From Bryobacteraceae bacterium (GTDB lineage: Bacteria > Acidobacteriota > Terriglobia > Bryobacterales > Bryobacteraceae), in NCBI GenBank assembly GCA_030041495.1, contig JASHNT010000122.1, forward strand, positions 1 through 64,000: a stretch of DNA of 64,000 nt. Reading direction: 5' to 3'. The translations under genes were made by a program, and so were the position numbers. The notes below the pieces were generated by a model, which was not told the DNA's origin, made no database searches, and was given only the letters and a program-made list of their open reading frames with translations. Positions 1-64,000 of this stretch are shown piece by piece. Every line of letters begins with the position of its first letter. Positions within the stretch are counted from its first letter, which is position 1.

Positions 1-1086
1 GACGGAAAGGTCCAAGGCATTCGAGAAGTCCGAAATCTGCACGTCGCGCATGCGCGACTGCACATGCACCGGACCCACCAGGTTGGACGCGTTGAAATTG
101 CGTAGCGGCATGCGAACGTCGCCGGGAACGCCCTCCGCGCTGAACTCACTTTGCGGTCCGGTCAGGTGTATCGAGCCATTAAGATTGTGAAATTCGACGT
201 TACCGGTGTAGAAGCCGTTGATGGTCACCGGGCCGCTGATCTGCTCCAGGTCGATATCCGATCCGCTGCCTTTCAGATCCAGCGAGCTTTTGAGGTTTAC
301 TGCGCGCACGATGTCGCTGCGGGTCAAGTCCAGACGCGCCGGACCTCCCAGGTTCTCCAGGCGCACTCCGGCGCGTTCGGAGGTGATATCCACCGTGCCG
401 TCGATATCGTGAATGTCGAAATCGCCGTCGCGCCCGTGCGCTTCAATCGAGGCTCCCTTGGGCACCGTGATCTCCATGTCTTCGCTGACACGGCGCAAGC
501 CGGAGGCGCGATTCTGATTGGTGCGGATGATGACGGTTCCGGAATCGCCGGCGACCTCCAGCGGGGCCTCGTTATTGGCGCGGTCCGCGCCTTCCTGGTC
601 CATGCTGCGGATGGTCTTGTGGCCGGTGATCTTAACGCTGGGCGAGCCGCTTGCCGCATCTGCTCCCACAATGCGGGCGTTGCCGCGAAAACTTTCGATC
701 ACCACGCGCGGCGCTTTCACGCAGGTTTTTTCGGCGCTGACCGGATAGTCGTAGCTTTCACCGAACACGTCCAGTCCGCCGAATTCGATGGTTCCGGGGA
801 ACCATCCCGAATAATTGTGCACCGCGTGCAAGGTCGATCCACACAAGCACAGAAACACAATCAGCACCCACTCCCCGGGCGAAACGCCATGCGCGGGAAG
901 CGGCTGTTTGCTCGCGGCCCAGAACAGAATTTCGGCGCCGCGCAGCACGCCCCACAAAATCAGCAGGAGCGGCCAGAAGTTGGCCAGATAATCCATCAGC
1001 CGCAGGTCGGGATAAACGTTGCGCGCCAGGAAGATTAATCCCAAGCCGATCAACAGCAGTGGCGCGAATAGGGAACCTCGTCTCAT
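1..1086 (-). CDS. LiaF-like membrane protein with DUF4097-type repeats (3' end cut by window)
   Basis: The frame is open from ATG at 1086 to the window edge (362 codons, no stop), so the C-terminus is missing. A short cytoplasmic start leads into hydrophobic segments at about residues 6-20 and 35-52, resembling the LiaI/LiaF-type transmembrane region, and another near residues 75-90. The rest is rich in alternating beta strands with recurring I-x-G/N and D-I-x-G-x-V turns, as in DUF4097 adhesin-like beta-helices. An AAGGA Shine-Dalgarno lies just upstream of the ATG. It is the last visible gene of the sigma/anti-sigma operon, 25 bp after a small DUF5668-like protein. A role in envelope-stress sensing is inferred from LiaF-like relatives and from the operon; it is not shown. 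Confidence 0.7.
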   Translation of the reverse strand, partial: MRRGSLFAPLLLIGLGLIFLARNVYPDLRLMDYLANFWPLLLILWGVLRGAEILFWAASKQPLPAHGVSPGEWVLIVFLCLCGSTLHAVHNYSGWFPGTIEFGGLDVFGESYDYPVSAEKTCVKAPRVVIESFRGNARIVGADAASGSPSVKITGHKTIRSMDQEGADRANNEAPLEVAGDSGTVIIRTNQNRASGLRRVSEDMEITVPKGASIEAHGRDGDFDIHDIDGTVDITSERAGVRLENLGGPARLDLTRSDIVRAVNLKSSLDLKGSGSDIDLEQISGPVTINGFYTGNVEFHNLNGSIHLTGPQSEFSAEGVPGDVRMPLRNFNASNLVGPVHVQSRMRDVQISDFSNALDLSV

Positions 1087-1110
1087 TGCTTCCTTGTCGA
1101 CAAAGCCGGC

Positions 1111-1311
1111 TCAGGCTCTCCTGGCCGAGACGAACTCAAGCATCTTGCACAATCCGAATACGATCAGCAGCACCGGCCAGGTTCGCCCGAAATTGATCGA
1201 CTCCAGATAATCCAGCGTCAACAGCACCCCCAGAGTGGTCAGCACTGCCGGGCCGGTCAAGGCGCGCATCAGGGGCGGATTCGGGGTGGGCGTCGGAGGC
1301 GCCGGATTCAT
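1111..1311 (-). CDS. Small DUF5668/LiaF-type transmembrane protein
   Basis: The product is 66 aa with a proline-rich cytoplasmic start and two hydrophobic stretches (about residues 20-35 and 45-58) ending in a basic tail. This matches the repeated transmembrane unit found in its upstream neighbour (FWPMLLIGAG there, TWPVLLIVFG here). Its ATG overlaps the stop of the upstream gene by 4 nt (ATGA), so translational coupling is likely. Its function is unknown. It probably sits in the inner membrane with the two neighbouring proteins of the same fold. Confidence 0.72.
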   Translation of the reverse strand: MNPAPPTPTPNPPLMRALTGPAVLTTLGVLLTLDYLESINFGRTWPVLLIVFGLCKMLEFVSARRA

Positions 1312-1997
1312 TGCTGCGGTGCTCCTTGTTGCGAGCTCGCGGCCGGTTGCGAGCCAGCGCGGGTTTGCGAGCCGGAGCGCGCGGCGAAACGGTTGTACAG
1401 CATGTAAACGCCGGCTCCGATCAACAGCATCGGCCAGAAGCGCAGGATCTTGCGTAGCTCCAGGATGCGCAGATTGTCGAGCAGCAGGACCGTTCCCAGC
1501 ACGATCAGAATCACGGGAATCGCGGGAAAGCGCGCGCCGCGCACGGGGACTAAGCTCGAGAGCTCATCGACGGGCTGACCGAGTTGGCGCTGGCGCGCGG
1601 TGTGGTAAGCCTCGAAGGGCATGTAGGCCCAGAAGGCTGCGATCATCATGCCCACCAGAGGCTCGAAGCCTCCGGCCGCGTCGTTGTTGATGATGGAGAA
1701 TCCCAGCGCGATCACCGCCACGTGGATGAAGCCTTTGGCGTACTGCCCGTTGTAGATCGCTCCCACGCCGGGAATCAAGCCCAGCCAGAAGGCGGCCGCC
1801 GGCGAAACTCCCGCGGCGGAGGATGGGGCGCGGTACGCACCTGCGCCAGGCGGGGGAGCGCTGTAGGGAGAAGAAGGAGCGCCCTCCACCGGAGCATGCT
1901 CCTTGCAGTACATCGCTCCATGCGACCGATGCACCTCGCTCTCGGCGAGCGCCCTGCCGCAAGCGCGGCAGTATCCGGCAATGGTCGCCTCACTCAT
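1308..1997 (-). CDS. B-box-like zinc finger plus DUF5668 membrane protein
   Basis: The protein is 229 aa. Residues 9-35 hold a Cys/His zinc-binding pattern (CRACG, then H-x-S-H and C-K-E-H) like B-box-type zinc fingers. A Pro/Ala-rich linker follows. Residues about 68-125 resemble TM2/DUF5683-type double-membrane segments (GLIPGVGAIYNGQYAKG), and residues about 155-205 carry a LiaF/DUF5668 transmembrane pair. The gene follows the anti-sigma gene in the same operon and ends in a 4-nt overlap with the next gene. The region just upstream of its start is an unusual repeat that copies the start codon (listed separately). The family is common in acidobacteria; its function is unknown. Confidence 0.75.
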   Translation of the reverse strand: MSEATIAGYCRACGRALAESEVHRSHGAMYCKEHAPVEGAPSSPYSAPPPGAGAYRAPSSAAGVSPAAAFWLGLIPGVGAIYNGQYAKGFIHVAVIALGFSIINNDAAGGFEPLVGMMIAAFWAYMPFEAYHTARQRQLGQPVDELSSLVPVRGARFPAIPVILIVLGTVLLLDNLRILELRKILRFWPMLLIGAGVYMLYNRFAARSGSQTRAGSQPAASSQQGAPQQ

Positions 1998-2051
1998 CTG
2001 TCTTCACGCCTCTCACTTCCCTCGCCTCTCACTTCGCGCCTCACTCATTTC
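1986..2051 (-). repeat. Start-codon-duplicating repeat between anti-sigma gene and B-box gene
   Basis: The first 12 nt of the downstream gene (plus-strand positions 1986-1997, including its ATG) recur exactly at 2037-2048. Between them a 13-bp unit is repeated at 2007-2019 and 2023-2035. Read on the minus strand this gives small ORFs: ATG at 2048 encodes 11 codons beginning MSEA (stop 2013-2015), and GTG at 2032 encodes 12 codons whose TGA (1994-1996) overlaps the true ATG at 1997 as ATGA. Whether they are translated is unknown. Confidence 0.6.
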
Positions 2052-2057
2052 CCAAGC

Positions 2058-2618
2058 TTATTTCGAATTCCGCGGCGGCTGATTCTGCGTATCGGGAGCG
2101 TCGGCCTGCCACTCGCTCAACCGTGTCTGAATCTCATACACCAGCCGGATGTTCTCGTACGACTTTACCCCACGCTCCCACATCCGGTTCACCCCGTTCT
2201 CGGCAATCGTGTAGACCTTCACCGGATCGAGACGGGAGGCGGTCAACTGGTGCATCTGCGGCTCCAGCATAAAGAACGACAGCGCCGCCGCGCCCATGCC
2301 CATCACCAGACGGGGTTGCAGAATCGGCTCCAGCCATCCGCCCAGGACGCGCCCGAAAAGCCGGCGCGCCAGGCTCGGCTTCATGACCGGCAGATGGAAC
2401 AGGATGCGGTTCACCAATTCCGGAGGAGCTTCCAGGACGGCCGTCCGCGCGAGGAATGCGACCGCGGCGGAGGAATCCTGCGCCAGATCCCGGCAGCCTG
2501 CGCAGGACTGCAGATGATTCTCCAGCGCCGCTCGCACGGGGCCGGCCAAGGTGCCGTCGACGTATTCGGCGAGCAGGATCTCGGCGTCGGAGCAAAACAT
2601 CTTGTCCTGCGGCGTCAT
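2058..2618 (-). CDS. Anti-sigma factor with zf-HC2 domain
   Basis: The product is 186 aa. The N-terminal anti-sigma domain has the zinc motif H35-x3-C39-x2-C42 after an acidic helix (residues 10-35), as in ZAS/zf-HC2 proteins that bind the cognate ECF sigma factor. A hydrophobic segment near residues 104-120 is a probable membrane anchor, and the C-terminal 65 residues would be exported. It lies directly downstream of the ECF sigma gene, so it is the likely partner. Its ATG overlaps the stop of an intervening repeat-encoded mini-ORF by 4 nt, which is atypical for this gene pair. Confidence 0.85.
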   Translation of the reverse strand: MTPQDKMFCSDAEILLAEYVDGTLAGPVRAALENHLQSCAGCRDLAQDSSAAVAFLARTAVLEAPPELVNRILFHLPVMKPSLARRLFGRVLGGWLEPILQPRLVMGMGAAALSFFMLEPQMHQLTASRLDPVKVYTIAENGVNRMWERGVKSYENIRLVYEIQTRLSEWQADAPDTQNQPPRNSK

Positions 2619-2737
2619 TTTCTCGAGCCTTCCGCCTCCGGCGTCATCCGCTTTGAACCTTCCGCCTCCGGCGTCATCTGCTTTGAACCTTCCGCCTCCG
2701 GCGTCATCCGCTTTGAACCTTCCGCCTCCGGCGTCAT
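2615..2737 (-). CDS. Tandem-repeat mini-ORF bridging sigma and anti-sigma genes
   Basis: A 30-bp repeat is present in four copies (starting at 2737, 2707, 2677 and 2647 on the minus strand), the last only 29 bp before the anti-sigma ATG. Read from ATG 2737 it encodes 40 aa as four copies of a decapeptide, MTPEAEGSK(R/Q), the last ending SRK. Its start overlaps the sigma stop (ATGA, 2734-2737) and its stop overlaps the anti-sigma start (ATGA, 2615-2618). Each unit carries purine-rich GGAGGCGGAAGG, which could act as a Shine-Dalgarno for the next ATG. The repeat resembles the anti-sigma start itself (MTPQDK). Translation is plausible but unproven; the alternative is a fused anti-sigma start broken by 1 nt. 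Confidence 0.5.
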   Translation of the reverse strand: MTPEAEGSKRMTPEAEGSKQMTPEAEGSKRMTPEAEGSRK

Positions 2738-3393
2738 ATCGCGACCTTCTGCTTGCGCAGGATCCGGGTCAGCTCCGCGCGGCCGCGGTTAAGCCGCGAT
2801 TTCACTGTTCCTTCCGGGACGTTCAGCACTTGGGCGATTTCTTTGTACTCCATCTCCTCCAGATCCCGCAAGATTAACGTCTCGCGCAATTCCGGCGACA
2901 GCTTCTGCAGAGCGCCCTGCAGCACCTCGCTGGCCTCGCGTCCGGCGAGCAAACCCTCGGTGCGGGCTGAGGCTGCCTGCGTTTCGATCATCGGAAGTTG
3001 CTCCTCGATCGAATCCGTCGCCCGCTCCAGCTTGGTGCGCCGGTAATGGTCGATCAGCAGGTTGCGGGTCAACCTGGACAGCCAGACCATGAACGATCCT
3101 TCGCCGGCGCGGAAACTTTTGAGCGACCGGAACACCCGCAGAAATACTTCCTGCGTCAGGTCTTGCGACTCTTGAACCGAGGACGTGAAACGGCAACAAA
3201 TGGCGTACACACGGCGGGTATGGATCTTCACCAGATCCTCCCAGGCGGCCTCCTCACCGCCCAGGCACCGCTCGATGAGCTGGATATCCTGGTCCAAGCC
3301 CGGCCTACGCCGTTCGCCTCCGAACGCACTACCCGCCCAGGCGGCTGCCGGGCTTGGCGTGATAACCTGTGCAACTGTGGCAATCGATGCCAT
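2734..3393 (-). CDS. ECF (extracytoplasmic function) sigma-70 family factor
   Basis: The protein is 219 aa with sigma region 2 at about residues 45-110 (DLTQEVFLRVFRSL; then WLSRLTRNLLIDHYRR) and region 4 at about 160-212 (EMEYKEIAQVLNVPEGTVKSRLNRGR, a helix-turn-helix recognising the -35 element). Region 1.1 and region 3 are absent, as expected for an ECF factor. The N-terminal 30 residues are non-conserved, so a start further inside is possible. It heads the operon with the anti-sigma factor and LiaF-like membrane proteins, which suggests an envelope signal. A 6-bp inverted repeat lies upstream in the intergenic region. Confidence 0.88.
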   Translation of the reverse strand: MASIATVAQVITPSPAAAWAGSAFGGERRRPGLDQDIQLIERCLGGEEAAWEDLVKIHTRRVYAICCRFTSSVQESQDLTQEVFLRVFRSLKSFRAGEGSFMVWLSRLTRNLLIDHYRRTKLERATDSIEEQLPMIETQAASARTEGLLAGREASEVLQGALQKLSPELRETLILRDLEEMEYKEIAQVLNVPEGTVKSRLNRGRAELTRILRKQKVAI

Positions 3394-3543
3394 GAAGTCC
3401 TCGTCCCCGCGATCCTCTAAGAACGGCTCGTTTCCGGAGCATCACGTTCCATTTAAGGGAACGAAAATCCGTCATGGGAAGTTCGATCTACATTCTAACC
3501 CTTTCGGGGCACCGCCCCCTGCCGTTTGGGGAGGTCAGCTGGA
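3394..3543. promoter_or_regulatory. Intergenic region between ECF sigma gene and flippase-like gene
   Basis: This divergent region must carry the promoters for the minus-strand sigma operon and the plus-strand membrane protein. It holds a perfect inverted repeat, CGTTCC at 3445-3450 and GGAACG at 3458-3463, with a 7-nt AT-rich spacer. GGAAC is also the classical -35 core of ECF promoters, so autoregulation is possible, but I do not see a well-spaced -10 partner. No gene is evident. Confidence 0.3.
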
Positions 3544-4590
3544 TTGAAGACCCGATGGAGCTTACCGCTGGGTCTTGCGCTTACCCTGGCCGCCTTGGCC
3601 CTGGTGCTATCCCGCTGGCGGACCTCCGGGTTCTCCTGGCATAAATTCGTAGCCACACTGGGAACGGTGGATTGGAACTGGCTCACGCTGGCTTTGATGC
3701 TGATTCTGGCTACCTACTTTGGACGCGCTCTACGCTGGGAGGTAATGCTTCGGCCACTAGCGCGGAGGGTCGATTTTACACGCCTGCTGAGCGCGACCTG
3801 TATCGGGTTCACCGCGGTGGTCCTGTTCGGGCGGGCGGGTGAGCCGGTGCGCCCCTACCTGATTGCACGCAACCAAGGCGTGTCGTTTTCGAGCCAGGTG
3901 GCGGCGTGGGTGGTGGAGCGGATTCTGGACATTTTGATGATCCTGATCATTTTCGGCGTGGCTCTGACGCAGGTCTCGCACTCCGAGATCCGCTCCAGCC
4001 CGCGGATCGCGATCATCCTGCAGGCGGGAGGGGCCGCAGCCGGGATTACCGGAGCGGCCTGTCTGGCGCTATTGGCCGGATTGCGACAATTCAGGGGCAG
4101 GGTGCAGGAGCGGCTGCTGGATGCGCTTGCGTTCCTTCCGGATGCGGTCCGTGGGCGAGTCGCGACCTTTCTGGCGGCCTTTGGCGAGGGGGCGCAGAGC
4201 ACCCGAAGCTCTTCTTTCACGTTGCTGCTGCTGGTCTACAGCATGCTGGAATGGCTGGTGATTGTGTGGTGCTTCTATTGTGTGTTTCGGGCGTTTCCGG
4301 CGACGGCCGGTCTGGGATTCGCCGACATCATCATCGTGCTAGGGTTCATCAGCTTCGGGAGCGTAGTGCAGATACCGGGCGTGGGTGGGGGGATGCAAAT
4401 CGTTACCGTGCTTGTGCTTACAGAGTTTTACGGGGTTGGCCTGGAAGCCGCATCGAGTATCGCTCTGATGCTGTGGTTGATCAACTTTTTCATCATCGTG
4501 CCCGTGGGTGTGGCTTTGGCCTTCCACGAAGGGATTAAATGGCGTAGCCTAAGGAACATAAACTCAAGCGCGCAGGCATCGGGGGCGTAA
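3544..4590 (+). CDS. Lysylphosphatidylglycerol synthase TM-region / flippase-like membrane protein
   Basis: The product is about 348 aa with seven or eight hydrophobic segments and no soluble domain. It matches the UPF0104/LPG_synthase_TM family (AglD/MprF flippase-like). Conserved marks include a FGRAGEPVRPYLIAR segment near residue 98 and GxGGGMQIVTV near residue 280. Family members are inner-membrane proteins linked to lipid or glycolipid transfer. I place the start at TTG 3544 because GGGGAGG at 3528-3534 is well spaced for it; an upstream TTG at 3526 would precede that site. The stop is 1 nt before nrdR, so the two may be cotranscribed. Confidence 0.75.
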   Translation: MKTRWSLPLGLALTLAALALVLSRWRTSGFSWHKFVATLGTVDWNWLTLALMLILATYFGRALRWEVMLRPLARRVDFTRLLSATCIGFTAVVLFGRAGEPVRPYLIARNQGVSFSSQVAAWVVERILDILMILIIFGVALTQVSHSEIRSSPRIAIILQAGGAAAGITGAACLALLAGLRQFRGRVQERLLDALAFLPDAVRGRVATFLAAFGEGAQSTRSSSFTLLLLVYSMLEWLVIVWCFYCVFRAFPATAGLGFADIIIVLGFISFGSVVQIPGVGGGMQIVTVLVLTEFYGVGLEAASSIALMLWLINFFIIVPVGVALAFHEGIKWRSLRNINSSAQASGA

Positions 4591-4591
4591 G

Positions 4592-5050
4592 ATGAACTGT
4601 CCGTTTTGCGGCCATAAGCAGGATCGGGTCATCGACTCCCGCGAAAGCAAGGAGGGCGACGTCGTCCGCCGGCGCCGGGAATGTCTCAAATGTGCAAGAA
4701 GATTCACGACTTACGAGCGCAGCGATGAGATCCCCTACATGGTGGTCAAGCGCGACGGACGGCGCGAGAAATTCGACCGGCAGAAGATCCTGGAAGGGCT
4801 CTTGAAAGCCTGCGAGAAACGGCCGGTGCCTATGCCCAAGCTGGCTGAGGTGGTAGATGAGGTCGAATCCAAGCTCGCCGATAACCCGGAGCGGGAGATT
4901 CCGACCACGGAGATCGGCGAGCTGCTGATGCGCCGCCTGCGCAGCCTGGATAAGATCGCCTACGTGCGCTTCGCCTCGGTGTATCGTGACTTTCAGGACG
5001 TGGAGGCCTTTCTGGTGGAATTAAAGGACCTGTTACAACGGCGTGGCTGA
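4592..5050 (+). CDS. nrdR: Transcriptional repressor NrdR
   Basis: The product is 152 aa, the usual size. An N-terminal zinc ribbon uses C3, C6, C31 and C34 (CPFC, then CLKC) and is followed by the arginine-rich stretch RRRREC. The ATP-cone domain begins near residue 48 (MVVKRDGRREKFDRQKI). NrdR binds NrdR boxes upstream of ribonucleotide reductase genes in response to dATP/ATP. No nrd gene is in the window. It begins 1 nt after the preceding membrane protein gene, and rpoD follows. Confidence 0.96.
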   Translation: MNCPFCGHKQDRVIDSRESKEGDVVRRRRECLKCARRFTTYERSDEIPYMVVKRDGRREKFDRQKILEGLLKACEKRPVPMPKLAEVVDEVESKLADNPEREIPTTEIGELLMRRLRSLDKIAYVRFASVYRDFQDVEAFLVELKDLLQRRG

Positions 5051-5110
5051 CTCCGCGGTACTAAATGCCTGTAACCCCCCGCCTCTAGAAACATCTTTTG
5101 CAATAGAGAC

Positions 5111-5139
5111 TTAACTTAGGCACGGAAGACTGTTATACT
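5111..5139 (+). promoter_or_regulatory. Candidate sigma-70 promoter for rpoD
   Basis: The -35 TTAACT (5111-5116) and -10 TATACT (5134-5139) are separated by exactly 17 nt. They match 4 of 6 and 5 of 6 consensus bases. The predicted start near 5146 leaves an untranslated leader of about 115 nt before the rpoD GTG. Confidence 0.6.
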
Positions 5140-5262
5140 AGGAGCGGCCGGATCTTTGGACGCCGCTAGAATACGCCCCCGGAGGGTGCAGCTGGAGCTT
5201 TGCAGGAATCCGTAAGTGTTAGTAAGGGTTGGCGTTAAGGTGTCCGCTCCTGAGCAGCTTTT

Positions 5263-6873
5263 GTGCGGAATGCCCCAACTCCGGGCTTCCACCAAGTGGT
5301 GGAATTCGAGACCCGGCGTACGGGCGAGGTGAATGCGGTGGATCATTTCGAAGACCAGTTTCTGGGTGAGGGGCACGAGCCCCTAGGGCTTCCTTTCGAC
5401 GAGGAAGCAAATTTCTTCCATCCCGAAGAGGTTCATGAGGGGGAAGAATTTGCGCCCGCGCACCCGGTTGAAGAGTCGATTTATACGGATGATCCGGTCC
5501 GCGTGTACCTGCGCGAGATGGGCGCCGTACCGCTGCTGACGCGTGAGGGCGAAGTCAATCTGGCTCGCCGCATGGAGCGCGGCAAGCTGCGCATGCAGAA
5601 AGCGATCAGCCGCTCGCCCCTGGTTCAAATGCGGGCTGTGGAGATCGCCGATCAGGTCAAGGCCGAGACCGAAGAGCTGGATGCGTTTGTCGATTTGGGA
5701 GGCGACCTGGAGGAGGAAAGCGCCGCCTACGCTAAGCGCCGCAATGAGGTCAAGAACAATCTTTTCGAGATTCCGGTTCTGTACAAGAAGCTGGAGCAAA
5801 TCTCGGCAAAACTCGAGGCGGTTCCGCTGAGCAACAAGAAGCTGCGCCGGCGCTGGAAGGTGCGGGCGGCTCGCGGGCGGGTCGAGGTTTCCCAGGCCAT
5901 CCGCAAGGTTCCGTTCTACATCTCGCAGTGGAAGCAGTTCAGCAAGGAAATCGAGCGCTGCGCGGAAGAGCTTTCGCACCTGGAGCAGGAGTTGCGTAAG
6001 CTGGAGGGACGTTCCAGCCAAACCGCGCAGGCCAAGGCTCGCGAGTTGAAGCGCGAGGTTCGCAAGCGGGAACAGGCGGCCGGCGCCGGGCTGACCGACC
6101 TGCGGCACACTCTTTCGGTGATTCGCCACGGCGAAATCGAAGCCGAGCGGGCGAAGAAAGATCTGGTGGAGGCCAACCTCCGCCTGGTGGTTTCGGTCGC
6201 CAAGAAGTACGTCAATCGCGGGCTGCACCTGCTCGACCTGATTCAGGAAGGCAACATCGGGTTGATGCGCGCGGCTGACAAATTCGAATACCGCCGCGGA
6301 TACAAATTTTCGACTTATGCAACCTGGTGGATTCGCCAGGCGATTACGCGCGCCATCGCGGATCAATCGCGCACCATCCGCATTCCCGTTCACATGAACG
6401 AGAGCATGAACAAGTTTCTCCGTGCAACCCGTGAGTTGGAGAAAGAGCTCGGCCGCGCGCCGACCAACGACGAGATCTCGCGCCGGATGGACATTCCGGT
6501 GGAGAAGGTGCAAAAGCTCAAGACCATTTCCCGCGACCCGGTGTCGCTGGAGACTCCGGTCGGCCGCGACGGCGAATCGGCGTTGGGCGACCTGATCGAA
6601 GACCGCTGGGTGGGCTCGCCAGTGGATTCGGTGATCGACACCAATGTGCGCGATGAGACCGCCAACATCCTCAAGACGCTTTCTCCCAAGGAGGAGAAGG
6701 TGATCCGCCTGCGCTTCGGCATCGGCTGCGAGCGGGAGCATACGCTTGAGGAGATCGGGCAGGAGTTCGATGTCACGCGCGAGCGGATTCGGCAGATCGA
6801 GGCGAAGGCTCTCCGGCAGCTTCGCTCGCCGGAGCGGGCGCGGCACCTGCGAGCGTTGCTCGCCGCGCGGTAA
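5263..6873 (+). CDS. rpoD: RNA polymerase primary sigma factor RpoD
   Basis: The product is up to 536 aa. Region 1.2 is near residues 75-110 ([21 protein letters not shown]), followed by a long charged non-conserved insert (about 115-290). Region 2 is at 300-375 ([42 protein letters not shown]), then region 3 and region 4 ([23 protein letters not shown]). No full region 1.1 is visible; an acidic stretch stands in its place. The start is uncertain: GTG 5263 is used because no ATG lies in frame for over 200 nt, and GTG codons a little further in are possible. It is probably driven by the promoter at 5111-5139. Confidence 0.93.
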
Positions 6874-7087
6874 GAACGCTGGGCGCTTGGCCTCGTCCGT
6901 TTCCGTTGCCGCGGTTGAGTGACGCAATGAACAATTGAAGCTGCCGGTCGGTTTCTTTTTGCGACGCTTCTAGCCGGCGAATGTGCTTCTCGTTTTCCAC
7001 CAGAAGTTTCATTCCGGCTTGGATCAGCTTCCGTATCGCCGCAAGCTCGCGGTCATGCTGGTCGACGCGCTCCTTCAGCGTGGCCAT
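6773..7087 (-). CDS. Small coiled-coil protein, convergent with and overlapping rpoD
   Basis: The product is 104 aa. Residues 1-55 form a heptad-rich helix ([21 protein letters not shown]) ending in a T-D-R-Q-L-Q motif; the remainder is a low-complexity Ala/Pro/Gly tail. I chose ATG 7087 because GAGGATTCG precedes it; an ATG at 7114 would lie 5' of that site. The helical part resembles small proteins I have seen repeatedly in acidobacterial genomes, without known function. The last 101 bp are antisense to the end of rpoD, where the tail is least conserved, so the stop may have been extended by mutation. Confidence 0.55.
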
Positions 7088-7174
7088 CGAATCCTCAGTT
7101 TGCAATAGATTCATTTCTGCGACCAGAGCGCGGCTGGCGCTTCTAATGCGTAGAGGACCTCGATCTCCCTAATC

Positions 7175-7204
7175 TTGACGGAGATTGTGGGGAATTTCTA
7201 CAAT
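7175..7204 (+). promoter_or_regulatory. Promoter of the cysteine/sulfur-carrier operon
   Basis: The -35 TTGACG (7175-7180) and -10 TACAAT (7199-7204) have an 18-nt spacer and each matches 5 of 6 consensus bases. The predicted transcript starts near 7211, leaving only about six untranslated bases before the ATG at 7217. This also argues against the upstream TTG at 7175 being the start codon. Confidence 0.65.
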
Positions 7205-7216
7205 GGGGGAGCACGC

Positions 7217-8170
7217 ATGCCACTCGCCGTTCCGAAGCTGAGGCACGTCCCTCTTTCCTCCTCTCTGCTCGACCAGGTGGGTAACACCCCTCTCCTTCGG
7301 CTGGCCAAGCTGGATAAGGACCTGGACGCGGTCGAGATCTACGCAAAGGCGGAGTTTTTCAATCCAGGCGGGTCGGTGAAGGATCGGGCGGCGCTGAACA
7401 TGATTCTTGACGGGGAGCGAACGGGCCGTTTCACGAAGGAGCGGAAGCTCCTCGACGCTACCAGCGGGAACACCGGGATCGCTTACGCGATGATCTGCGC
7501 GCTCAAAGGCTACAAGGTGAAGCTGTGCCTGCCGGCCAACGCCTCGCATGAGCGCAAACAGATTCTGAAAGGGTTCGGCGCGGAGATGGTGTTTTCCGAT
7601 CCGGGCGAAGGCTCCGACGGGGCCATCCGCCTGTGCCGCGAATTGTACGAGGCCGATCCCGACGCCTACTTCTATCCGGATCAATACAACAATCCGGCCA
7701 ACTGGAAGGCGCACTTCGATACCACCGCGGTCGAAATCATCGAGCAGACGGCAGGCGCGGTCACGCACTTCGTCACCTGCATGGGCACCAGCGGAACGTT
7801 CACGGGGAATTCGCGGCGCTTGAAGCGCGACGTACCGGGTGTGACGTGCATCTCGGCGCAGCCGAGCTCGGGTTTCCACGGCCTGGAGGGCTTGAAGCAC
7901 ATGCCGACCAACATCGTGCCCGGCATCTACGATCCCACCCTGGCCGACGACAACCTGTGGATCGAAACCGAAGACGCCTATAGCATGACGCGCTGGATGG
8001 GCCGCAATGAGGGACTGCTGGTGGGCATGTCTTCCGGCGCGAATGTCCACGCGGCTCACGAAGTGGGCAAGCGTCTGGTCAAGGAGGGCCGCAAGGGCCT
8101 GATTGTGACCATCCTGGCCGACGGCGCGACCAAGTATTTGAGCGAACCCTTCTGGGACGAGCATGATTAG
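7217..8170 (+). CDS. PLP-dependent cysteine synthase (CysM-like)
   Basis: The product is 317 aa, fold-type II PLP enzyme. The PLP lysine is K55 in GGSVKDRAAL, the substrate loop is S83-G-N-T-G, and the phosphate-binding loop is GTSGTFTG near residue 193. Family members replace an activated serine hydroxyl (O-acetyl- or O-phosphoserine) with sulfide or a protein thiocarboxylate. The immediate neighbours are a JAMM peptidase and a CysO-like sulfur carrier. This is the gene set of the mycobacterial CysM/CysO/Mec pathway, so protein-bound sulfur is the likely donor. Substrate choice cannot be decided from the sequence. Confidence 0.88.
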   Translation: MPLAVPKLRHVPLSSSLLDQVGNTPLLRLAKLDKDLDAVEIYAKAEFFNPGGSVKDRAALNMILDGERTGRFTKERKLLDATSGNTGIAYAMICALKGYKVKLCLPANASHERKQILKGFGAEMVFSDPGEGSDGAIRLCRELYEADPDAYFYPDQYNNPANWKAHFDTTAVEIIEQTAGAVTHFVTCMGTSGTFTGNSRRLKRDVPGVTCISAQPSSGFHGLEGLKHMPTNIVPGIYDPTLADDNLWIETEDAYSMTRWMGRNEGLLVGMSSGANVHAAHEVGKRLVKEGRKGLIVTILADGATKYLSEPFWDEHD

Positions 8171-8179
8171 GACATGCTC
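8159..8179 (+). promoter_or_regulatory. Short hairpin spanning the cysM-like stop codon
   Basis: GAGCATG (8159-8165) and CATGCTC (8173-8179) form a perfect 7-bp stem with a 7-nt loop that contains the TAG stop. The 11-nt string TCTGGGACGAG occurs at the end of the gene and again just after the hairpin, suggesting a small duplication. There is no T-tract, so this is more likely an mRNA processing or stability element than a terminator. Confidence 0.35.
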
Positions 8180-8203
8180 GGTCTGGGACGAGTCTAATTG
8201 AAC

Positions 8204-8629
8204 ATGATCAAGATTGACGAAGGCGCCTGGGCGACCATGGTTTCTCACGCCGAGAGCACGTTTCCGAACGAGTGCTGCGGGGCGATGATCGGTGCGATCG
8301 ATGGCGACCGCAAGAACGTGACGCTAGCGGTGCCGATGGAAAACGCCTACTCCGGTGCGCAGGGAGCGCGCTATGAGCTGCGTCCGGAAGATTTGCTCGC
8401 GGCCGACAAGAAGGCGCGTGCGGCGGGCCTCGATTTGATCGGCATCTTTCATTCGCATCCGGATTGCGACGCGTACTTTTCCAAGACGGATCTGGAGAAT
8501 TCCTGTCCCTGGTATTCGTTCGTTGTATTGTCGGTGAAGAGCGGAAAGTTCGATCACGCAACCAGCTTCCTGCCGAACCCGGACCAAACCGCCGCCGAGA
8601 AAGAAGAATTGACATGGCCAAAATCCTGA
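8204..8629 (+). CDS. JAMM/MPN+ (M67) metallopeptidase, Mec-like
   Basis: The product is 141 aa from ATG 8204 (TTG 8198 is an alternative). The JAMM zinc site is complete: E23, then H83-S-H85-P-x6-S93-x2-D96. Bacterial members such as Mec hydrolyse the bond after the C-terminal Gly-Gly of a ubiquitin-fold protein, in Mec releasing cysteine from CysO. Here it lies between the synthase and the CysO-E1 fusion and overlaps the latter by 16 nt. Because the neighbouring Gly-Gly is internal, the enzyme may also perform the maturation cut; that is inference. Confidence 0.88.
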   Translation: MIKIDEGAWATMVSHAESTFPNECCGAMIGAIDGDRKNVTLAVPMENAYSGAQGARYELRPEDLLAADKKARAAGLDLIGIFHSHPDCDAYFSKTDLENSCPWYSFVVLSVKSGKFDHATSFLPNPDQTAAEKEELTWPKS

Positions 8630-10056
8630 TTCCTACGCCTCTGCGCCAATACACGGAGAAGCACGACTCAGTCGAGTTGGAAGGCGGCAGCGTCGGCGAG
8701 GTGCTGCTTTCGCTGACCACCAAGTTCCCCGACCTGCGCAAGCAAATCTTTACCGATGAGGGCAAGCTGCGTAGCTTCGTCAACGTATATCTGAACGACG
8801 AAGACATCCGGTATCTGAAAAAAGACGCGACGCCGGTGGCGGCGGGGGATACGTTGTCGATCGTTCCTTCCATCGCGGGAGGGGCGACTGGCGTCGCCGA
8901 GCCTCCTACCGCCACGCTCTCCAAAGACGAAATTCTGCGCTACTCGCGGCACCTGATCATGCCGGAAGTCGGCATGGAGGGGCAACTCAAATTGAAAAAC
9001 GCCAAGGTGCTGCTGGTGGGCACCGGAGGGTTGGGCGCGCCGCTGGGCTTGTACCTTTCCGCGGCGGGGATCGGGCGGATCGGCCTGGTGGATTTCGACG
9101 TGGTCGATTTCACCAATCTGCAGCGCCAGGTGATCCACGGCACCAAAGACGTGGGGCGCAAGAAGCTGGATTCGGCGGCCGACAAGATGCTCGACATCAA
9201 CCCGAACATCCAGATCGACCGTTACGAGACTGCGCTCGACAGCTCCAACGCGATGGATATCCTCGCGCCGTACGACATCGTGATCGACGGCACGGATAAT
9301 TTCCCCACGCGCTACCTGGTCAATGACGCGTGCGTGATTTTGAAGAAGCCGAACGTGTACGGCTCCATCTTCCGCTTCGAGGGGCAGGCTTCGATCTTCG
9401 GTTATCCCGGCGGTCCGTGTTACCGCTGCCTGTATCCGGAGCCACCACCTCCGGGGCTGGTTCCGAGCTGCGCCGAAGGCGGAGTGCTTGGCATTCTTCC
9501 CGGAACCATTGGGCTGATTCAAGCTACGGAAGCCGTGAAGCTGATTCTGGGCGCGGGGGACCCGTTGATCGGCCGCCTGCTGCTCTACGACGCTCTGGCG
9601 ATGCGCTTCCGCGAGCTGAAGCTGCGGCGTAATCCGGAATGCCCGGTGTGCGGGGATCATCCCACCGTCACCAAGCTGATCGACTATCAACAGTTCTGCG
9701 GCATGCCGCACAGAGAGGAGGCTCCCGTGGCCACTGCTCAAGAAGGCGACATCGATCCCGTCGAAGTAAAAGCGAAGATTGATCGGGGCGACGATTTTAT
9801 TCTGATCGACGTGCGCGAGCCGCACGAATATCAGATCTGCAACATCCCCACGGCCAAGCTGATTCCGCTGGGCGAGCTGCCCAGGCGAGTCAACGAGCTG
9901 GATTCGAGCAAGGAGATCGTGGCGCATTGCAAGAGCGGCGTGCGCAGCGGCAAGGCCGTCGATTTCCTGAAGCAGGCCGGCTTCCGGGCTCGCAACATGA
10001 AGGGAGGCATCCTGGCGTGGAGCGACAAAGTCGATCCGCGAGTCCCGAAGTACTGA
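8614..10056 (+). CDS. CysO-like sulfur carrier fused to MoeZ-type E1 adenylyltransferase and rhodanese
   Basis: The product is 480 aa with three domains. Residues 1-90 are a ubiquitin-fold MoaD/CysO domain ending SIVPSIAGG (G89-G90). Residues about 102-350 are a ThiF/MoeB E1-like adenylyltransferase with GTGGLG (136-141), D225/D228 in DGTDN, and zinc cysteines C269/C272 and C343/C346. Residues about 378-480 are a rhodanese with active-site C439 in HCKSGVRS. The E1 normally adenylates the free C-terminal glycine of its carrier and the rhodanese delivers sulfur to make the thiocarboxylate. Here Gly-Gly is followed by more protein, so the carrier is blocked unless it is cleaved. Start ATG 8614 lies inside the peptidase gene. 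Confidence 0.9.
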   Translation: MAKILIPTPLRQYTEKHDSVELEGGSVGEVLLSLTTKFPDLRKQIFTDEGKLRSFVNVYLNDEDIRYLKKDATPVAAGDTLSIVPSIAGGATGVAEPPTATLSKDEILRYSRHLIMPEVGMEGQLKLKNAKVLLVGTGGLGAPLGLYLSAAGIGRIGLVDFDVVDFTNLQRQVIHGTKDVGRKKLDSAADKMLDINPNIQIDRYETALDSSNAMDILAPYDIVIDGTDNFPTRYLVNDACVILKKPNVYGSIFRFEGQASIFGYPGGPCYRCLYPEPPPPGLVPSCAEGGVLGILPGTIGLIQATEAVKLILGAGDPLIGRLLLYDALAMRFRELKLRRNPECPVCGDHPTVTKLIDYQQFCGMPHREEAPVATAQEGDIDPVEVKAKIDRGDDFILIDVREPHEYQICNIPTAKLIPLGELPRRVNELDSSKEIVAHCKSGVRSGKAVDFLKQAGFRARNMKGGILAWSDKVDPRVPKY

Positions 10057-10067
10057 GCCGCGCATTC

Positions 10068-10104
10068 ATCTTACGGTGGCGAATTTATCTTACGGTGGTA
10101 AGAT
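10068..10104 (+). promoter_or_regulatory. Operator-like palindrome and direct repeat at the AbrB antitoxin start
   Basis: ATCTTACGGTGG occurs twice, at 10068-10079 and 10087-10098. The second copy forms a perfect palindrome, ATCTTAC (10087-10093), spacer GGTG, GTAAGAT (10098-10104), running into the first possible ATG. Type II antitoxins of the AbrB/MazE class usually repress their own operon through such sites. Confidence 0.55.
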
Positions 10105-10375
10105 GAGGGCGATGACCAAGGCGACCATCTCCAATAAGGGGCAAATCGCCATTTCGAAGGCCGTGCGAGAGCGGCTTAATCTCAACGCCGGAACCCAGGT
10201 TTCCCTTGCTGTCCAGGGCGAAAGCCTGGTCCTCAAGAGGCTCGTTCCAAACTATCCGGATTGGCGCACAATGCGGGGGATGGTAAAGCACGGGCCTAGC
10301 CTGACCAAGGTTCTTGAGGAAGAGCGCGCCGCGGAAGTGGCACGGGACGGGGCTCGCATTGACGAGGGTCGTTGA
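10103..10375 (+). CDS. AbrB/MazE-family antitoxin (VapB-type)
   Basis: The product is 90 aa from ATG 10103; ATG 10112 is equally possible and would clear the operator palindrome. The N-terminal swapped-hairpin DNA-binding fold shows as TKATISNKGQIAISKAVRERLNL followed by the G-x-Q-V-S-L-A strand. The C-terminal helix (about residues 60-88) would bind the toxin. It overlaps the downstream PIN-domain gene by 17 nt, the usual toxin-antitoxin arrangement, and is preceded by an operator-like repeat. Confidence 0.85.
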   Translation: MRAMTKATISNKGQIAISKAVRERLNLNAGTQVSLAVQGESLVLKRLVPNYPDWRTMRGMVKHGPSLTKVLEEERAAEVARDGARIDEGR

Positions 10376-10757
10376 TTCTTGGGCGATGCTGGCTTTGGTG
10401 CGCGATGAGGCGGCCGCGCCAGCGGTTGAAGGACTTCTTCGCGAAGCGGGTCTAGGCTGGACTCGGCTGATTATGAGCTGGATCAACGTTGCCGAGGAAT
10501 TCTACATCCTCTGGAAGCGCTCGTCGCCTGATGTGGCAGAAGAGTTTCTTGCGCGCCTGCCCAGTCTCCCCATCCGCTGTGGCGTGCCGGACGAGAATGC
10601 TATCCTCGCTGCTGCTCGGGTCACAGCTTCCTATCCTGTGGCCTTTGGCGATGCTTTCGCTATTTCGCTAGCGCAAGCTGAACGCGCTAGCGTGATCACT
10701 GGCGATGAGGAGATCCGCGGGTTCTCCGTGGTTCCCGTCGACTGGGTCTGCATATAG
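10359..10757 (+). CDS. PIN-domain toxin (VapC-like)
   Basis: The product is 132 aa from TTG 10359, which has GGACGGGG upstream; an ATG at 10314 would overlap the antitoxin by 62 nt. PIN acidic residues are visible: the first Asp in VVDSWAMLALVRDE, a central Glu in the INVAEEFYI helix, and FGDAFAISLAQ followed by VITGDEEI. VapC toxins are Mg-dependent endoribonucleases that cut tRNA or rRNA. With the AbrB-type antitoxin immediately upstream this is a complete type II module. Confidence 0.83.
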   Translation: MTRVVDSWAMLALVRDEAAAPAVEGLLREAGLGWTRLIMSWINVAEEFYILWKRSSPDVAEEFLARLPSLPIRCGVPDENAILAAARVTASYPVAFGDAFAISLAQAERASVITGDEEIRGFSVVPVDWVCI

Positions 10758-10763
10758 ATTTTC

Positions 10764-11549
10764 ATGCGGTGGTGTTGGTTGCTTCTCATCGGGACGTTGG
10801 CGGCGACGGCTGCGGAGCCTTCTCCGGATACGGCTTCGCAGCGGGCGATGCTGGAGGGTGTGCAAAAAACCGCCGCCCGGTATCAGGACGAACTCCCGGA
10901 CTTTGTCTGCACCCTGATGACGAAGCGCTACGAGGACCAAAGCGGCAAGGGCAAAAAATTCAAGTTGCGGGACACCGACGAAGTCGAGTTCCGCTACGTC
11001 GGCCGCCTGGCCTACCGCACCGTTCTCAAGATCAACAACAAACCGGCGCATCAGGAGACGCTCACCGGATTCCGTTCCGACAGCGTGTTGCCGGTGGTCG
11101 GGTTTCTTCCGGATTGGCTGCTCGGTCCCGGCGCCAAGACCAAGTTCAAGTGGTCCCGCTGGGACGCGGTAGGAGACAAGCGCGCCGCCGTGTTTACGCT
11201 GCAACTGCCGCCCAAGGATTCCAGGCTGCCTCTGTCGAACAATCGCGGTTCGGCGATGGTGGGCCTCGACGGGGCGATGTACGTGGAGCCGGTCTCGCTC
11301 ATGGTGTTGCGCCTGGAGTTGCAGATCGAGATTCCGCGCGACAATCCCGCCATGGACGTTCTCAATAGTTCATTCGATCTGGACTACGGACCGGTGTCGA
11401 TCGCCGGCCAGGAGTTCTTTCTGCCCATCCGGACCCAGGTGCAAATCAAGAGCTACTTGGGCGTGATTTCCAAAAACGAAACAGAGGTGGTGCGGTATCA
11501 GAAATACTCGGCCGGCACCTCGCTGACGTTTGGAGAATCGAATCGCTGA
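10764..11549 (+). CDS. Secreted protein of unknown function (paralogue 1)
   Basis: The product is 261 aa with a signal peptide of about 17 residues (MRWCWLLLIGTLAATAA). It shares a layout with the next gene: a PDFVCT/PDFTCT segment near residue 46, a central GFRSDSVLP/GMRSDGLLQ turn, W-x-x-W-D, and a C-terminal D-Y-G-x-V-x-I-x-G-x-E-F-x-L-P motif. The single Cys in the mature N-terminus is conserved between the two. I do not recognise a named family; the overall beta-rich pattern recalls outer-membrane lipoprotein-carrier-like folds, but that is weak. Confidence 0.7.
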   Translation: MRWCWLLLIGTLAATAAEPSPDTASQRAMLEGVQKTAARYQDELPDFVCTLMTKRYEDQSGKGKKFKLRDTDEVEFRYVGRLAYRTVLKINNKPAHQETLTGFRSDSVLPVVGFLPDWLLGPGAKTKFKWSRWDAVGDKRAAVFTLQLPPKDSRLPLSNNRGSAMVGLDGAMYVEPVSLMVLRLELQIEIPRDNPAMDVLNSSFDLDYGPVSIAGQEFFLPIRTQVQIKSYLGVISKNETEVVRYQKYSAGTSLTFGESNR

Positions 11550-11576
11550 CCCCTAAAATTAGAGGTAGAGGACTTC

Positions 11577-12398
11577 TTGCGAATTTGGCTCGGATTCTTG
11601 GCGATTGTGGGGGCACTGTGCGTGCAGGCAATGCGCGCGCAATCCGGCGTGGCTGCGGTTGCTGACGCGCCTCCGGCGAACCCTCAGGGCATCCTGGCGC
11701 TGATCAGCGGCAGCGCGCTGCGTTACGAAGGCGAGGTCCCGGATTTCACATGCACCGAAAAAATCACGCGCAGCGAGGCTTCGGCGAAAATCCCCGCGGG
11801 CGCCCAGCCGCATTGGAAGTTGCGCGACAGGCTGGAAGAGGTGCTCAGCTTCGTGGACGGCGAGGAGGACCACACGCTGGTCTTCGTGAACGACAAGCCC
11901 ACGCATTACACGCATGAATCGCTGGATGGCATGCGCTCCGACGGGCTTTTGCAGTTCGTGATGGTGCCCAATTGGATTTTTGGTCCGCTGTCGCAGACGC
12001 ATTTCGAATGGATCCGTTGGGACAAGCTGAATGGGCGGCGCGTGGCGGTGTTCCTGTTTCAGACGCCGCGCTCGATTTCCACGCATCCGCTGGCGAATGA
12101 CCAGCAGGCATTCATGGTCGCCTACCACGGGCTGATCTGGGCCGATCCGGATAGCGGGGAAATGACCAGGCTGGAAGCGCAGATGGATGCTCCCAAGGAT
12201 TTCCCGTTCCAGCAGGACGATTTCGAAATCGACTACGGCAAGGTGCGCATCTCCGGCGAGGAATTCCTGCTTCCGGTGAAGGCCACCGGCGAGGTGCGCG
12301 ACGGCAAACTGCTGGCCAAGAACGAAATTGAGTTCACCGACTACCGCAAATATGAAGCGGCCGTGAACATCCGCTTCGGCGATCCAGATCAGCCATAA
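11577..12398 (+). CDS. Secreted protein of unknown function (paralogue 2)
   Basis: The product is 273 aa from TTG 11577 (GAGGTAGAGG upstream); ATG 11628 would remove most of the signal peptide. It is a diverged tandem duplicate of the preceding gene, sharing PDFTCT, the W-x-R-W-D motif, and EIDYGKVRISGEEFLLPV near the C-terminus. Both are predicted to be exported. The 27-nt gap and same strand suggest one transcript. A GC-rich hairpin with a T-run follows at 12405-12426. Confidence 0.68.
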   Translation: MRIWLGFLAIVGALCVQAMRAQSGVAAVADAPPANPQGILALISGSALRYEGEVPDFTCTEKITRSEASAKIPAGAQPHWKLRDRLEEVLSFVDGEEDHTLVFVNDKPTHYTHESLDGMRSDGLLQFVMVPNWIFGPLSQTHFEWIRWDKLNGRRVAVFLFQTPRSISTHPLANDQQAFMVAYHGLIWADPDSGEMTRLEAQMDAPKDFPFQQDDFEIDYGKVRISGEEFLLPVKATGEVRDGKLLAKNEIEFTDYRKYEAAVNIRFGDPDQP

Positions 12399-12404
12399 AA
12401 TTTG

Positions 12405-12426
12405 GGCGCGCCGCGCCGGGCTTTTT
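12405..12426 (+). terminator. Candidate intrinsic terminator
   Basis: GGCGC (12405-12409) pairs with GCGCC (12413-12417) over a GCC loop, and a run of five T follows at 12422-12426. It lies directly after the stop of the second secreted paralogue. The stem is short. Confidence 0.4.
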
Positions 12427-12489
12427 ACAATTACTTCACACAAGCGAGCACCCTCGCACACTACAATCAAGCGAGGAGGGAACACACCT

Positions 12490-13002
12490 ATGAGCCTTGG
12501 GCAATCCATGTTGGGCGAATTCGATCACGAGATGGCGAACAGCCGCAGGACCTTGGAGCGCATTCCGTTGAACAAGCTGGAGTGGAAACCGGACCCCAGG
12601 TCAATGCCGTTGGGCCAACTGGCCGGGCACGTTGTGGAGATGTTGGGTTGGGGCAGCATGGTGCTGACCGCCCCTTCTATGGACGTGAATCCGGGCGATC
12701 ACAAACCGTATATTCCCCAGAGCCGGGAAGAGCTGCTGAGCGAATTCGACAAGAACGTGGCTTCGCTGCGCTCTACTCTGGCCTCGGCCAAGGATGAGGA
12801 CATGATGAAGGAATGGGCTCTGCGCATCAGCGGCCAGGTGCTGTTCGCCATGCCTCGCGCGGCGGTCATGCGCACGATGATCATGAACCACATCATTCAC
12901 CATCGCGCGCAGCTTACGGTGTACTACCGGCTCAACGGAGTGCCCGTCCCGGCGCTCTACGGACCCTCGGCTGATGAGGGCCAGATGGGCGCTTCCGCAT
13001 AG
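12490..13002 (+). CDS. DinB-family protein
   Basis: The product is 170 aa forming a predicted four-helix bundle. The metal-binding histidine triad expected for DinB/YfiT-type proteins is present: H47, H134 and H138 (GHVVEML; NHIIHH). Such proteins are putative metal-dependent thiol transferases or related enzymes; the substrate here is unknown. GAGGAGG at 12472-12479 is a strong ribosome-binding site for the ATG. Confidence 0.85.
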   Translation: MSLGQSMLGEFDHEMANSRRTLERIPLNKLEWKPDPRSMPLGQLAGHVVEMLGWGSMVLTAPSMDVNPGDHKPYIPQSREELLSEFDKNVASLRSTLASAKDEDMMKEWALRISGQVLFAMPRAAVMRTMIMNHIIHHRAQLTVYYRLNGVPVPALYGPSADEGQMGASA

Positions 13003-13050
13003 ATTCCAATCTCCCGCCACGGTGCTAAGATCGAATCGGGAGAGGTGTGT

Positions 13051-13794
13051 ATGAGACTCCTCAGGATCTTGATTCTCGTGTGTGCGGTGCCCGCCTTCTT
13101 GTTGGCGCGTGGCGGAGGTGGGGGCCACGGGGGCGGTGGAGGCCATGCAGGCGGGGGTGGCGGCGGTGCGCGAGCCGCAGGCGGACTTAGCGGCGGTGCG
13201 CGAGCCGTAGGCGGCGGGATCGCCGGCGGCGGCTTTCGAGGCGCTGTAGGCGCGGCTGGTTATCGTGGCTATGGCGGCTACGGCGGGTATGGCTACCGCG
13301 GTTATGGTGGCTATGGCCGCTACGGGTACGGCTATGGCGGATTCGGATTCGGCCTTGGCCTCGGATTCTGGGGCTGGCCATATTATGGGTATTATCCGTA
13401 TAACGCATACGGCTACCCGTATGGCTACGGCTATCCGTATTACGATCCGTATTATAACGACCCGTATTATTACGACCCCGGCGCATACAGTACCGTTTAC
13501 GCGCCCAATCAGTATGGCTACGCTCCGGCGCAACCGGCGCCGAGTTATCAGACTGCGCCTCCGGCCGCTCCGGCTCCGCAGGCAAGCACGCAGCCTGGCG
13601 GAGCGCCTAGCTACTATCTGATCGCGTTCACCGATCACAGCATTCGTGCGGCGATCGAGTACCACGTGGATGGCGACACCATCCGCTGGACGACGCGCGA
13701 GCATGAGCAGATGGAGGCTCCGCTATCCACCGTCGACCGCAGCTTCAGCCAGCAGATCAACCGCGACCGGGGCGTCCAGTTCCGGCTGCCGTAA
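13051..13794 (+). CDS. Gly/Tyr-rich secreted protein
   Basis: The product is 247 aa from ATG 13051 (GGGAGAGG upstream). A signal peptide (about residues 1-20) is followed by a Gly/His/Ala-rich stretch, then about 70 residues of YGG/YRGYGGYG-type repeats, a Tyr/Pro region, and a conserved-looking C-terminal 60 residues beginning PSYYLIAFTDHSIRAA. The C-terminal part resembles a small beta domain that I cannot name. Low-complexity Gly-Tyr tracts are typical of surface or matrix proteins. Nucleotide repeats in this stretch are prone to slippage. Confidence 0.7.
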   Translation: MRLLRILILVCAVPAFLLARGGGGGHGGGGGHAGGGGGGARAAGGLSGGARAVGGGIAGGGFRGAVGAAGYRGYGGYGGYGYRGYGGYGRYGYGYGGFGFGLGLGFWGWPYYGYYPYNAYGYPYGYGYPYYDPYYNDPYYYDPGAYSTVYAPNQYGYAPAQPAPSYQTAPPAAPAPQASTQPGGAPSYYLIAFTDHSIRAAIEYHVDGDTIRWTTREHEQMEAPLSTVDRSFSQQINRDRGVQFRLP

Positions 13795-13812
13795 GGCCTG
13801 TCCCGGCGAGCG

Positions 13813-14202
13813 ATGCGGGAGAGGTTGCGGCTATTCTTTTTGATCGCGAAGGCCTCGGCTATCTCGATAGCCGGGGTCATTTCATGTATCGGAGTGGCAT
13901 TCTTGGTGGGGGACAATGCCGACCGATACGCGCTCTGGATTTCGCTTGCGGCATTGTTCGTCGGAATCTCTGGCGCAACGTGGTGGCTTCGGCGGGCCCT
14001 GACGCGGGCACTCAGCCCGAGCGAGGCGCACGCGCTGACTAAGGCGTTTGCGGGGTTCTCGTTAGTCTCGATCACCGTAACCATATTCCTCAGCCCGTTC
14101 GGCCTGCTCTGCCTGCTCGTGACTCCGATCCTGAACTACGCCGCCTTGTCCTTTGCGCTCTGGATCAGTCGGCGCGAGGAGGCGGTCTTCCAGGAGCGCT
14201 AG
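13813..14202 (+). CDS. Small integral membrane protein
   Basis: The product is 129 aa with four predicted membrane helices (about residues 5-30, 38-58, 75-95 and 97-118) joined by short loops, and a charged R-R-E-E-A end. No catalytic motif is seen and I do not recognise the family. It starts 18 nt after the Gly/Tyr-rich gene. Confidence 0.55.
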   Translation: MRERLRLFFLIAKASAISIAGVISCIGVAFLVGDNADRYALWISLAALFVGISGATWWLRRALTRALSPSEAHALTKAFAGFSLVSITVTIFLSPFGLLCLLVTPILNYAALSFALWISRREEAVFQER

Positions 14203-14216
14203 GCACAAGCCGCTGC

Positions 14217-14222
14217 TAGAAT
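14217..14222 (+). promoter_or_regulatory. Candidate -10 box (TAGAAT) upstream of ftsY
   Basis: TAGAAT matches the -10 consensus at 5 of 6 positions. The predicted start near 14229 would put the upstream ATG (14237) at the very 5' end of the transcript. No clear -35 box is seen. Confidence 0.35.
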
Positions 14223-14236
14223 CGTAGTTTCCCCTC

Positions 14237-14269
14237 ATGTCCAGCAAACCCAGCGTCCATGTCAACTAA
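14237..14269 (+). CDS. Upstream mini-ORF duplicating the ftsY start
   Basis: This ten-codon ORF begins MSSKPS, nearly identical to the ftsY N-terminus MSTKPS, 22 nt upstream and out of frame with it. The two 22-nt copies match at 15 positions and some differences are synonymous (AAA/AAG). It stops at 14267-14269, inside ftsY, so ribosomes could reinitiate at the real ATG, which lacks a Shine-Dalgarno of its own. Confidence 0.35.
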   Translation: MSSKPSVHVN

Positions 14270-15182
14270 GCCCAGCCTACTTGAGCGCCTCAAGGCAGGT
14301 ATCCAAAAAACCCGCGCGGGTTTGATGGAAAAAATCGAAGACGCCGTCAGCGGGCGCAAGGAAATCGACGCCGGGGTTTTAGAAGAACTCGAATACGCGC
14401 TCATCACCGCGGACATCGGCTCGCGCACCACGGCCGAGATTCTGGAGCGCATCCGGCAGCGCGTGGAGCGGCATTTAGTCGGCGACGCCGCGCAGCTCAA
14501 GACGCTGATCAAGGAACAACTGCTCGAGATTCTGGAAGCCACCGAACGCCCGATTGCGCATGTGGCCGAGCCGCCAGAGGTGGTCATGGTGGTGGGCGTG
14601 AACGGCGCGGGCAAGACGACTTCGATCGGCAAGCTGACCCGGCGGCTGCAGTCCGAGGGAAAAACGGTGATGATGTGCGCGGCCGACACCTTCAGGGCCG
14701 CGGCCATCGAGCAACTTGAGGTCTGGGCGCAGGGCACCGGCGCGGACATCATTCGCCAGGAGCCTGGCTCCGACCCTAGCGCGGTATTGTTCGACGCTTT
14801 ACAAGCCGCCAGGGCGCGCAAAATCGATTACCTGATTGTCGACACGGCGGGCCGTCTGCACACCAAAACCAACCTGATGGCGGAACTTGAGAAGATGCGT
14901 CGCACCGCCGCGCGCGTCATTCCCGATGCGCCGCACGAGGTGCTGCTGGTGCTGGAAGCGACCACGGGACAAAACGGGCTGGAGCAGGCGCGCAAATTCA
15001 CGGAATCGAGCGCGGTGACCGGCATCATCCTCACCAAGCTCGACGGCACGGCCAAGGGCGGGGTGGTGATCGCGATCTCGCGGGAGTTGAATCTGCCCAT
15101 CCGCTATGTAGGCGTGGGTGAAAAGATCGACGACTTGTTACCCTTCGATCCGCAAAGTTTCGTCGCGTCTCTATTCGATTAA
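14259..15182 (+). CDS. ftsY: Signal recognition particle receptor FtsY
   Basis: The product is 307 aa, the short form lacking the acidic A domain of enterobacterial FtsY. The N domain is a four-helix bundle (residues 1-100) and the G domain contains P-loop GVNGAGKTT (about 113-121), [17 protein letters not shown] and [10 protein letters not shown]. It docks ribosome-SRP complexes at the inner membrane and hydrolyses GTP together with Ffh. The ribD ATG follows 4 nt after its stop, so the riboflavin genes are probably cotranscribed. Confidence 0.96.
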
Positions 15183-15186
15183 CTTC

Positions 15187-16302
15187 ATGGACCGGTACTT
15201 GGAAGAAGCTCTCGATCTTGCAGCGCGCGGCATCGGCCAGGTGTCGCCCAATCCGGCGGTGGGCGCGGTGCTGGTGCGCAGTGATCAAGTGGTCGGCCGC
15301 GGATTCCACACCTGGGAGGGCGTGAAACACGCGGAGGTTCTGGCGATTGAAGAGGCGGGGGAGAGGGCGCAAGGTTCGACTTTGTACGTCACACTGGAGC
15401 CGTGCAGCCACCACGGCCGCACTCCTCCGTGCATCGACGCGGTGCTGGCGGCGGGGATTCGCAAGGTAGTCGCGCCGATGAAGGATCCCAACCCGCAGGT
15501 TTCCGGACGGGGTTTTACCCGCCTGCGCGATGCCGGCGTCGAAGTAGAAATCGATGAGGAGGCCGCGCCGCGCTCGACCGAAATCAACGAAGCCTTTGTG
15601 CACTTCATGCGCACGGGCCGGCCTCTGGTGACGCTGAAGGGGGCGCTGACGCTGGATGGGAAAATCGCGGCGCCGGAGGATGAAAACAAGCCGGGAGAAA
15701 TTCCGTGGATCACCAGCGAGACCGCGCGCGGGCACGTCCAGCTCCTGCGGCACACGCATGACGCGATCCTGACCGGGATCGGCACCGTGCTCGCCGACGA
15801 TTGCCGCTTGACGGATCGCACCGGCGAGCCGCGCAGCCGTCCGCTGCTGCGCATGGTGCTCGATTCGCTGCTGCGTTTGCCGCTCGATTCGTACCTGGTG
15901 CGGTCCTGCCAGAACGACGTGCTGGCGATCACTACTTCGGCGGCCTCGCCCGAGCGGCGGAAGAAGCTGGAGGCCAAAGGTGTGCGCGTGGAAATAAAGG
16001 AGCGTAAGGACGGCCGCGCCAGCCTGCAAGGCGCCGTGGATCTGCTCGCGAAAGAGAAGTATCTTTCGTTGATGATCGAGGCGGGGAGCAAGGTGAACTG
16101 GTCCGCGCTGGAATCCGGGGTCGCCGACAAAATCTTCTTTTATTACGCGCCGAAGATCTTGGGTGGGATGAGATCCCTGCCGGTGGCCGGCGGCGCGGGC
16201 CGTCTGCGCCGCAACGACGCAATCCAGGTGCACAACGTCCGGCTGCACTCCATCGCCACGGACGAGTTCGCGGTGGAAGCCTGGCTTGAAAAAGAACTCT
16301 AG
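15187..16302 (+). CDS. ribD: Bifunctional riboflavin biosynthesis protein RibD
   Basis: The product is 371 aa. The N-terminal cytidine-deaminase-like domain has zinc ligands H48 (KHAE), C73 and C82 with catalytic E50 (diaminohydroxyphosphoribosylaminopyrimidine deaminase). The C-terminal domain from about residue 147 (PLVTLKGALTLDGKIA) is the NADPH-dependent reductase. Together they carry out the second and third steps of riboflavin synthesis from GTP. ATG 15187 follows ftsY by 4 nt, and the stop abuts the ribE ATG. Confidence 0.95.
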   Translation: MDRYLEEALDLAARGIGQVSPNPAVGAVLVRSDQVVGRGFHTWEGVKHAEVLAIEEAGERAQGSTLYVTLEPCSHHGRTPPCIDAVLAAGIRKVVAPMKDPNPQVSGRGFTRLRDAGVEVEIDEEAAPRSTEINEAFVHFMRTGRPLVTLKGALTLDGKIAAPEDENKPGEIPWITSETARGHVQLLRHTHDAILTGIGTVLADDCRLTDRTGEPRSRPLLRMVLDSLLRLPLDSYLVRSCQNDVLAITTSAASPERRKKLEAKGVRVEIKERKDGRASLQGAVDLLAKEKYLSLMIEAGSKVNWSALESGVADKIFFYYAPKILGGMRSLPVAGGAGRLRRNDAIQVHNVRLHSIATDEFAVEAWLEKEL

Positions 16303-16911
16303 ATGTTTACTGGAATCATTGAAGAGCTGGGAACCGTGCTGGAATTGGCGCCGCGTCTTGCGGGGGCGCGACTGCGCGTGCGCTGCTCCACCGTGCTCTC
16401 CGATCTCACCGAGGGGGCGAGCATCGCTGTTAATGGCGTGTGTCTGACCGCGCTCGGGATCACGGCTGATTCGTTCGTCGCCGACCTCGCCCCGGAAACA
16501 TTGCAGCGCAGTAATTTGCGTGATCTAGCTGCGGGCTCCCGCGTGAATCTGGAGCGGCCGGTGACGTCGGCGACTCGGCTATCGGGGCATATCGTGCAAG
16601 GGCACGTGGATGCCACGGGGGTTGTCGAATCGATCGACGATTTGGGCGTGGGCAACTATTGGCTGAAGGTGCGGATCCCGCAAACCCTCAATCGCTACCT
16701 GGTGGAAAAAGGTTCGATCGCGATTGATGGGATCAGTCTGACGATTGCGGCAATCAACGATTCGATCGTCGGCGTGACTGTAATTCCGCACACCATGACG
16801 CAGACGACACTGGGCTCGGCGAAGCCCGGCTCGCGAGTGAACATCGAAGTCGATGTGCTGGCCAAGCACGTTGAGAAGCTAATTATTTCCTCAAATCCGC
16901 CTGCCAGTTGA
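16303..16911 (+). CDS. ribE: Riboflavin synthase alpha subunit
   Basis: The product is 202 aa with two tandem lumazine-binding domains, each with the M-F-T-G / G-H-V type signatures (MFTGIIEELG at the N-terminus; GHIVQGHVDATG at about 93). It dismutates two 6,7-dimethyl-8-ribityllumazine molecules to riboflavin. The ATG follows the ribD stop directly, indicating translational coupling. Its last 29 bp overlap the convergent kinase gene. No ribBA or ribH is visible here. Confidence 0.95.
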   Translation: MFTGIIEELGTVLELAPRLAGARLRVRCSTVLSDLTEGASIAVNGVCLTALGITADSFVADLAPETLQRSNLRDLAAGSRVNLERPVTSATRLSGHIVQGHVDATGVVESIDDLGVGNYWLKVRIPQTLNRYLVEKGSIAIDGISLTIAAINDSIVGVTVIPHTMTQTTLGSAKPGSRVNIEVDVLAKHVEKLIISSNPPAS

Positions 16912-19570
16912 GGACCACTGTGATCGGTGTCTGGCCGCCTCCGCCGGGCAGCACGCTCATCAGAAAACGGCTGTCGTCAGCAGTTACATCCCAGCCGTTG
17001 TTGGCCGGAGCGGTAAAGATTTGCTTGGGGGTGCCCAGAAGTGGGGCCGTGCCGTTGCCGCTCACGTCCACGGCCATGATGGCGTTGTTCGCTCCCTCGA
17101 AAAGGAGCTCCCTTCCGTCCTTGCGCCATTTCAGCGTGGCTTGCGCGGCTGCGGCGACGGCCCAGGCCCCGTCCCGGGACACCTGCCATTTGCCCTCGCC
17201 CAGCGACGGAGTTGGAGAGGCGGCAAAGGGGCGGATATATACCTCAAAGCGCCCCGACTCATTAGAAATGTAAGCGATCCAGCGTCCGTCCGGAGAAAAG
17301 CTTCCGGAACCTTCGGCGAACCCGGTTCCGAGAAGGAGCACTGGTTTCCCTTGCCCAGGCCCCTCCAGAGGCAGCACCCACAAATCGGATGCGGTTTTTG
17401 GAACCAGGGCGGTGTTATAGAGCAAAAACTTCCCATCGCGCGAAATGCTGCTCAGCATTTTGATTTCGACGGGCTTCTTCAGCAGCTCTTTCTCCTCGCC
17501 CGCGCCGCTCGCGTCTTTTTCGTAAATCGTGTCCAGCGTGCTGCCGGCAGCAAAGAAGAGGCGGTTGCCATCGGGCGACCAAACCGGGTCCGATCCCCAG
17601 CTCTGACGGAACGTCAATCTGGTTCTCACGCCGCGGGTAAAATCCAGCAACCAGATGTCGCCATTGGCGTTCTCCAATGCATCGCGTCCCGCTGCTCGCA
17701 TCCCGTCGGGAGAGAGCGTTAATCCCTGATCAGGACCGGGTTGCCCAAACGTGTTCATCTGTCTTCCGTCCCGGCCGAACCAGGTAGTCTGAAATCCGCC
17801 TCCGCTGTTCGCTCCGGTACGATACGCCAGAACTCCGGTGGGCGATACGGAGAAGATGCCGATGGAACCAGTAACGGCAACTTGCTCGGCTACGGGCACG
17901 GGGTCCCCGGTCAATTGAAGCTTGCCGGCGTCGAACGGCTGAACCATCAGCGTGCCGTCGCGCATGAAAAACAAGTTTCCATCCACGTAGGAAGCCGCGA
18001 GCGAGTTGGCCAAGATACGCTGCTTGGGCTGATCGGCAGGCTTCAAGTCAAGCGAGCCCGCGTAGATCCCGGCGACCTCAGGGCTTCCCGTTCGGAGGTA
18101 CAGGAAATGCTTCTGGTCCGGCAAGAACACGGGAAGAGCATGGAAGTTTTCTCCCCGCGCCGTGTCGACGACGGTGAGATCCGTGGCCACGCCGCCGGAC
18201 GCGGAGACGCGGCGAAGAGGGCTAGTAGTGCCGCGGTTGCCAAACACGATTACGCCGTCCTTGCTCCACGCCCCGGTGCCCGCTTCCCCCGTCACCGTGC
18301 ACAAGGCTTGGGGCGGACCTCCCGCAACCTCGATTTTCTTCAGCTCACCGCCGACCGCGAATCCGAGGAACCGGTTGTCCGGGGACCAAAATGGAGACAC
18401 CGCGCCTTCGGTCCCGGCCAGCTTCCGCCACTCCAGCGTATCGAGATCGTGAATCCACAAGCCGCTCTGGGCTCCGGTGGCGTTGAACAGCAGCTTATGT
18501 CCGTCGGGCGAAACGGAAACGTAAGTATCGAAGGTAACGCCCTCGGGCAAGGTTACCTGGAACCGCGTTGCGCGAGAGGGAGCAGCCTTGGGCCACAGCC
18601 ACCACGCCGTGCCGGCGATTGCGATCACTGCGATGGCCGCGATACCGAGCCACAACCCGCTCCTGCCCGATCGCGGCGGCGGAGCTTGGATTGGAACGCT
18701 AGAGCTGGTTGTCGCTGTCGAAGGGGGAGCATCGAGATCGATCAGCTCCAGCGCCGGTTTCAAGTCACGAGCGGACTGCCAGCGGTCGTCCGGTTTCTTC
18801 TCCAGGCATTTTCGCACCAGGCGCTCCAGCGACCGCGGCGGCAGTGATTGAGATTGAGCGGGTTGGCGTTGGCTCATTGGCGGCGGCTGGTCTTTGAGTA
18901 GCGACGCCAGCACTGCGGCTTGCGTATCGCCGGTGAAAGGCCGCTCGCCGGTGATCATTTCGTACAGCACCACTCCGAAGGAGAAAATGTCGGACCGTTC
19001 GTCCGCCTCTTTGCCTTCCACTTGCTCCGGCGGCATGTAGTACAGAGTGCCCAAAACCGCTCCGGCGCGGGTGATCGGCTCGGTCACGGTTTCAACCGAA
19101 GTAGCGGCCGAAGCGGCCTTTTCCGAACCGAGCTTGGCGAGTCCGAAATCCAAAACCTTCACGCCGTTTTTGGTGACGATGATGTTGCCGGGCTTGAGAT
19201 CGCGATGGATCACGCCCTTGGCGTGCGCGGCAGCAAGCGCGTCGACAATCTGCATCGCGTAGCTCAGAGTTTTGTCGAGCGGCGGCGGGCCGCGCTCGAT
19301 GATCTTCGAGAGCATCTCACCTTCGACCAGTTCCATCACCAAATAATTGGGGCCCACATCGTAAAGGGTGCAGATGTTGGGATGGTTCAGCGCGGAGATA
19401 GCGTGGGCTTCGCGCTCGAAGCGGTCGCTGAATTCGCGGGAAGAAACTTTGATGGCGACGGGCCGGCCCAAGCGGGTATCCGTTCCGCGGTAGACTTCGC
19501 CCATCCCGCCCTTGCCGATTAAAGCCGCGACTTCATACGGCCCGAGCTTGTCTCCGGGAGCTAGCGCCAT
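16883..19570 (-). CDS. Ser/Thr protein kinase with TolB/WD40-like sensor domain
   Basis: The product is 895 aa from ATG 19570 (a TTG at 19582 is less likely). The kinase domain has GKGGMGEVY, K41, the HRDLKPGN loop with D124, and DFG D141. A single membrane helix lies at residues 305-326, after which about 560 residues carry repeated SPDG(R/N/M)-type PD40 beta-propeller blades, predicted to be periplasmic. This architecture is abundant in acidobacteria; ligands are unknown. It sits 60 nt downstream of an efflux adaptor gene on the same strand and converges with ribE. Confidence 0.93.
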   Translation of the reverse strand: MALAPGDKLGPYEVAALIGKGGMGEVYRGTDTRLGRPVAIKVSSREFSDRFEREAHAISALNHPNICTLYDVGPNYLVMELVEGEMLSKIIERGPPPLDKTLSYAMQIVDALAAAHAKGVIHRDLKPGNIIVTKNGVKVLDFGLAKLGSEKAASAATSVETVTEPITRAGAVLGTLYYMPPEQVEGKEADERSDIFSFGVVLYEMITGERPFTGDTQAAVLASLLKDQPPPMSQRQPAQSQSLPPRSLERLVRKCLEKKPDDRWQSARDLKPALELIDLDAPPSTATTSSSVPIQAPPPRSGRSGLWLGIAAIAVIAIAGTAWWLWPKAAPSRATRFQVTLPEGVTFDTYVSVSPDGHKLLFNATGAQSGLWIHDLDTLEWRKLAGTEGAVSPFWSPDNRFLGFAVGGELKKIEVAGGPPQALCTVTGEAGTGAWSKDGVIVFGNRGTTSPLRRVSASGGVATDLTVVDTARGENFHALPVFLPDQKHFLYLRTGSPEVAGIYAGSLDLKPADQPKQRILANSLAASYVDGNLFFMRDGTLMVQPFDAGKLQLTGDPVPVAEQVAVTGSIGIFSVSPTGVLAYRTGANSGGGFQTTWFGRDGRQMNTFGQPGPDQGLTLSPDGMRAAGRDALENANGDIWLLDFTRGVRTRLTFRQSWGSDPVWSPDGNRLFFAAGSTLDTIYEKDASGAGEEKELLKKPVEIKMLSSISRDGKFLLYNTALVPKTASDLWVLPLEGPGQGKPVLLLGTGFAEGSGSFSPDGRWIAYISNESGRFEVYIRPFAASPTPSLGEGKWQVSRDGAWAVAAAAQATLKWRKDGRELLFEGANNAIMAVDVSGNGTAPLLGTPKQIFTAPANNGWDVTADDSRFLMSVLPGGGGQTPITVVLNWQADLRK

Positions 19571-19630
19571 GGGTTTGGACAAAAAATGATCTAGACAAGT
19601 GTACCGCGATGAATCGTGGAGGGGCGGCCG

Positions 19631-20848
19631 CTACGGAAACATCGCCGTTACGGCCATGCCGTCTTTGAGCGTTTTGTCGGTGATCAGCGCGACAGGACCG
19701 CCTTCGGTGAGCCCGCTCACCACTTGCACGCGCGTGGTGTTGTCGATGCCCAACTTGACTGTCCGCCATTTGAGGACATCGCCTTGCAGCGTGTACACGC
19801 CCTCATGCCCGCTTTCCGTGCGCAGAGCCTCTTTGGGGATGGTGAGCGCGTTATCCACGGATTCCGAGCGGATATCCACGTTCACGTTGCTTCCCGGCAC
19901 CAATTCGCGTCCGGGATTCTCGATGACGCATTCGATTTCTCCCACTTCCCGCGATCCGCGCGCGATCACCTGATCCGCCAGTTTGTTCACCATGCCCATC
20001 CATTCGCGGCCGGGAAAGGCGTCCCAGGTGATGCGCACCGGCATCCCGCGCCGCACGCGGCCAAGGTCGCGCTCATCCACGTAGACCGTCACTTTAACGC
20101 GATCGAGGCGTCCGATGCTGGCCACGGCGTCGCCGGCGTTGAGATACGCGCCTTGCTTCAAATCGAACTGATACACCTCGCCGTCGATGGGTGAGCGGAC
20201 GATGCTTTGGGCGAGCTGTTGCTCAGCCAGATGCAGAGCGGCTTGGGCGCTGGCGAGCCGCGCATCGGCGGAAGCTCGGTCCGTGGGCGCCACCAGGGCG
20301 GACTTCTGATTGTTCAGATCCTTGATCTGGAGCGTGAGCTGATCCACTTTTTGCTTGCGCGTCAGCGCTTCCGCGGCCGTGGCGATCCCTTCCGACTGCA
20401 TCCGTTGGTATTTTTCGAGATCCGACCGCGCCTGGTTCAGCTCGAGTTGCGTCCGGTCCAAGTCTCCCTGAAGCCGGGCGCGGTCCGCGGCGCGCCCGCC
20501 GCTGCTGATCACTTGCAACTCGGTCTGGATCTGCGCCACGTTGGAGCGAGCCTGGTCGCGTTGGGCCTCGATCTCCGAAGTATCCAGCCGCACCAGTTCC
20601 TGGCCCTTCTTCACGTGGTCGCCGTTCTTGATCAAGATCTGCTGCACCGCGCCGGACCGCTCCGCGTGCGCGATGGCCGATTCCACCGGCTGAACCTGGC
20701 CGTTGGTGGGCACGGAACTGGTGATGGTTTCCCGCATCACGCGGGCGAAGGGGATTTCGGGCGGACGGCTCCGCTCCACTTGGACGCGCCACACGACTGC
20801 GCCCGCGCCAGCCAGCAGCACGAGGGGAACCCAGTATCGCGCCTTCAC
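19631..20848 (-). CDS. Periplasmic adaptor (HlyD/MFP) of an efflux system
   Basis: The product is 405 aa from GTG 20848, with an N-terminal signal anchor (MKARYWVPLVLLAGAGAVVW). The barrel-sandwich halves are at about residues 60-85 and 215-245, the alpha-helical hairpin (coiled coil) lies between about 90 and 200, and a beta-barrel/membrane-proximal domain completes the fold. Such adaptors join an RND pump or MacB-type ABC transporter to a TolC-like channel. No pump or outer-membrane channel lies next to it; the neighbours are a protein of unknown function and a kinase. The start codon is part of a 14-bp repeat ladder. Confidence 0.88.
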   Translation of the reverse strand: MKARYWVPLVLLAGAGAVVWRVQVERSRPPEIPFARVMRETITSSVPTNGQVQPVESAIAHAERSGAVQQILIKNGDHVKKGQELVRLDTSEIEAQRDQARSNVAQIQTELQVISSGGRAADRARLQGDLDRTQLELNQARSDLEKYQRMQSEGIATAAEALTRKQKVDQLTLQIKDLNNQKSALVAPTDRASADARLASAQAALHLAEQQLAQSIVRSPIDGEVYQFDLKQGAYLNAGDAVASIGRLDRVKVTVYVDERDLGRVRRGMPVRITWDAFPGREWMGMVNKLADQVIARGSREVGEIECVIENPGRELVPGSNVNVDIRSESVDNALTIPKEALRTESGHEGVYTLQGDVLKWRTVKLGIDNTTRVQVVSGLTEGGPVALITDKTLKDGMAVTAMFP

Positions 20849-20890
20849 TGGTCTTTTCTCACTGGTTGGCTCTCACTGGTTCTGTCTCAC
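20845..20890 (-). repeat. GTGA ladder: three chained five-codon mini-ORFs
   Basis: Three 14-bp repeats (20845-20858, 20859-20872, 20873-20886) lie between the stop of an unknown gene and the GTG of the efflux adaptor. On the minus strand each repeat is an ORF of GTG, four codons and TGA (MRQNQ, MRANQ, MRKDQ) at 20890-20873, 20876-20859 and 20862-20845. Each stop overlaps the next start as GTGA; the first GTG overlaps the upstream gene's TGA and the last TGA overlaps the adaptor's GTG. The chain is unbroken at the sequence level; its use by ribosomes is inference. Confidence 0.6.
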
Positions 20891-21441
20891 GATGCCGGCC
20901 TCGCGCAGTAGTCGAACAGGATCTGCCATTCGGAGCGTTGGATCTCCTGCGCCGCAAGTTCCTGACTCGACCCTGGCTGGGCGCGCGCGCGCTCACAAAA
21001 AGAAAGGAACGCGAAGGGGTCCCAGCGGTCGACTCGGAACTCGGCGTGGCGGTGCTGTAGCAGAACCTTGGCCGCTGCTTCCCTCAGTTCGTGAAACATG
21101 GGATGCACGCGGGCTTTGCGGAACCAATAGGCGGAGTTGCCGAAGTCGCCCTCCAGCCGGTGCAGGATCGCGTGCCAGAGATAGGCTTCCGCGGTCGAAC
21201 CGGAATTGGCCAGCTCATGCGCTTCCTCGAAGCAGGAGAAATACAGCAGCAGGCCGGCCATGGCGGCGTCCGGCTCTTCGCTGCCCTGGAACAATTCCTG
21301 AGGTTTTTGGCCGGCGAGAATGCCTCGCGCCTCTTCACTGCTGCACGGACCCAGACGCAACGGCAGCAAGCGATTCCCATTTCCATCCAACGCGAGAACG
21401 CGGGCCACCTCCGGTCCGTACTTGGCTGGATTAAATTCCAT
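20887..21441 (-). CDS. Conserved-looking protein of unknown function
   Basis: The product is 184 aa, soluble, largely helical in the second half (SAYWFRKARVHPMFHELREAAAKVL), with no signal peptide. The AEAYLWHAILHRLEGDFGNSAYWFRKA stretch resembles proteins of unknown function found in acidobacterial genomes. It is the first gene of the operon leading through the GTGA ladder to the efflux adaptor and kinase, and is divergent from the patatin gene. Confidence 0.6.
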   Translation of the reverse strand: MEFNPAKYGPEVARVLALDGNGNRLLPLRLGPCSSEEARGILAGQKPQELFQGSEEPDAAMAGLLLYFSCFEEAHELANSGSTAEAYLWHAILHRLEGDFGNSAYWFRKARVHPMFHELREAAAKVLLQHRHAEFRVDRWDPFAFLSFCERARAQPGSSQELAAQEIQRSEWQILFDYCARPAS

Positions 21442-21494
21442 GGAACAGGATACGCTTCTATTGTAATGCGAGTTACGAGCGGTCCCTCCGCCAT

Positions 21495-22214
21495 ATGAAG
21501 GCTTTGGTTCTTTCCGGCGGCGGCATGTTCGGAGCCTGGCAGGCGGGCGCGTGGGCCGCGCTCGCCGCGGAGTTTGCTCCGGATCTGATCGTGGGCGCTT
21601 CCGTGGGATCGCTGAACGGCTACGCCATCGCCTGCGGCGCGACTCCGGAAAGGCTGCGCGAAATGTGGCTGGATTCCCAGGTGGCCAGCTTCGCGCGGCT
21701 GGAATCCAATCTTGAGAACCTGGCCAACCGCTACCGCCCGAAGATCGATTACGCCGTGGTGGTCACGGACCTGCTGCGCATGAAACCGAAAGTGTATCGC
21801 GGAGACCAGGTCACCTGGAAACATCTGGCCGCGTCCTGCGCCGTGCCGCTGGTGCTGCCGCAAGTGCGGCTGGACGGACGCTGGTGTTCCGACGGCGGCT
21901 TGCTGAATCCTCTGCCGGTGTACGCGGCGGTGGACCTGGGCGCGACGGAGATTCTGGCGTTGCAGGCTCTGCCGGAGATCCCTTCGGCATTGCTGAAGCC
22001 GTTTGTGAAACTGTTCCGGGCGACCTTCGGAGTCCATCCGCCGTTGCATTCGGGAGTCAGACTGAAGTTGATTGAGCCAGGGGCAACACTCGGCTCCCTG
22101 TCCGACGCAGTGACCTTCCGGAGGGGCAACATCGAACGCTGGCTGGAGCAAGGCTTCGCGGACGCGCAAAAAACATTTCCCTTGCCATTTGGTTTGCGCG
22201 ATAATGGTCGCTGA
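21495..22214 (+). CDS. Patatin-like phospholipase
   Basis: The product is 239 aa. The Ser-Asp dyad is visible: the oxyanion loop SGGGMFGAWQAG (7-18), the nucleophile S36 in GASVGS, and D133 in CSDGG. Bacterial patatins are lipid acyl hydrolases, and short single-domain members like this one are usually cytoplasmic. It is divergent from the unknown gene at 21441 and is followed after 5 nt by a small protein. Confidence 0.9.
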   Translation: MKALVLSGGGMFGAWQAGAWAALAAEFAPDLIVGASVGSLNGYAIACGATPERLREMWLDSQVASFARLESNLENLANRYRPKIDYAVVVTDLLRMKPKVYRGDQVTWKHLAASCAVPLVLPQVRLDGRWCSDGGLLNPLPVYAAVDLGATEILALQALPEIPSALLKPFVKLFRATFGVHPPLHSGVRLKLIEPGATLGSLSDAVTFRRGNIERWLEQGFADAQKTFPLPFGLRDNGR

Positions 22215-22219
22215 CCGCT

Positions 22220-22543
22220 ATGCCTTCTTACCGCATCCACCGTTTGAAAGACCATTTGCGGCAGCCGTTCCGCAACGCGCCGCACGTCAGTGGAACCGCC
22301 GGCGTCAAGCCTCGCGACTACGCCGCGGGGGAGAGGGTTGAAGCCAAGACCCCTTACGCGGCCTATTTCGAGCTGCGCGGTAGCCCGAACCCCATCGAGC
22401 CTGGCGACCTTCTGGAATCCGATTCCGGAGAGTTGCGGATTTACAAATACATCGGTTTCGAGGAGGCGCAGTGGGTTCTTCCCGAGCCGAAGCAGGCCGT
22501 GGTTTCCAGCGAAGCAGCAGCCATTCCAGCCACGGTAGAATAA
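22220..22543 (+). CDS. Small protein of unknown function
   Basis: The product is 107 aa, soluble, beta-rich, with a basic N-terminus (MPSYRIHRLKDHLRQPFRNAP) and a PGDLLESDSGELRIYKYIGFEEAQWVLPE core. It starts 5 nt after the patatin stop, so it is likely cotranscribed. I do not recognise a family. Confidence 0.6.
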   Translation: MPSYRIHRLKDHLRQPFRNAPHVSGTAGVKPRDYAAGERVEAKTPYAAYFELRGSPNPIEPGDLLESDSGELRIYKYIGFEEAQWVLPEPKQAVVSSEAAAIPATVE

Positions 22544-22549
22544 CGGTGC

Positions 22550-22555
22550 TATAAT
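22550..22555 (+). promoter_or_regulatory. Consensus -10 box (TATAAT)
   Basis: This is an exact TATAAT. The predicted start (about 22562-22563) coincides with an ATG, so the transcript would be leaderless. No good -35 is visible at 16-18 nt. Confidence 0.45.
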
Positions 22556-22562
22556 CCGGTCG

Positions 22563-22604
22563 ATGGGTTGGAGCCAGTCCGTGGTGGGGTTGTACGAAAA
22601 ATGA
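22563..22604 (+). CDS. Possible leaderless leader peptide coupled to the LigT-like gene
   Basis: A 13-codon ORF, MGWSQSVVGLYEK, starts 7 nt after a perfect TATAAT and ends in TGA (22602-22604) that overlaps the next ATG (22601) as ATGA. It would supply ribosomes to a downstream start that lacks a clear Shine-Dalgarno. Translation is unproven. Confidence 0.4.
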   Translation: MGWSQSVVGLYEK

Positions 22605-23158
22605 GTGGTTTATGTAGCGGAGGATCAGCAGAAGCCTTCGCTTTAGTTGCATATCTTCCGGAGCCTTTGGCTGGATTCGTAAACCGGGTGCGGCATGAGC
22701 TGGCTCCCGGATGCCGTCTCAAGGCACACATCACGATTTTGCCTCCGCGGCAATTGGCCTGCGACGTGGCTGTCGTTTCGCGCGAATTGCAGGCGGCTCT
22801 GAGCCAGGCTCGGGCGTTTCGCGTCGAGGTCCGCAAAATCGAGGTTTTCCCGGTCTCCGATGTCGTCTATCTTTCGATTGGAGCGGGCTTCCGGGAGCTC
22901 CGGGAATTGCACGCGCGCTTGAACCAGGGGCCCTGTCTGGCATCCGAGCTGTGGAGCTACCAGCCCCACGTGACGCTGGCGCAGGAGCTGGATTCAGGCC
23001 AGGTTGTGCGTGCGCGGGAGTTGGCCGAGCAGCGCTGGCGCGAATATGCGGGGCCGCGCGAATTTGTGCTGGATCGCGCGACGTTTGTGCAAGGCAGTCC
23101 GGAACTCGGCTGGGTGGATCTGGAAAGCTGGGAACTGCTGTCGCCGGTGCTGGCGTAG
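22601..23158 (+). CDS. LigT / 2H phosphoesterase family protein (RNA 2',3'-cyclic phosphodiesterase-like)
   Basis: The product is 185 aa from ATG 22601. It has two H-x-T motifs, H43-I-T45 (AHITILP) and H123-V-T125 (PHVTLAQ), 80 residues apart, the hallmark of the 2H superfamily. Members hydrolyse or ligate 2'-5' or cyclic phosphates in RNA or nucleotides; the substrate here is unknown. An in-frame TTG at 22568 is a weaker start because the TATAAT at 22550 would leave it with almost no leader. Confidence 0.82.
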   Translation: MSGLCSGGSAEAFALVAYLPEPLAGFVNRVRHELAPGCRLKAHITILPPRQLACDVAVVSRELQAALSQARAFRVEVRKIEVFPVSDVVYLSIGAGFRELRELHARLNQGPCLASELWSYQPHVTLAQELDSGQVVRARELAEQRWREYAGPREFVLDRATFVQGSPELGWVDLESWELLSPVLA

Positions 23159-23174
23159 GCGGGAAATCGTCTGA

Positions 23175-23660
23175 TTAATCGAACATCTTCAACTGGCCCT
23201 GGTCCTGGGTGGGCTTGGCCGTGCGCCGCCGCAAGGGGCTGCCGATCACACCCAGCACCTCCACGCCAGAAAGAGCCGTGCGCGGAACGAAGATGCGCTG
23301 GTTCTGGAAACCGGGGTCGGGCGGGATAAAACTGAAACCGGACGGCTCCAATTGGAGCAGGTTGTTGGGAAGCAATCCCTCCAGCCAATCCCCATCGCGG
23401 AAGCGGAAGCGCACCCACAATCCGGCGGTTTTGGGTCGGGTGGCGAAGCCGGGGTGGTCGCGCCAGGTTTCGCCGGATTCGAAATCGCGGACAAAGCAGA
23501 CCAATTTCGTCTCCGCGAAGGGCACGCGGGCCAGGCTACCGTCGGGGCGGAGGAGTTCGATGGCGTCGCCCGCCAGGCCGGAAGGAGTCTGGACGAAGCC
23601 CTGGAGGCTCTCGCGCTCGAAGCGGACTAGCAGAACCTTCTTATTGGAGGCGAGGGCCAT
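23175..23660 (-). CDS. Protein of unknown function, acidobacterial type
   Basis: The product is 161 aa, soluble and beta-rich. Notable segments are KVLLVRFERESLQGFV, VCFVRDFESG and GLWVRFRFRDGDWLEGLLPNN near the centre, and a C-terminal RIFVPRTALSGVEVLGVIGSP. The pattern suggests two small beta-barrel-like modules. It is divergent from xerD. No function can be assigned. Confidence 0.6.
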   Translation of the reverse strand: MALASNKKVLLVRFERESLQGFVQTPSGLAGDAIELLRPDGSLARVPFAETKLVCFVRDFESGETWRDHPGFATRPKTAGLWVRFRFRDGDWLEGLLPNNLLQLEPSGFSFIPPDPGFQNQRIFVPRTALSGVEVLGVIGSPLRRRTAKPTQDQGQLKMFD

Positions 23661-23722
23661 GAGCGGAGGGCGAGTTTCGATTTTCTTTCAAACAATTTCG
23701 CAAGTATTGTATCATTGATAAA

Positions 23723-24628
23723 ATGCAGGCGAAGCCGCCGGTAGCTGCTCCCTTGTCGGGACCAGCCAGAGCGTTTCTCGACTTCTGCCGCGTCGAAAAG
23801 GGCTTGGCAGCCAATTCTATCTCTTCGTATCATACTGACTTGAAAAGGCTTAGATCGGAGCTCCCGGTTCCCGATGCGGACGCTACCGCGGAGCATCTCA
23901 GCGCCTACGTCCAGTCTTTGTATAATGCCGGGATGTCCGCCCGTTCCATTGCGCGCCACGTCGCCACGCTGAGGAACTTCTACGCCTTCCTGGCGCGGGA
24001 AGGAACCATCGCCAAAGATCCGGCGGAGCTGCTGACGCCGCCGCGGCAATGGTCGACGCTGCCCAAGTACTTGAATCGCGAGGAAGTGGAGCGATTGATC
24101 GCCGCGCCTACCGATTCCAAGCCGACCGGGGTGCGGGACCGGGCCATGCTGGAGCTGCTGTACGCCACCGGTCTCCGGGTGAGCGAGCTGTGCGCGCTGG
24201 AGCTTTCCGGCGTGGAGCGGCAGATGGGCGTACTGAGAGTGCTGGGGAAGGGCAACAAGCATCGCATCGTGCCGTTCGGGGAAAGCGCCGGGGAGGCGCT
24301 GGACCGTTATTTGCGCGAGGCTCGCGGGGCGTTGCTGCGCGGGCAGGCGAGTCCGTCCGTCTTTGTCACGGCGCGCGGACAGGCCATGACGCGCCAGGCT
24401 TTTTGGATTTTGCTCAAGGGCTACGGCCGGAAGGCGGGCATCACCGCGCGCCTGACTCCGCACGTAGTCCGGCACAGTTTCGCCACGCACCTGGTGGAGG
24501 GGGGCGCGGATTTGCGAAGTGTTCAGGTGATGCTGGGGCACGCCGACATTTCCACGACACAGGTCTACACACATGTAGCGCGGCGGCGGTTGCGCGACGT
24601 CGTCGACCAACATCACCCGCGTGCTTAA
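23723..24628 (+). CDS. xerD: Tyrosine recombinase XerD-like
   Basis: The product is 301 aa. The N-terminal SAM-like core-binding domain spans residues 12-100 and the catalytic domain 110-300, with all active residues: R152, K176, H247, R250, H273 and nucleophile Y282. Length and architecture fit XerC/XerD chromosome-dimer recombinases. The genomic context (between housekeeping genes, with no att-like repeats or phage genes) fits a cellular role better than an integrase. Confidence 0.9.
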   Translation: MQAKPPVAAPLSGPARAFLDFCRVEKGLAANSISSYHTDLKRLRSELPVPDADATAEHLSAYVQSLYNAGMSARSIARHVATLRNFYAFLAREGTIAKDPAELLTPPRQWSTLPKYLNREEVERLIAAPTDSKPTGVRDRAMLELLYATGLRVSELCALELSGVERQMGVLRVLGKGNKHRIVPFGESAGEALDRYLREARGALLRGQASPSVFVTARGQAMTRQAFWILLKGYGRKAGITARLTPHVVRHSFATHLVEGGADLRSVQVMLGHADISTTQVYTHVARRRLRDVVDQHHPRA

Positions 24629-24664
24629 TGCGCGCCGCGGGGCCGGAGGAAGGGTGAGGATCGA

Positions 24665-25996
24665 ATGAGCGATTACATGTTCATGCTGGAGAGCCACCTG
24701 AGCGCGGACCAGTTTCGCGTGGTCGGCCAAATCCAGGGACTCGCGGCCGCGTCGGGCTCGGCTTTGTTCCTCACCGGCGGGGCCATGCGTGACATGCTGG
24801 GCGGTTTTCCGGTTCGCGACCTGGATTTCACCGTCGAAGGCAGCGCCATCAAGCTGGCGCGTGCGGCGGAAAGCAAATTCGGCGCGAGCATCGTTTCCAC
24901 CGACGATTTGCGCAAGTCCGCGGAGTTACGGTTTCCTAACGGCGTCACCGCCGAGATCGGCGCCGCGCATACGGAACGGTTCCCGAAATCCGGCGGAAAA
25001 CCACAAGCGGCTGGGGCGACGATTCACGAGGATCTGCGCTGCCGCGATTTCACCATCAACGCCATCGCGCTTTCCTTGAACAAAGCCTCGCTGGGACTGC
25101 TGATCGATCCCACCAACGGGGCCGGCGATATCGAGCGTAAGGAGCTGCGCGCGATCCATAATTACTCTTTTTACGACGATCCTTCGCGCTTGTTGCGGAT
25201 GGTGCGGTTCCGGGTGCGGCTGGGTTATGCCATCGATGAGCGCACCAAGCTGCAAGCCGAAAACGCGCGCGAGGCCGAGATGCTAACGCGCATCACGCCC
25301 GAGGCTCTGGGCGTCGAGCTGCGGCATATGGCGAAGGAACCGAATTCGGCCGACCTGGTGCACGCCCTCGAAGATGAGGGTCTGATGACGCTGTATTCGC
25401 CGGTGCTGGTGGGGGCGAAATCGAATGCCGCCGGATTGACAAAGCTTCAAAAAGCCCGGCAAATGGCGCCTTTCGGATGGGAGCAGCGCATGAGCTGCCT
25501 GCCCTTATTCCTGTCCGTTCTGCTCGAAAAACTCAACGCCAAGGAGCTCCAGGCATTCTTCAAGGCCGCGGAGCTGGAGCGGTCGGAAATCAACTCCGTC
25601 CAAAAAATGGAGGCGGCCGCCAAGAAGCTGGAGCGGGAGTTGAAGAGTCCCAAGCTGCAAAAGGCCTCGCAGCTTTATAAGGCGGTGGTGAAGGCGCCGG
25701 GCGAACAGATTCTGTACCTCGCCGTGAACTCCGCGCAACGGATCGTGCAGGATCGCATCCGGAACTACTTCCAAAAGCATCTGCCGGCCGCGGCCGAGAT
25801 CACTGACGAAGTGGTGGCTGCGACCGGGGTCGCATCCGGCACTGCGAAATTCGCCAGGGCGAAAGAGGAGATGGTTCTCAAGCGCCTGGACGCGCGGCCC
25901 AAGAAGCCCGAGCCGGTTCCCGAACCCGCGCCTCCGCCTCCGCCGATGTCGAGCTTCGCACGAGGGCCGGGACCGCGAGCTCCGCGCGCGACGTAG
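24665..25996 (+). CDS. CCA-adding enzyme / poly(A) polymerase family nucleotidyltransferase
   Basis: The product is 443 aa. The head domain has GGAMRD (38-43) and the metal-binding D52-x-D54 (RDLDFTVEG). The neck shows DDPSRLLRMVRFRVRLGY near residue 173. The class II nucleotidyltransferase domain is followed by helical body/tail domains and a Pro-rich C-terminus. The enzyme adds CCA or A tails to tRNA 3' ends; the exact specificity cannot be read with confidence. It begins 36 nt after xerD. Confidence 0.85.
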   Translation: MSDYMFMLESHLSADQFRVVGQIQGLAAASGSALFLTGGAMRDMLGGFPVRDLDFTVEGSAIKLARAAESKFGASIVSTDDLRKSAELRFPNGVTAEIGAAHTERFPKSGGKPQAAGATIHEDLRCRDFTINAIALSLNKASLGLLIDPTNGAGDIERKELRAIHNYSFYDDPSRLLRMVRFRVRLGYAIDERTKLQAENAREAEMLTRITPEALGVELRHMAKEPNSADLVHALEDEGLMTLYSPVLVGAKSNAAGLTKLQKARQMAPFGWEQRMSCLPLFLSVLLEKLNAKELQAFFKAAELERSEINSVQKMEAAAKKLERELKSPKLQKASQLYKAVVKAPGEQILYLAVNSAQRIVQDRIRNYFQKHLPAAAEITDEVVAATGVASGTAKFARAKEEMVLKRLDARPKKPEPVPEPAPPPPPMSSFARGPGPRAPRAT

Positions 25997-26013
25997 CGAT
26001 TGGGCGGTGCGGA

Positions 26014-26784
26014 CTACTGCGCGGTCCAACCGCCGTCGATGAGGATGTCCGTTCCGGTGATGAAACCGGCGTCGTCCGAGCAGAGGAATCGCGCCAGCTT
26101 GCCGATCTCCTCCGGCTCGCCCCAGCGGCCCAGCGGGATTTTGGTGAGGAACTGGCGGTTCAACTCGGCATCGTTGATGAGCGTGGTGTTGAGCTCGGTG
26201 GCGAAGGGTCCGGGGCTGATGCCGACCACGGTGATTCCTTCCGGCGCCAACTCCTGCGCCAGCGCGCGCGTCAGTCCCAGCAGGGCGGATTTGCTGGCCG
26301 AATAGGCGGTGCGGCCGGGGAGCGAGACGTGGCTCATGATCGAGGTGAGATTGACGATGCGCCCCCAATTGCGGCCCAGCATCAGCGGAATAAAGGCGCG
26401 GCACATCAGGAAGACCGAGGTGAGGTTCGCGTCTATCACGCGATGCCACTCATCGACGGTGAACTGCACCAGAGGCTTGCGCAAGTTCATGCCGGCGTTG
26501 TTGACCAGGATGTCGACTCGGCCGAAGCGTGTTTCCACCTGCTGCTGGAGCGCGGCTACTTGAGCTTCCACTGAGACATCGGTAACGAAGACCTCAGCGC
26601 GCGCGCCGCGTTCGGCCGCTTCGGAGGCGGTTTCATCGAGCTTGGCGCGGTCGCGGCCAACCAGAATCAGCGCTGCTCCCGCTGAACCGAGTTCCAGAGC
26701 CATGGCGCGCCCCAGTCCACGGCTCGCTCCGGTGATCAACGCAACTTTGGCGTCCAGAATCTTTGTCTCCATAATATCCGCCAT
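26014..26784 (-). CDS. Short-chain dehydrogenase/reductase
   Basis: The product is 256 aa. The Rossmann motif is TGASRGLG (18-25), NNAG is at 95-98, and the catalytic triad is S148, Y161 and K165. It has classical SDR length and a C-terminal ITGTDILIDGGWTAQ. Related enzymes include 3-oxoacyl-ACP reductases and sugar or gluconate dehydrogenases; the substrate is unknown. It is divergent from padR. Confidence 0.9.
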   Translation of the reverse strand: MADIMETKILDAKVALITGASRGLGRAMALELGSAGAALILVGRDRAKLDETASEAAERGARAEVFVTDVSVEAQVAALQQQVETRFGRVDILVNNAGMNLRKPLVQFTVDEWHRVIDANLTSVFLMCRAFIPLMLGRNWGRIVNLTSIMSHVSLPGRTAYSASKSALLGLTRALAQELAPEGITVVGISPGPFATELNTTLINDAELNRQFLTKIPLGRWGEPEEIGKLARFLCSDDAGFITGTDILIDGGWTAQ

Positions 26785-26818
26785 TGTAGACGGAGACCGG
26801 CCGGCGCCGCCTTTCCTC

Positions 26819-26848
26819 TTGCTTACCGAGAGGAGCTTCCGCTATACT
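26819..26848 (+). promoter_or_regulatory. Candidate promoter of padR-ADOP operon
   Basis: TTGCTT (26819-26824) and TATACT (26843-26848) are 18 nt apart. The -10 is strong (5 of 6) and the -35 weak (3 of 6). A weak direct repeat, CTTACCGAG / GGTAACCGAG, flanks the -10 and could bind the PadR regulator. Confidence 0.4.
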
Positions 26849-26869
26849 TCCCTTAGGTAACCGAGTGGA

Positions 26870-27205
26870 ATGAGCAAACCCAGTGACTTGATCCAAGGCA
26901 CGCTGGACGTGCTGATCCTGAAGATTCTTGCGCTGGAGCCGCAGAACGGCTGGGCCATCAGCCAGCGGCTCAAGCAGGTCTCCGCCGACGTTCTGCAAGT
27001 GAGCGACGGATCGCTCTATCCCGCCCTGCACAAGCTGGAGCAAGAGGGCTGGATCAAGTCCGAGTGGAAGGCCAGCGAGAACAATCGCAAGGCCAAGTTC
27101 TATTCGCTGACGCGCCCGGGAAAGCGCCAATTGGAAAAGCAGGCGGGGGAATGGGACCGGCTTTCGAGCGCGATTTCCGCGGTGCTGCATCTCAGGGAAG
27201 GCTGA
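26870..27205 (+). CDS. PadR-family transcriptional regulator
   Basis: The product is 111 aa: a winged-helix DNA-binding domain with the class signatures LIQGTLDVLILKILAL, SDGSLYPALHKLEQEGWI and YSLTRPGKRQL. The short form lacks the C-terminal dimer helix domain of larger PadRs. It lies 5 nt before an ADOP permease, a pairing that recurs many times in acidobacterial genomes, and probably represses that operon. Confidence 0.92.
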   Translation: MSKPSDLIQGTLDVLILKILALEPQNGWAISQRLKQVSADVLQVSDGSLYPALHKLEQEGWIKSEWKASENNRKAKFYSLTRPGKRQLEKQAGEWDRLSSAISAVLHLREG

Positions 27206-27210
27206 AGCGA

Positions 27211-29919
27211 ATGCGGTGGCTCTATAAGTTGCGCCTGCGTTTGCGATCGATCCTGCGCCGGTCGCGCGTAGAGCAAGAGCTCTCCGCGGAGCTGCAGTAC
27301 CACCTGGAGCGGCAATCCGAGCAGAACAGACTCCGGGGCATGGACGCTCGGGAGGCGCGTTTTGCGGCGCTGCGCTCCTTCGATGGGATCGAGCAACGCA
27401 AGGAGGAATGCCGCGACCGCCGCCACGTCGCCGTTTTCGACCAGTTGGCTCAAGACCTGCGCTACGCTGTGCGCACGCTGCGCAAGAAGCCCGTCTTCAC
27501 CGCGGCAGCCGTGGTTTCCCTCGCGCTGGGGATCGGAGTGAACACCGCGGTGTTCAGTCTGCTGAACACTCTTCTGCTGACCAAGCTCCCGATACGCGAT
27601 CCGGATAACATCTACCAGCTCACGGTTCAGCGCCGCACCGCGACGTCGAACGCCTTCTCCTACGCGAATTACCGGAGGCTCCAGAACGATGTTCCGCTGT
27701 TCATGAGTGTCACAATTTGGGATCAGACGGACTTCAACTTTGAGGCCGATCGATCCAAAATCCAGGTGCATGGCGCGCTGGCATCCGGAAACTTTTTCGA
27801 GTTCATGAAGGTCCGCGCCGCGGCCGGCCGTCTGTTCGAGCCTTCCGATGATTCCGCCGCCGGCGCATCCGTGGCAGTTCTCGGCTACGGGTTTTGGAAG
27901 CGGCAGTTTGCCGGCGATCCCGGCGTTATCGGCAAGATCGTTCAAATTGAGCGAACTCCTTTCACGGTGATTGGAGTCGCGGAAGACGGCTTCGGCGGAG
28001 CGGAGATCGGCTATCCCCAGGACGTTTATGTGCCGGTCCACGCGATTCTCCGCTACGCCCCTGGATCTGGCGCCGTGGTGCTCGAGAATCCTGGGTCTTA
28101 TGCGTTCCGTGCCATGGTCCGGCTGAAGCCGGGAATCACGATGCGAGCGGCGGGACCGGTCTTGCGGGATCTGTGGCCGCGCCTGGATGAAGGCGAAGCG
28201 CCGATGATGAGAGACAGCTTCCGTCCCAAGCTGGAGATCTCTCCCGGCGCTTTCGGCGTTTCCGGATGGGCCGAATTCTCGCAGGCTCTTATTGTGGTGA
28301 TGGTGCTGGTGGGGCTGGTGCTGCTGATCATGTGCGCGAACCTGGCCAGCCTGCTGCTGGCTCGCGCGCTGGGACGGAAAAAAGAAATCGCGGTGCGGCT
28401 AGCCATCGGCGCGAACCGGTGGAGATTGATCCGGCAGTCGCTGACTGAGGCGCTGGCGCTCGCTCTGCTGGGAGGGATGGCTGGGCTACTGCTGGCTGGG
28501 TCGCTGACCAAGGTCTTGCTGCGGTTTCTTCCTCCCGGCGAAGCGGGATTCCTTGCGTTCCATGTGGACGGCCGGATCGCCGGGTTCGCCGCCGCGGCGT
28601 CGCTGGGCACCGCGCTGCTATTCGGCTTGCTCCCCGCGTTTCAGTCGGTTCGCGTGCCGCTCCATTTGGCCATGAGCGAATCCGGGCGTTCGCAAGGACT
28701 GGCGCGGCGGTCGTGGCTGACGCGAGCCGTAGTCGCGATACAAGTCTCAGTGAGCGTGGTGCTGGTGGTGGGTTCGCTCTTGTTCGCCAGGAGCCTTCAA
28801 AACGTCTCCAGGGCCGATCTCGGCTTCCGGCGCGATAATCTTTACCAACTTTCGCTCGATCCCGAGCGGGAGGGGATTCGGGGCGAGAAGAGCGATCTTC
28901 TGTATAAGAGAATCGTCGATGAGCTGAACGGAACCCCCGGCGTCATTGCCGCCGGCGTATCGCGCATGGTCCCGTTGAGCGGCGGCATGTGGTGGGATGC
29001 GGCGGTGGTTCCCGGGCACTCTATCGCTCCCAATGAAGTGACCACGGTTTTCTTGAACCAGGTATCTCCCGCCTACTTCCGTACCTTCGGCATTCCAGTG
29101 ATGGAGGGCCGCGAGTTCACGGGCGCGGACGACAAGACTGAGGACCAGCGCGTTGCGATTGTGAATCAATCCTTCGTCCGGCATTTCTTCGAGGGACGGG
29201 ATCCGCTGGGGAGAATCGTCAACTTAGGATACGGCCTAGCCTTCGCCACCAACCCGCGCTACGCTGCGTTTCGAAATCTTCTGATCGTGGGCGTGGTGGC
29301 CGACTCAAAGTACGCCGATCCGCGGGAAACGCAGAAGGACCTTATGTACCTGGCGATGTACCAAACCCGGCAGGATATCAACGGGTCTATCTTGGTCCGC
29401 TTTAAACCGGGCGTGACGCAGACCGGAGCGGAACGGCAGATTCGAGCGCTGGCAAATCGTGTGGCGGCCGGCCTCGATGTGAAGATCAATCCTTACGACG
29501 ACGTCTTGCGCCGCGCGTTGCAAAGAGACCGGATGGTGACGTTGCTTTCAGCGGTCTTCGGGCTGCTGGGGCTGGTGCTGGCGTGCGTGGGACTCTACGG
29601 AGTGATGTCGCAGTCGGTGGCGGCGAGGACCAGCGAAATCGGAATCCGTATGACCTTGGGAGCTCACGCGGGTGAAGTGCAGGGGATGATCTTGAGAGAA
29701 GCCTTGTTGCTGATTGCGTTGGGAGTGGCGGTGGGCGTGCCGCTGGCGCTCGCCTCTCTCCGCATTACCGGCGGACTGCTGTTCGGAGTCCGAATCTACG
29801 ATCCGCAAGTGCTTGTCGGCTCCGTGCTGCTGATGGGGCTGGTAGGGGCGGCATCGGCGTGGCTGCCGGCGCGGCGAGCTTCCCGCATTGATCCATCGGC
29901 GGCGCTTAGGAGTGAGTAA
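27211..29919 (+). CDS. ADOP-type MacB/FtsX-like ABC permease
   Basis: The product is 902 aa from ATG 27211. The N-terminal about 80 residues (VEQELSAELQYHLERQSEQN) form the soluble helix typical of acidobacterial duplicated orphaned permeases. Two MacB_PCD-FtsX repeats follow: the first with a TM helix near residue 100, a periplasmic domain and three TM helices at about 350-470; the second with a TM helix near 510 and three at about 770-890. The duplicated halves make a complete transmembrane unit in one chain. No ATPase gene is adjacent, as is usual for the family. Confidence 0.93.
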   Translation: MRWLYKLRLRLRSILRRSRVEQELSAELQYHLERQSEQNRLRGMDAREARFAALRSFDGIEQRKEECRDRRHVAVFDQLAQDLRYAVRTLRKKPVFTAAAVVSLALGIGVNTAVFSLLNTLLLTKLPIRDPDNIYQLTVQRRTATSNAFSYANYRRLQNDVPLFMSVTIWDQTDFNFEADRSKIQVHGALASGNFFEFMKVRAAAGRLFEPSDDSAAGASVAVLGYGFWKRQFAGDPGVIGKIVQIERTPFTVIGVAEDGFGGAEIGYPQDVYVPVHAILRYAPGSGAVVLENPGSYAFRAMVRLKPGITMRAAGPVLRDLWPRLDEGEAPMMRDSFRPKLEISPGAFGVSGWAEFSQALIVVMVLVGLVLLIMCANLASLLLARALGRKKEIAVRLAIGANRWRLIRQSLTEALALALLGGMAGLLLAGSLTKVLLRFLPPGEAGFLAFHVDGRIAGFAAAASLGTALLFGLLPAFQSVRVPLHLAMSESGRSQGLARRSWLTRAVVAIQVSVSVVLVVGSLLFARSLQNVSRADLGFRRDNLYQLSLDPEREGIRGEKSDLLYKRIVDELNGTPGVIAAGVSRMVPLSGGMWWDAAVVPGHSIAPNEVTTVFLNQVSPAYFRTFGIPVMEGREFTGADDKTEDQRVAIVNQSFVRHFFEGRDPLGRIVNLGYGLAFATNPRYAAFRNLLIVGVVADSKYADPRETQKDLMYLAMYQTRQDINGSILVRFKPGVTQTGAERQIRALANRVAAGLDVKINPYDDVLRRALQRDRMVTLLSAVFGLLGLVLACVGLYGVMSQSVAARTSEIGIRMTLGAHAGEVQGMILREALLLIALGVAVGVPLALASLRITGGLLFGVRIYDPQVLVGSVLLMGLVGAASAWLPARRASRIDPSAALRSE

Positions 29920-29986
29920 CCCGATTGCGCGAAGGCCGATCGGGGTTTCTCCGACGCCGGTCAAGCCGATGCGGTAACGTGGTATT

Positions 29987-30652
29987 TTGACCCAATTTCA
30001 GGTCGCACGCTTGATCGACCACACGCTTCTAGGTCCTGAAGCCACTCGCGAAGACATTCGGAAGGTGTGTGCGGAGGCGCGTCAGTACGGTTTTGCGAGC
30101 GTGTGCGTGAATCCGTACTGGGTGTCTACCGTTGCGGCGGAGCTTGCCGGATCGGCGTCCAAGGTGTGTACCGTGATAGGATTTCCTCTCGGCGCGGCCA
30201 CCACGCACAACAAGGCCGCCGAGGCGGAGGAAGCCGTGCGGGCAGGAGCGCGCGAGATCGACATGGTCCTCAATACCGGCGAGTTGCGCGGCGGAAATCA
30301 CGGCGCGGTCCAAGCGGACATCGAAGCCGTGGTCGAAGCGGCGCATCTTAACGGAGCCATTGTGAAGGTGATCCTCGAGACCGCGCTGTTGAACGACGAG
30401 CAGAAGACCGCGGCGTGCAGGTTTGCGAAGCTCGCCGGAGCCGAGTTCGTCAAGACTTCGACGGGCTTCGCGAGCCGCGGCGCGACGGCCGAGGATGTCG
30501 CCTTGATGCGCCGCGAGGTTGGTGCGGAGATGGGCGTAAAGGCTTCCGGAGGGATTCGTACGCTGGAGGATTTGGAGAAAATGGTTGGGGCGGGCGCCAA
30601 CCGCATCGGTGCGAGCTCCAGCGTCAAGATTGTCGAGGCCGCTCCGCGCTAA
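29987..30652 (+). CDS. deoC: Deoxyribose-phosphate aldolase
   Basis: The product is 221 aa. The Schiff-base lysine is K156 (FVKTSTGF), with D92 (EIDMVLN) and the second lysine in KVILETALL. It cleaves 2-deoxyribose-5-phosphate to glyceraldehyde-3-phosphate and acetaldehyde in deoxynucleoside catabolism. TTG 29987 is the only reasonable start before the conserved [10 protein letters not shown]. It begins the run deoC-phosphatase-lysA-Uma2 with gaps of 12 nt or less. Confidence 0.93.
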
Positions 30653-30658
30653 GGGGTT

Positions 30659-32437
30659 ATGACGCAACCTCGTTTGTCGCCAACCCGTCCCGCCGACAAA
30701 GCGCAAGTCCGCTTTCGCGAACGCGTGGAGCTGCTGGACTTTCTTCTGGAAGTGGCGCGGGTCACCGGCGAGACGCTGGATCTGGACAAGCTGCTGGAGA
30801 ATGTCGCGGCCATTGTAAAAGATGTCGTGCCCTATGATCTGTTCGCGATTCTGCTGTGGAGCGAACGGCAACAGGCGTTGACCATCCGTTACGCGATCGG
30901 CCATCGGGAGGAAGTAGTTCGCACGCTGGAGGTGCGGCTGAACGAAGGAATCACCGGGACTGCGGCCGCGACGCGTGCGCCGATTTTGGTGGATGACGTG
31001 AGGCTCGACTCACGCTATCTCAACGCGCTGGACGCGGTGCGCAGCGAACTGGCGGTGCCGATGATCGCGCGCGGGCAATTGGTGGGCGTGATCGACCTGC
31101 AATCCACCCGGCTGAAGGCGTATAGCGAGCAAGACCGCAGCCTGATCCGGCTGATCGGCGCGCGCGTGGCGTCGTCGATCGAGAATGCGCGCTTGTACCG
31201 GCGCATCGACCGGCAGAATCGCACGCTGCGGACCCTGGCGCATTTGTCGCGCGAGTTCAGCTCGATTCTCAATCTGGATGAGCTGCTGAGCAAAATCGCC
31301 AATGCGGCCCGCGCTCTGATCAACTACGACGCGTTCAGTATTTTCCTGGTGGACAAGGATCGCAATGTGCTGCGGCATCGTTTCAGCGTCCGCTACGATG
31401 AGCGCGTGCATCTGGACAACTTGCCCATGGGCAAGGGGATCACCGGAGCAGCCGCCGAATCCGGCCAGGCGGTGCGGGTGCAGGATACCGCGGCTGATCC
31501 GCGCTACATCGATTTTCATCCTGGCGTCCGGTCGGAGTTGGCCGTGCCGCTGATCGTGCAGGATCGCGTGGTGGGGGTGCTGGACCTGGAGAGCACGCGC
31601 ATCGCCTACTTCACGGAAGACCACCAGCGCACTCTGTCGCTGCTGGCCGCGCAGATTGCCAGCTCGATCGACAACGCGCGGCTGTATGAGGAATTGGAGC
31701 AGCGCGAGCAGCGCATGGACCAGGACCTGAAAGCCGCGCGCAAGCTGCAGCGGGTGCTGATGCCGCGCTCGGCTCCGCCGATCGCCGGCCTGGAGGTGGG
31801 CATCCGGTCGCGGCCGGCGCGCGAGGTTTCCGGGGACGTTTTCGATTTCTTCGAGCAAGGACAGGACTACACGCTGATCGCGTTCGGCGACGTGAGCGGG
31901 AAGGGCGCGGCGGCGGCGCTTTACGGAGCGCTGGTGAGCGGGCTGTTGCGGATCCTGGGGCCGCGGCGGTTGCATCCGGGGCAATTGATGCAGGCTTTGA
32001 ACGAATTGCTGCTGGAGCGCAAAGTCGACGCGCAGTACGCAGCACTGCTGGTGGCGCAGTGGGAGCCGGAATCGCGCCGTCTGCTGATGGCCAACGCCGG
32101 CGGAGAGCCGCCGCTGGTGTTGAGGCGCGGCGAAATCATCAACCCCACCGTGGAAGGCGTGCCCATCGGCTTGCTGGAAGACCGCGAATATGACGAAGTG
32201 GCGCTGCCGCTGGAGGCGGGCGACACCGTGCTGTTTTATTCCGACGGGGTGGAAGATCAACTGAACGCCGAGGGCGCGGATTTTTCGCGCGAGCGCATCA
32301 TCCCGTTGCTGGCGCGGCACGCGAACGCATCGCCGCAAGCCATTGCCGACGCCTTCATCGCGGCGCTGGACGAGTTCCGCGGCGTGACGCCCATCACCGA
32401 CGATCAGACGCTGATGGCGATCCGGGTGACCGGATGA
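30659..32437 (+). CDS. GAF-GAF-SpoIIE (PP2C) phosphatase
   Basis: The product is 592 aa. Two GAF domains (about residues 35-185 and 205-350) are followed by a short coiled coil (about 350-375) and a SpoIIE/RsbU-type PP2C domain (VSGDVFDFFEQG, FGDVSGKGAAAALYGALVSG, LFYSDGVEDQ). Such proteins dephosphorylate anti-anti-sigma factors in partner-switching pathways in response to small ligands or redox. No STAS or RsbW gene is in the window, so the target lies elsewhere. Its stop overlaps the lysA ATG by 4 nt. Confidence 0.92.
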   Translation: MTQPRLSPTRPADKAQVRFRERVELLDFLLEVARVTGETLDLDKLLENVAAIVKDVVPYDLFAILLWSERQQALTIRYAIGHREEVVRTLEVRLNEGITGTAAATRAPILVDDVRLDSRYLNALDAVRSELAVPMIARGQLVGVIDLQSTRLKAYSEQDRSLIRLIGARVASSIENARLYRRIDRQNRTLRTLAHLSREFSSILNLDELLSKIANAARALINYDAFSIFLVDKDRNVLRHRFSVRYDERVHLDNLPMGKGITGAAAESGQAVRVQDTAADPRYIDFHPGVRSELAVPLIVQDRVVGVLDLESTRIAYFTEDHQRTLSLLAAQIASSIDNARLYEELEQREQRMDQDLKAARKLQRVLMPRSAPPIAGLEVGIRSRPAREVSGDVFDFFEQGQDYTLIAFGDVSGKGAAAALYGALVSGLLRILGPRRLHPGQLMQALNELLLERKVDAQYAALLVAQWEPESRRLLMANAGGEPPLVLRRGEIINPTVEGVPIGLLEDREYDEVALPLEAGDTVLFYSDGVEDQLNAEGADFSRERIIPLLARHANASPQAIADAFIAALDEFRGVTPITDDQTLMAIRVTG

Positions 32438-33687
32438 GGCCGGTAGCCTGCCACAATCACAATCTGACGATGGACGGAGTGGATCTGTCCGCGATTGCGG
32501 CCAAGGCCGGCACGCCCTGCTACGTTTACTCCGCCGCGACCATTCTTGAAAACTTCCGCGCTTATGACGTGGCCTTCGGGGATACTCCACACACGATTTG
32601 TTACGCGGTGAAAGCCAACGGCAACCTGGCTCTGCTGCGTTTGCTCGCACAAGCGGGCTCGGGTTTCGATATCGTCTCCGGCGGCGAACTATTCCGCGTG
32701 TTGAAGGCCGGAGGCGATCCGGCCAAAGTCGTTTTTTCCGGCGTGGGGAAAACGGCCGCAGAAGTGGAGGAGGCGCTGGCTGCCGGCGTGGGTTACTTCA
32801 ATTGCGAATCGGAGCCGGAATTGGCGTTGATCGATTCGCTCGCCGCGCGGCGCGGCGCCAACGCCCGGGTGGCGTTGCGGGTGAATCCGGACGTCGAAGC
32901 CGATACCCACGCGCACATCTCCACCGGACGGCTGGCGCACAAATTCGGCGTCGATATCGGCGAGGCGGAAGCGGTCTATGTTCGCGCGCGGCGTCACGAA
33001 AATCTGTCGCTCGAAGGCGTGAGCTGCCACATCGGCAGCAACGTCATGCAGCCCGGCGCGCTGATGGAGGCGGCCGATCGCGTTCTGGATCTGGTGGCGA
33101 GGTTGCGCGCGCAGGGCTTCCACATCCGGAACGTGGATTTCGGCGGAGGGCTCGGAGTGCAGTACAGACCCGAAGACGCCGCGCCGGCTATCGGCGAGTA
33201 TATCGGTGCACTGCGGTCGCGCATCGAGGGAACCGATTTGCACGCGATGGTGGAGCCGGGCCGCTCGATTGTGGGCGCGGCGGGCGTGCTGCTGGCGCGG
33301 GTGCTGTACCGCAAGAATACCGGCGGCAAGGAATTCGTGATCGTCGACGCGGCGATGACGGATCAGATCCGTCCCGCGCTCTACGACGCGTATCATGAGG
33401 TGCTTCCCCTGCGGCAGAGCGGCCGCGGAAAGCTGACCGTGGATGTAGTCGGGCCGGTGTGCGAAACCGGCGATTTTCTGGCGCGCGGGCGGGAACTCGC
33501 CGAAGTGCTGCCCGGCGATCTGCTCGCCGTCTGCACCGCGGGCGCCTATGGATTCGTGCAGGCGTCGACGTATAACGCCCGGCCCCGTGTCGCGGAGGTG
33601 CTGGTGGAGAACGGCTGCTGGCGAGTCGTTCGCAAGCGCGAAACCTACGCCGACCTGATTCGCGGCGAAGAGCCAGAAAAAGAGTAA
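32434..33687 (+). CDS. lysA: Diaminopimelate decarboxylase
   Basis: The product is 417 aa, a fold-type III PLP enzyme. PLP lysine K60 is in CYAVKAN, with HIGS and GGGLG phosphate-binding motifs, EPGRSIV, and C-E-T-G-D-F near residue 345. It converts meso-diaminopimelate to lysine. The ATG overlaps the phosphatase stop (ATGA). The N-terminal extension before residue 13 is less conserved, so a slightly later start is possible. Confidence 0.94.
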   Translation: MRPVACHNHNLTMDGVDLSAIAAKAGTPCYVYSAATILENFRAYDVAFGDTPHTICYAVKANGNLALLRLLAQAGSGFDIVSGGELFRVLKAGGDPAKVVFSGVGKTAAEVEEALAAGVGYFNCESEPELALIDSLAARRGANARVALRVNPDVEADTHAHISTGRLAHKFGVDIGEAEAVYVRARRHENLSLEGVSCHIGSNVMQPGALMEAADRVLDLVARLRAQGFHIRNVDFGGGLGVQYRPEDAAPAIGEYIGALRSRIEGTDLHAMVEPGRSIVGAAGVLLARVLYRKNTGGKEFVIVDAAMTDQIRPALYDAYHEVLPLRQSGRGKLTVDVVGPVCETGDFLARGRELAEVLPGDLLAVCTAGAYGFVQASTYNARPRVAEVLVENGCWRVVRKRETYADLIRGEEPEKE

Positions 33688-33699
33688 TAAGATGAAGGC

Positions 33700-34218
33700 A
33701 TGAGCACGACCGCGCTGATTTCCGTCGAAGAGTATCTGCGCACCATGTATCACCCGGACTGTGACTACGTGGACGGGGAGGTCATCGAACGGAACTTGGG
33801 CGAAAAACAGCACGGGAAATTGCAATTTCGTTTGGCGTACATCTTCTTTGTGAAATGCGCCGAGTGGAAGACCTATCCTCTCATTGAAACGCGCATGCAG
33901 GTGGCGGCACGGCGATTCCGAATCCCCGATGTCTGCGTCTACGTCGGAGCCGAGCCACCCGGCCGGATTCTTCGCACCCCGCCGTTCATCTGCATCGAGG
34001 TTCTCTCCCCCGAGGATCGCTTCGCCCGCATGCAGGACCGCATCGACGACTATCTCAAGTTCGGTGTTCCTTACATGTGGGCGATCGATCCGGACAGCCG
34101 CCGCGCGTGGGTCCACACCACCGATGGCAGCCGCGAAGTCAAGGACGGCCTGCTGCGGACGGAGAATCCTTCACTCACGATTGACCTCGCTGAAGTATTC
34201 GCCGGCATCGACGGCTAA
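33700..34218 (+). CDS. Uma2-family (DUF820) putative endonuclease
   Basis: The product is 172 aa with a PD-(D/E)XK nuclease core: RRFRIPDVCVYV supplies the Asp, FICIEVLSPEDR the E-x-(S), and a C-terminal KFGVPYMWAIDPDSRRAWVH is typical of Uma2 proteins. The family is abundant in cyanobacteria and acidobacteria; its cellular role is unclear. It follows lysA by 12 nt but is probably functionally unrelated. Confidence 0.85.
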   Translation: MSTTALISVEEYLRTMYHPDCDYVDGEVIERNLGEKQHGKLQFRLAYIFFVKCAEWKTYPLIETRMQVAARRFRIPDVCVYVGAEPPGRILRTPPFICIEVLSPEDRFARMQDRIDDYLKFGVPYMWAIDPDSRRAWVHTTDGSREVKDGLLRTENPSLTIDLAEVFAGIDG

Positions 34219-34275
34219 GTATTTTCCTCAGTCTCGATTGCCCTCTCCTCGCCCGATAAGCCAGGTGGAGGCAGT

Positions 34276-36546
34276 GTGTCAAAGAACCGGGTTCTTGCAT
34301 TAGGGATGCTCGCGGCATCGGCCGCGCTGGCGGCTACCAACGGAATTACCGCGACCCCCGCGGCGATGACATTTTCCTACACCATTGGCGCGACGGCGTT
34401 GCCCGCCGCGCAGACTCTGCAAGTGCAGACCACTCCGGCTGGAACCAACTTTAGCGCCGTGATCTCCGGCTCGCCATTCAACGCCGCGTGGCTGCTGCTG
34501 TCGGCGGCCAACGGAGTGGGTCCGTCTTCGATTAAGGTTCAAGTGAACCCCACCGGTCTTCCCGCTGGTTCCTACTCGGGAACCATCACAATTTCGGCGA
34601 CGATCGCAGGCGCTCCGGTAACGCAAACCGTGGCTGTGACGCTGAACGTCTCCACCGCTCCTCCGACCATTACGGCGACTCCTTCGACGCTTAATTTCAC
34701 CTACGTCACCGGATCGCCGATTCCGAGCGCGTCGCTCACCAGCGCGTTCGTATTGTCGAGCAACGGCGCGGCATTGCCGGCGACGGTCAGCGTGACCGGC
34801 GCGAATTGGCTGACCGTTTCGCCGACCGGCAACGTGTCTTTAGTCGGATTGCTGAACACGATCACGGTGACGGTCAATCCCACGGGCCTGTCGCCCAAGA
34901 CGTATACCGCGTCGATCAGCATCGCGGCCCCGGGAGCCACGGACAAGAGTCTCACGGTCGCGGTGACGCTGACGGTTAACGCGGCAACGCCCACCATCAC
35001 CGGGACCTGGCCCACAGGCCTGATCCAGGGATCCGGCGCATCGGAGGTGACCCTTGACGGCAGTTCGTATTATTCCAATTCGACGGTGGCTGCCACCGGA
35101 TTTACTCCGGCTTCGACCATCACCGTCACCGACGGAACCAACACCACCAGCCAGACGTTTTACATTCCCGTTTATCCGGCTGCGTCGACGGCGTTAGCGC
35201 TGGCGGTGGGCTCACCGTTGCCCTCCGGGGTGGCCGGGACCGCCTACCCGCAAGCTCTGGCGGCTTCCGGAGGAACCGGACCATATACTTACTCGCTAAC
35301 CGGAGGCGCTCTGCCGCCCGGGCTTTCGATCTCAAGCGGGAACCTCTCCGGTACTCCGACGGCGGCGGGAAGCTATCAAGCCTGGATTGGAGTGACCGAT
35401 AGCTCCGCGACGCCGGTGTCGACGGCGGCGCTGCTTCAGATAGTCATCGCGCCCGCGGGATCGACTACGCTAGCCATGACTCCGCCCGCTCCGCTCGCGC
35501 TGGGCGCAGTGGGAACGGCGTACGGACCGGTCACGCTCGCGGCGTCGGGAGGAAGCGGCGGACCGTACACCTGGACCGCGACCAATCTACCCACCGGAAT
35601 GACGCTCAGCTCCGCGGGAGTTCTGAGCGGTACTCCTTCGACCGACGGGGCTTTTGGTCCGATCGCAGGGAGTACGGTTGGCAGCAACGCGATTCTGGCG
35701 GACATTCCGGCTGCCGATTTGGCAAACGCCGGCATGCTGCGGATGGCGGTGACCACCCCGCCTCCCGGTGGGGGCACGTCCAACGAAGTGCAATTCCAGA
35801 TTTATGGCCCCGGCCCGCAGATTCTCGCCGTGACGAATTCGGCGAGCATGGCGCAGGGCACGGTCGCGCCGGGGGAACTGGTCGCGATCTTCGGCTTGGG
35901 GCTCGGACCAAACACTTTGGCCGTGTTCGATCCCGCCACGCCGCCGATTCCGACATCGCTGCCCGCGACCGCGCCTTCCACCTCGGTCACGATCAACGGC
36001 ACGGCCGCTCCGCTGCTGTATACCAGCGCCATGCAGGTCGGTGTGATCATGCCGTATTCGCTGGCCGGGACCTCGGCGCAAGTGGTGGTTACTTACGGAA
36101 ACCTGGTGTCACAACCGTTCACCGTGGCCGTCGCGGCAACGGATCCGGGGCTGTATTCGCTGGCCGCATCCGGCTCGGGCCCGGGCGCGATTCTGAACTA
36201 CGATTCGACTACGGGCAATTATACGGTCAATTCCGGCTCGAATCCCGCTCCGCGCGGATCGATCGCGATTCTGTACATGACCGGCGCGGGAGCAACCACG
36301 TCAACCACCGACAATCAGCTCATTCCGGCGAGCCCCGCCGTCACTCCGGCTCTTACGCCGACGGTGACCATCGGCGGGACGGCCGCGACGGTGCTGGGCG
36401 CGCAGGATCCTCCCGGCTCGGTGCCCGGAGTGATTCAGATCAACGTGACGGTGCCGTCGTCGATTCAGCCCGGCGCAGCGCAGCCGGTGATCGTGACCAT
36501 GGGCGGAGTCTCAAGTCAGAACGGGCTGACGATGGCTGTGAAGTAA
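34276..36546 (+). CDS. Secreted BACON/Ig-like protein with TIGR03437 C-terminal domain
   Basis: The product is 756 aa from GTG 34276 with a signal peptide ending near ALAATNG. Two BACON-like beta domains are repeated at about residues 25-120 and 125-235 (W-L-x-V/L-S...; V-x-V-N-P-T-G-L). Putative Ig-type domains follow with the PPGLSISSGNLSGTPT / PTGMTLSSAGVLSGTP turn. The C-terminal 240 residues form a TIGR03437 domain (ILAVTNSASMAQGTVAPGELVAIFG), a Solibacter-expanded secreted module of unknown function. It is an extracellular or surface protein. Confidence 0.85.
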   Translation: MSKNRVLALGMLAASAALAATNGITATPAAMTFSYTIGATALPAAQTLQVQTTPAGTNFSAVISGSPFNAAWLLLSAANGVGPSSIKVQVNPTGLPAGSYSGTITISATIAGAPVTQTVAVTLNVSTAPPTITATPSTLNFTYVTGSPIPSASLTSAFVLSSNGAALPATVSVTGANWLTVSPTGNVSLVGLLNTITVTVNPTGLSPKTYTASISIAAPGATDKSLTVAVTLTVNAATPTITGTWPTGLIQGSGASEVTLDGSSYYSNSTVAATGFTPASTITVTDGTNTTSQTFYIPVYPAASTALALAVGSPLPSGVAGTAYPQALAASGGTGPYTYSLTGGALPPGLSISSGNLSGTPTAAGSYQAWIGVTDSSATPVSTAALLQIVIAPAGSTTLAMTPPAPLALGAVGTAYGPVTLAASGGSGGPYTWTATNLPTGMTLSSAGVLSGTPSTDGAFGPIAGSTVGSNAILADIPAADLANAGMLRMAVTTPPPGGGTSNEVQFQIYGPGPQILAVTNSASMAQGTVAPGELVAIFGLGLGPNTLAVFDPATPPIPTSLPATAPSTSVTINGTAAPLLYTSAMQVGVIMPYSLAGTSAQVVVTYGNLVSQPFTVAVAATDPGLYSLAASGSGPGAILNYDSTTGNYTVNSGSNPAPRGSIAILYMTGAGATTSTTDNQLIPASPAVTPALTPTVTIGGTAATVLGAQDPPGSVPGVIQINVTVPSSIQPGAAQPVIVTMGGVSSQNGLTMAVK

Positions 36547-36550
36547 CCAG

Positions 36551-38068
36551 CTATACCTTTTGCAGCTCTTCCAGCCGGTCGCCGGTTTCCTTCTCGACTT
36601 CGGCGTGCAGGCTGTTGCCGTGCGAATCCATGGTGACGATGGCGACGAAATCGTGGACGCTCAGATGCCACATGGCTTCGGGGATTCCGAACTCGAGCAG
36701 GTTGACGCCCAGCACCTTGTCGATCAGGCGGGCATAGAACTGCGCTGCCCCGCCGATGGCATTGAGATACACGGCCCCATGCGCGTTTAGCGCGGCGAGA
36801 GTCTTCGCGCCCATGCCTCCCTTGCCGATGACGGCTCGCACGCCGTAGTTCTTGATGATGTCGGCTTGGTAGGGTTCCTCGCGGGAGCTGGTGGTGGGGC
36901 CCGCGGCTTTGACGGTCCACTGGTCGCCCTGCTTGAGCATCACTGGTCCGCAGTGGTATAGCACGGCTCCGTGGAGGTCCACCGGCGGCGGATTCTTCAT
37001 CAGGTGAGCGTGCACGGCGTCGCGGCCGGTGTACATCTCGCCGTGCACGATGACCACGTCACCGACCTTCAGCGCGCGCGCCTGCTCCTCGCTAACAGGA
37101 GCCCGCAGGACAATTTCGCGGCCGGTGAGCGGAAAGCCTTCGGCCAGCGCCATGCGCTCGACTTGGCGGGAGGGGTCGCGATACAGCCACTTGGTGATCG
37201 CGCCGCTGGACGGGTCGAGCATCACGCCCAAGCGCCGGTAGGCCCAGCAATCATAGGCTACGGAGACGAAGAAGCTGGCCGGCAGCCGGTTCGCCGCCAT
37301 AATTTTGCACCCGATTAACGAAGATTTGCCACCGAAGCCCATCGCGCCCACGCCGATGCGGTTAGCCTCCTCCATGATTTCGGCTTCCAGCTTGGCGAGC
37401 TCCGGCACGGGATTGGTGTCGTCCAGAGTGCGGAACAGTTGGTACTTGGCGAGCAGATAGCCGTGCGCGCGGTCGCTGCCGATGCACACGCCCACCGCGC
37501 CCGGCGCGCAGCCTTGGCCCTGAGCCTGCCACACGGCGTGAAGGATGCACGTGCGCACGCCCTCCAGATTCCGGCCGGCGCTGCCCAGATGATCCAGAGT
37601 ACAGGGCAGGGAATACTGGATGTTCTTGTTCTCGCAGCCTCCGCCTTTGAGGATCAGCTTGACCTCGATCTGGTCTTTTTCCCACTGCTCGAAATGGATG
37701 ATGGGGGTTTCGTCGCTCACGTTGTCGCCGGAATTTTTACCGGTGAGCGAATCGACGGAGTTGGGGCGCAGCTTGCCGCGGCGGGTTGCCTCGACCACGG
37801 CCGCGCGGATCGCTTTGCGGAGCTGGATTTGATTCACGCCCACCGGCGTGCGCACGTCGAAGGTGGGCATGCCGGTGTCCTGGCAGATGGGGCCTTCGCC
37901 TTCGGCCGCCATGTCGATATTGCTGGCGATGATGCCCAGCGCCTGGGAGGCTTGTGTGCCCGGTGTTTCCGCGCCGATGGCCGCGCGCATGGCGGTGCGC
38001 ACGTCCGGGGGCAGGTTGGTCGCGGTCTGGGTGATGAGTTCGATCAAACTTTCCTGTAGAAATTGCAT
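36551..38068 (-). CDS. Class I (Fe-S) fumarate hydratase
   Basis: The product is 505 aa from ATG 38068, which has GGAG upstream. The alpha-like part (residues about 10-290) carries cluster cysteine C62 (GPICQDTG) and further Cys near 188 and 269-ish; the beta-like part (about 310-500) has GPTTSSREEPYQ. The fused alpha/beta arrangement corresponds to FumA/FumB and interconverts fumarate and malate with an oxygen-sensitive 4Fe-4S cluster. Tartrate dehydratase (TtdAB) is related but is split in two chains. Confidence 0.92.
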   Translation of the reverse strand: MQFLQESLIELITQTATNLPPDVRTAMRAAIGAETPGTQASQALGIIASNIDMAAEGEGPICQDTGMPTFDVRTPVGVNQIQLRKAIRAAVVEATRRGKLRPNSVDSLTGKNSGDNVSDETPIIHFEQWEKDQIEVKLILKGGGCENKNIQYSLPCTLDHLGSAGRNLEGVRTCILHAVWQAQGQGCAPGAVGVCIGSDRAHGYLLAKYQLFRTLDDTNPVPELAKLEAEIMEEANRIGVGAMGFGGKSSLIGCKIMAANRLPASFFVSVAYDCWAYRRLGVMLDPSSGAITKWLYRDPSRQVERMALAEGFPLTGREIVLRAPVSEEQARALKVGDVVIVHGEMYTGRDAVHAHLMKNPPPVDLHGAVLYHCGPVMLKQGDQWTVKAAGPTTSSREEPYQADIIKNYGVRAVIGKGGMGAKTLAALNAHGAVYLNAIGGAAQFYARLIDKVLGVNLLEFGIPEAMWHLSVHDFVAIVTMDSHGNSLHAEVEKETGDRLEELQKV

Positions 38069-38128
38069 GAACTCCAATTTTATCGCCTCCGGGAGCGCGC
38101 CGGTCCGGCGGCGCGGAATAATGGAGGT

Positions 38129-38746
38129 GTGAGCATCCTGACTTCTCCGCTGCTCGATGCGATTCCGTGGCTGGAGCATGGCTTCGGAACGCGCGAGGCT
38201 CCGCGCTCCCAGGAAGGGATGGCGAGCTTGAAACAAATTCATTCGGCTTTGTCGCTCGTGGCGGATCGACCCGAAGGGTGTGTCGGGGAGGGTGACGCGC
38301 TGCTGACCCAGGAAACCGGAGTGACCGTATCGGTGCGCACGGCGGATTGCTTTCCGATCCTGTTAGCCGACGTGCGGCGCCGGGCGGTCGCCGCGGTGCA
38401 TGCGGGCTGGAGAGGAACCGCGGACCGAGTGGTGGTCAAGGCTCTGGAACGAATGCAGGCGGAGTTCAGTTCCGAGCCGCAAGACGTCATCGCGGCGATC
38501 GGCCCCGGAATCGGGGCGTGTTGCTACGAAGTCGGTGAGGAAGTGGGACGGCGTTTCGACATTGTGTCAGCGGGACGTCTCGATCTGGCGGAGGAGAACT
38601 GCCGGCAGTTGGCAGGCTACGGAGTGCCGCGGGAGCGCACCGGCGTCATTGGAATGTGCACCTTCTGCGACGCGCGGTTTTACTCGTGGCGCCGCGACCG
38701 CGAGAGCGCCGGCCGCATGATCTCCTACATCGGCATTAAACACTAA
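38129..38746 (+). CDS. pgeF: Laccase-domain protein (PgeF/YfiH family)
   Basis: The product is 205 aa from GTG 38129. Zinc/copper ligands are H38 (LKQIHS), C74 (RTADCFPIL) and H91 (AVHAGWRGT), as in YfiH/PgeF. Members act as purine nucleoside phosphorylases/adenosine deaminases or peptidoglycan-editing factors. GGAGG lies only 1 nt before this GTG, so the exact start is uncertain. It is divergent from the fumarase gene. Confidence 0.87.
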   Translation: MSILTSPLLDAIPWLEHGFGTREAPRSQEGMASLKQIHSALSLVADRPEGCVGEGDALLTQETGVTVSVRTADCFPILLADVRRRAVAAVHAGWRGTADRVVVKALERMQAEFSSEPQDVIAAIGPGIGACCYEVGEEVGRRFDIVSAGRLDLAEENCRQLAGYGVPRERTGVIGMCTFCDARFYSWRRDRESAGRMISYIGIKH

Positions 38747-38783
38747 GGGCGCGGCTGCCGGAGGCCCGGCGGGACCGCGCCCT
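38746..38783. terminator. Long GC-rich hairpin between convergent genes
   Basis: AGGGCGCGG (38746-38754) pairs perfectly with CCGCGCCCT (38775-38783); an inner GCCGG/CCGGC stem extends it. It lies between the convergent stops of pgeF (38746) and the DksA-like gene (38847) and may terminate or stabilise both mRNAs. There is no T-tract on the plus strand. Confidence 0.45.
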
Positions 38784-38846
38784 CAATTCAACTGGGAAGA
38801 TCAGGCGGCCACTTTTAAGGCAGCACGGCAAGGCAGCGTGGCTGCT

Positions 38847-39230
38847 TTACGCAGCATTGACCAGCAACTCGTCCAGGCTCTCCGACCCGTCGGCTTGGCT
38901 GCGGTCGGCAACTTCCTGGCAGCGGATGCAGAACGCGGTCCACGGCACCGCGGCCAGCCGCTTGGGGCTGATGTCTTCCTCGCAATGCAGGCACACACCG
39001 AAGCTGCCCTCTTCGATGCGCCGCAAAGCCGCGCGCACGTTGCGCAGCAGGTTCGACTCACGGTCCAGATTGCGGATGGCCAACTCCCGTTCCGCAGCGT
39101 GTTGCACCTCGTCCAACGCGTCGGGACTTTTCTCGATCGCGATTCCGTCGCGATTGCGCACCAGGTGCTCCAGCTCTGCCTGCTTGGCCTCCAACACGCT
39201 TTTGAATTTGTTCAGTTCACTCTTGGTCAT
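38847..39230 (-). CDS. DksA/TraR-family zinc-finger protein
   Basis: The product is 127 aa. An N-terminal coiled coil (residues 1-70) is followed by a four-cysteine zinc finger C80-x2-C83...C101-x2-C104 (CLHC; CIRC). DksA-like proteins enter the RNA polymerase secondary channel and modulate the stringent response. The coiled-coil tip carries D40-E-V rather than the canonical DxxDxA, so the regulatory output may differ. A small GCTGC/GCAGC hairpin surrounds the stop. Confidence 0.88.
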   Translation of the reverse strand: MTKSELNKFKSVLEAKQAELEHLVRNRDGIAIEKSPDALDEVQHAAERELAIRNLDRESNLLRNVRAALRRIEEGSFGVCLHCEEDISPKRLAAVPWTAFCIRCQEVADRSQADGSESLDELLVNAA

Positions 39231-39658
39231 TGCTGCCTCTCCTAATGTCTCTCTCTCTCTTCGTTTCTTGTTTTAACTACTTCGTCCGTTGTCTCTTTAA
39301 ACTCTCACGCTAGCGGATTAGACGCGGGAAATTGAGAAAAGGTTCAACTTCCAAAAGATCCCGCGAAACCTGTACAAAGATCCGTCGAAGCTGGCTCACG
39401 GATGAGCCGGGTGGCCAAGGCGCTGTGCAGCCCAACGGCTGATGTGAGCTGCGACGTGTTCAGCGCTGCGTCGGAAGCTGACGGTCTTAAAACCATACCA
39501 TACATTACCCACGCGATGCAAGCAATCCAATTGCCATTTGGCAGGGATTCTTCCCGTCCCTCTCAACCAAGATTTCCTTACTATCGGTCCTACAGCCCGA
39601 AAGCATTATCTTTCCGCGCACTCTCCGCGATTTCAGGATCACCGGGTGTCATGAGGCC
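39231..39658. other. Intergenic region without a recognised gene
   Basis: These 428 bp contain the upstream region of the DksA-like gene, with a TC-repeat (TCTCTCTCTC) at about 39249-39260 on the plus strand. No convincing ORF, tRNA or riboswitch is visible. Base composition is lower in GC than in the flanking genes. Confidence 0.4.
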
Positions 39659-39664
39659 TTGCCG

Positions 39665-39670
39665 TATACT
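39665..39670 (+). promoter_or_regulatory. -10 box (TATACT) directly before the GT39-like gene
   Basis: TATACT ends 6 nt before TTG 39677, which would make that codon the first base of the transcript (leaderless). No -35 is evident. Confidence 0.4.
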
Positions 39671-39676
39671 GTTTCC

Positions 39677-41302
39677 TTGGCCGGTAAAAACTCTCATACG
39701 ATTCGCGCAGCCAAGCTGGATGTTAGGCCGCTGGTCACTGCGGCGATCGCGAGTTTCATTTTCATGTTGTTGAGCATAGGGATGATATCTTATGCCGGAA
39801 TCCAGGAAGATGAGGCCCTGTTCTCGATTCCCTTCTATACCCTGCTCCCTCGCGAATACCGGATCCACACGTTGCACCATAACATCCCGCTGATGGTCAT
39901 GAGCTACGTGGGCGCGCTCAAAACCTGGATCTACCGGCCCTTGATCCACTGGTTCGGCCCCAGCATCTGGACCGTGCGCCTTCCGGTGGTCCTGGCCGGG
40001 GGAATAACAGTATTTCTTTTCTATAATTTGATTCGCAACAGCGGGCTTCCGCGTCCGGCCTTCGCCGCTCTCATCGGCGCTCTCCTACTGGCCACCGACC
40101 CGGTCTTTCTCCTTACTAACACGTTTGACTGGGGTCCAGTCGCGCTCGAACACATTTTATTGCTGTCGGCTTGCTGTCTCCTGCTGCATTTTGGGACGGA
40201 CCGTTCCAAAACCGGCCATCTGGCGCTTGGATGCTTGTGCCTGGGGTTGGCTTTGTGGAACAAAGCCTTGTTCCTATGGGCGCTGAGCGGCTTAGCCATC
40301 GCGGTGATCGCGACCTGCTGGCGCGAGTTCAAGGCTTGCCTCACTCCGCGCTTTCTGGCCATCGCCGCTGGCTGTTTCGTGTTGGGAGCCTTGCCGTTCC
40401 TGGTCTTCAACGTTCGCGCTCGGGATGCCACGGTCAGCGAGAATGCGCACCTCGATTTTGAGAATCTCCCCAGCAAATGGCTGCAGCTGGAGCGGGCGGC
40501 GGACGGCAGTTCGCTGTTCGGGTTCATGGTATCCGAGGACGCGGACGGCCCGCAAAAGGCGTCGCCGACCTGGAGAGGGAGGGTCGCCGGGTGGATCTGG
40601 AAGCATCTGGGCGAGCATCGCGAAACGGGATTCTTTACTGTGCTGGGCGTGATTCTGGCGCTCGGTCCGTTGTGGTGGCGATCCCGCGCGGCGCGGTTTT
40701 CGTTGGTCTTCATGGTGGTCGCCTGGAGCATGATGGCATTGACCAGAGGCGCGGGGGGCGCGGCTCACCATGACATTCTGCTGTGGCCGTTCCCGATTCT
40801 GTTCGCTGTGAGCGCCCTGGCGCGCATCCCGTGGCGCTGGCTGGCGGTCCCGGCCGGCGTGGCGATGATCGCGATGAACCTGCTGGTGGTCAATCAATAC
40901 GTCTTGCAGTTCGAACACGACGGCGCGGCCGGAAACTTCACCGACGCGCTATTTGCTCTGGACCGGGCCCTGCCGGAGAACCGCCCGATTTACGTCATCG
41001 ACTGGGGCATCAACGTGACCGCTCAGTTGAATCACCAGGGAAGGCTGCATCTCCGGTTTGCCGACGATGCCGCTTCAAGCGGCACTCCGGACCCTGGCGC
41101 GCAGACCCGGCTGCGGGCGATGCTTTCCGACGGGGATGCGCTGTGGGTGGATCACGTGCCCAGCCGCGAGGTATTTCGCGGAGCGGGAGCGAACCTCGAA
41201 AAATTCGCCATGGGTGCCGGCTACCGCCGCGAGGTGATAGAGATCGTTCGCGACTCCAATAGCCGGCCGGTTTTCGAGATTTTTCGCTATCGTCCGCTGT
41301 AG
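39677..41302 (+). CDS. GT39/ArnT-like membrane glycosyltransferase
   Basis: The product is about 541 aa from TTG 39677 (TTG 39659 is an alternative but lies upstream of the -10). About ten membrane helices span the first 400 residues. The first periplasmic loop has the acidic EDEALFSIPFYTLLPREYRIH segment expected of GT-C enzymes (catalytic Asp/Glu after TM1). The C-terminal part is a soluble domain. GT39/83 enzymes transfer sugars from polyprenyl-phosphate donors at the outer face of the inner membrane; the acceptor is unknown. Confidence 0.72.
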   Translation: MAGKNSHTIRAAKLDVRPLVTAAIASFIFMLLSIGMISYAGIQEDEALFSIPFYTLLPREYRIHTLHHNIPLMVMSYVGALKTWIYRPLIHWFGPSIWTVRLPVVLAGGITVFLFYNLIRNSGLPRPAFAALIGALLLATDPVFLLTNTFDWGPVALEHILLLSACCLLLHFGTDRSKTGHLALGCLCLGLALWNKALFLWALSGLAIAVIATCWREFKACLTPRFLAIAAGCFVLGALPFLVFNVRARDATVSENAHLDFENLPSKWLQLERAADGSSLFGFMVSEDADGPQKASPTWRGRVAGWIWKHLGEHRETGFFTVLGVILALGPLWWRSRAARFSLVFMVVAWSMMALTRGAGGAAHHDILLWPFPILFAVSALARIPWRWLAVPAGVAMIAMNLLVVNQYVLQFEHDGAAGNFTDALFALDRALPENRPIYVIDWGINVTAQLNHQGRLHLRFADDAASSGTPDPGAQTRLRAMLSDGDALWVDHVPSREVFRGAGANLEKFAMGAGYRREVIEIVRDSNSRPVFEIFRYRPL

Positions 41303-41524
41303 GATGATCCTCGTGTTAACCAGCCGGGGCAAAGGGCTGGGCGGCCCTCCGAACGGGTCAAGCGCATGACGCCAGCGGCCCACTCCAGGATCCGCTGTGC
41401 GGGCGAGCCGGTTAAGTGTGACGCTGCGCCTCAAGAGCGTGTCGAAGGTCCACAAAGCGGGGCACAGGGACTCTCCTAAGTATTTGACCTTAAAGGTGTA
41501 ACATCCGGAACCGAACGTGCCAAG
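41303..41524. other. GC-rich intergenic region, possibly structured
   Basis: These 222 bp have no convincing ORF. TTAACC (near 41335) and GGTTAA (near 41410) and several GGGC/GCCC pairs could fold into a branched structure, and a stretch on the minus strand is free of stops. I could not match it to tRNA, 6S, RNase P, SRP RNA or a known riboswitch by eye. It may be a degenerate repeat element. Confidence 0.3.
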
Positions 41525-42148
41525 ATGGGACTAGATCCAGCTATGCGCGGAAGTTCGCCTGTATTGAAGAGCGCACTGAGAGGCTTCTTGGCCGGCCTGG
41601 CGATGTTCGCCTGCGCCCGCGCGACGACGCTTCAGAAACTCAGCCTGGATGACATGATCCGGCAGTCCACCGGCATCGTGCGCGCCAAGGTGACCGGTTC
41701 GCGCGCCGCGCTACGCGGCCAAAACATTTACACGTATTACCGTTTGCAAGTGCTGGAGACCGCGAAGACGGATCCCGCGGTGGCGGGAAGCAAAACCGGC
41801 GGCCGCGAAATCGAACTCGCGGTGCCGGGCGGAACGGTGAACGGGGTCCACCAGGCCGCGATCGGATCGCCAGAACTGGCTTCCGGCGCCGAGTACGTGG
41901 TGTTCCTGTGGACCAGCAAGTCCGGCCTGACGCAGATCATCGGGCTATCGCAGGGATTGTTCCATGTGGCACAAAACGGGTCGGGCGATCTCGACCTGAG
42001 CCGGCCTGCGACGGATGAGCTGATGATCGACCAGAGCGGCCATCAAGTGACAGATCATCCGGCGGAGCTGCACTGGAGCCAGTTGCGGTCTCGCATTCAG
42101 CGCGATCTGAGCCAGGGAGAGGCGAGCCGAGAGGAGCCGCGAAAGTAA
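41525..42148 (+). CDS. Secreted protein of unknown function next to a matrixin protease
   Basis: The product is 207 aa from ATG 41525; ATG 41543 would give a more compact signal peptide (MRGSSPVLKSALRGFLAGL). The mature part (TTLQKLSLDDMIRQSTGIVRAKVTG...) includes AEYVVFLWTSKSG and a GLSQGLFHV segment, suggesting a beta-barrel of the OB type. It ends 2 nt before the metalloprotease ATG, so the two are probably coexpressed; a chaperone or propeptide-like role is speculation. Confidence 0.62.
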   Translation: MGLDPAMRGSSPVLKSALRGFLAGLAMFACARATTLQKLSLDDMIRQSTGIVRAKVTGSRAALRGQNIYTYYRLQVLETAKTDPAVAGSKTGGREIELAVPGGTVNGVHQAAIGSPELASGAEYVVFLWTSKSGLTQIIGLSQGLFHVAQNGSGDLDLSRPATDELMIDQSGHQVTDHPAELHWSQLRSRIQRDLSQGEASREEPRK

Positions 42149-42150
42149 GC

Positions 42151-44769
42151 ATGGCTACCTCGCGGCGGATTCTGATGCTCGCGGCCGGTCTGGCCGCTGT
42201 GTCCTCGATCGCCTCCGGCTACGCGCACTGGCTTTTTTACGCGAACGACAGCGTGCCTTTCAACTCCGTGCCGGCCATCTTCAACCTGGGAAGCCTGGCG
42301 AACGACACGGTTTCTTATTTCATCTCCGACCAGACTCCCACGGGATTGATGCCGGGCGATAGCGTGGCCAACGTGGTCAGCCAGATTCAAGCTGCAGCGG
42401 CGGTGTGGAACACGGTTCCGACCTCGACCGTACGGCTCGCGTTTGGCGGGTATTCGGCAATCGGCGCTCCGCAGACGGCGCCCCAGGCGACTCCGGGGAT
42501 CGACGTGGTCTTCGACGATGACGACGTGCCGCCGGGGCTGGCGGCGCTGACGCGTCTGACCTGGCTGTCCTCGGACGTCAATGCCGTGGCGAATGGCGCA
42601 TCGTTCGTGCCGATCCGGCGCTCCACGATTTCGCTGCGGCACGAGCTGGGCAACGGAGGCGGGGGCACGCTGGCCAGCTACGACGACGTGTTCTTCCTGA
42701 TCGTGGCGCATGAATTCGGTCACGCGCTGGGTTTGCAGCACACGTTAACTTCGGGACTGATGGCCACTACCTGGACCAGCGCCACCACCAAGGCGATTCC
42801 GCTTTCCCCGGACGACATCGCGGGGATCTCGTTGCTCTATCCCACGCAGACGTATCAACAGGGCACCGGCAGCATTTCGGGATCGGTGCTGGTGAACGGC
42901 AATGGCGTGAACCTGGCCAACGTGGTGGCTTTATCGGTGAGCGGGGTCGCAGTCAGCACGCTGACCAATCCGGACGGGACGTATCAGATTCAAGGCGTGC
43001 CGCCGGGGCAATATTACGTCTACGCGGGGCCCCTGCCGCCGCCGCAGGTTGGTGAAGCCACTCCCGACAATATCGTGCCGCCGGAAGATTCCCAGGGCAA
43101 TCCATTCAACGCGCAGACCGGTTTTGACACCGAGTTCGCTCCCGGCACGCGGGACTTGAGCCAGGCAACGGTGGTGACGGTGACTGCCGGAGTGCCCTCG
43201 ACGGGAATCAATTGCACGCTGCAGCCGCGCTCCAACCCGACCTTCAATTACGTGGAGACGTGGGGTTACGTGGGGTCGGTGGGTGTGCCTTCGCCTCCGC
43301 TGCTGGCCGGCAGCCGCGAATACCTGCTGTTTGGCGGTCCGACCGGCATCGCCTCTGCTTCGGCTCTGGTTCCGGGGCTGAGCGCTACGGTGATTGGAGC
43401 TGCCGCGGTAGAGCCGAAAACGCTGGCGTTCGAAAGCCCGTATTATGCCGAAATCGTGGTGGATCCGGGACAAGTGCAAAATAGCCAACCGGTGGCGCTG
43501 GTGGTGACTACGCCCAGCGACATGTACGTTCTGCCGTACGCGTTCTCGGTGGTTCCCACGCCGCCGCCTTCGATTACGGGCGTCAACGCCACCACCGACG
43601 CGTTGGGCAACATCACGGTCAATCTGCAAGGCGCGAACCTGAATTCATCGACGTCCGTGGTCTTCGATGGAGCGGCAGCGCCCGTGCTCTCGGTCAACAG
43701 CGATGGCTCGCTGACGGTGGCCGCGCCTCCTGCCTCGGCCGGCTACACGGCGTACATCGAAGCGCTCTCGCCGGCGGGCCAGACCTCGTGGCAGGACCTG
43801 GGAAACGCGACGCCACCCTCCTTCACTTATTCGGCTCCGCAGAATCCGTCCTTTATCGTCAACTACGCGCAACTGTTCCCCGGAGCAACTTCGATGATCG
43901 ACATCATCGGCACGAATACATCCTTTTCCCTCTCTGGTTGCCCGGTGTCGATTGGAACGGGCACCAGCGACATTACCGTGGGCCAGGTGTGGGTGCTGCC
44001 GCAGGATCCGGGAGTCTTGCTAGCGAACGTGGCAGTGCGCCCGCAGGCACAACCCGGTCCGGTGGATGTAACCGTTTCCTGCGGTTTGCAGACGTTGACG
44101 ATTCCAGGCGGCCTGCAAGTGCAGGCTGCGAATCCCGCCCAGGTGAGCATGCTAACGCCGATTTTGAATCAGGCCACCGGTCTGCCCGGGACCCCGGCTG
44201 GTGGTGTGGCGGTGATCACTTGCACCGGTTTGCCGCAGAACGTCACCGGCTGGACCGTGCTGTTCGACTACCAAATTCCATCTACCGTTCAAATGCAGAA
44301 CGGCAATCAGTTGTATGTTCCAATACCCGCCAGTGTTGCTGCCGGGGGAGCGGCGGTGGTGCAACTGATTCCTCCCAACAGCAACATTGTCATTCCTGCC
44401 GTAGTGATGCAGGTGGACCTGCCCGACCCGGTGATCACCGCGGCCGTCAACGCTTCCGGCAATCCGGTCAGCTCGACCAATCCCGTCCACGTGGGCGATA
44501 CGATGACGCTCACCGTGAGCGGGCTGACGCAATCGGCTACCGGGGCCGGTTTGAATAACACCCAGGTGGTCATCGGTGGACTGCAAGGGGGCGCCGCGGT
44601 CGCGCCGCTCACGATTTCTCCTACAGCGCAGGCGGACACGTATCAGATCCAGTTTACGCTTGGTCCCAACGTGCCCTACGGGCCCGATGAAGCGGTGCAG
44701 GTGGGCATCGGAACGCGCGTTTCCGCGCCGTTCAACTTGTTCATTCTTCCGGCCGCCGCTAGTCAATAA
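42151..44769 (+). CDS. Secreted matrixin-like (M10) metalloprotease with Ig-like domains
   Basis: The product is 872 aa with a signal peptide (about residues 1-24). The metzincin zinc site is complete: H187-E188-x2-H191-x5-H197 (HEFGHALGLQH), with the Met-turn M204 and DDIAGISLLYP closing the catalytic domain. A carboxypeptidase-regulatory-like beta domain follows (SISGSVLVNGNGV, about 243-300), then several IPT/TIG or TIGR03437-like beta modules to the end. Extracellular proteolysis or polymer attachment is likely. It is cotranscribed with the preceding secreted protein. Confidence 0.87.
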   Translation: MATSRRILMLAAGLAAVSSIASGYAHWLFYANDSVPFNSVPAIFNLGSLANDTVSYFISDQTPTGLMPGDSVANVVSQIQAAAAVWNTVPTSTVRLAFGGYSAIGAPQTAPQATPGIDVVFDDDDVPPGLAALTRLTWLSSDVNAVANGASFVPIRRSTISLRHELGNGGGGTLASYDDVFFLIVAHEFGHALGLQHTLTSGLMATTWTSATTKAIPLSPDDIAGISLLYPTQTYQQGTGSISGSVLVNGNGVNLANVVALSVSGVAVSTLTNPDGTYQIQGVPPGQYYVYAGPLPPPQVGEATPDNIVPPEDSQGNPFNAQTGFDTEFAPGTRDLSQATVVTVTAGVPSTGINCTLQPRSNPTFNYVETWGYVGSVGVPSPPLLAGSREYLLFGGPTGIASASALVPGLSATVIGAAAVEPKTLAFESPYYAEIVVDPGQVQNSQPVALVVTTPSDMYVLPYAFSVVPTPPPSITGVNATTDALGNITVNLQGANLNSSTSVVFDGAAAPVLSVNSDGSLTVAAPPASAGYTAYIEALSPAGQTSWQDLGNATPPSFTYSAPQNPSFIVNYAQLFPGATSMIDIIGTNTSFSLSGCPVSIGTGTSDITVGQVWVLPQDPGVLLANVAVRPQAQPGPVDVTVSCGLQTLTIPGGLQVQAANPAQVSMLTPILNQATGLPGTPAGGVAVITCTGLPQNVTGWTVLFDYQIPSTVQMQNGNQLYVPIPASVAAGGAAVVQLIPPNSNIVIPAVVMQVDLPDPVITAAVNASGNPVSSTNPVHVGDTMTLTVSGLTQSATGAGLNNTQVVIGGLQGGAAVAPLTISPTAQADTYQIQFTLGPNVPYGPDEAVQVGIGTRVSAPFNLFILPAAASQ

Positions 44770-44808
44770 TTGCCTGCAAAACAGCGCGCGGGCATCCAGC
44801 TCAGGGAT

Positions 44809-45228
44809 TCAAGGGCGCCCGCGGGCCCTTTGCGGGCTAGCCAGCGCTCCCAGGAACGTCAGATCGCCTTCCAGGAAATCGTAGGTGCCCAGCCGCGCGG
44901 GGCACTCCCACACGATCTGCTCGAATTCGAGATTGCGGGGCTCGCCGCTGAATTCGGTCACGCGGTAGAAGATCAGACGCAGGGGCGGGCCGTCCGGGTA
45001 TTGCACTTCGTAGCTGGCCATTTCCTCGCCGATCACGGCGTGGATATCGAGCTCCTCGCGCAACTCCCGTTCCAGAGCCGCGCGGGGATACTCGCCTTGC
45101 TCGACTTTGCCTCCCGGAAACTCCCATTTGAGGGCGTGCCTTGATCCGCGCTTTCGCTGGGCGATAAGGATTCGTCCTTCGCGCTCTAAAACGGCGGCGA
45201 CCACGGTGATGGGGGCAGGGAATGGCAT
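44809..45228 (-). CDS. Nudix hydrolase (MutT-like)
   Basis: The product is 139 aa from ATG 45228. The Nudix box G-x5-E-x7-R-E-x2-E-E spans residues 40-62 (GKVEQGEYPRAALERELREEL). Length and the WEFPGGK lead-in match 8-oxo-dGTP/CTP pyrophosphatases of the MutT group, which sanitise nucleotide pools. It is divergent from the IscU-like gene, 21 nt away. Confidence 0.88.
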   Translation of the reverse strand: MPFPAPITVVAAVLEREGRILIAQRKRGSRHALKWEFPGGKVEQGEYPRAALERELREELDIHAVIGEEMASYEVQYPDGPPLRLIFYRVTEFSGEPRNLEFEQIVWECPARLGTYDFLEGDLTFLGALASPQRARGRP

Positions 45229-45249
45229 TAAGGGATAATTGAAGCACAA

Positions 45250-45615
45250 GTGTACTCGGAGCGTCTGCTGGATCATTTCCGGAATCCCCGCAACGTGGGT
45301 CAGTTGGATCCGCCCGCGGCGATCGTGGATGTCAGCAATCCAGCCTGCGGCGACATGCTGCGGCTCTCGGCACGCTTCGACCAGGGACGGGTGACGGAGG
45401 CGCGCTATCAGACGCGTGGCTGCACTGCTTCGATTGCGGCCGGCTCTGCGTTGACCGAATGGATGGCCGGCAAGTCGTGCGAGGAGCTGCGCACTCTGAC
45501 GCCGGCCATGATCGAAGAGCTGGTGGGCGGGCTGGAGCCCGCATCGAAACACGCCGCGGTGTTGTGTGCGGACGCGGTGAAACGCCTCCTATTAAACTTA
45601 AACGCCAAGCTGTGA
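45250..45615 (+). CDS. IscU/NifU-like iron-sulfur cluster scaffold
   Basis: The product is 121 aa from GTG 45250. Three cluster cysteines are present: C33 (NPACGD), C58 (RGCTAS) and C106 (VLCADA). The usual HSCA-binding LPPVK motif is absent, as in SufU-type or minimal scaffolds. No cysteine desulfurase gene is adjacent. It carries transient 2Fe-2S or 4Fe-4S clusters to apoproteins. Confidence 0.85.
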   Translation: MYSERLLDHFRNPRNVGQLDPPAAIVDVSNPACGDMLRLSARFDQGRVTEARYQTRGCTASIAAGSALTEWMAGKSCEELRTLTPAMIEELVGGLEPASKHAAVLCADAVKRLLLNLNAKL

Positions 45616-45662
45616 ACTGACGTTTCTGAACTGGGCTTGCGCCTGAAGTATGCTTAGGTCTA

Positions 45663-46769
45663 ATGACGCCTTTCGATTTCCGCCCGCGCACGCGGGTCGT
45701 GTTTGGCTCCGGGGAGTTCGGCCGGCTGGGCGAAGTGGCGCGCGAGATGGGCGGCACGCGCTGCCTGCTGGTGGCCGATGCGGGGATGCTCGAGACGGGG
45801 TATGTCAAAGAAGCTACGCGCACCTTGAAGGCCCGGCGCATGGAAGTTTTCGGCTTCCATGATTTCGGACCGAACCCGACTACGGCGATGGTGGAGGCGG
45901 GAGCCGCGGCGGCCGCGCCGGAACACGCCGACCTGATCGTGAGCGTGGGCGGCGGCAGCTCCATGGACTGCGCCAAGGCGATCAACTTTTTGCTGACCAA
46001 CGGCGGGCGCATGCGCGACTACTGGGGCTACGGCAAAGCCGCCAAGCCGATGCTGCCGATGATCGCGGTTCCGACCACGGCTGGTACAGGGAGCGAAGCG
46101 CAGAGCTACTCGATCGTGATCGACGCGGAAACCGGAACGCGTATGGCTTGCGGAGACGCCAAGGCGACCTTCCGCGCGGCCATCCTGGACCCCAAGCTGA
46201 CGCTAACTCAGCCGCGGGAGCTGGCCTCGGCAAGCGGCTACGACGCGCTGTCGCACGCGCTGGAAACATTGGTGACCACACGGCGCACGGCGCTTTCGGA
46301 AAGCTTTTCGCGCTCGGCCTGGCGGCTGGCGAGCAAGGGCTTTGAGCGGATGGTGCGCGATCCGGAGGACCTGGAGGCTCGCGGAGCGCTGCTGGTGGGC
46401 GCGCATTTCGGAGGGCTGGCCGTGGAGAATTCGATGCTCGGCGCGGCGCACGCCTGCGCCCTGCCGCTTACCTCGCAATTCGGAGTGAAGCACGGCGTCG
46501 CGATCGCGCTGATGCTGCGTCACGCAGTGCGCTGGAACCGGTCCGACGTGGGACCTTGCTACGACGCGCTGGGCGCGGGAGACCTGGAGGAGCGCCTGAC
46601 GCAAATGGCGGAGTCCGCGGGGCTGCCGTTGACTCTGGGCGAAGTCGGCGTCGGCGAGGAGGTTTTGCCAAGGCTGGCGGAAGAGGCCGCCGCGCAGTGG
46701 CCGGGAAGGTTCAACCCGCGCCTGCTGGACACGGCGGGCGCTCTGGAGATGTACGAGTGGGCTCTATGA
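45663..46769 (+). CDS. Iron-containing alcohol dehydrogenase family protein
   Basis: The product is 368 aa, type III (metal-dependent) dehydrogenase. NAD-binding GGGSSMDCAKAINFL is near residue 97 and the iron ligands are in SGYDALSHALE (D, H) and the later GAAHACALPL and GVKHGVAIAL helices. These enzymes reduce aldehydes or oxidise short alcohols; substrate unknown. Its stop overlaps the start of the GEFT-motif protein by 4 nt. Confidence 0.9.
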   Translation: MTPFDFRPRTRVVFGSGEFGRLGEVAREMGGTRCLLVADAGMLETGYVKEATRTLKARRMEVFGFHDFGPNPTTAMVEAGAAAAAPEHADLIVSVGGGSSMDCAKAINFLLTNGGRMRDYWGYGKAAKPMLPMIAVPTTAGTGSEAQSYSIVIDAETGTRMACGDAKATFRAAILDPKLTLTQPRELASASGYDALSHALETLVTTRRTALSESFSRSAWRLASKGFERMVRDPEDLEARGALLVGAHFGGLAVENSMLGAAHACALPLTSQFGVKHGVAIALMLRHAVRWNRSDVGPCYDALGAGDLEERLTQMAESAGLPLTLGEVGVGEEVLPRLAEEAAAQWPGRFNPRLLDTAGALEMYEWAL

Positions 46770-48055
46770 GCTTCGACGAACGATTCGAACTGGGCGAGTT
46801 GGTGCGGTATGACGGTATCCGCAGCTTTGCCGCACGCGACCGCGCGAGCGGACAGGAGTTGCTGGCGCATTTTCTGGAGAATCCCTCCGAGGCCGGCGCG
46901 CTGCTCAAGAGCCTAGATCTCCTGCCGGAGCGGGAACGGCAACGGATCGTCGACCGGGGGGAGCGCGAGGGCGTGGCGTACGTAGTCACGGGCAGCCTGG
47001 CCGGACATGCCGGCCTGCGCGAATGGCTGGCGGCGAATGCCCACGAGCCCCGCCCGCTGAATGCGGCGGGAGCATGGAAAGTGGTTCTGCCCGAGAGCAG
47101 CCCGGAGAGAAGCTCCGGGAGAAGCGTCGATGAGCAGTTCCTGGCTCTGTTCCCTACGGGCGAGCGGGTGCAGGCCAATCCTGTGGAAACTTCGCCGCGA
47201 GCCGAAGAAAGCGAGCCGGGGGAATTCACGCGGATGTTTCAGGCTCCCGCGGCTGCGGCCCCCGGGCCACCGGCGCTTTCCTCGCCGGCAGCTTCGTTAC
47301 CAGCATCTTCCGTGTCAACACCCTCGTCGTCCGCATCTGCCACGCCCGTCACGCCGCCGGCGGCCGCCGGAGACAAGGCCCAGGAGCCGGGCGAGTTCAC
47401 TCGGATGTTTCAAGCTCCGGCACAGGCCGCGGCGCAGCCCGCACCGGGGCAGGCGAAGAAACCCGAAGGTCCCGGCGAATTTACGCGATTTTTCGAGGCG
47501 CGGTCGCCCTCCTCGCCGGGCTCTCGAAATCCCGCGGGCCCTTCCGCCGCGCCAACGGGAGCTTCGCCCTCCAAGCCGGGCGAGTTCACTCAGTTTTTCG
47601 AGGCGCAAGCGCATCCGGCCGGTATGAATCCATTGCCCGGTAATGTTCCGCCGATGCCTGCTACGCCTCTTGCTCCGAAGCAAGGCGAGTTCACCAAGGT
47701 GTTCGGCGCGGGCGAGATGCGGACTCTTTCCCCGACTCCGGTCCCGCCGCCCGCCGCGCCTCCCGCTCCGCGTCAGCCTGCGGCGCCAACCGGCATCTTT
47801 GCCTCGCCGAAGTCCGCATCCCCTACACCTGCTTCACAGGGTCCTGGAGAATACACCCGGCAGTTCTCCGCAGCTCCCGCACTCACACTGGGGCAGGCGC
47901 CGCAAGAAACGCCGGCGCCCCGGCCGCCATCTCACGGTGGTGCGGTTCCAGCCGGTTCTGCACGTAACTCACGCTGGCCGCTGATTTTGGGAATCGCCGC
48001 GGTGGTGGTACTGGTGGCGGTGGTGGTCCTGTTTCTGGTAGGCCGCCGAAAGTAG
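46766..48055 (+). CDS. Tail-anchored protein with six GEFT short motifs and a degenerate kinase-like N-terminus
   Basis: The product is 429 aa. Residues 5-110 (ELGELVRYDGIRSFAARDRASG, YVVTGSLAGHAGLREWL) look like a kinase N-lobe and hinge without catalytic residues; this is a weak resemblance. Residues 150-400 are a Pro/Ala-rich disordered region with the motif GE(F/Y)Txx(F) at residues 152, 209, 237, 272, 307 and 361. A single membrane helix at 404-425 precedes RRK. The array suggests multivalent docking of a partner at the membrane. Function unknown. It starts in a 4-nt overlap with the dehydrogenase gene. Confidence 0.72.
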   Translation: MSFDERFELGELVRYDGIRSFAARDRASGQELLAHFLENPSEAGALLKSLDLLPERERQRIVDRGEREGVAYVVTGSLAGHAGLREWLAANAHEPRPLNAAGAWKVVLPESSPERSSGRSVDEQFLALFPTGERVQANPVETSPRAEESEPGEFTRMFQAPAAAAPGPPALSSPAASLPASSVSTPSSSASATPVTPPAAAGDKAQEPGEFTRMFQAPAQAAAQPAPGQAKKPEGPGEFTRFFEARSPSSPGSRNPAGPSAAPTGASPSKPGEFTQFFEAQAHPAGMNPLPGNVPPMPATPLAPKQGEFTKVFGAGEMRTLSPTPVPPPAAPPAPRQPAAPTGIFASPKSASPTPASQGPGEYTRQFSAAPALTLGQAPQETPAPRPPSHGGAVPAGSARNSRWPLILGIAAVVVLVAVVVLFLVGRRK

Positions 48056-48146
48056 TTTCGCCGAGGCCCCGGGCGCAGTCTTACCATCTAGAAAGTGCCA
48101 AAACTTCTTCGCCAGCTTTGTGTTAGACGAGATAGCAGAGAACCGT

Positions 48147-48152
48147 TATACT
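48147..48152 (+). promoter_or_regulatory. -10 box (TATACT) upstream of the GT4 gene
   Basis: TATACT matches 5 of 6 consensus bases and ends 11 nt before ATG 48164, leaving a 5' leader of only a few bases. TTAGAC at 48123-48128 (18-nt spacer) is a poor -35. Confidence 0.35.
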
Positions 48153-48163
48153 AAAAACACGAC

Positions 48164-49309
48164 ATGCGATTTTCGGTGGACGCTCACTCGGTCGGCTGTC
48201 ACTTGACGGGGAATGAAGTTTACATCCGCAATCTCCTGAATGAGTTTGCCAGGGTAGATCACTCCGACCAGTTCATTGCATATGTTGCCAAACCGAATGC
48301 GGATACGAGCTTGCCCGCCAGCATCCAAACCCGGTGGGTTTCCGAGAATCCGTACAAGCGGCTGGCGCTGGATTTGCCGCGGCACCTGCGGCGGGATCGC
48401 CCGGACCTGCTGCATGTACAATACACAGGGCCTTTGTTCACGTCCACTCCACTGGTGGTGAGCGTTCATGACGTGAGCTTCCTGGAATACCCGCAATACT
48501 TCACGCGGTTTCGCGCGACCCAGTTGAAGATCACAGTGCGTCGAACGGTGGAGCGGGCGGCCGCGATTCTTACGCCAAGCGAGTTTTCGCGCAAGGCGAT
48601 TTTGCGGCATTATTCGCTCGACGAAGAAAAAGTCGTGGTGGTGCACAACGCAGTTTCTTCCGAATTCCGGGCGATTGACCGTCAGCTTGCACAGGGCGCG
48701 GTGCAGCGAAAATTCGGCATCGCCGGGCCGTTCGTGCTTACGGTGGGGGATTTGCAGCCGCGCAAGAATCACTGGGGACTGTTACAAGCCTTTGAGCAAG
48801 TGCTGCGTGCACATCCGCAGCTTCCGCATCGTCTGGTATTTGTGGGCAAAGAGACGTGGTATTCCAAGGACCTGCACCGCGCGGTGGCGAGGTCCGGCGT
48901 TGCGGAGCGCGTGCACTTCACCGGATTCGTGGACGACGCCGACCTGGTGCAATTCTACGGAGCCTGCGATCTGTTCGTGTTCCCGTCGTTTTACGAAGGC
49001 TTCGGGCTGCCGATTTTGGAGGCAATGGCGTGCGGGCGAGCCGTAGCGTCCTCCAGCACCACGGCGATGCCGGAGGTCGCGGACGGCGCCGGAATCCTGT
49101 TCGATCCGGGTTCGGCCGAACAGATGACGCGCGCGATTCGCGACGTCCTGATCGATCCGGAGCTGCGCGTGCGTATGGAGCGTCTAGGCTCGCAGCGCGC
49201 GGCCGCGTTCAGTTGGGAGCGTGCCGCCGAGCGCACCCTGGAACTTTACGGGCGGGTGGCGGGCGCGGAGAGAAGGGTCAACACCGCGGTGCAAACCCGG
49301 GTATCCTGA
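48164..49309 (+). CDS. GT4-family glycosyltransferase
   Basis: The product is 381 aa, GT-B fold. The C-terminal donor-binding domain shows VGDLQPRKNHWGLLQAF and the E-x7-E motif in FYEGFGLPILEAMACG. The first domain has an NEVYIRNLLNEF helix. Retaining GT4 enzymes add hexoses or related sugars to lipid-linked or capsular glycans at the cytoplasmic face. It is followed after 10 nt by a DUF3108 protein and a second glycosyltransferase. Confidence 0.88.
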   Translation: MRFSVDAHSVGCHLTGNEVYIRNLLNEFARVDHSDQFIAYVAKPNADTSLPASIQTRWVSENPYKRLALDLPRHLRRDRPDLLHVQYTGPLFTSTPLVVSVHDVSFLEYPQYFTRFRATQLKITVRRTVERAAAILTPSEFSRKAILRHYSLDEEKVVVVHNAVSSEFRAIDRQLAQGAVQRKFGIAGPFVLTVGDLQPRKNHWGLLQAFEQVLRAHPQLPHRLVFVGKETWYSKDLHRAVARSGVAERVHFTGFVDDADLVQFYGACDLFVFPSFYEGFGLPILEAMACGRAVASSSTTAMPEVADGAGILFDPGSAEQMTRAIRDVLIDPELRVRMERLGSQRAAAFSWERAAERTLELYGRVAGAERRVNTAVQTRVS

Positions 49310-49319
49310 GATTGATCCG

Positions 49320-50003
49320 ATGAAGTACGCAGTGTTTTGCGCTTTCCTGGTCTGCGCCCACGCAGAAACCCTCCACTACGTGATCAACTGGCAGAGCGGA
49401 TTGAATCTGGGCGAGGCCACGCTGACCTCGGGAAAATCGAACTGGGTCGTGAATGGCGCACAGACGCCACGCTGGAGCTTCGATCTTGACGTCGACGCCG
49501 GCGTTCCCGGCTTCAGCATCAGCGATCAGTACACTTCCGGCGCCAACGGCGATTTGTGCTCGGACAAGCTCGAGAAGACGGTGCACCACGGCAGCCGCAA
49601 GGATGAGGAGACGGTCACGTTCGACCAGGACCACAACACGGTGACGCGCCAGACGCACCCTTCCGGAATCGGCGGTAAGAGCGAGATTTCGGTGCCGTCG
49701 TGCGGCCGCGACGCGCTCGCGTTTCTGCAATTCGTCCGGCAGGAATTGGCGCAGGGCCGCCTGGCGCCGCAAGGTCCGGTGATCCTCGGCGCGGAATACA
49801 ACGTACGCCTGGAATTTGCCGGAACCGAACAGATCAAGAAGTTGGGCCAGACCGTGGATGCCGACAAGATCCACGCGACCATTCAAGGCCCGGCTAGCGA
49901 CTTGGGAGTGGACATTTTCTTCGGCAAGGATGAGGCGCGCACGCCGCTGGCCGCCCGCATTCCGCTCTCGCTCGGCACATTTAGCGTGGAGCTGTCGCAC
50001 TGA
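49320..50003 (+). CDS. Exported DUF3108 protein
   Basis: The product is 227 aa from ATG 49320 with a short signal peptide (MKYAVFCAFLVCAHA). The mature protein is beta-rich with the LHYVINWQSGLNLGEATL start and a pair of Cys (LCSDKLEKTVH; VPSCGRDALAFLQFVR) that could form a disulfide; these segments are characteristic of DUF3108 periplasmic proteins. It sits inside the glycan gene run, so an envelope role is likely. Confidence 0.78.
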   Translation: MKYAVFCAFLVCAHAETLHYVINWQSGLNLGEATLTSGKSNWVVNGAQTPRWSFDLDVDAGVPGFSISDQYTSGANGDLCSDKLEKTVHHGSRKDEETVTFDQDHNTVTRQTHPSGIGGKSEISVPSCGRDALAFLQFVRQELAQGRLAPQGPVILGAEYNVRLEFAGTEQIKKLGQTVDADKIHATIQGPASDLGVDIFFGKDEARTPLAARIPLSLGTFSVELSH

Positions 50004-50026
50004 ACCCTTCCGATAAACAATGGCGC

Positions 50027-52009
50027 GTGGCGTTCTTTTCGCCGCTGCCTCCTGTGAAGAGCGGCATTGCGGATTATGCCGCCGCGGTGCTCAATCCTCT
50101 GGCGCGCGTCGTACACGTGGACACGTTCGAATCCCTGCCGGCGAACTTCGATCCCGCAGTTTACGATGCGGTGGTATACCAGGTCGGCAACAATCCCCAT
50201 CACATTTTCGTTTTCGATGCCTTGCGGAAGCATCCCGGAGTGGTGGTTCTCCACGAAGCTAACCTGCATCACTTGATTGCCGAGGCGACCATACGGCGGG
50301 GAGATTGGGACGCGTACCTGGAGGAAGTGGAGACCGGCGCGGGAGGGGATGCGCGGGAGTTCGCACTGCAACATGTGCGGACGCTGGAGCGGGGCCCGCA
50401 GTACGAACTGCCGTTGTTGCGCAACGTTCTCAAGCATGCGCGGGCGTTGATCGTGCATAGCGAAGCTGTCGCGGAAGTGGTGCGCGAGCACGGCTTTCGC
50501 GGGCCGATCGCCAAAATTCCGCACGGCTCCTGGGTCGTGGACGCAGACAGGATGGCCTACCGCGCCCGGCTGGGCCTCGACGAGCGCACGCCGCTGATCG
50601 GCATCTTCGGGTTTCTCAAGCCGTATAAGCGGATCGCCGAATCTTTGCGGGCGTTCCGCCGTTTGATCCGAGTGGTTCCCGAGGTCCGGCTGATTCTGGT
50701 GGGAGAGGCGCATCCCGAGCTGCCGCTGGATTCAATGTTGCATTCGATGAATCTCACCGGGCATGCGCGGCACATCGACTTCGTACCCATCGAGGATTTC
50801 AACGGCTACATCGCCGCCTGCGATATCGTGCTGAATCTGCGCTACCCGACGGTGGGGGAAAGCTCCGGCACGCTGCTGCGCGCGCTGGGCATGGGCAAAG
50901 CGGCGATCGTGAGCGACGTCGGCTCCTTCCGCGAGTATCCGGACGAAATCTGCCTGAAGTCTCCGGTGGACGCGAGCGAAGAGGACCATTTGTTCGAGTT
51001 CCTGAACCTGCTGGTGTCGCGGCCGGAGGTGGCGCGGGAGCTTGGAGCGCGTGCGCGGGAGTGGGTCGCGAAGGAGTGCAGTTGGGAGAATGTGGCCGGC
51101 CGCTATGCCGATTTTTTGAAGGCTGTGGCGGAGGACAGGGCATGCGAGCCCGTAAAGGCCGCAGTGGCCGCGACATCGTCAAAGCCGCAGGGTGAAGAAG
51201 CGTCTGCGCCGCCGGTGGAGGCGGAGCCCGTTGCGGAATATATCGCCTCCTTCGCTGCGGCTGAGGATGGTTCGCGGTCGTACGTCGAAAGCCATCTGAC
51301 GCGCCTGGAGCGGACGCTGGCGATCACGCCTCCGGGCGGTCCAGACAAACGCGTGCTCGAAATGGGCGCGTATTTCCAGATCACTCCGGCGCTGGAAACT
51401 CGCTTGGGTTACGCCGAGGTGCGCGGTTGCTACTACGGAAAAGCGGGGGAGCAGCATCGCCGGTCGGTCGCCAGCGAGAACGGAGAAACGTTCGAGTGCA
51501 CGGTTGACTTGTTCGATGCAGAGAAGGACCGGTTCCCTTACGCCGACGCCTACTTCGACACGGTGCTGTGCTGCGAGCTGCTGGAGCACCTCACCGCCGA
51601 TCCACTGTTCATGCTGGGGGAGATCAACCGGATTCTGAAACCCGGCGGACATCTGGTGCTGACCACTCCGAATCTGGCTTCGCTGCGGTCGATCGCAGGG
51701 ATTTTGCAAGGCTACCATCCGCAACTGTTCAGCGCTTACATCCGGCCTCGCAACGGCGTGGTGGATGCGCGGCACGCGCGCGAATATACGCCCAAGGAGC
51801 TCGGCCGGCTGCTGGAGGATGCGGGGTTCGAGGTGACACTGCTTGAGACCGGAGCGTTTCGCGAAGAGCCCAAGCCGGAGTTCGCCTGGGTGGAGCATCT
51901 GCTCGAACGCTATCTGCTTTCGACCGAATTACGTGGCGACGGTATTTACGCGGTGGGCCGCAAGGTGCGGCCGGTGCGCGAACGCTACCCGGAGTGGTTG
52001 TACAGTTAG
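50027..52009 (+). CDS. Glycosyltransferase-methyltransferase fusion
   Basis: The product is about 660 aa. Residues 1-390 are a GT4-like glycosyltransferase (SPLPPVKSGIADYAAAVL; YPTVGESSGTLLRALGMGKAAIVSDVGSF). Residues about 425-655 are a class I SAM-dependent methyltransferase (VLEMGAYFQITPAL as motif I; CCELLEHL; INRILKPGGHLVLTTPN). Fusion suggests that one sugar is added and then methylated. The start is unclear: GTG 50027 has no Shine-Dalgarno, and codons upstream (CTG 50000, overlapping the previous TGA) continue the frame with plausible residues DKQWRVAFF. Confidence 0.85.
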   Translation: MAFFSPLPPVKSGIADYAAAVLNPLARVVHVDTFESLPANFDPAVYDAVVYQVGNNPHHIFVFDALRKHPGVVVLHEANLHHLIAEATIRRGDWDAYLEEVETGAGGDAREFALQHVRTLERGPQYELPLLRNVLKHARALIVHSEAVAEVVREHGFRGPIAKIPHGSWVVDADRMAYRARLGLDERTPLIGIFGFLKPYKRIAESLRAFRRLIRVVPEVRLILVGEAHPELPLDSMLHSMNLTGHARHIDFVPIEDFNGYIAACDIVLNLRYPTVGESSGTLLRALGMGKAAIVSDVGSFREYPDEICLKSPVDASEEDHLFEFLNLLVSRPEVARELGARAREWVAKECSWENVAGRYADFLKAVAEDRACEPVKAAVAATSSKPQGEEASAPPVEAEPVAEYIASFAAAEDGSRSYVESHLTRLERTLAITPPGGPDKRVLEMGAYFQITPALETRLGYAEVRGCYYGKAGEQHRRSVASENGETFECTVDLFDAEKDRFPYADAYFDTVLCCELLEHLTADPLFMLGEINRILKPGGHLVLTTPNLASLRSIAGILQGYHPQLFSAYIRPRNGVVDARHAREYTPKELGRLLEDAGFEVTLLETGAFREEPKPEFAWVEHLLERYLLSTELRGDGIYAVGRKVRPVRERYPEWLYS

Positions 52010-52014
52010 TTTGG

Positions 52015-53163
52015 ATGCCGATCTTTCAAGCGGTCGAAGCCACGGCGGAAGGAGCTTCGATCCGGGTGCGCCTGCGCCTGGATAAGCCGCGCGCGCTGGC
52101 TTGGCAGGTTTTGGATCCGTTGACGGGCGCGCTGCTGGCAGACGGCCGGGCTTCTGAGACGCGCGGTGCGGACGCCGCGGTACAAGTGGTTCTGCCGCCC
52201 GAAGACGGGCCGTACCGCGTTCAGCTTTCACCGGAAGAGGATCGCGACCGGGTGGTGCTGATCGACGCGTCGATGGCTAGCGGACGGTTGGAGGTTGAGC
52301 CGGCGCGCTCGGTTTCGCTGGCCGGGTTGCGGCGGGCGCGCTTGGCTCGTGCGATCCCCAAGGCGTTTGCGTATCCGGTGCGGAGCGTATGGACCAATCG
52401 CAAGCTGATCACCTCGATGGTGCGGCGCGATATTTTGGCGCGCTCGCGCGGGAGCTTCGGCGGCGCGCTATGGACCTTTCTGAATCCGCTGCTGCTGATG
52501 GCGACTTACTTTTTCGTCTTCGGCGTGGTGTTGCAGCAAAAGTTTGGCGCGGATTCCAGCCGCACTGGGTATGTGCTGTATTTCCTGGCCGGCATGCTGC
52601 CGTGGCTGCCGTTTTCCGAGGCTGTGGGCCGGTCTCCGTACGTGATCATCGAGCATCGCAATTTCGTCAAGAAGCTGGTCTTCCCACTGGAGACTTTGCC
52701 GGTGAACCTGGTGCTGTCCGGCCTGGTGACCGAGGTGTTCGCGCTCGCGATCTTTTTTGCGGGCTTGCTGGCGATTCGCGGCACAGCGCCGGTGAGGGTG
52801 GTCTGGCTGCCGGTGCTGCTGGTTCCACAGATGCTGCTGGCCGCGGGCTTGTGCTGGTTCCTCGCCGCGCTGGGCGTGTTTGTGCGCGACCTGGGCCAGA
52901 TCATCGGCTTTGTGCTGACGGTGTGGTTTTTCGTGACTCCGATCTGTTACGCGGAATCGCAGGCCGTGCCCGCGTGGGCGGCGCGGATTCTGGAATTCAA
53001 CCCGATTCTGGTTCTGGTGCGCGGCTATCGCGCGATTCTGCTGGAGAACCGGGCTCCGGCGGCTGAGCCGCTGTTATGGCTGTGGCTCGCCGCCGCATTG
53101 ATCGCGGTGCTGGGCCACGCGTGGTTCCACCGATTGCGGCGCAGCTTCGCGGACGTGATTTAG
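52015..53163 (+). CDS. ABC-2 type permease for polysaccharide export, with N-terminal beta domain
   Basis: The product is 382 aa from ATG 52015. Residues 1-100 are a beta-rich soluble domain, unusual for a Wzm/TagG/KpsM-type permease. The permease begins near residue 130 (LITSMVRRDILARSRGSFGGALWTFLNPLL, the typical amphipathic entry) and has six membrane helices. It would export a lipid-linked or capsular glycan made by the preceding glycosyltransferases. The partner ATPase (Wzt-like) is not next to it; the next gene is on the other strand. Confidence 0.85.
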   Translation: MPIFQAVEATAEGASIRVRLRLDKPRALAWQVLDPLTGALLADGRASETRGADAAVQVVLPPEDGPYRVQLSPEEDRDRVVLIDASMASGRLEVEPARSVSLAGLRRARLARAIPKAFAYPVRSVWTNRKLITSMVRRDILARSRGSFGGALWTFLNPLLLMATYFFVFGVVLQQKFGADSSRTGYVLYFLAGMLPWLPFSEAVGRSPYVIIEHRNFVKKLVFPLETLPVNLVLSGLVTEVFALAIFFAGLLAIRGTAPVRVVWLPVLLVPQMLLAAGLCWFLAALGVFVRDLGQIIGFVLTVWFFVTPICYAESQAVPAWAARILEFNPILVLVRGYRAILLENRAPAAEPLLWLWLAAALIAVLGHAWFHRLRRSFADVI

Positions 53164-53169
53164 ATTGAG

Positions 53170-54153
53170 TCAGTTCTCCGGGGCGTAGTAGCCCTTGCGG
53201 GCCTGAACCTTGTTGTCCTTGCCGGCCACGCGAATTTCGATCTTGCGGAACGTGCCGTCGCGCTGGGAGTTGGTCGGCGAGTAGGAAATCGAGTACTGGC
53301 TGCGCAGCTCGTCTTGCAGATCCTTGAACACGTCTTCAAGAGTGTAGCGGCGATCGACCTTGAACACGCGGCCACCGGTATCGCCGGACATGCGGCGCAA
53401 CTCGGCTTCGCCTCCGCCTCCTCCACCGAACGGCCCGTAAGCGGCGATGTCCTGGTAGAAGATGCTGTAGATGATCGTGTCAGCGCGCTGCGCGGCCTCG
53501 ATGGATTTGTCGCGGCTGATTTTGCTTCCGGTGTCGACTCCGTCGGTGATCACCACGATCGCTTTGCGCCCGACGTCGCCTTTGAGCTTTTCGTTGGAGG
53601 CCAGATAGACTGCGTCATAGAGAATGGTTCCAGCCGGATCCTGCGTGACCGGTCCGGGATGGAGTCCCACGCTGGGCACGCTCAACTTGAGATGATTCAG
53701 GCCGTCCAACAGCAGGTCGGGCGAGTTGGTGGAATCCTGAAGCAGATCCGCCTCTGCGCCGAAGCTGATCAGGAAGGCCTCATCCTTCGGATGCAAGACG
53801 CGCACGAAAAAATCGTGCGCGGCGCGCTTCTCGATATCGATCAAACGCTCCTGGCTCTCGCTGACGTCCACGAGCAATCCGATGGTGATCGGCAGGTTGG
53901 TTTCGCGCGAGAAATTCGTGATCTGCTGCTGCTTGCCGTCTTCGAAGACGGTGAAATCGCGCTGCTCCAGGTTGCCGATCAGCCCGCCGTTGCGGTTGCG
54001 GACGGTGCACAGCACGTTCACCAGGTTCACATTCGACTTGAACGTGGGAGTCTGGTCAGAGGCTTGATTCGGGGCCTGATTGGAAGACTGTTGCGCGGGC
54101 AAGGCTGCGACCAACAGGAGGGCCGCCAGCAGGGAAATACACATCTTGCGCAT
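53170..54153 (-). CDS. Secreted VWA-domain protein (TIGR03436 type)
   Basis: The product is 327 aa with a signal peptide (about 1-20). After a Gln/Asn/Ser linker, NVNLVNVLCTVRNRNGGLIGNLEQRDFTVFEDGK is the pre-VWA signature of acidobacterial TIGR03436 proteins. The VWA domain has MIDAS D96-x-S98-x-S100 and VITDGVDTGS. The C-terminus ends with YSPTNSQRDGTFRKIEIRV. Such proteins are exported and expanded in Solibacteres; the ligand is unknown. It is convergent with the ABC permease and divergent from the AlkA-like gene. Confidence 0.9.
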   Translation of the reverse strand: MRKMCISLLAALLLVAALPAQQSSNQAPNQASDQTPTFKSNVNLVNVLCTVRNRNGGLIGNLEQRDFTVFEDGKQQQITNFSRETNLPITIGLLVDVSESQERLIDIEKRAAHDFFVRVLHPKDEAFLISFGAEADLLQDSTNSPDLLLDGLNHLKLSVPSVGLHPGPVTQDPAGTILYDAVYLASNEKLKGDVGRKAIVVITDGVDTGSKISRDKSIEAAQRADTIIYSIFYQDIAAYGPFGGGGGGEAELRRMSGDTGGRVFKVDRRYTLEDVFKDLQDELRSQYSISYSPTNSQRDGTFRKIEIRVAGKDNKVQARKGYYAPEN

Positions 54154-54205
54154 ACTTGTATCTTATGATGCGGGAAGCGCGGCTGGGGGTTACTTCAAAA
54201 ACGGC

Positions 54206-54811
54206 ATGAAGCGGGCGATTCAGCACCTGAAAAAAGCCGATCCGGTCCTGGCGGGCATTATCGAGCGCATCGGGCCGCTCAAAATCCAGTACCGCGAGCC
54301 AATCTTCCAAACCCTGGTCCGGTCCATCGTGTACCAGCAGTTAAACGGCAGGGCTGCGTTGACCATCTACAATCGCCTGGTGGAGGCCGCGAAAGCGGAC
54401 CCGCTGACTCCCGATTCGATCCTCAAACTGCGCCCGCAGCGGATGCGCGCGCTGGGACTGTCGCAACAGAAGCTGACCTACATCCGGGAGCTGGCTCGCC
54501 TGACCAAAGCGGGCCAGGTGAATTTCGAGCTGTGCACGACGCTCGAAGACGCGGGCGTGATCGAGCATTTGACCCAGGTGAAAGGGGTCGGTGTGTGGAC
54601 CGCGCACATGTTCCTGATCTTCGCGCTGCGGCGTCCGAACGTGCTGCCGACCGGCGATTTCGGCGTGCGAGCCGCGATCAAGAAGGCATACGGCTTGGCC
54701 GAAATGCCGAAGCCGGCTGAAATGGAACGCATCGCGGCGGCTTGGCATCCGTACTGTTCGGTAGCGAGCTGGTATTTGTGGCGCAGCTTGGATAATCAAG
54801 GCGCAATGTAG
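54206..54811 (+). CDS. DNA-3-methyladenine glycosylase (HhH-GPD, AlkA-like)
   Basis: The product is 201 aa from ATG 54206; the frame stays open further upstream but enters the divergent promoter. The helix-hairpin-helix is at residues 125-135 (QVKGVGVWTAH) and the catalytic Asp is D151 (PTGDFGVR). It removes alkylated purines from DNA in base-excision repair. The compact form lacks the N-terminal TBP-like domain of E. coli AlkA and resembles archaeal/Deinococcus AlkA2-type enzymes. Confidence 0.88.
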   Translation: MKRAIQHLKKADPVLAGIIERIGPLKIQYREPIFQTLVRSIVYQQLNGRAALTIYNRLVEAAKADPLTPDSILKLRPQRMRALGLSQQKLTYIRELARLTKAGQVNFELCTTLEDAGVIEHLTQVKGVGVWTAHMFLIFALRRPNVLPTGDFGVRAAIKKAYGLAEMPKPAEMERIAAAWHPYCSVASWYLWRSLDNQGAM

Positions 54812-54830
54812 TTTCTCAAAGGAGAGCAGA

Positions 54831-55742
54831 GTGGAAAAACGAAACATCGGTTCCCTGGAAGTGACGGTGGTGGGTTTGGGCTGCAACAATTTCGGCTGGC
54901 GCATCGACGCGCAGGGCACGGCCGCGGTGGTGGATGCGGCGATCGAGGCGGGCATCAATTTTTTTGACACGGCCGACATTTATGGCGGCGGCAAGAGTGA
55001 GGAGTTCCTGGGCAAGGCTCTGGGCTCGCGGCGGAAGAATATCGTGCTGGCGACCAAGTTCGGGATGAAATTTGACGAGAAACGCTCCGGAGCCAAGCCT
55101 GCTTACATCCGGCAAGCGGTCGAGGACAGCCTGAAGCGGCTCGGCACGGATTATATAGACCTCTACCAGTTGCATCAGGCCGACCCATCGACGCCGATCG
55201 CCCACACACTGGGCGCGCTGGATGAATTGGTGAAGGCCGGAAAGGTGCGCGAGATCGGCTGCTCAAATTTTTCGGCAGAACAACTCCACGAAGCGGAAGC
55301 CGCGGTAGCGGCTGGCAACGCCCGATTCGTGAGCGTGCAGAATCATTACAGCCTGATGCATCGCGAGCCGGAAGCCGAGGTGCTGCCGGAGTGCTCGCGG
55401 GCCGGGATCGCGTTCGTTCCGTATTTTCCGCTGGCCAACGGTTTGTTAAGCGGAAAATATCATCGCGGGCAGCCTCTGCCGCAAGGCAGCCGCGGCGCGG
55501 ATGGCTGGGGTCCGAAAATGTTCACCGAAGAGCATCTGGCCAAGGCCGAGGCTTTGGCGGATTATGCGAAATCGAAAGGACATTCCTTGCTGGAGCTGGC
55601 GATGTCCTGGCTGGCCTCGCACCCTCAGGTCGCTTCCGTGATCGCGGGAGCGAAAACAGGGGAGCAGGCGAAGGCCAATGCTCAAGCCGCAGACTGGCGG
55701 TTGTCTACGGAAGAGATCGCAGGCGTGGCGGGCTTGCTGTAA
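54831..55742 (+). CDS. Aldo/keto reductase
   Basis: The product is 303 aa from GTG 54831, with AAAGGAGAG upstream. The catalytic tetrad is D46, Y51, K76 and H115. The C-terminal NADPH-binding segment SVIAGAKTGEQAKANA is present. It is closest in pattern to the AKR11-13 group of general oxidoreductases; substrate unknown. It follows the glycosylase by 19 nt. Confidence 0.9.
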   Translation: MEKRNIGSLEVTVVGLGCNNFGWRIDAQGTAAVVDAAIEAGINFFDTADIYGGGKSEEFLGKALGSRRKNIVLATKFGMKFDEKRSGAKPAYIRQAVEDSLKRLGTDYIDLYQLHQADPSTPIAHTLGALDELVKAGKVREIGCSNFSAEQLHEAEAAVAAGNARFVSVQNHYSLMHREPEAEVLPECSRAGIAFVPYFPLANGLLSGKYHRGQPLPQGSRGADGWGPKMFTEEHLAKAEALADYAKSKGHSLLELAMSWLASHPQVASVIAGAKTGEQAKANAQAADWRLSTEEIAGVAGLL

Positions 55743-55746
55743 GACG

Positions 55747-57399
55747 TCAGGGCGAATACGGCTCGAGCGACGGCGGTTGTTCATCCGGCTCCAGCAGCCA
55801 CACGGTTCGGTCCGGGTAGTACTTCAGCAGGTCTTGATTCTGCTCGGCGCCGAGGTCGCGAGCCCAGACCACTTTTGCGCCGTCGATATCGGCGGCGTTG
55901 TACACCCACTCATCTTGAAAAATGTGCCGCGGAGAGTAATGCACGATGACAAGTTGTTTCCCAGGTAGTTCCCCGAGAGCCTGATTTACGGCGATTCTGC
56001 GCTGGGGGTTGGTGTGATTGATCACGTCCCAGGTTTCGTAGGGGAACATTGCCTGGACTTCGAACAGGTGCACTCCGTACCACAATACGAAGTGCGCTCC
56101 GCAGAGAGCGAGAATCATCCAGGAGGCTTCCCTGGTTGTGGAGAGGCGCGCGGTCGAGATGCGTAGGCGGGTCAACTGGCGCAGGCCGGTCACGCTTACC
56201 AGCACAAACAGAGACGTCAGCGCGGCGGTGTAGTGCGGATAGAAGAACGGATAAAAGTTCGTTCCCAAAGCGAACAGCGGCAGCACAGCGGCGACCCATT
56301 GGAAACGGAATTCGCGCAAAGCGAGGAAGAAGAAGGGAAGCGCCAAATAGAGAGCTGGCAGAAAGAAGAAGCGGTAGTAGCGGACTCGATATTCCAGGCG
56401 CAGCAGGTAAGAGCGGAGCGATTCACCGTGAGGGTCACGGTAGGACATCTGGGAGCGGTATTCGATGGCTTGCTGCGGGGTCAATTGGCGATGCGGAACC
56501 GGCGGCGCCTGGAACGTCAGCGATTCGGGAACTCCGTATTGCTGCTGGCTTAGTTGATACGGCAGGGTGGTCCAACTTCCGGTCACTTGCTTGTTCTGGA
56601 GCAGAATTAGCGTGACGGCGGGCAGAACGGCCAACGCGGCGATTCGCGGCCAGGAAAGCCGCAGCGTCGATATTAGCGATGGGGCGAAATACAGCACCAC
56701 CGCGAGCAGCAGGAAGATCGACTCATACGGCCTCGTCAGCAGATGCAGGCCGAGGCCAGCGCCCAGCAGGATCGCGTTGCGCCTGTGCCCAGGCGCCTTT
56801 TTGAGCCGCGGGATTGAACCAAAAACCAGAGAGCCCGCACACGCTGCGACTCCTCCGCCCCAGTACATGTTGGTCCACTCGCTCAACGGCCCGAATTCAA
56901 TTACGGTCAGGATGCCACCGATCAAGGCCCAAAGCGGAGTGGTCCAGGCTCGCAGCATCCAATAGCACAGCGAGCAGAGCGCGCCAGTGGCGATCAATAC
57001 TCCCGCCCACGGAGTGCCGAAGATGCCTCGGCCGACGGCCATGACGAGCCCTTGTCCAATCGGATAAATCGAGCTGTAGGTGGGCTCCTGCAAAGTGAAG
57101 AACGTCTCGAAGAACTGGTGCAGGGGATGCGTCGGGTTCGCGAGGCGGAAGTGGCTTAGCGTATCGGCCACCAGCAGGTGTGCGAATTCGTCGTAGATTT
57201 GCGGCGTGGGAACCGGGTGGTGCGGCAACAGGATCAGCCGCAGCGCGATAGGCAGAAGGAACAGCGCCAGCATGCACAAGCGCGTGCGTTCCGCGAGCCG
57301 GCGAGCCCACGGCTCGAGATACTGGCGGGTGGTCCACGCCAGCGCCATGAGAAGCACGGCCAAGCCTAGCTCGATCGAGTCCGCGCCGGACCAGTTCAT
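55747..57399 (-). CDS. Multi-pass membrane glycosyltransferase-like protein
   Basis: The product is 550 aa with about eleven membrane helices. The first large periplasmic loop has PQIYDEFAHLLVADTL, fitting the acidic catalytic loop of GT-C enzymes, and the C-terminal 110 residues are soluble (LGELPGKQLVIVHYSPRH, ending DLLKYYPDRTVWLLEPDEQ). This layout matches the GT39/ArnT-like gene at 39677, but similarity is low. Probably transfers sugar from a polyprenyl carrier outside the inner membrane. Confidence 0.68.
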   Translation of the reverse strand: MNWSGADSIELGLAVLLMALAWTTRQYLEPWARRLAERTRLCMLALFLLPIALRLILLPHHPVPTPQIYDEFAHLLVADTLSHFRLANPTHPLHQFFETFFTLQEPTYSSIYPIGQGLVMAVGRGIFGTPWAGVLIATGALCSLCYWMLRAWTTPLWALIGGILTVIEFGPLSEWTNMYWGGGVAACAGSLVFGSIPRLKKAPGHRRNAILLGAGLGLHLLTRPYESIFLLLAVVLYFAPSLISTLRLSWPRIAALAVLPAVTLILLQNKQVTGSWTTLPYQLSQQQYGVPESLTFQAPPVPHRQLTPQQAIEYRSQMSYRDPHGESLRSYLLRLEYRVRYYRFFFLPALYLALPFFFLALREFRFQWVAAVLPLFALGTNFYPFFYPHYTAALTSLFVLVSVTGLRQLTRLRISTARLSTTREASWMILALCGAHFVLWYGVHLFEVQAMFPYETWDVINHTNPQRRIAVNQALGELPGKQLVIVHYSPRHIFQDEWVYNAADIDGAKVVWARDLGAEQNQDLLKYYPDRTVWLLEPDEQPPSLEPYSP

Positions 57400-57429
57400 C
57401 AGAACTATTGAACGATAATGAGGGGGACC

Positions 57430-57849
57430 ATGAAAAGCTACAGAAAGGAACTATGGTTCGAGATTCCCACGCGACGGGCGTTCGCGAACATCACGCGGGA
57501 GGTGGAAGCCTGTCTGCGCGAGAGCGGGGTCCAGGAAGGCTTGGTACTGGTGAATGCGATGCACATCACGGCGTCGGTGTTCATCAACGACGATGAAAGC
57601 GGGTTGCATCAGGACTACGACAAGTGGCTGGAAAAGCTCGCGCCGCATGAGCCGGTTTCGCAGTACATGCACAATCGCACCGGCGAGGATAATGCCGATG
57701 CACACATGAAGCGCCAAGTGATGGGGCGCGAGGTGGTGGTGGCGATTACGAAAGGGAAGCTCGATTTCGGGCCGTGGGAGCAGATTTTCTACGGCGAGTT
57801 CGACGGGCGGCGGAGGAAGCGGGCGCTGGTGAAGATCATCGGGGAGTGA
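57430..57849 (+). CDS. YjbQ/UPF0047 family protein (secondary thiamine-phosphate synthase type)
   Basis: The product is 139 aa from ATG 57430 with GAGGGGG upstream. Conserved stretches are [20 protein letters not shown] and [14 protein letters not shown], with metal-binding His residues. Family members have weak thiamine-phosphate synthase activity in some species; the main role is uncertain. Its stop overlaps the GTG of a decayed gene as GTGA. Confidence 0.9.
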
Positions 57850-58015
57850 GCACGGTCGCCAGAAAGTGCCCTCTACTCATCCCGTACTGGATCGTAGGGA
57901 TCGGTCCTCACGGCCACACGGCTTCGGTGTGACCGCGTGGTCAACTGCGGACGCCTTTGCGCTGATTCGGGAACGGGGCTACAGAGTCGATCATGAGTAC
58001 GCTATCGTCCGTTAA
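57846..58015 (+). pseudogene. Frameshifted short gene downstream of yjbQ-like gene
   Basis: From GTG 57846 (overlapping the previous TGA) one frame reads to LIPYWIVGIGPHGHT near 57916 and then hits TGA. A shift of one base continues as HGFGVTAWSTADAFAL and IRERGYRVDHEYAIVR, ending at TAA 58013-58015. Proteins pairing WIVG..G with HGFGVTAWS..DA are, from memory, common small unknowns in acidobacteria, so this is likely one gene with a single-base change near 57915-57920 and possibly a truncated end. Confidence 0.5.
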
Positions 58016-58052
58016 TCTGAGCCATGCGACACCGGCCACTTGCACGTCTCCA

Positions 58053-58392
58053 TCAATTCCGGACCCTCGTTTTTTCGAGGTATTTGGGGCCTTGCGCTAG
58101 CGGACAGAGATAAGGGTTCCACACTCCGGCGGAGCCGTAACCGAGCATGGCCTCCCGCTCGCGCTTGCTCAGCCGTTTTCCGAGCATCGCTTTGGGGATG
58201 TGTGGCCAGACTTCCTTCCGGAAATACTCAATGATCTGTTCCTTCGAGCGCTTCCGGCCGTGCTCAGCGGAGAGCCTGGCTAGCCGCTGCTCCAGGGCTT
58301 GGCGAATGGCCTCGGTCTTGGTCTCCCTGGCCAAGTGAGCCACCTCTCCGGCGAGTTCTCTCCACCTCCGCGTTCTTGATGTTCAGCGCCAC
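58053..58392 (-). pseudogene. Frameshifted VapB-family antitoxin remnant
   Basis: GTG 58392 begins ALNIKNAEVER, the standard start of Rv0623-type VapB antitoxins. An extra A near 58356 shifts the frame; the family sequence resumes as LAGEVAHLARETKTEAIRQALEQRL and runs to FRKEVWPHIPKAMLGKRLSKREREAMLGYGSAGV. Intact relatives stop about here, but this frame reads on through 22 unrelated residues to 58053. No PIN toxin follows. I infer a decayed toxin-antitoxin locus. Confidence 0.7.
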
Positions 58393-58455
58393 GGAACTAC
58401 ACCTTTCTGCCAAAATTCTACCAAAGCCGTATCCGTCTGGCGGGGTCCCTTCAGA

Positions 58456-58484
58456 CTGTAAAACGCCAGCCAAACTGCTAAAAT
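58456..58484 (+). promoter_or_regulatory. Possible gyrA promoter
   Basis: CTGTAA (58456-58461) and TAAAAT (58479-58484) are 17 nt apart. The -35 is weak. The region to the gyrA start is AT-richer than its surroundings, and AAGGAG at about 58529-58534 is a good ribosome-binding site for TTG 58543. Confidence 0.3.
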
Positions 58485-58542
58485 TAAAGTTAATTGAGCC
58501 GTACCGCACGGCGCTCACCTAGCACCCACAAGGAGCACAAGT

Positions 58543-61068
58543 TTGGCAGATCCCCTGGACCCGACCACTCCGCCTGGAGGCGGACAAATCCCCTTAGGCG
58601 GAGGAGACGGCGCGAACAAAAACCTCGTCCCGGTCAACATTGAAGACGAGATGCGGCGCAGCTATCTCGATTACGCGATGAGCGTGATCGTGGGCCGTGC
58701 GCTGCCCGACGTTCGCGACGGATTGAAGCCGGTGCACCGGCGCATTCTTTACGGCATGCATGAGCTGGGGCTGCACTTCAACCGGCCCACTCGGAAGTCC
58801 GCCAAGATCACCGGCGACGTGATGGGCAAGTACCATCCCCACGGCGACGCTCCCGTATACGACGCTTTGGTCCGCATGGCGCAGGATTTTTCGCTGCGCT
58901 ACCCGTTGATCGACGGCCAAGGGAATTTCGGCTCGATCGACGGCGACCCTCCCGCGGCGCAGCGGTACACCGAAGCGCGGCTCTCGCGCATCTCCTCCAC
59001 GCTGCTCGAGGACATCGACAAGGAAACGGTCGACTTCCGGCCCAATTATGACGAAAGCGAAGTCGAACCGGAGGTGCTCCCGGCGCGCATTCCCAACCTG
59101 CTGATCAACGGCAGCGAAGGCATCGCGGTAGGCATGGCCAGCAAGATTCCGCCGCACAACATCAAGGAAATCGTGGACGCTTGCATCGCGGTGGTGCAGA
59201 AGCCCACGATCACCCTGGCTGAGATCGCCCCAATGGTTCAGGGGCCCGATTTCCCGACTGGCGGAATTATCCTGGGCCGTTCCGGAATCCACGATTACTT
59301 CTCCACCGGCCGTGGATCGCTGAAAGTCCGCGCCAAGGCCGCCACCGAGAAGATGGGCAAAGACCGCGAAGCGATCATCGTCACGGAGATTCCGTACCAA
59401 GTCAACAAAGCCAAGCTGGTGGCGCACATCGCGGAGCTGGTGAACGACAAGAAAATCGAAGGCATCTCCGACGTCCGCGATGAAAGCGATCGCGACGGCT
59501 ACCGCGTGGTGATCGAGCTCAAGCGCGGCGAACAGGCCGAGGTGATCCTGAACAACCTGTACAAGCACACGCAGATGCAGGTGAGCTTCGGCGTGATCCT
59601 GCTGGCGATTGTCAACGGCCAGCCGCGCGAGCTGGGGCTGCTGGACGCGATCAAGCGCTTCGTCGAGCATCGCCTCGACGTGGTTCGCCGGCGCACGGAC
59701 TACTTGCTGCGCAAGGCGCGGGAGCGGGAGCATATCCTGCTCGGGTTCAAGAAAGCTCTCGATAATCTTGACGCCGTGATCAAACTGATCCGCGCGGCCA
59801 AGACTCCGAAGGAAGCCCGCGAAGGCTTGATGGCGCGCTTCGAGTTTACCGAGCGCCAGGCGCAGGCGATTATCGAGCTGCAACTCCAGCGCCTGACCGG
59901 CATGGAGCAGCAGAAGATTCTGGAAGAGCTGGCCGAGATCCAGGTCAAGATCGCCGAGTATGTCGAGATTCTGGGTTCGGAAAAGGTTTTGCGCGGAGTG
60001 GTGGTGAAGGAGCTGAAGGAAGTCCAGAAGGATTTCGGCGACGAGCGCCGCACGCAGATCGTGGAAGACACCGGCGAGATCACGCTGGAAGATCTGGTGC
60101 AGGTGGAAGACGTGGCGGTAACGGTGACGCGCGGAGGGTATTTGAAACGCACCGCGGTGGACACCTACCGGCGCCAGTCGCGCGGAGGCAAGGGCCGCAT
60201 CGGCATGTCCACGCGCGCCGAGGACGTGGTGGAGCACCTGATTATCGCGTCCACGCATGCCTACCTGTTGATCTTCACCAACAAGGGCCGCGTGTATTGG
60301 CTCAAGATTTACGAAATTCCGGACGCGGCCACCAGCGGCAAGGGCAAACACTGCTCGGGCTTGATCAATCTTCAGCCGGATGAAACCGTCACGGCGTTCT
60401 TGCCGGTGAAGGAGTTCGTCGCCGGCAAGTACATCGTGATGGTGACCAAGCAGGGCGTCATCAAGAAATCCGAGCTGACCGAATTCGACAACCCGATGTC
60501 ACGCGGAATTATCGCGCTGGCGTTGGATGAAGGGGACGAGTTGCTGGCCGCCCGGCTCACTTCGGGCGAGGATTATATCTTCCTCGGCTCACACGAGGGC
60601 ATGGCCTGCCGCTTCAATGAAGAAGATGTCCGGGCGATGGGCCGGCCGGCGCGCGGCGTGCGCGGCATGGAGCTGGAGGAGGGCGATTACCTGGTGGGCG
60701 TTTGTGTGGTCGGCAAGGAAGGCCTGATTCTTTCGATCTCCGAAAACGGCTACGGCAAACGCACGCCGCTGGAGGATTACCGGTTGACCGCGCGCGGCCG
60801 CAAGGGTGTGATCAACATGAAGACCACGCCGAAGATCGGCAAGGTGGTGGGGATTCTCCCGGTCAAGGAAGATAGCGACCTGATGATCATCACCAAGCAG
60901 GGGCAGATCATCCGCATCGACTCCGGGGAGATTCGCCAAGCCGGACGCTCCACGCAGGGAGTGCGGCTGGTGAACGTCGAGTCCGGCGATCAGGTGGCTG
61001 CCGCCAGTTTGATTCCGGATACCGAGATCGTCAATGGCAACGGGCAAGAAGATCTGCCGCTACAGTAG
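58543..61068 (+). CDS. gyrA: DNA gyrase subunit A
   Basis: The product is 841 aa from TTG 58543. The catalytic tyrosine is Y142 ([10 protein letters not shown]). The winged-helix region has [13 protein letters not shown]. The C-terminal beta-pinwheel carries the GyrA box QSRGGKG near residue 547, which distinguishes it from ParC. With GyrB it introduces negative supercoils. The residue equivalent to E. coli Ser83 is Ala103, while the Asp87 equivalent (D107) is kept. gyrB is not in the window. Confidence 0.97.
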
Positions 61069-61070
61069 GG

Positions 61071-61379
61071 CTACGAGGCAGGCGGCCCAAGCATCTTCTG
61101 GTTAAGCCGGGTCATGCACGCGTCAGTGATTCCCATCCGCGAGTACAGGTCTTGGATTTGCGCGAAGGTCGCTGGCGAGATCGCCCGGGCATCGGGCTCT
61201 AGCAGGAAGTCGCAGGCCACGAGCAGCGCGAGCTGTAGCTCGTTCTGCGATAGGAACTCGTCGAACCAATGGCGGGCCGTGATTCCGCTCTGAGAATCTG
61301 GGAAGACTGCTTCAAGGGCCCGAAGGTCGACGGTGAGGCCACGCCATCGCTTCAGGAGATCGTTATCGATTACACTCAT
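61071..61379 (-). CDS. Small helical protein paired with an AbrB regulator (MafI-like appearance)
   Basis: The product is 102 aa from ATG 61379 (ATG 61388 also possible). It is predicted all-helical, with a spacing FDEFLSQNELQLALLVACDFLLEP then I-x-x-x-x-F-x-x-I-Q-D-L-Y-S-R-M that recalls MafI-type immunity proteins (h-x-x-G/N-E-x-x-L-A-L-x-x-x-x-D-x-L). The resemblance is by eye only. It overlaps the upstream AbrB gene by 17 nt or more. It is not a PIN, RelE or MazF-like toxin. Confidence 0.55.
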   Translation of the reverse strand: MSVIDNDLLKRWRGLTVDLRALEAVFPDSQSGITARHWFDEFLSQNELQLALLVACDFLLEPDARAISPATFAQIQDLYSRMGITDACMTRLNQKMLGPPAS

Positions 61380-61569
61380 GCGATTCATCGGCCTGCGGCT
61401 CGGTTGACTTCTCCTGCGGCGCCCGCTTTTCCTTCCGCGGGATGAAGATCTGGCCGTCTTTTTCGTACCATTCGACGAGCGACCCGGGACCAACTCCAAG
61501 CTTTTGCAGAATCTCCGCAGGGACGGTGGTCCGGCTCTGTTTCGCGAGTTTCGAGTATGCAATCGCCAT
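61363..61569 (-). CDS. AbrB/MazE-family DNA-binding protein
   Basis: The product is 68 aa from ATG 61569. The swapped-hairpin signature is SKLAKQSRTTVPAEILQKLGV followed by GSLVEWYEKDGQIFIPR. The C-terminal tail is acidic and short. It overlaps the downstream helical gene, the arrangement of a two-gene toxin-antitoxin or immunity operon, and probably autoregulates it. It is divergent from the zinc-ribbon gene. Confidence 0.8.
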   Translation of the reverse strand: MAIAYSKLAKQSRTTVPAEILQKLGVGPGSLVEWYEKDGQIFIPRKEKRAPQEKSTEPQADESHECNR

Positions 61570-61628
61570 GCTGTTAGCACGATAATCCTGGCTACTGGAA
61601 ATTACCACCCCTGCCGATCATTCGTGGG

Positions 61629-62114
61629 ATGAAGTGTGAAAATTGTGGCGCGCCGATGGAGCTGATTCCCGACCGGGGCTGCTGGGTGTGCTCCTATTGC
61701 GACAGCGAGTGGGCGCCGGAAGCCAATGTCGACGGCGTGCGCGTGCTGGATGCTTCCGCGCTCGATTGCCCGATTTGCGTGGTCAAGCTCTCGAAAGCTC
61801 GATTGCTGGATTACGGCCTGTTCTACTGCGAGACTTGCCAGGGCATGCTGATTCAGATGGGAGACTTGGTGCCGCTGACGGATGATTTGCGCGCCAGCCG
61901 CGGCTCGCCCGACTACATCGGCCGTCCGCCGGACCCCAAGCAGCTCGACCGTCGCATCGCCTGTCCGCAATGCCGCGAGACCATGGACACACACCAGTAT
62001 TTTGGTCCCGGTAACGTCATCATCGACACCTGCGAGCCGTGCGAAGTGCACTGGCTGGATCGCGGGGAACTGAAGCGGATCGCGTTCGCTCCGGACCATC
62101 ATTACAGCACCTGA
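61629..62114 (+). CDS. Multi-zinc-ribbon protein (zf-TFIIB type)
   Basis: The product is 161 aa. Paired Cys motifs form three ribbons: C3-x2-C6 with C21-x2-C24, CPICV with CETCQG, and CPQC with CEPC. The third ends C-x2-C-x-V-H-W-L-D-R-G-E-L, the classic zf-TFIIB finish. Such proteins are of unknown function; they may bind nucleic acid or act as metallo-chaperones. It lies 61 nt upstream of larE. Confidence 0.82.
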   Translation: MKCENCGAPMELIPDRGCWVCSYCDSEWAPEANVDGVRVLDASALDCPICVVKLSKARLLDYGLFYCETCQGMLIQMGDLVPLTDDLRASRGSPDYIGRPPDPKQLDRRIACPQCRETMDTHQYFGPGNVIIDTCEPCEVHWLDRGELKRIAFAPDHHYST

Positions 62115-62163
62115 TTTCCGAACGGCACAACGGAGCCTTCGGCCTGTGCCGCTAGCCAACCCT

Positions 62164-62169
62164 TATACT
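62164..62169 (+). promoter_or_regulatory. -10 box (TATACT) immediately before larE
   Basis: TATACT ends 6 nt before the larE ATG, so the transcript would begin at or next to the start codon. There is no Shine-Dalgarno between them. A -35 is not clear. Confidence 0.45.
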
Positions 62170-62175
62170 GAAAAT

Positions 62176-63111
62176 ATGGAATCCAAGCAGCAGCGCCTGC
62201 TCGACGCGCTTGCGCGCATGGAGAGCGTGATTGTGGCCTACTCCGGCGGGGCGGATTCGGCGTACCTGGCTTGGGCCGCGCGGCAAGCGCTGGGAGACCG
62301 GGCCATCGCGATCACGGCGGATTCGGCATCGCTGCCGGAGTCGCACAAACGCGACGCGGAAGAGTTCGCGCGGGCCTGGGGCATCCGCCACGAATACGTC
62401 GCCACGCGCGAATTCGAGAACCCGGAGTACGTGAAGAACGACGGCAACCGCTGCTTCCATTGCAAGGATGAATTATTCACGCGGCTGGGCGAGCTGGCGC
62501 GCGAGCGCGGCATCGCGCACGTAATCTATGGCGTGAACGTGGACGATCTGGGCGATTACCGGCCGGGGCAGCGTGCCGCGAAGCTGCACCATGCCGAAGC
62601 TCCGCTGGTTGATGCGGGATTAACCAAGGCCGAGATCCGGGAACTTTCCCGCCGCGCCGGGCTCGCGACATGGGACCGTCCGGCATCGGCTTGCCTGAGT
62701 TCGCGCATTCCTTACGGGACTCCGGTGACCATCCAGAACGTGAAGACGGTGGAGCGCGGCGAGGAAGAAATTCGCGCGCTCGGCTTCCGCCAGTTCCGCG
62801 TTCGGTTCCATGGGGACCTGGTGCGCATCGAGATTGCGCCGGAAGAGCTGCCGTACGCGCTTCAGCTTGAGATGGCTCGCGAATTCACAGCCATCTTCAA
62901 GCGGCTCGGGTTTCACTACGTGACGCTCGATCTGGAAGGCTACCGGCAGGGGGCGCTGAATGAGGCGCTGGTAGGCGTAAGTAACCATGGAGCGGACACG
63001 CCGCTCCATATCAGCAACCATAGAGCGGACACGCCGCTCCATATCAGCAACCATGGAGCGGACACGCCGCTCCATATCAGTTCGCCGACGGCCGCTCCAC
63101 ATGGTCGATGA
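62176..63111 (+). CDS. larE: ATP-dependent sacrificial sulfur transferase LarE
   Basis: The product is 311 aa. The N-type PP-loop is S23-G-G-A-D-S28, followed by C93-x2-C96 and the conserved C173 in the ACLSSRIPYG segment that donates sulfur in LarE. The enzyme builds the thiocarboxylates of the nickel-pincer cofactor of lactate racemase. No larA, larB or larC is in the window. The natural end of the family is near residue 267; residues 269-302 are three repeats of an 11-aa unit encoded by palindromic repeats. The start appears leaderless. Confidence 0.88.
   Translation: MESKQQRLLDALARMESVIVAYSGGADSAYLAWAARQALGDRAIAITADSASLPESHKRDAEEFARAWGIRHEYVATREFENPEYVKNDGNRCFHCKDELFTRLGELARERGIAHVIYGVNVDDLGDYRPGQRAAKLHHAEAPLVDAGLTKAEIRELSRRAGLATWDRPASACLSSRIPYGTPVTIQNVKTVERGEEEIRALGFRQFRVRFHGDLVRIEIAPEELPYALQLEMAREFTAIFKRLGFHYVTLDLEGYRQGALNEALVGVSNHGADTPLHISNHRADTPLHISNHGADTPLHISSPTAAPHGR
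62981..63079. repeat. Three 33-bp palindromic repeats at the larE/TIGR03435 junction
   Basis: Units at 62981-63013, 63014-63046 and 63047-63079 are nearly identical (about two differences). Each contains a 9-bp inverted repeat, ATGGAGCGG / CCGCTCCAT, with a 5-nt loop; unit 2 has one mismatch. They encode SNH(G/R)ADTPLHI in LarE, and the last three bases are the stop codon of the convergent TIGR03435 gene. The hairpins could act as a two-way terminator or be a mobile REP-like element. Confidence 0.75.
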
Positions 63112-63955
63112 CCAGCACGTCTAAAGGAGCCTTAAGCGGCTCCAGCGTCAGCCCCAACTGCTCCCGAACCGCCGTGAACAGCCCAGGCCCCACTAATTGC
63201 GGATTGCCCGGGGCGGCGTCCGGATCTTTTTCGTAATCCAGCGTGAAATCGAACTCACCCGTGAGGCCGGTTCGATCGACGACGGGACGGTCCATCATTG
63301 GCGACAGCAGATCCGTGAATTCCTGAATCGGCCGGTTCTTGACCACCAGGTGAACATTGGGATCCGCCGGGCCCTGGCTCTGGAAAAACACGAGGTTGTC
63401 TTTGACTCGAGTGCCGTCCGGCCGTTGGACCATTTCACCGCTGCCTTTCCTAAGAGCCGGCTTCGGACCATTCCTCGCGACACCCAGCGCGTATACGGGA
63501 ACGTCTCTGGTCTCGCGGTGCAGCTTCAGGTTGAATCGCTCCGCCAGCAGCGCCTGAAGCATGTTCTGAAGCTCCGGTGCTGCGCCGCGATTGAACTGGG
63601 CCGGCGTATACGCAGGGGTTCCCGCGGGAACGTTCGCCAAGATCTGGTAACGTTCCGTCTTCACCCACTCGGGCGCGCCCGCGACATACGCGCAGGTGGA
63701 CAATTCACCGCAACTCGTGATCCCGTAGGCGCGCAGGATGAACCGGTACGCGCTCGCGGTGTAGTGGAACTGGCCAGGCGCGATACTCAACGAAGGCGCG
63801 CCTCCGCCTCTACCCGGATTCGCGCTCTTAGCACCCGCGGCCACCTCTCCGGAGACCTTCTTCACCGAAGCGACCTCAAACTGCTGCGCCTCCGCACAAG
63901 CCAGGAACCCGGCAATCACCGCTAATCCGAAACAAGCCGTGTTTGGCTGCTTCAT
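63077..63955 (-). CDS. TIGR03435 soil-associated secreted protein
   Basis: The product is 292 aa from ATG 63955 (a GTG at 63976 adds seven residues). A signal peptide (MKQPNTACFGLAVIAGFLACAEA) is followed by the signature FEVASVKK. Further hallmarks are MLQALLAERFNLKLHRETRDVPVYAL, FTDLLSPMMDRPVVDRTGLTGEFDFTLDY and GLTLEPLKAPLDVLVIDHVERPSAN. The family is expanded in Solibacter-like acidobacteria, often beside signalling or peptidase genes; function unknown. Its stop lies in the palindromic repeat shared with larE. Confidence 0.92.
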   Translation of the reverse strand: MKQPNTACFGLAVIAGFLACAEAQQFEVASVKKVSGEVAAGAKSANPGRGGGAPSLSIAPGQFHYTASAYRFILRAYGITSCGELSTCAYVAGAPEWVKTERYQILANVPAGTPAYTPAQFNRGAAPELQNMLQALLAERFNLKLHRETRDVPVYALGVARNGPKPALRKGSGEMVQRPDGTRVKDNLVFFQSQGPADPNVHLVVKNRPIQEFTDLLSPMMDRPVVDRTGLTGEFDFTLDYEKDPDAAPGNPQLVGPGLFTAVREQLGLTLEPLKAPLDVLVIDHVERPSAN

Positions 63956-64000
63956 GTCAAGGCTGACGTTCGGCACTGCCGAAGCGTTGAGCGGCCAGAG

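Follow-up and report, generated by a model that had tools for sequence, protein, structure and literature searches.

A tandem-repeat mini-ORF as a probable coupling-preserving bridge between the ECF sigma and anti-sigma genes of a Bryobacteraceae bacterium

In mycobacteria, tandem MIRU units lie between two coupled genes, senX3 and regX3. An excerpt of a 2025 review describes MIRUs as elements that insert at start codons, whereupon an internal ORF is coupled at -4 nt (PMC12548453). The locus reported here resembles these elements, as the excerpt presents them, in its architecture, namely a repeat at a start codon with an internal ORF coupled to the gene there. It differs from them in that its unit is 30 bp long and is not dispersed in the genome, and in that the partner genes encode a sigma factor and its anti-sigma factor. 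The locus also shares its gene order, zf-HC2 partner, strand and stop/start overlap with ECF sigma/anti-sigma operons that overlap directly through ATGA. However, the link between the two genes runs through an additional mini-ORF. With phase-variable tandem repeats the present array shares near-identical units placed in tandem close to a translation start, but steps of 30 bp would keep its frame and its links. Modelling of the sigma-B network, which involves another kind of sigma factor, argues that it can matter how much of each operon partner is made relative to the other (excerpt of PMC5207722). Literature searches for anti-sigma translational coupling with a tandem repeat, or for reinitiation at an intercistronic repeat, returned nothing on the subject as judged by title, which does not prove its absence from print, and a search for 'MIRU' with 'DTGA' found nothing.

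The window, a 64,000-nucleotide stretch of one contig, contains the following features at and around the junction.

2734..3393, minus strand: ECF-type sigma factor gene (Pfam Sigma70_r2 and Sigma70_r4_2)
2615..2737, minus strand: bridging mini-ORF of 40 codons, four decapeptide units, with its ATG on the sigma stop and its TGA on the anti-sigma start
2708..2737, minus strand: unit 1, 30 bp (sequence, Tandem Repeats Finder)
2678..2707, minus strand: unit 2, 30 bp, one base changed, last codon R to Q (sequence, Tandem Repeats Finder)
2648..2677, minus strand: unit 3, 30 bp (sequence, Tandem Repeats Finder)
2619..2647, minus strand: unit 4, 29 bp, last 11 bases diverged (sequence, Tandem Repeats Finder)
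2606..2618, minus strand: degenerate start of a fifth unit (12 of 13 bases), which is the anti-sigma start (sequence; the 60-bp Tandem Repeats Finder row extends to 2606)
2058..2618, minus strand: zf-HC2 anti-sigma gene (Pfam zf-HC2, E 1.6e-9)
1308-1997, downstream: gene after the anti-sigma gene, with matches to LiaF-type transmembrane families (Pfam)

The sigma gene matches regions 2 and 4 and has its zf-HC2 partner adjacent on the same strand, as is characteristic of an ECF sigma/anti-sigma pair. The sequence-only reading of four units of 30, 30, 30 and 29 bp, which form a 40-aa ORF starting on the sigma stop and ending on the anti-sigma ATG, was confirmed. The sigma protein ends in KVAI and its TGA (2736-2734) lies within the ATGA of the repeat ORF, the TGA of which in turn sits within the ATGA of the anti-sigma start at 2618. 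The downstream link is thus a 4-nt overlap, the same as that given for MIRU ORFs. The predicted peptide, MTPEAEGSKR MTPEAEGSKQ MTPEAEGSKR MTPEAEGSRK, matched no Pfam family. Unit 3 repeats unit 1 exactly and unit 2 is one base off, and Tandem Repeats Finder describes the array as 30 bp x 3.7 with a 97% match and a score of 213. In unit 4, six of the last 11 bases differ from unit 1 and the unit is one base shorter, so that its length of 29 bp is not the result of a single base having been dropped from an otherwise perfect copy. As the usual anti-sigma start of the relatives aligns with Met7 of the window protein (2600), the first six residues of the latter are part of the expanded region. The repeat unit is open on the opposite strand too, within the ORFs 1584-2792 (+) and 2551-2877 (+). 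Openness is cheap in GC-rich units and is by itself weak evidence. RNA structure at the junction gave no signal (z -0.46; 60 of 200 shuffles were as stable).

We favor, with moderate confidence, the explanation that this lineage-specific repeat is a MIRU-like bridge ORF, which preserves coupling at an ECF sigma/anti-sigma overlap. A short segment would have been acquired at the direct ATGA overlap of the pair and then expanded in tandem to four units. Since the units are open and each starts with ATGA, and since the first ATG and the anti-sigma ATG lie at a distance of 2 modulo 3, the units make up one mini-ORF that runs from the sigma stop to the anti-sigma start. Ribosomes finishing the sigma gene would re-initiate on the mini-ORF, traverse it and re-initiate on the anti-sigma gene, and coupling would thus survive the insertion. 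Because the units start at the shared ATGA, are open and have the right phase, both overlaps would be kept at any number of 30-bp units. We infer that the mini-ORF undergoes translation, that selection acts to maintain coupling and that the peptide as such can be dispensed with.

At a cut-off of E<=1e-55 the sigma gene matched in 219 of 237 family genomes, not all of which were fetched. We read 213 orthologous loci, made up of 30, 25 (of 28, three distant ones having been dropped), 123 and 35 (six of them from another family), and removal of identical junctions left 188 distinct ones. Stop and start overlap directly in 119 of these (109 ATGA, 9 GTGA and 1 TTGA). The remainder comprises 42 gaps of 3-18 nt, 26 gaps of at least 20 nt and one junction for which no start was found. 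Within the genus, five of the 23 genomes lack a sigma orthologue at this cut-off, and the 18 orthologues show eight overlaps, three short gaps (2-7 nt) and seven gaps of at least 20 nt. At the junction of the closest relative (G008) the repeat is absent. None of the 22 other genus genomes searched matches the array DNA at E<=0.01. The array is thus found in one genome of 23, its own, where it occupies a single locus with no second one at E below 0.1. A dispersed element was considered and rejected, there being neither a second locus in the genome nor a match in those 22 genomes.

As the overlap is common in relatives, the array would have been gained at a junction that was already coupled. Direct overlap is the common state, and the coupled overlap is likely the ancestral state that the array has preserved. 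Among the findings that would speak against it, the sequence-only reading had listed relatives in which this operon has an ordinary overlap and no repeat. Such relatives are frequent, and their gene arrangement shows that the operon does not need the array.

The ATGA at the sigma stop is kept in 10 of the 26 gaps of at least 20 nt. We call a junction bridged if the frame from the ATG at the sigma stop runs uninterrupted across the insert and terminates at the TGA of the anti-sigma ATGA. Eight of the ten junctions, the window included, are bridged.

G000 (window): 40 codons
G017 (L013): 33 codons
G004 (L015): 64 codons
G016: 31 codons
G012: 20 codons, sister of L020
G029: 11 codons, ATG 2 nt downstream of the usual place
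L109: 9 codons
L189: 9 codons

The claim that the window ORF is a link in a chain from sigma through mini-ORF to anti-sigma gains from this comparison, as different inserts elsewhere form the same chain. The bridged inserts reach 187 nt and their ORFs 64 codons. The unbridged junctions are L020, in which a TAG lies 3 nt short of the ATG, and L164, which has a moderate Shine-Dalgarno of its own (-4.2). The ten inserts share only matches of 8-9 bases (E >=0.09), except for the sisters L019 and L020 (12 bases, E 0.001). In a sigma tree with 45 rows, seven of these have a gap of at least 30 nt, a state that requires six changes, at least two of which are forced by strongly supported branches. Some points weigh against the bridge reading. 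Candidate GTG or TTG starts of the anti-sigma frame also lie inside the insert in L013, L018 and L019, and the mini-ORF of L033 begins 2 nt past the start of the sigma stop instead of on it at -1.

With dinucleotide shuffles and a random frame as the chance model, bridges are expected at a rate of 7-33% per junction, and eight or more of ten arise with a probability of 4.6e-5 (5.5e-5 in a repeat run). The excess persists without L020 (8.8e-6), without the window (7 of 9, 1.7e-4) and with gaps of at least 30 nt only (6 of 8, 4.6e-4). The window insert alone would bridge with a probability of 0.24, and the bridge claim therefore rests on the comparison. Among the other 16 long gaps, in which the ATGA at the stop is lost, seven have an ATGA start and the same frame reaches it in one of the seven (Fisher 0.015). 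Altogether, 18 of the 26 long gaps are unbridged. Nine of the long gaps occur in genus g29 (L223, L224, L227, L228, L230 and L236-L239), all of them after TAA or TAG sigma stops and none of them bridged; the ATGA overlap seems to have been lost at these junctions. A search of another family, in which six of 18 genomes matched, found no long gap.

The bridge count depends on how neighboring cases are treated. At five of the 119 overlaps (L037, L053, L129, L180 and L193) the anti-sigma factor is extended in frame at its N-terminus by 9-13 codons, which may be the outcome, in the other phase, of an insert at the same point. If these are counted as misses, the bridges become 8 of 15 (chance 0.011). 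If they are counted as coupling kept, the figure is 13 of 15 (0.0011). Taking GTGA or TTGA stops (L131 and L171) as eligible would add two more misses. The excess of bridges looks real, but the test was framed post hoc, after the first bridges had been noticed; of the three eligible gaps that turned up afterwards (L109, L164 and L189), two are bridged, which is not significant by itself.

The inserts of G004 and G017 have inverted ends made of short heptamer-like repeats. It is these ends, and not the inserts as a whole, that recur within the respective genomes, in 16 and 10 match rows, counting the locus itself and, among the 16 rows of G004, two self-matches of the inverted ends. Tested as mobile elements, the two inserts gave no evidence of MIRU-like targeting, as seven contexts, judged solely by ORFs of at least 90 aa and by eye, proved to be heptamer-rich stretches with no evident bridge position. 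The G016 insert did not recur in the four genomes searched.

Initiation signals were compared at the first 156 junctions, with Shine-Dalgarno energies at the anti-sigma start limited to a spacing of 3-10. As the assembly of the window did not yield the 16S 3'-end pattern, the standard anti-Shine-Dalgarno was assumed. The median energy is -5.8 kcal/mol for the 101 overlaps and -2.4 for the 17 long gaps among them. At the bridged junctions L013, L015, L018 and L019 hardly any Shine-Dalgarno precedes the anti-sigma start (0 to -2.9 kcal/mol). Arrival of the ribosomes by coupling would account for this, and coupling looks needed there. The own signals of L033, L109 and L189 are strong (-6.3 to -11.6), and at these junctions and in the window independent initiation of the anti-sigma gene is also possible. 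In the purine segment of the array units, the aligned spacing between the GGAGG core and the following ATG is 15-16 nt, which is too long for a good Shine-Dalgarno, whereas GGAAGG precedes ATG2-4 at a spacing of 8 with -6.4 kcal/mol and the anti-sigma ATG at the same spacing with -5.7.

This last signal is what one would expect if the array were a neutral slippage repeat that is merely tolerated, with the anti-sigma gene started independently from the Shine-Dalgarno of the last unit and the mini-ORF being incidental. We regard this as possible but unlikely. The units are nearly identical and recent, the window insert could bridge by chance, most long gaps have no bridge, and the excess shrinks once the extensions are counted as misses. 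Against this stand the bridging of most inserts where the ATGA is kept, the still higher proportion once the extensions are counted as coupling kept, and the weak Shine-Dalgarno in four other bridged genomes. Doubtful to a greater degree is a scheme in which selection filters insertions at this point, keeping mainly those that give a translatable bridge or an in-frame extension, with the units of the window's array, each with its own Shine-Dalgarno and ATG, re-capturing ribosomes and their number setting the dosage of anti-sigma. The tunable or phase-variable sigma/anti-sigma ratio proposed in the sequence-only reading did not find support. Near-identical tandem units slip easily, and ATG2-4 each have a well-spaced Shine-Dalgarno; with their ATGs and purine stretches, all units might feed ribosomes to one and the same stop/start. 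However, the array is present in only one of the 23 genus genomes, and with steps of 30 bp neither the two ATGA links nor the last start site would change, from which no on/off switch follows. We therefore consider it improbable that a varying number of units sets the ratio.

An error of assembly or base calling in the last unit, which would make the true array an N-terminal extension of the anti-sigma factor, is very improbable. The genome is a draft of 144 contigs and in-frame extensions do occur at other overlaps, but towards its end the last unit is changed at several positions rather than by one base, the same phase was found in seven other genomes, and an array of 119 bp is shorter than the usual read lengths. 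Least probable of all is a decapeptide product with a function of its own, such as binding to sigma or anti-sigma. The open frame and the regular unit agree with it, whereas the lack of a Pfam match, the different sequences of the other bridge ORFs and the restriction of the array to one genome among those searched do not.

The bridge reading thus extends beyond the window. Bridges over different inserts at one coupled junction appear to be a new find and a stronger one than the switch reading, and we regard it as moderately interesting, given its post hoc nature. Selection for sigma/anti-sigma coupling is usually inferred from the overlap alone. A natural test of such selection, outside mycobacteria, is offered by the different insertions through which several lineages have restored the stop/start chain. 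The natural bridges are ready reporter designs, and bridging suggests one origin of short intergenic ORFs.

Tandem arrays are present elsewhere in the genome as well. In the 464 kb covered by the window and 20 further stretches, 20 arrays score at least 50 and four score at least 120. The junction array is one of these four and is thus not background. The other strong arrays of the same genome include L099 5922-6076 (54 bp x 2.9) and L098 15425-15511 (41 bp x 2.1). At 62983-63080 of the window, three near-identical units of 33 bp, each with an inverted repeat of the GGAGCGG..CCGCTCC type, lengthen the C-terminus of the ORF 62146-63111.
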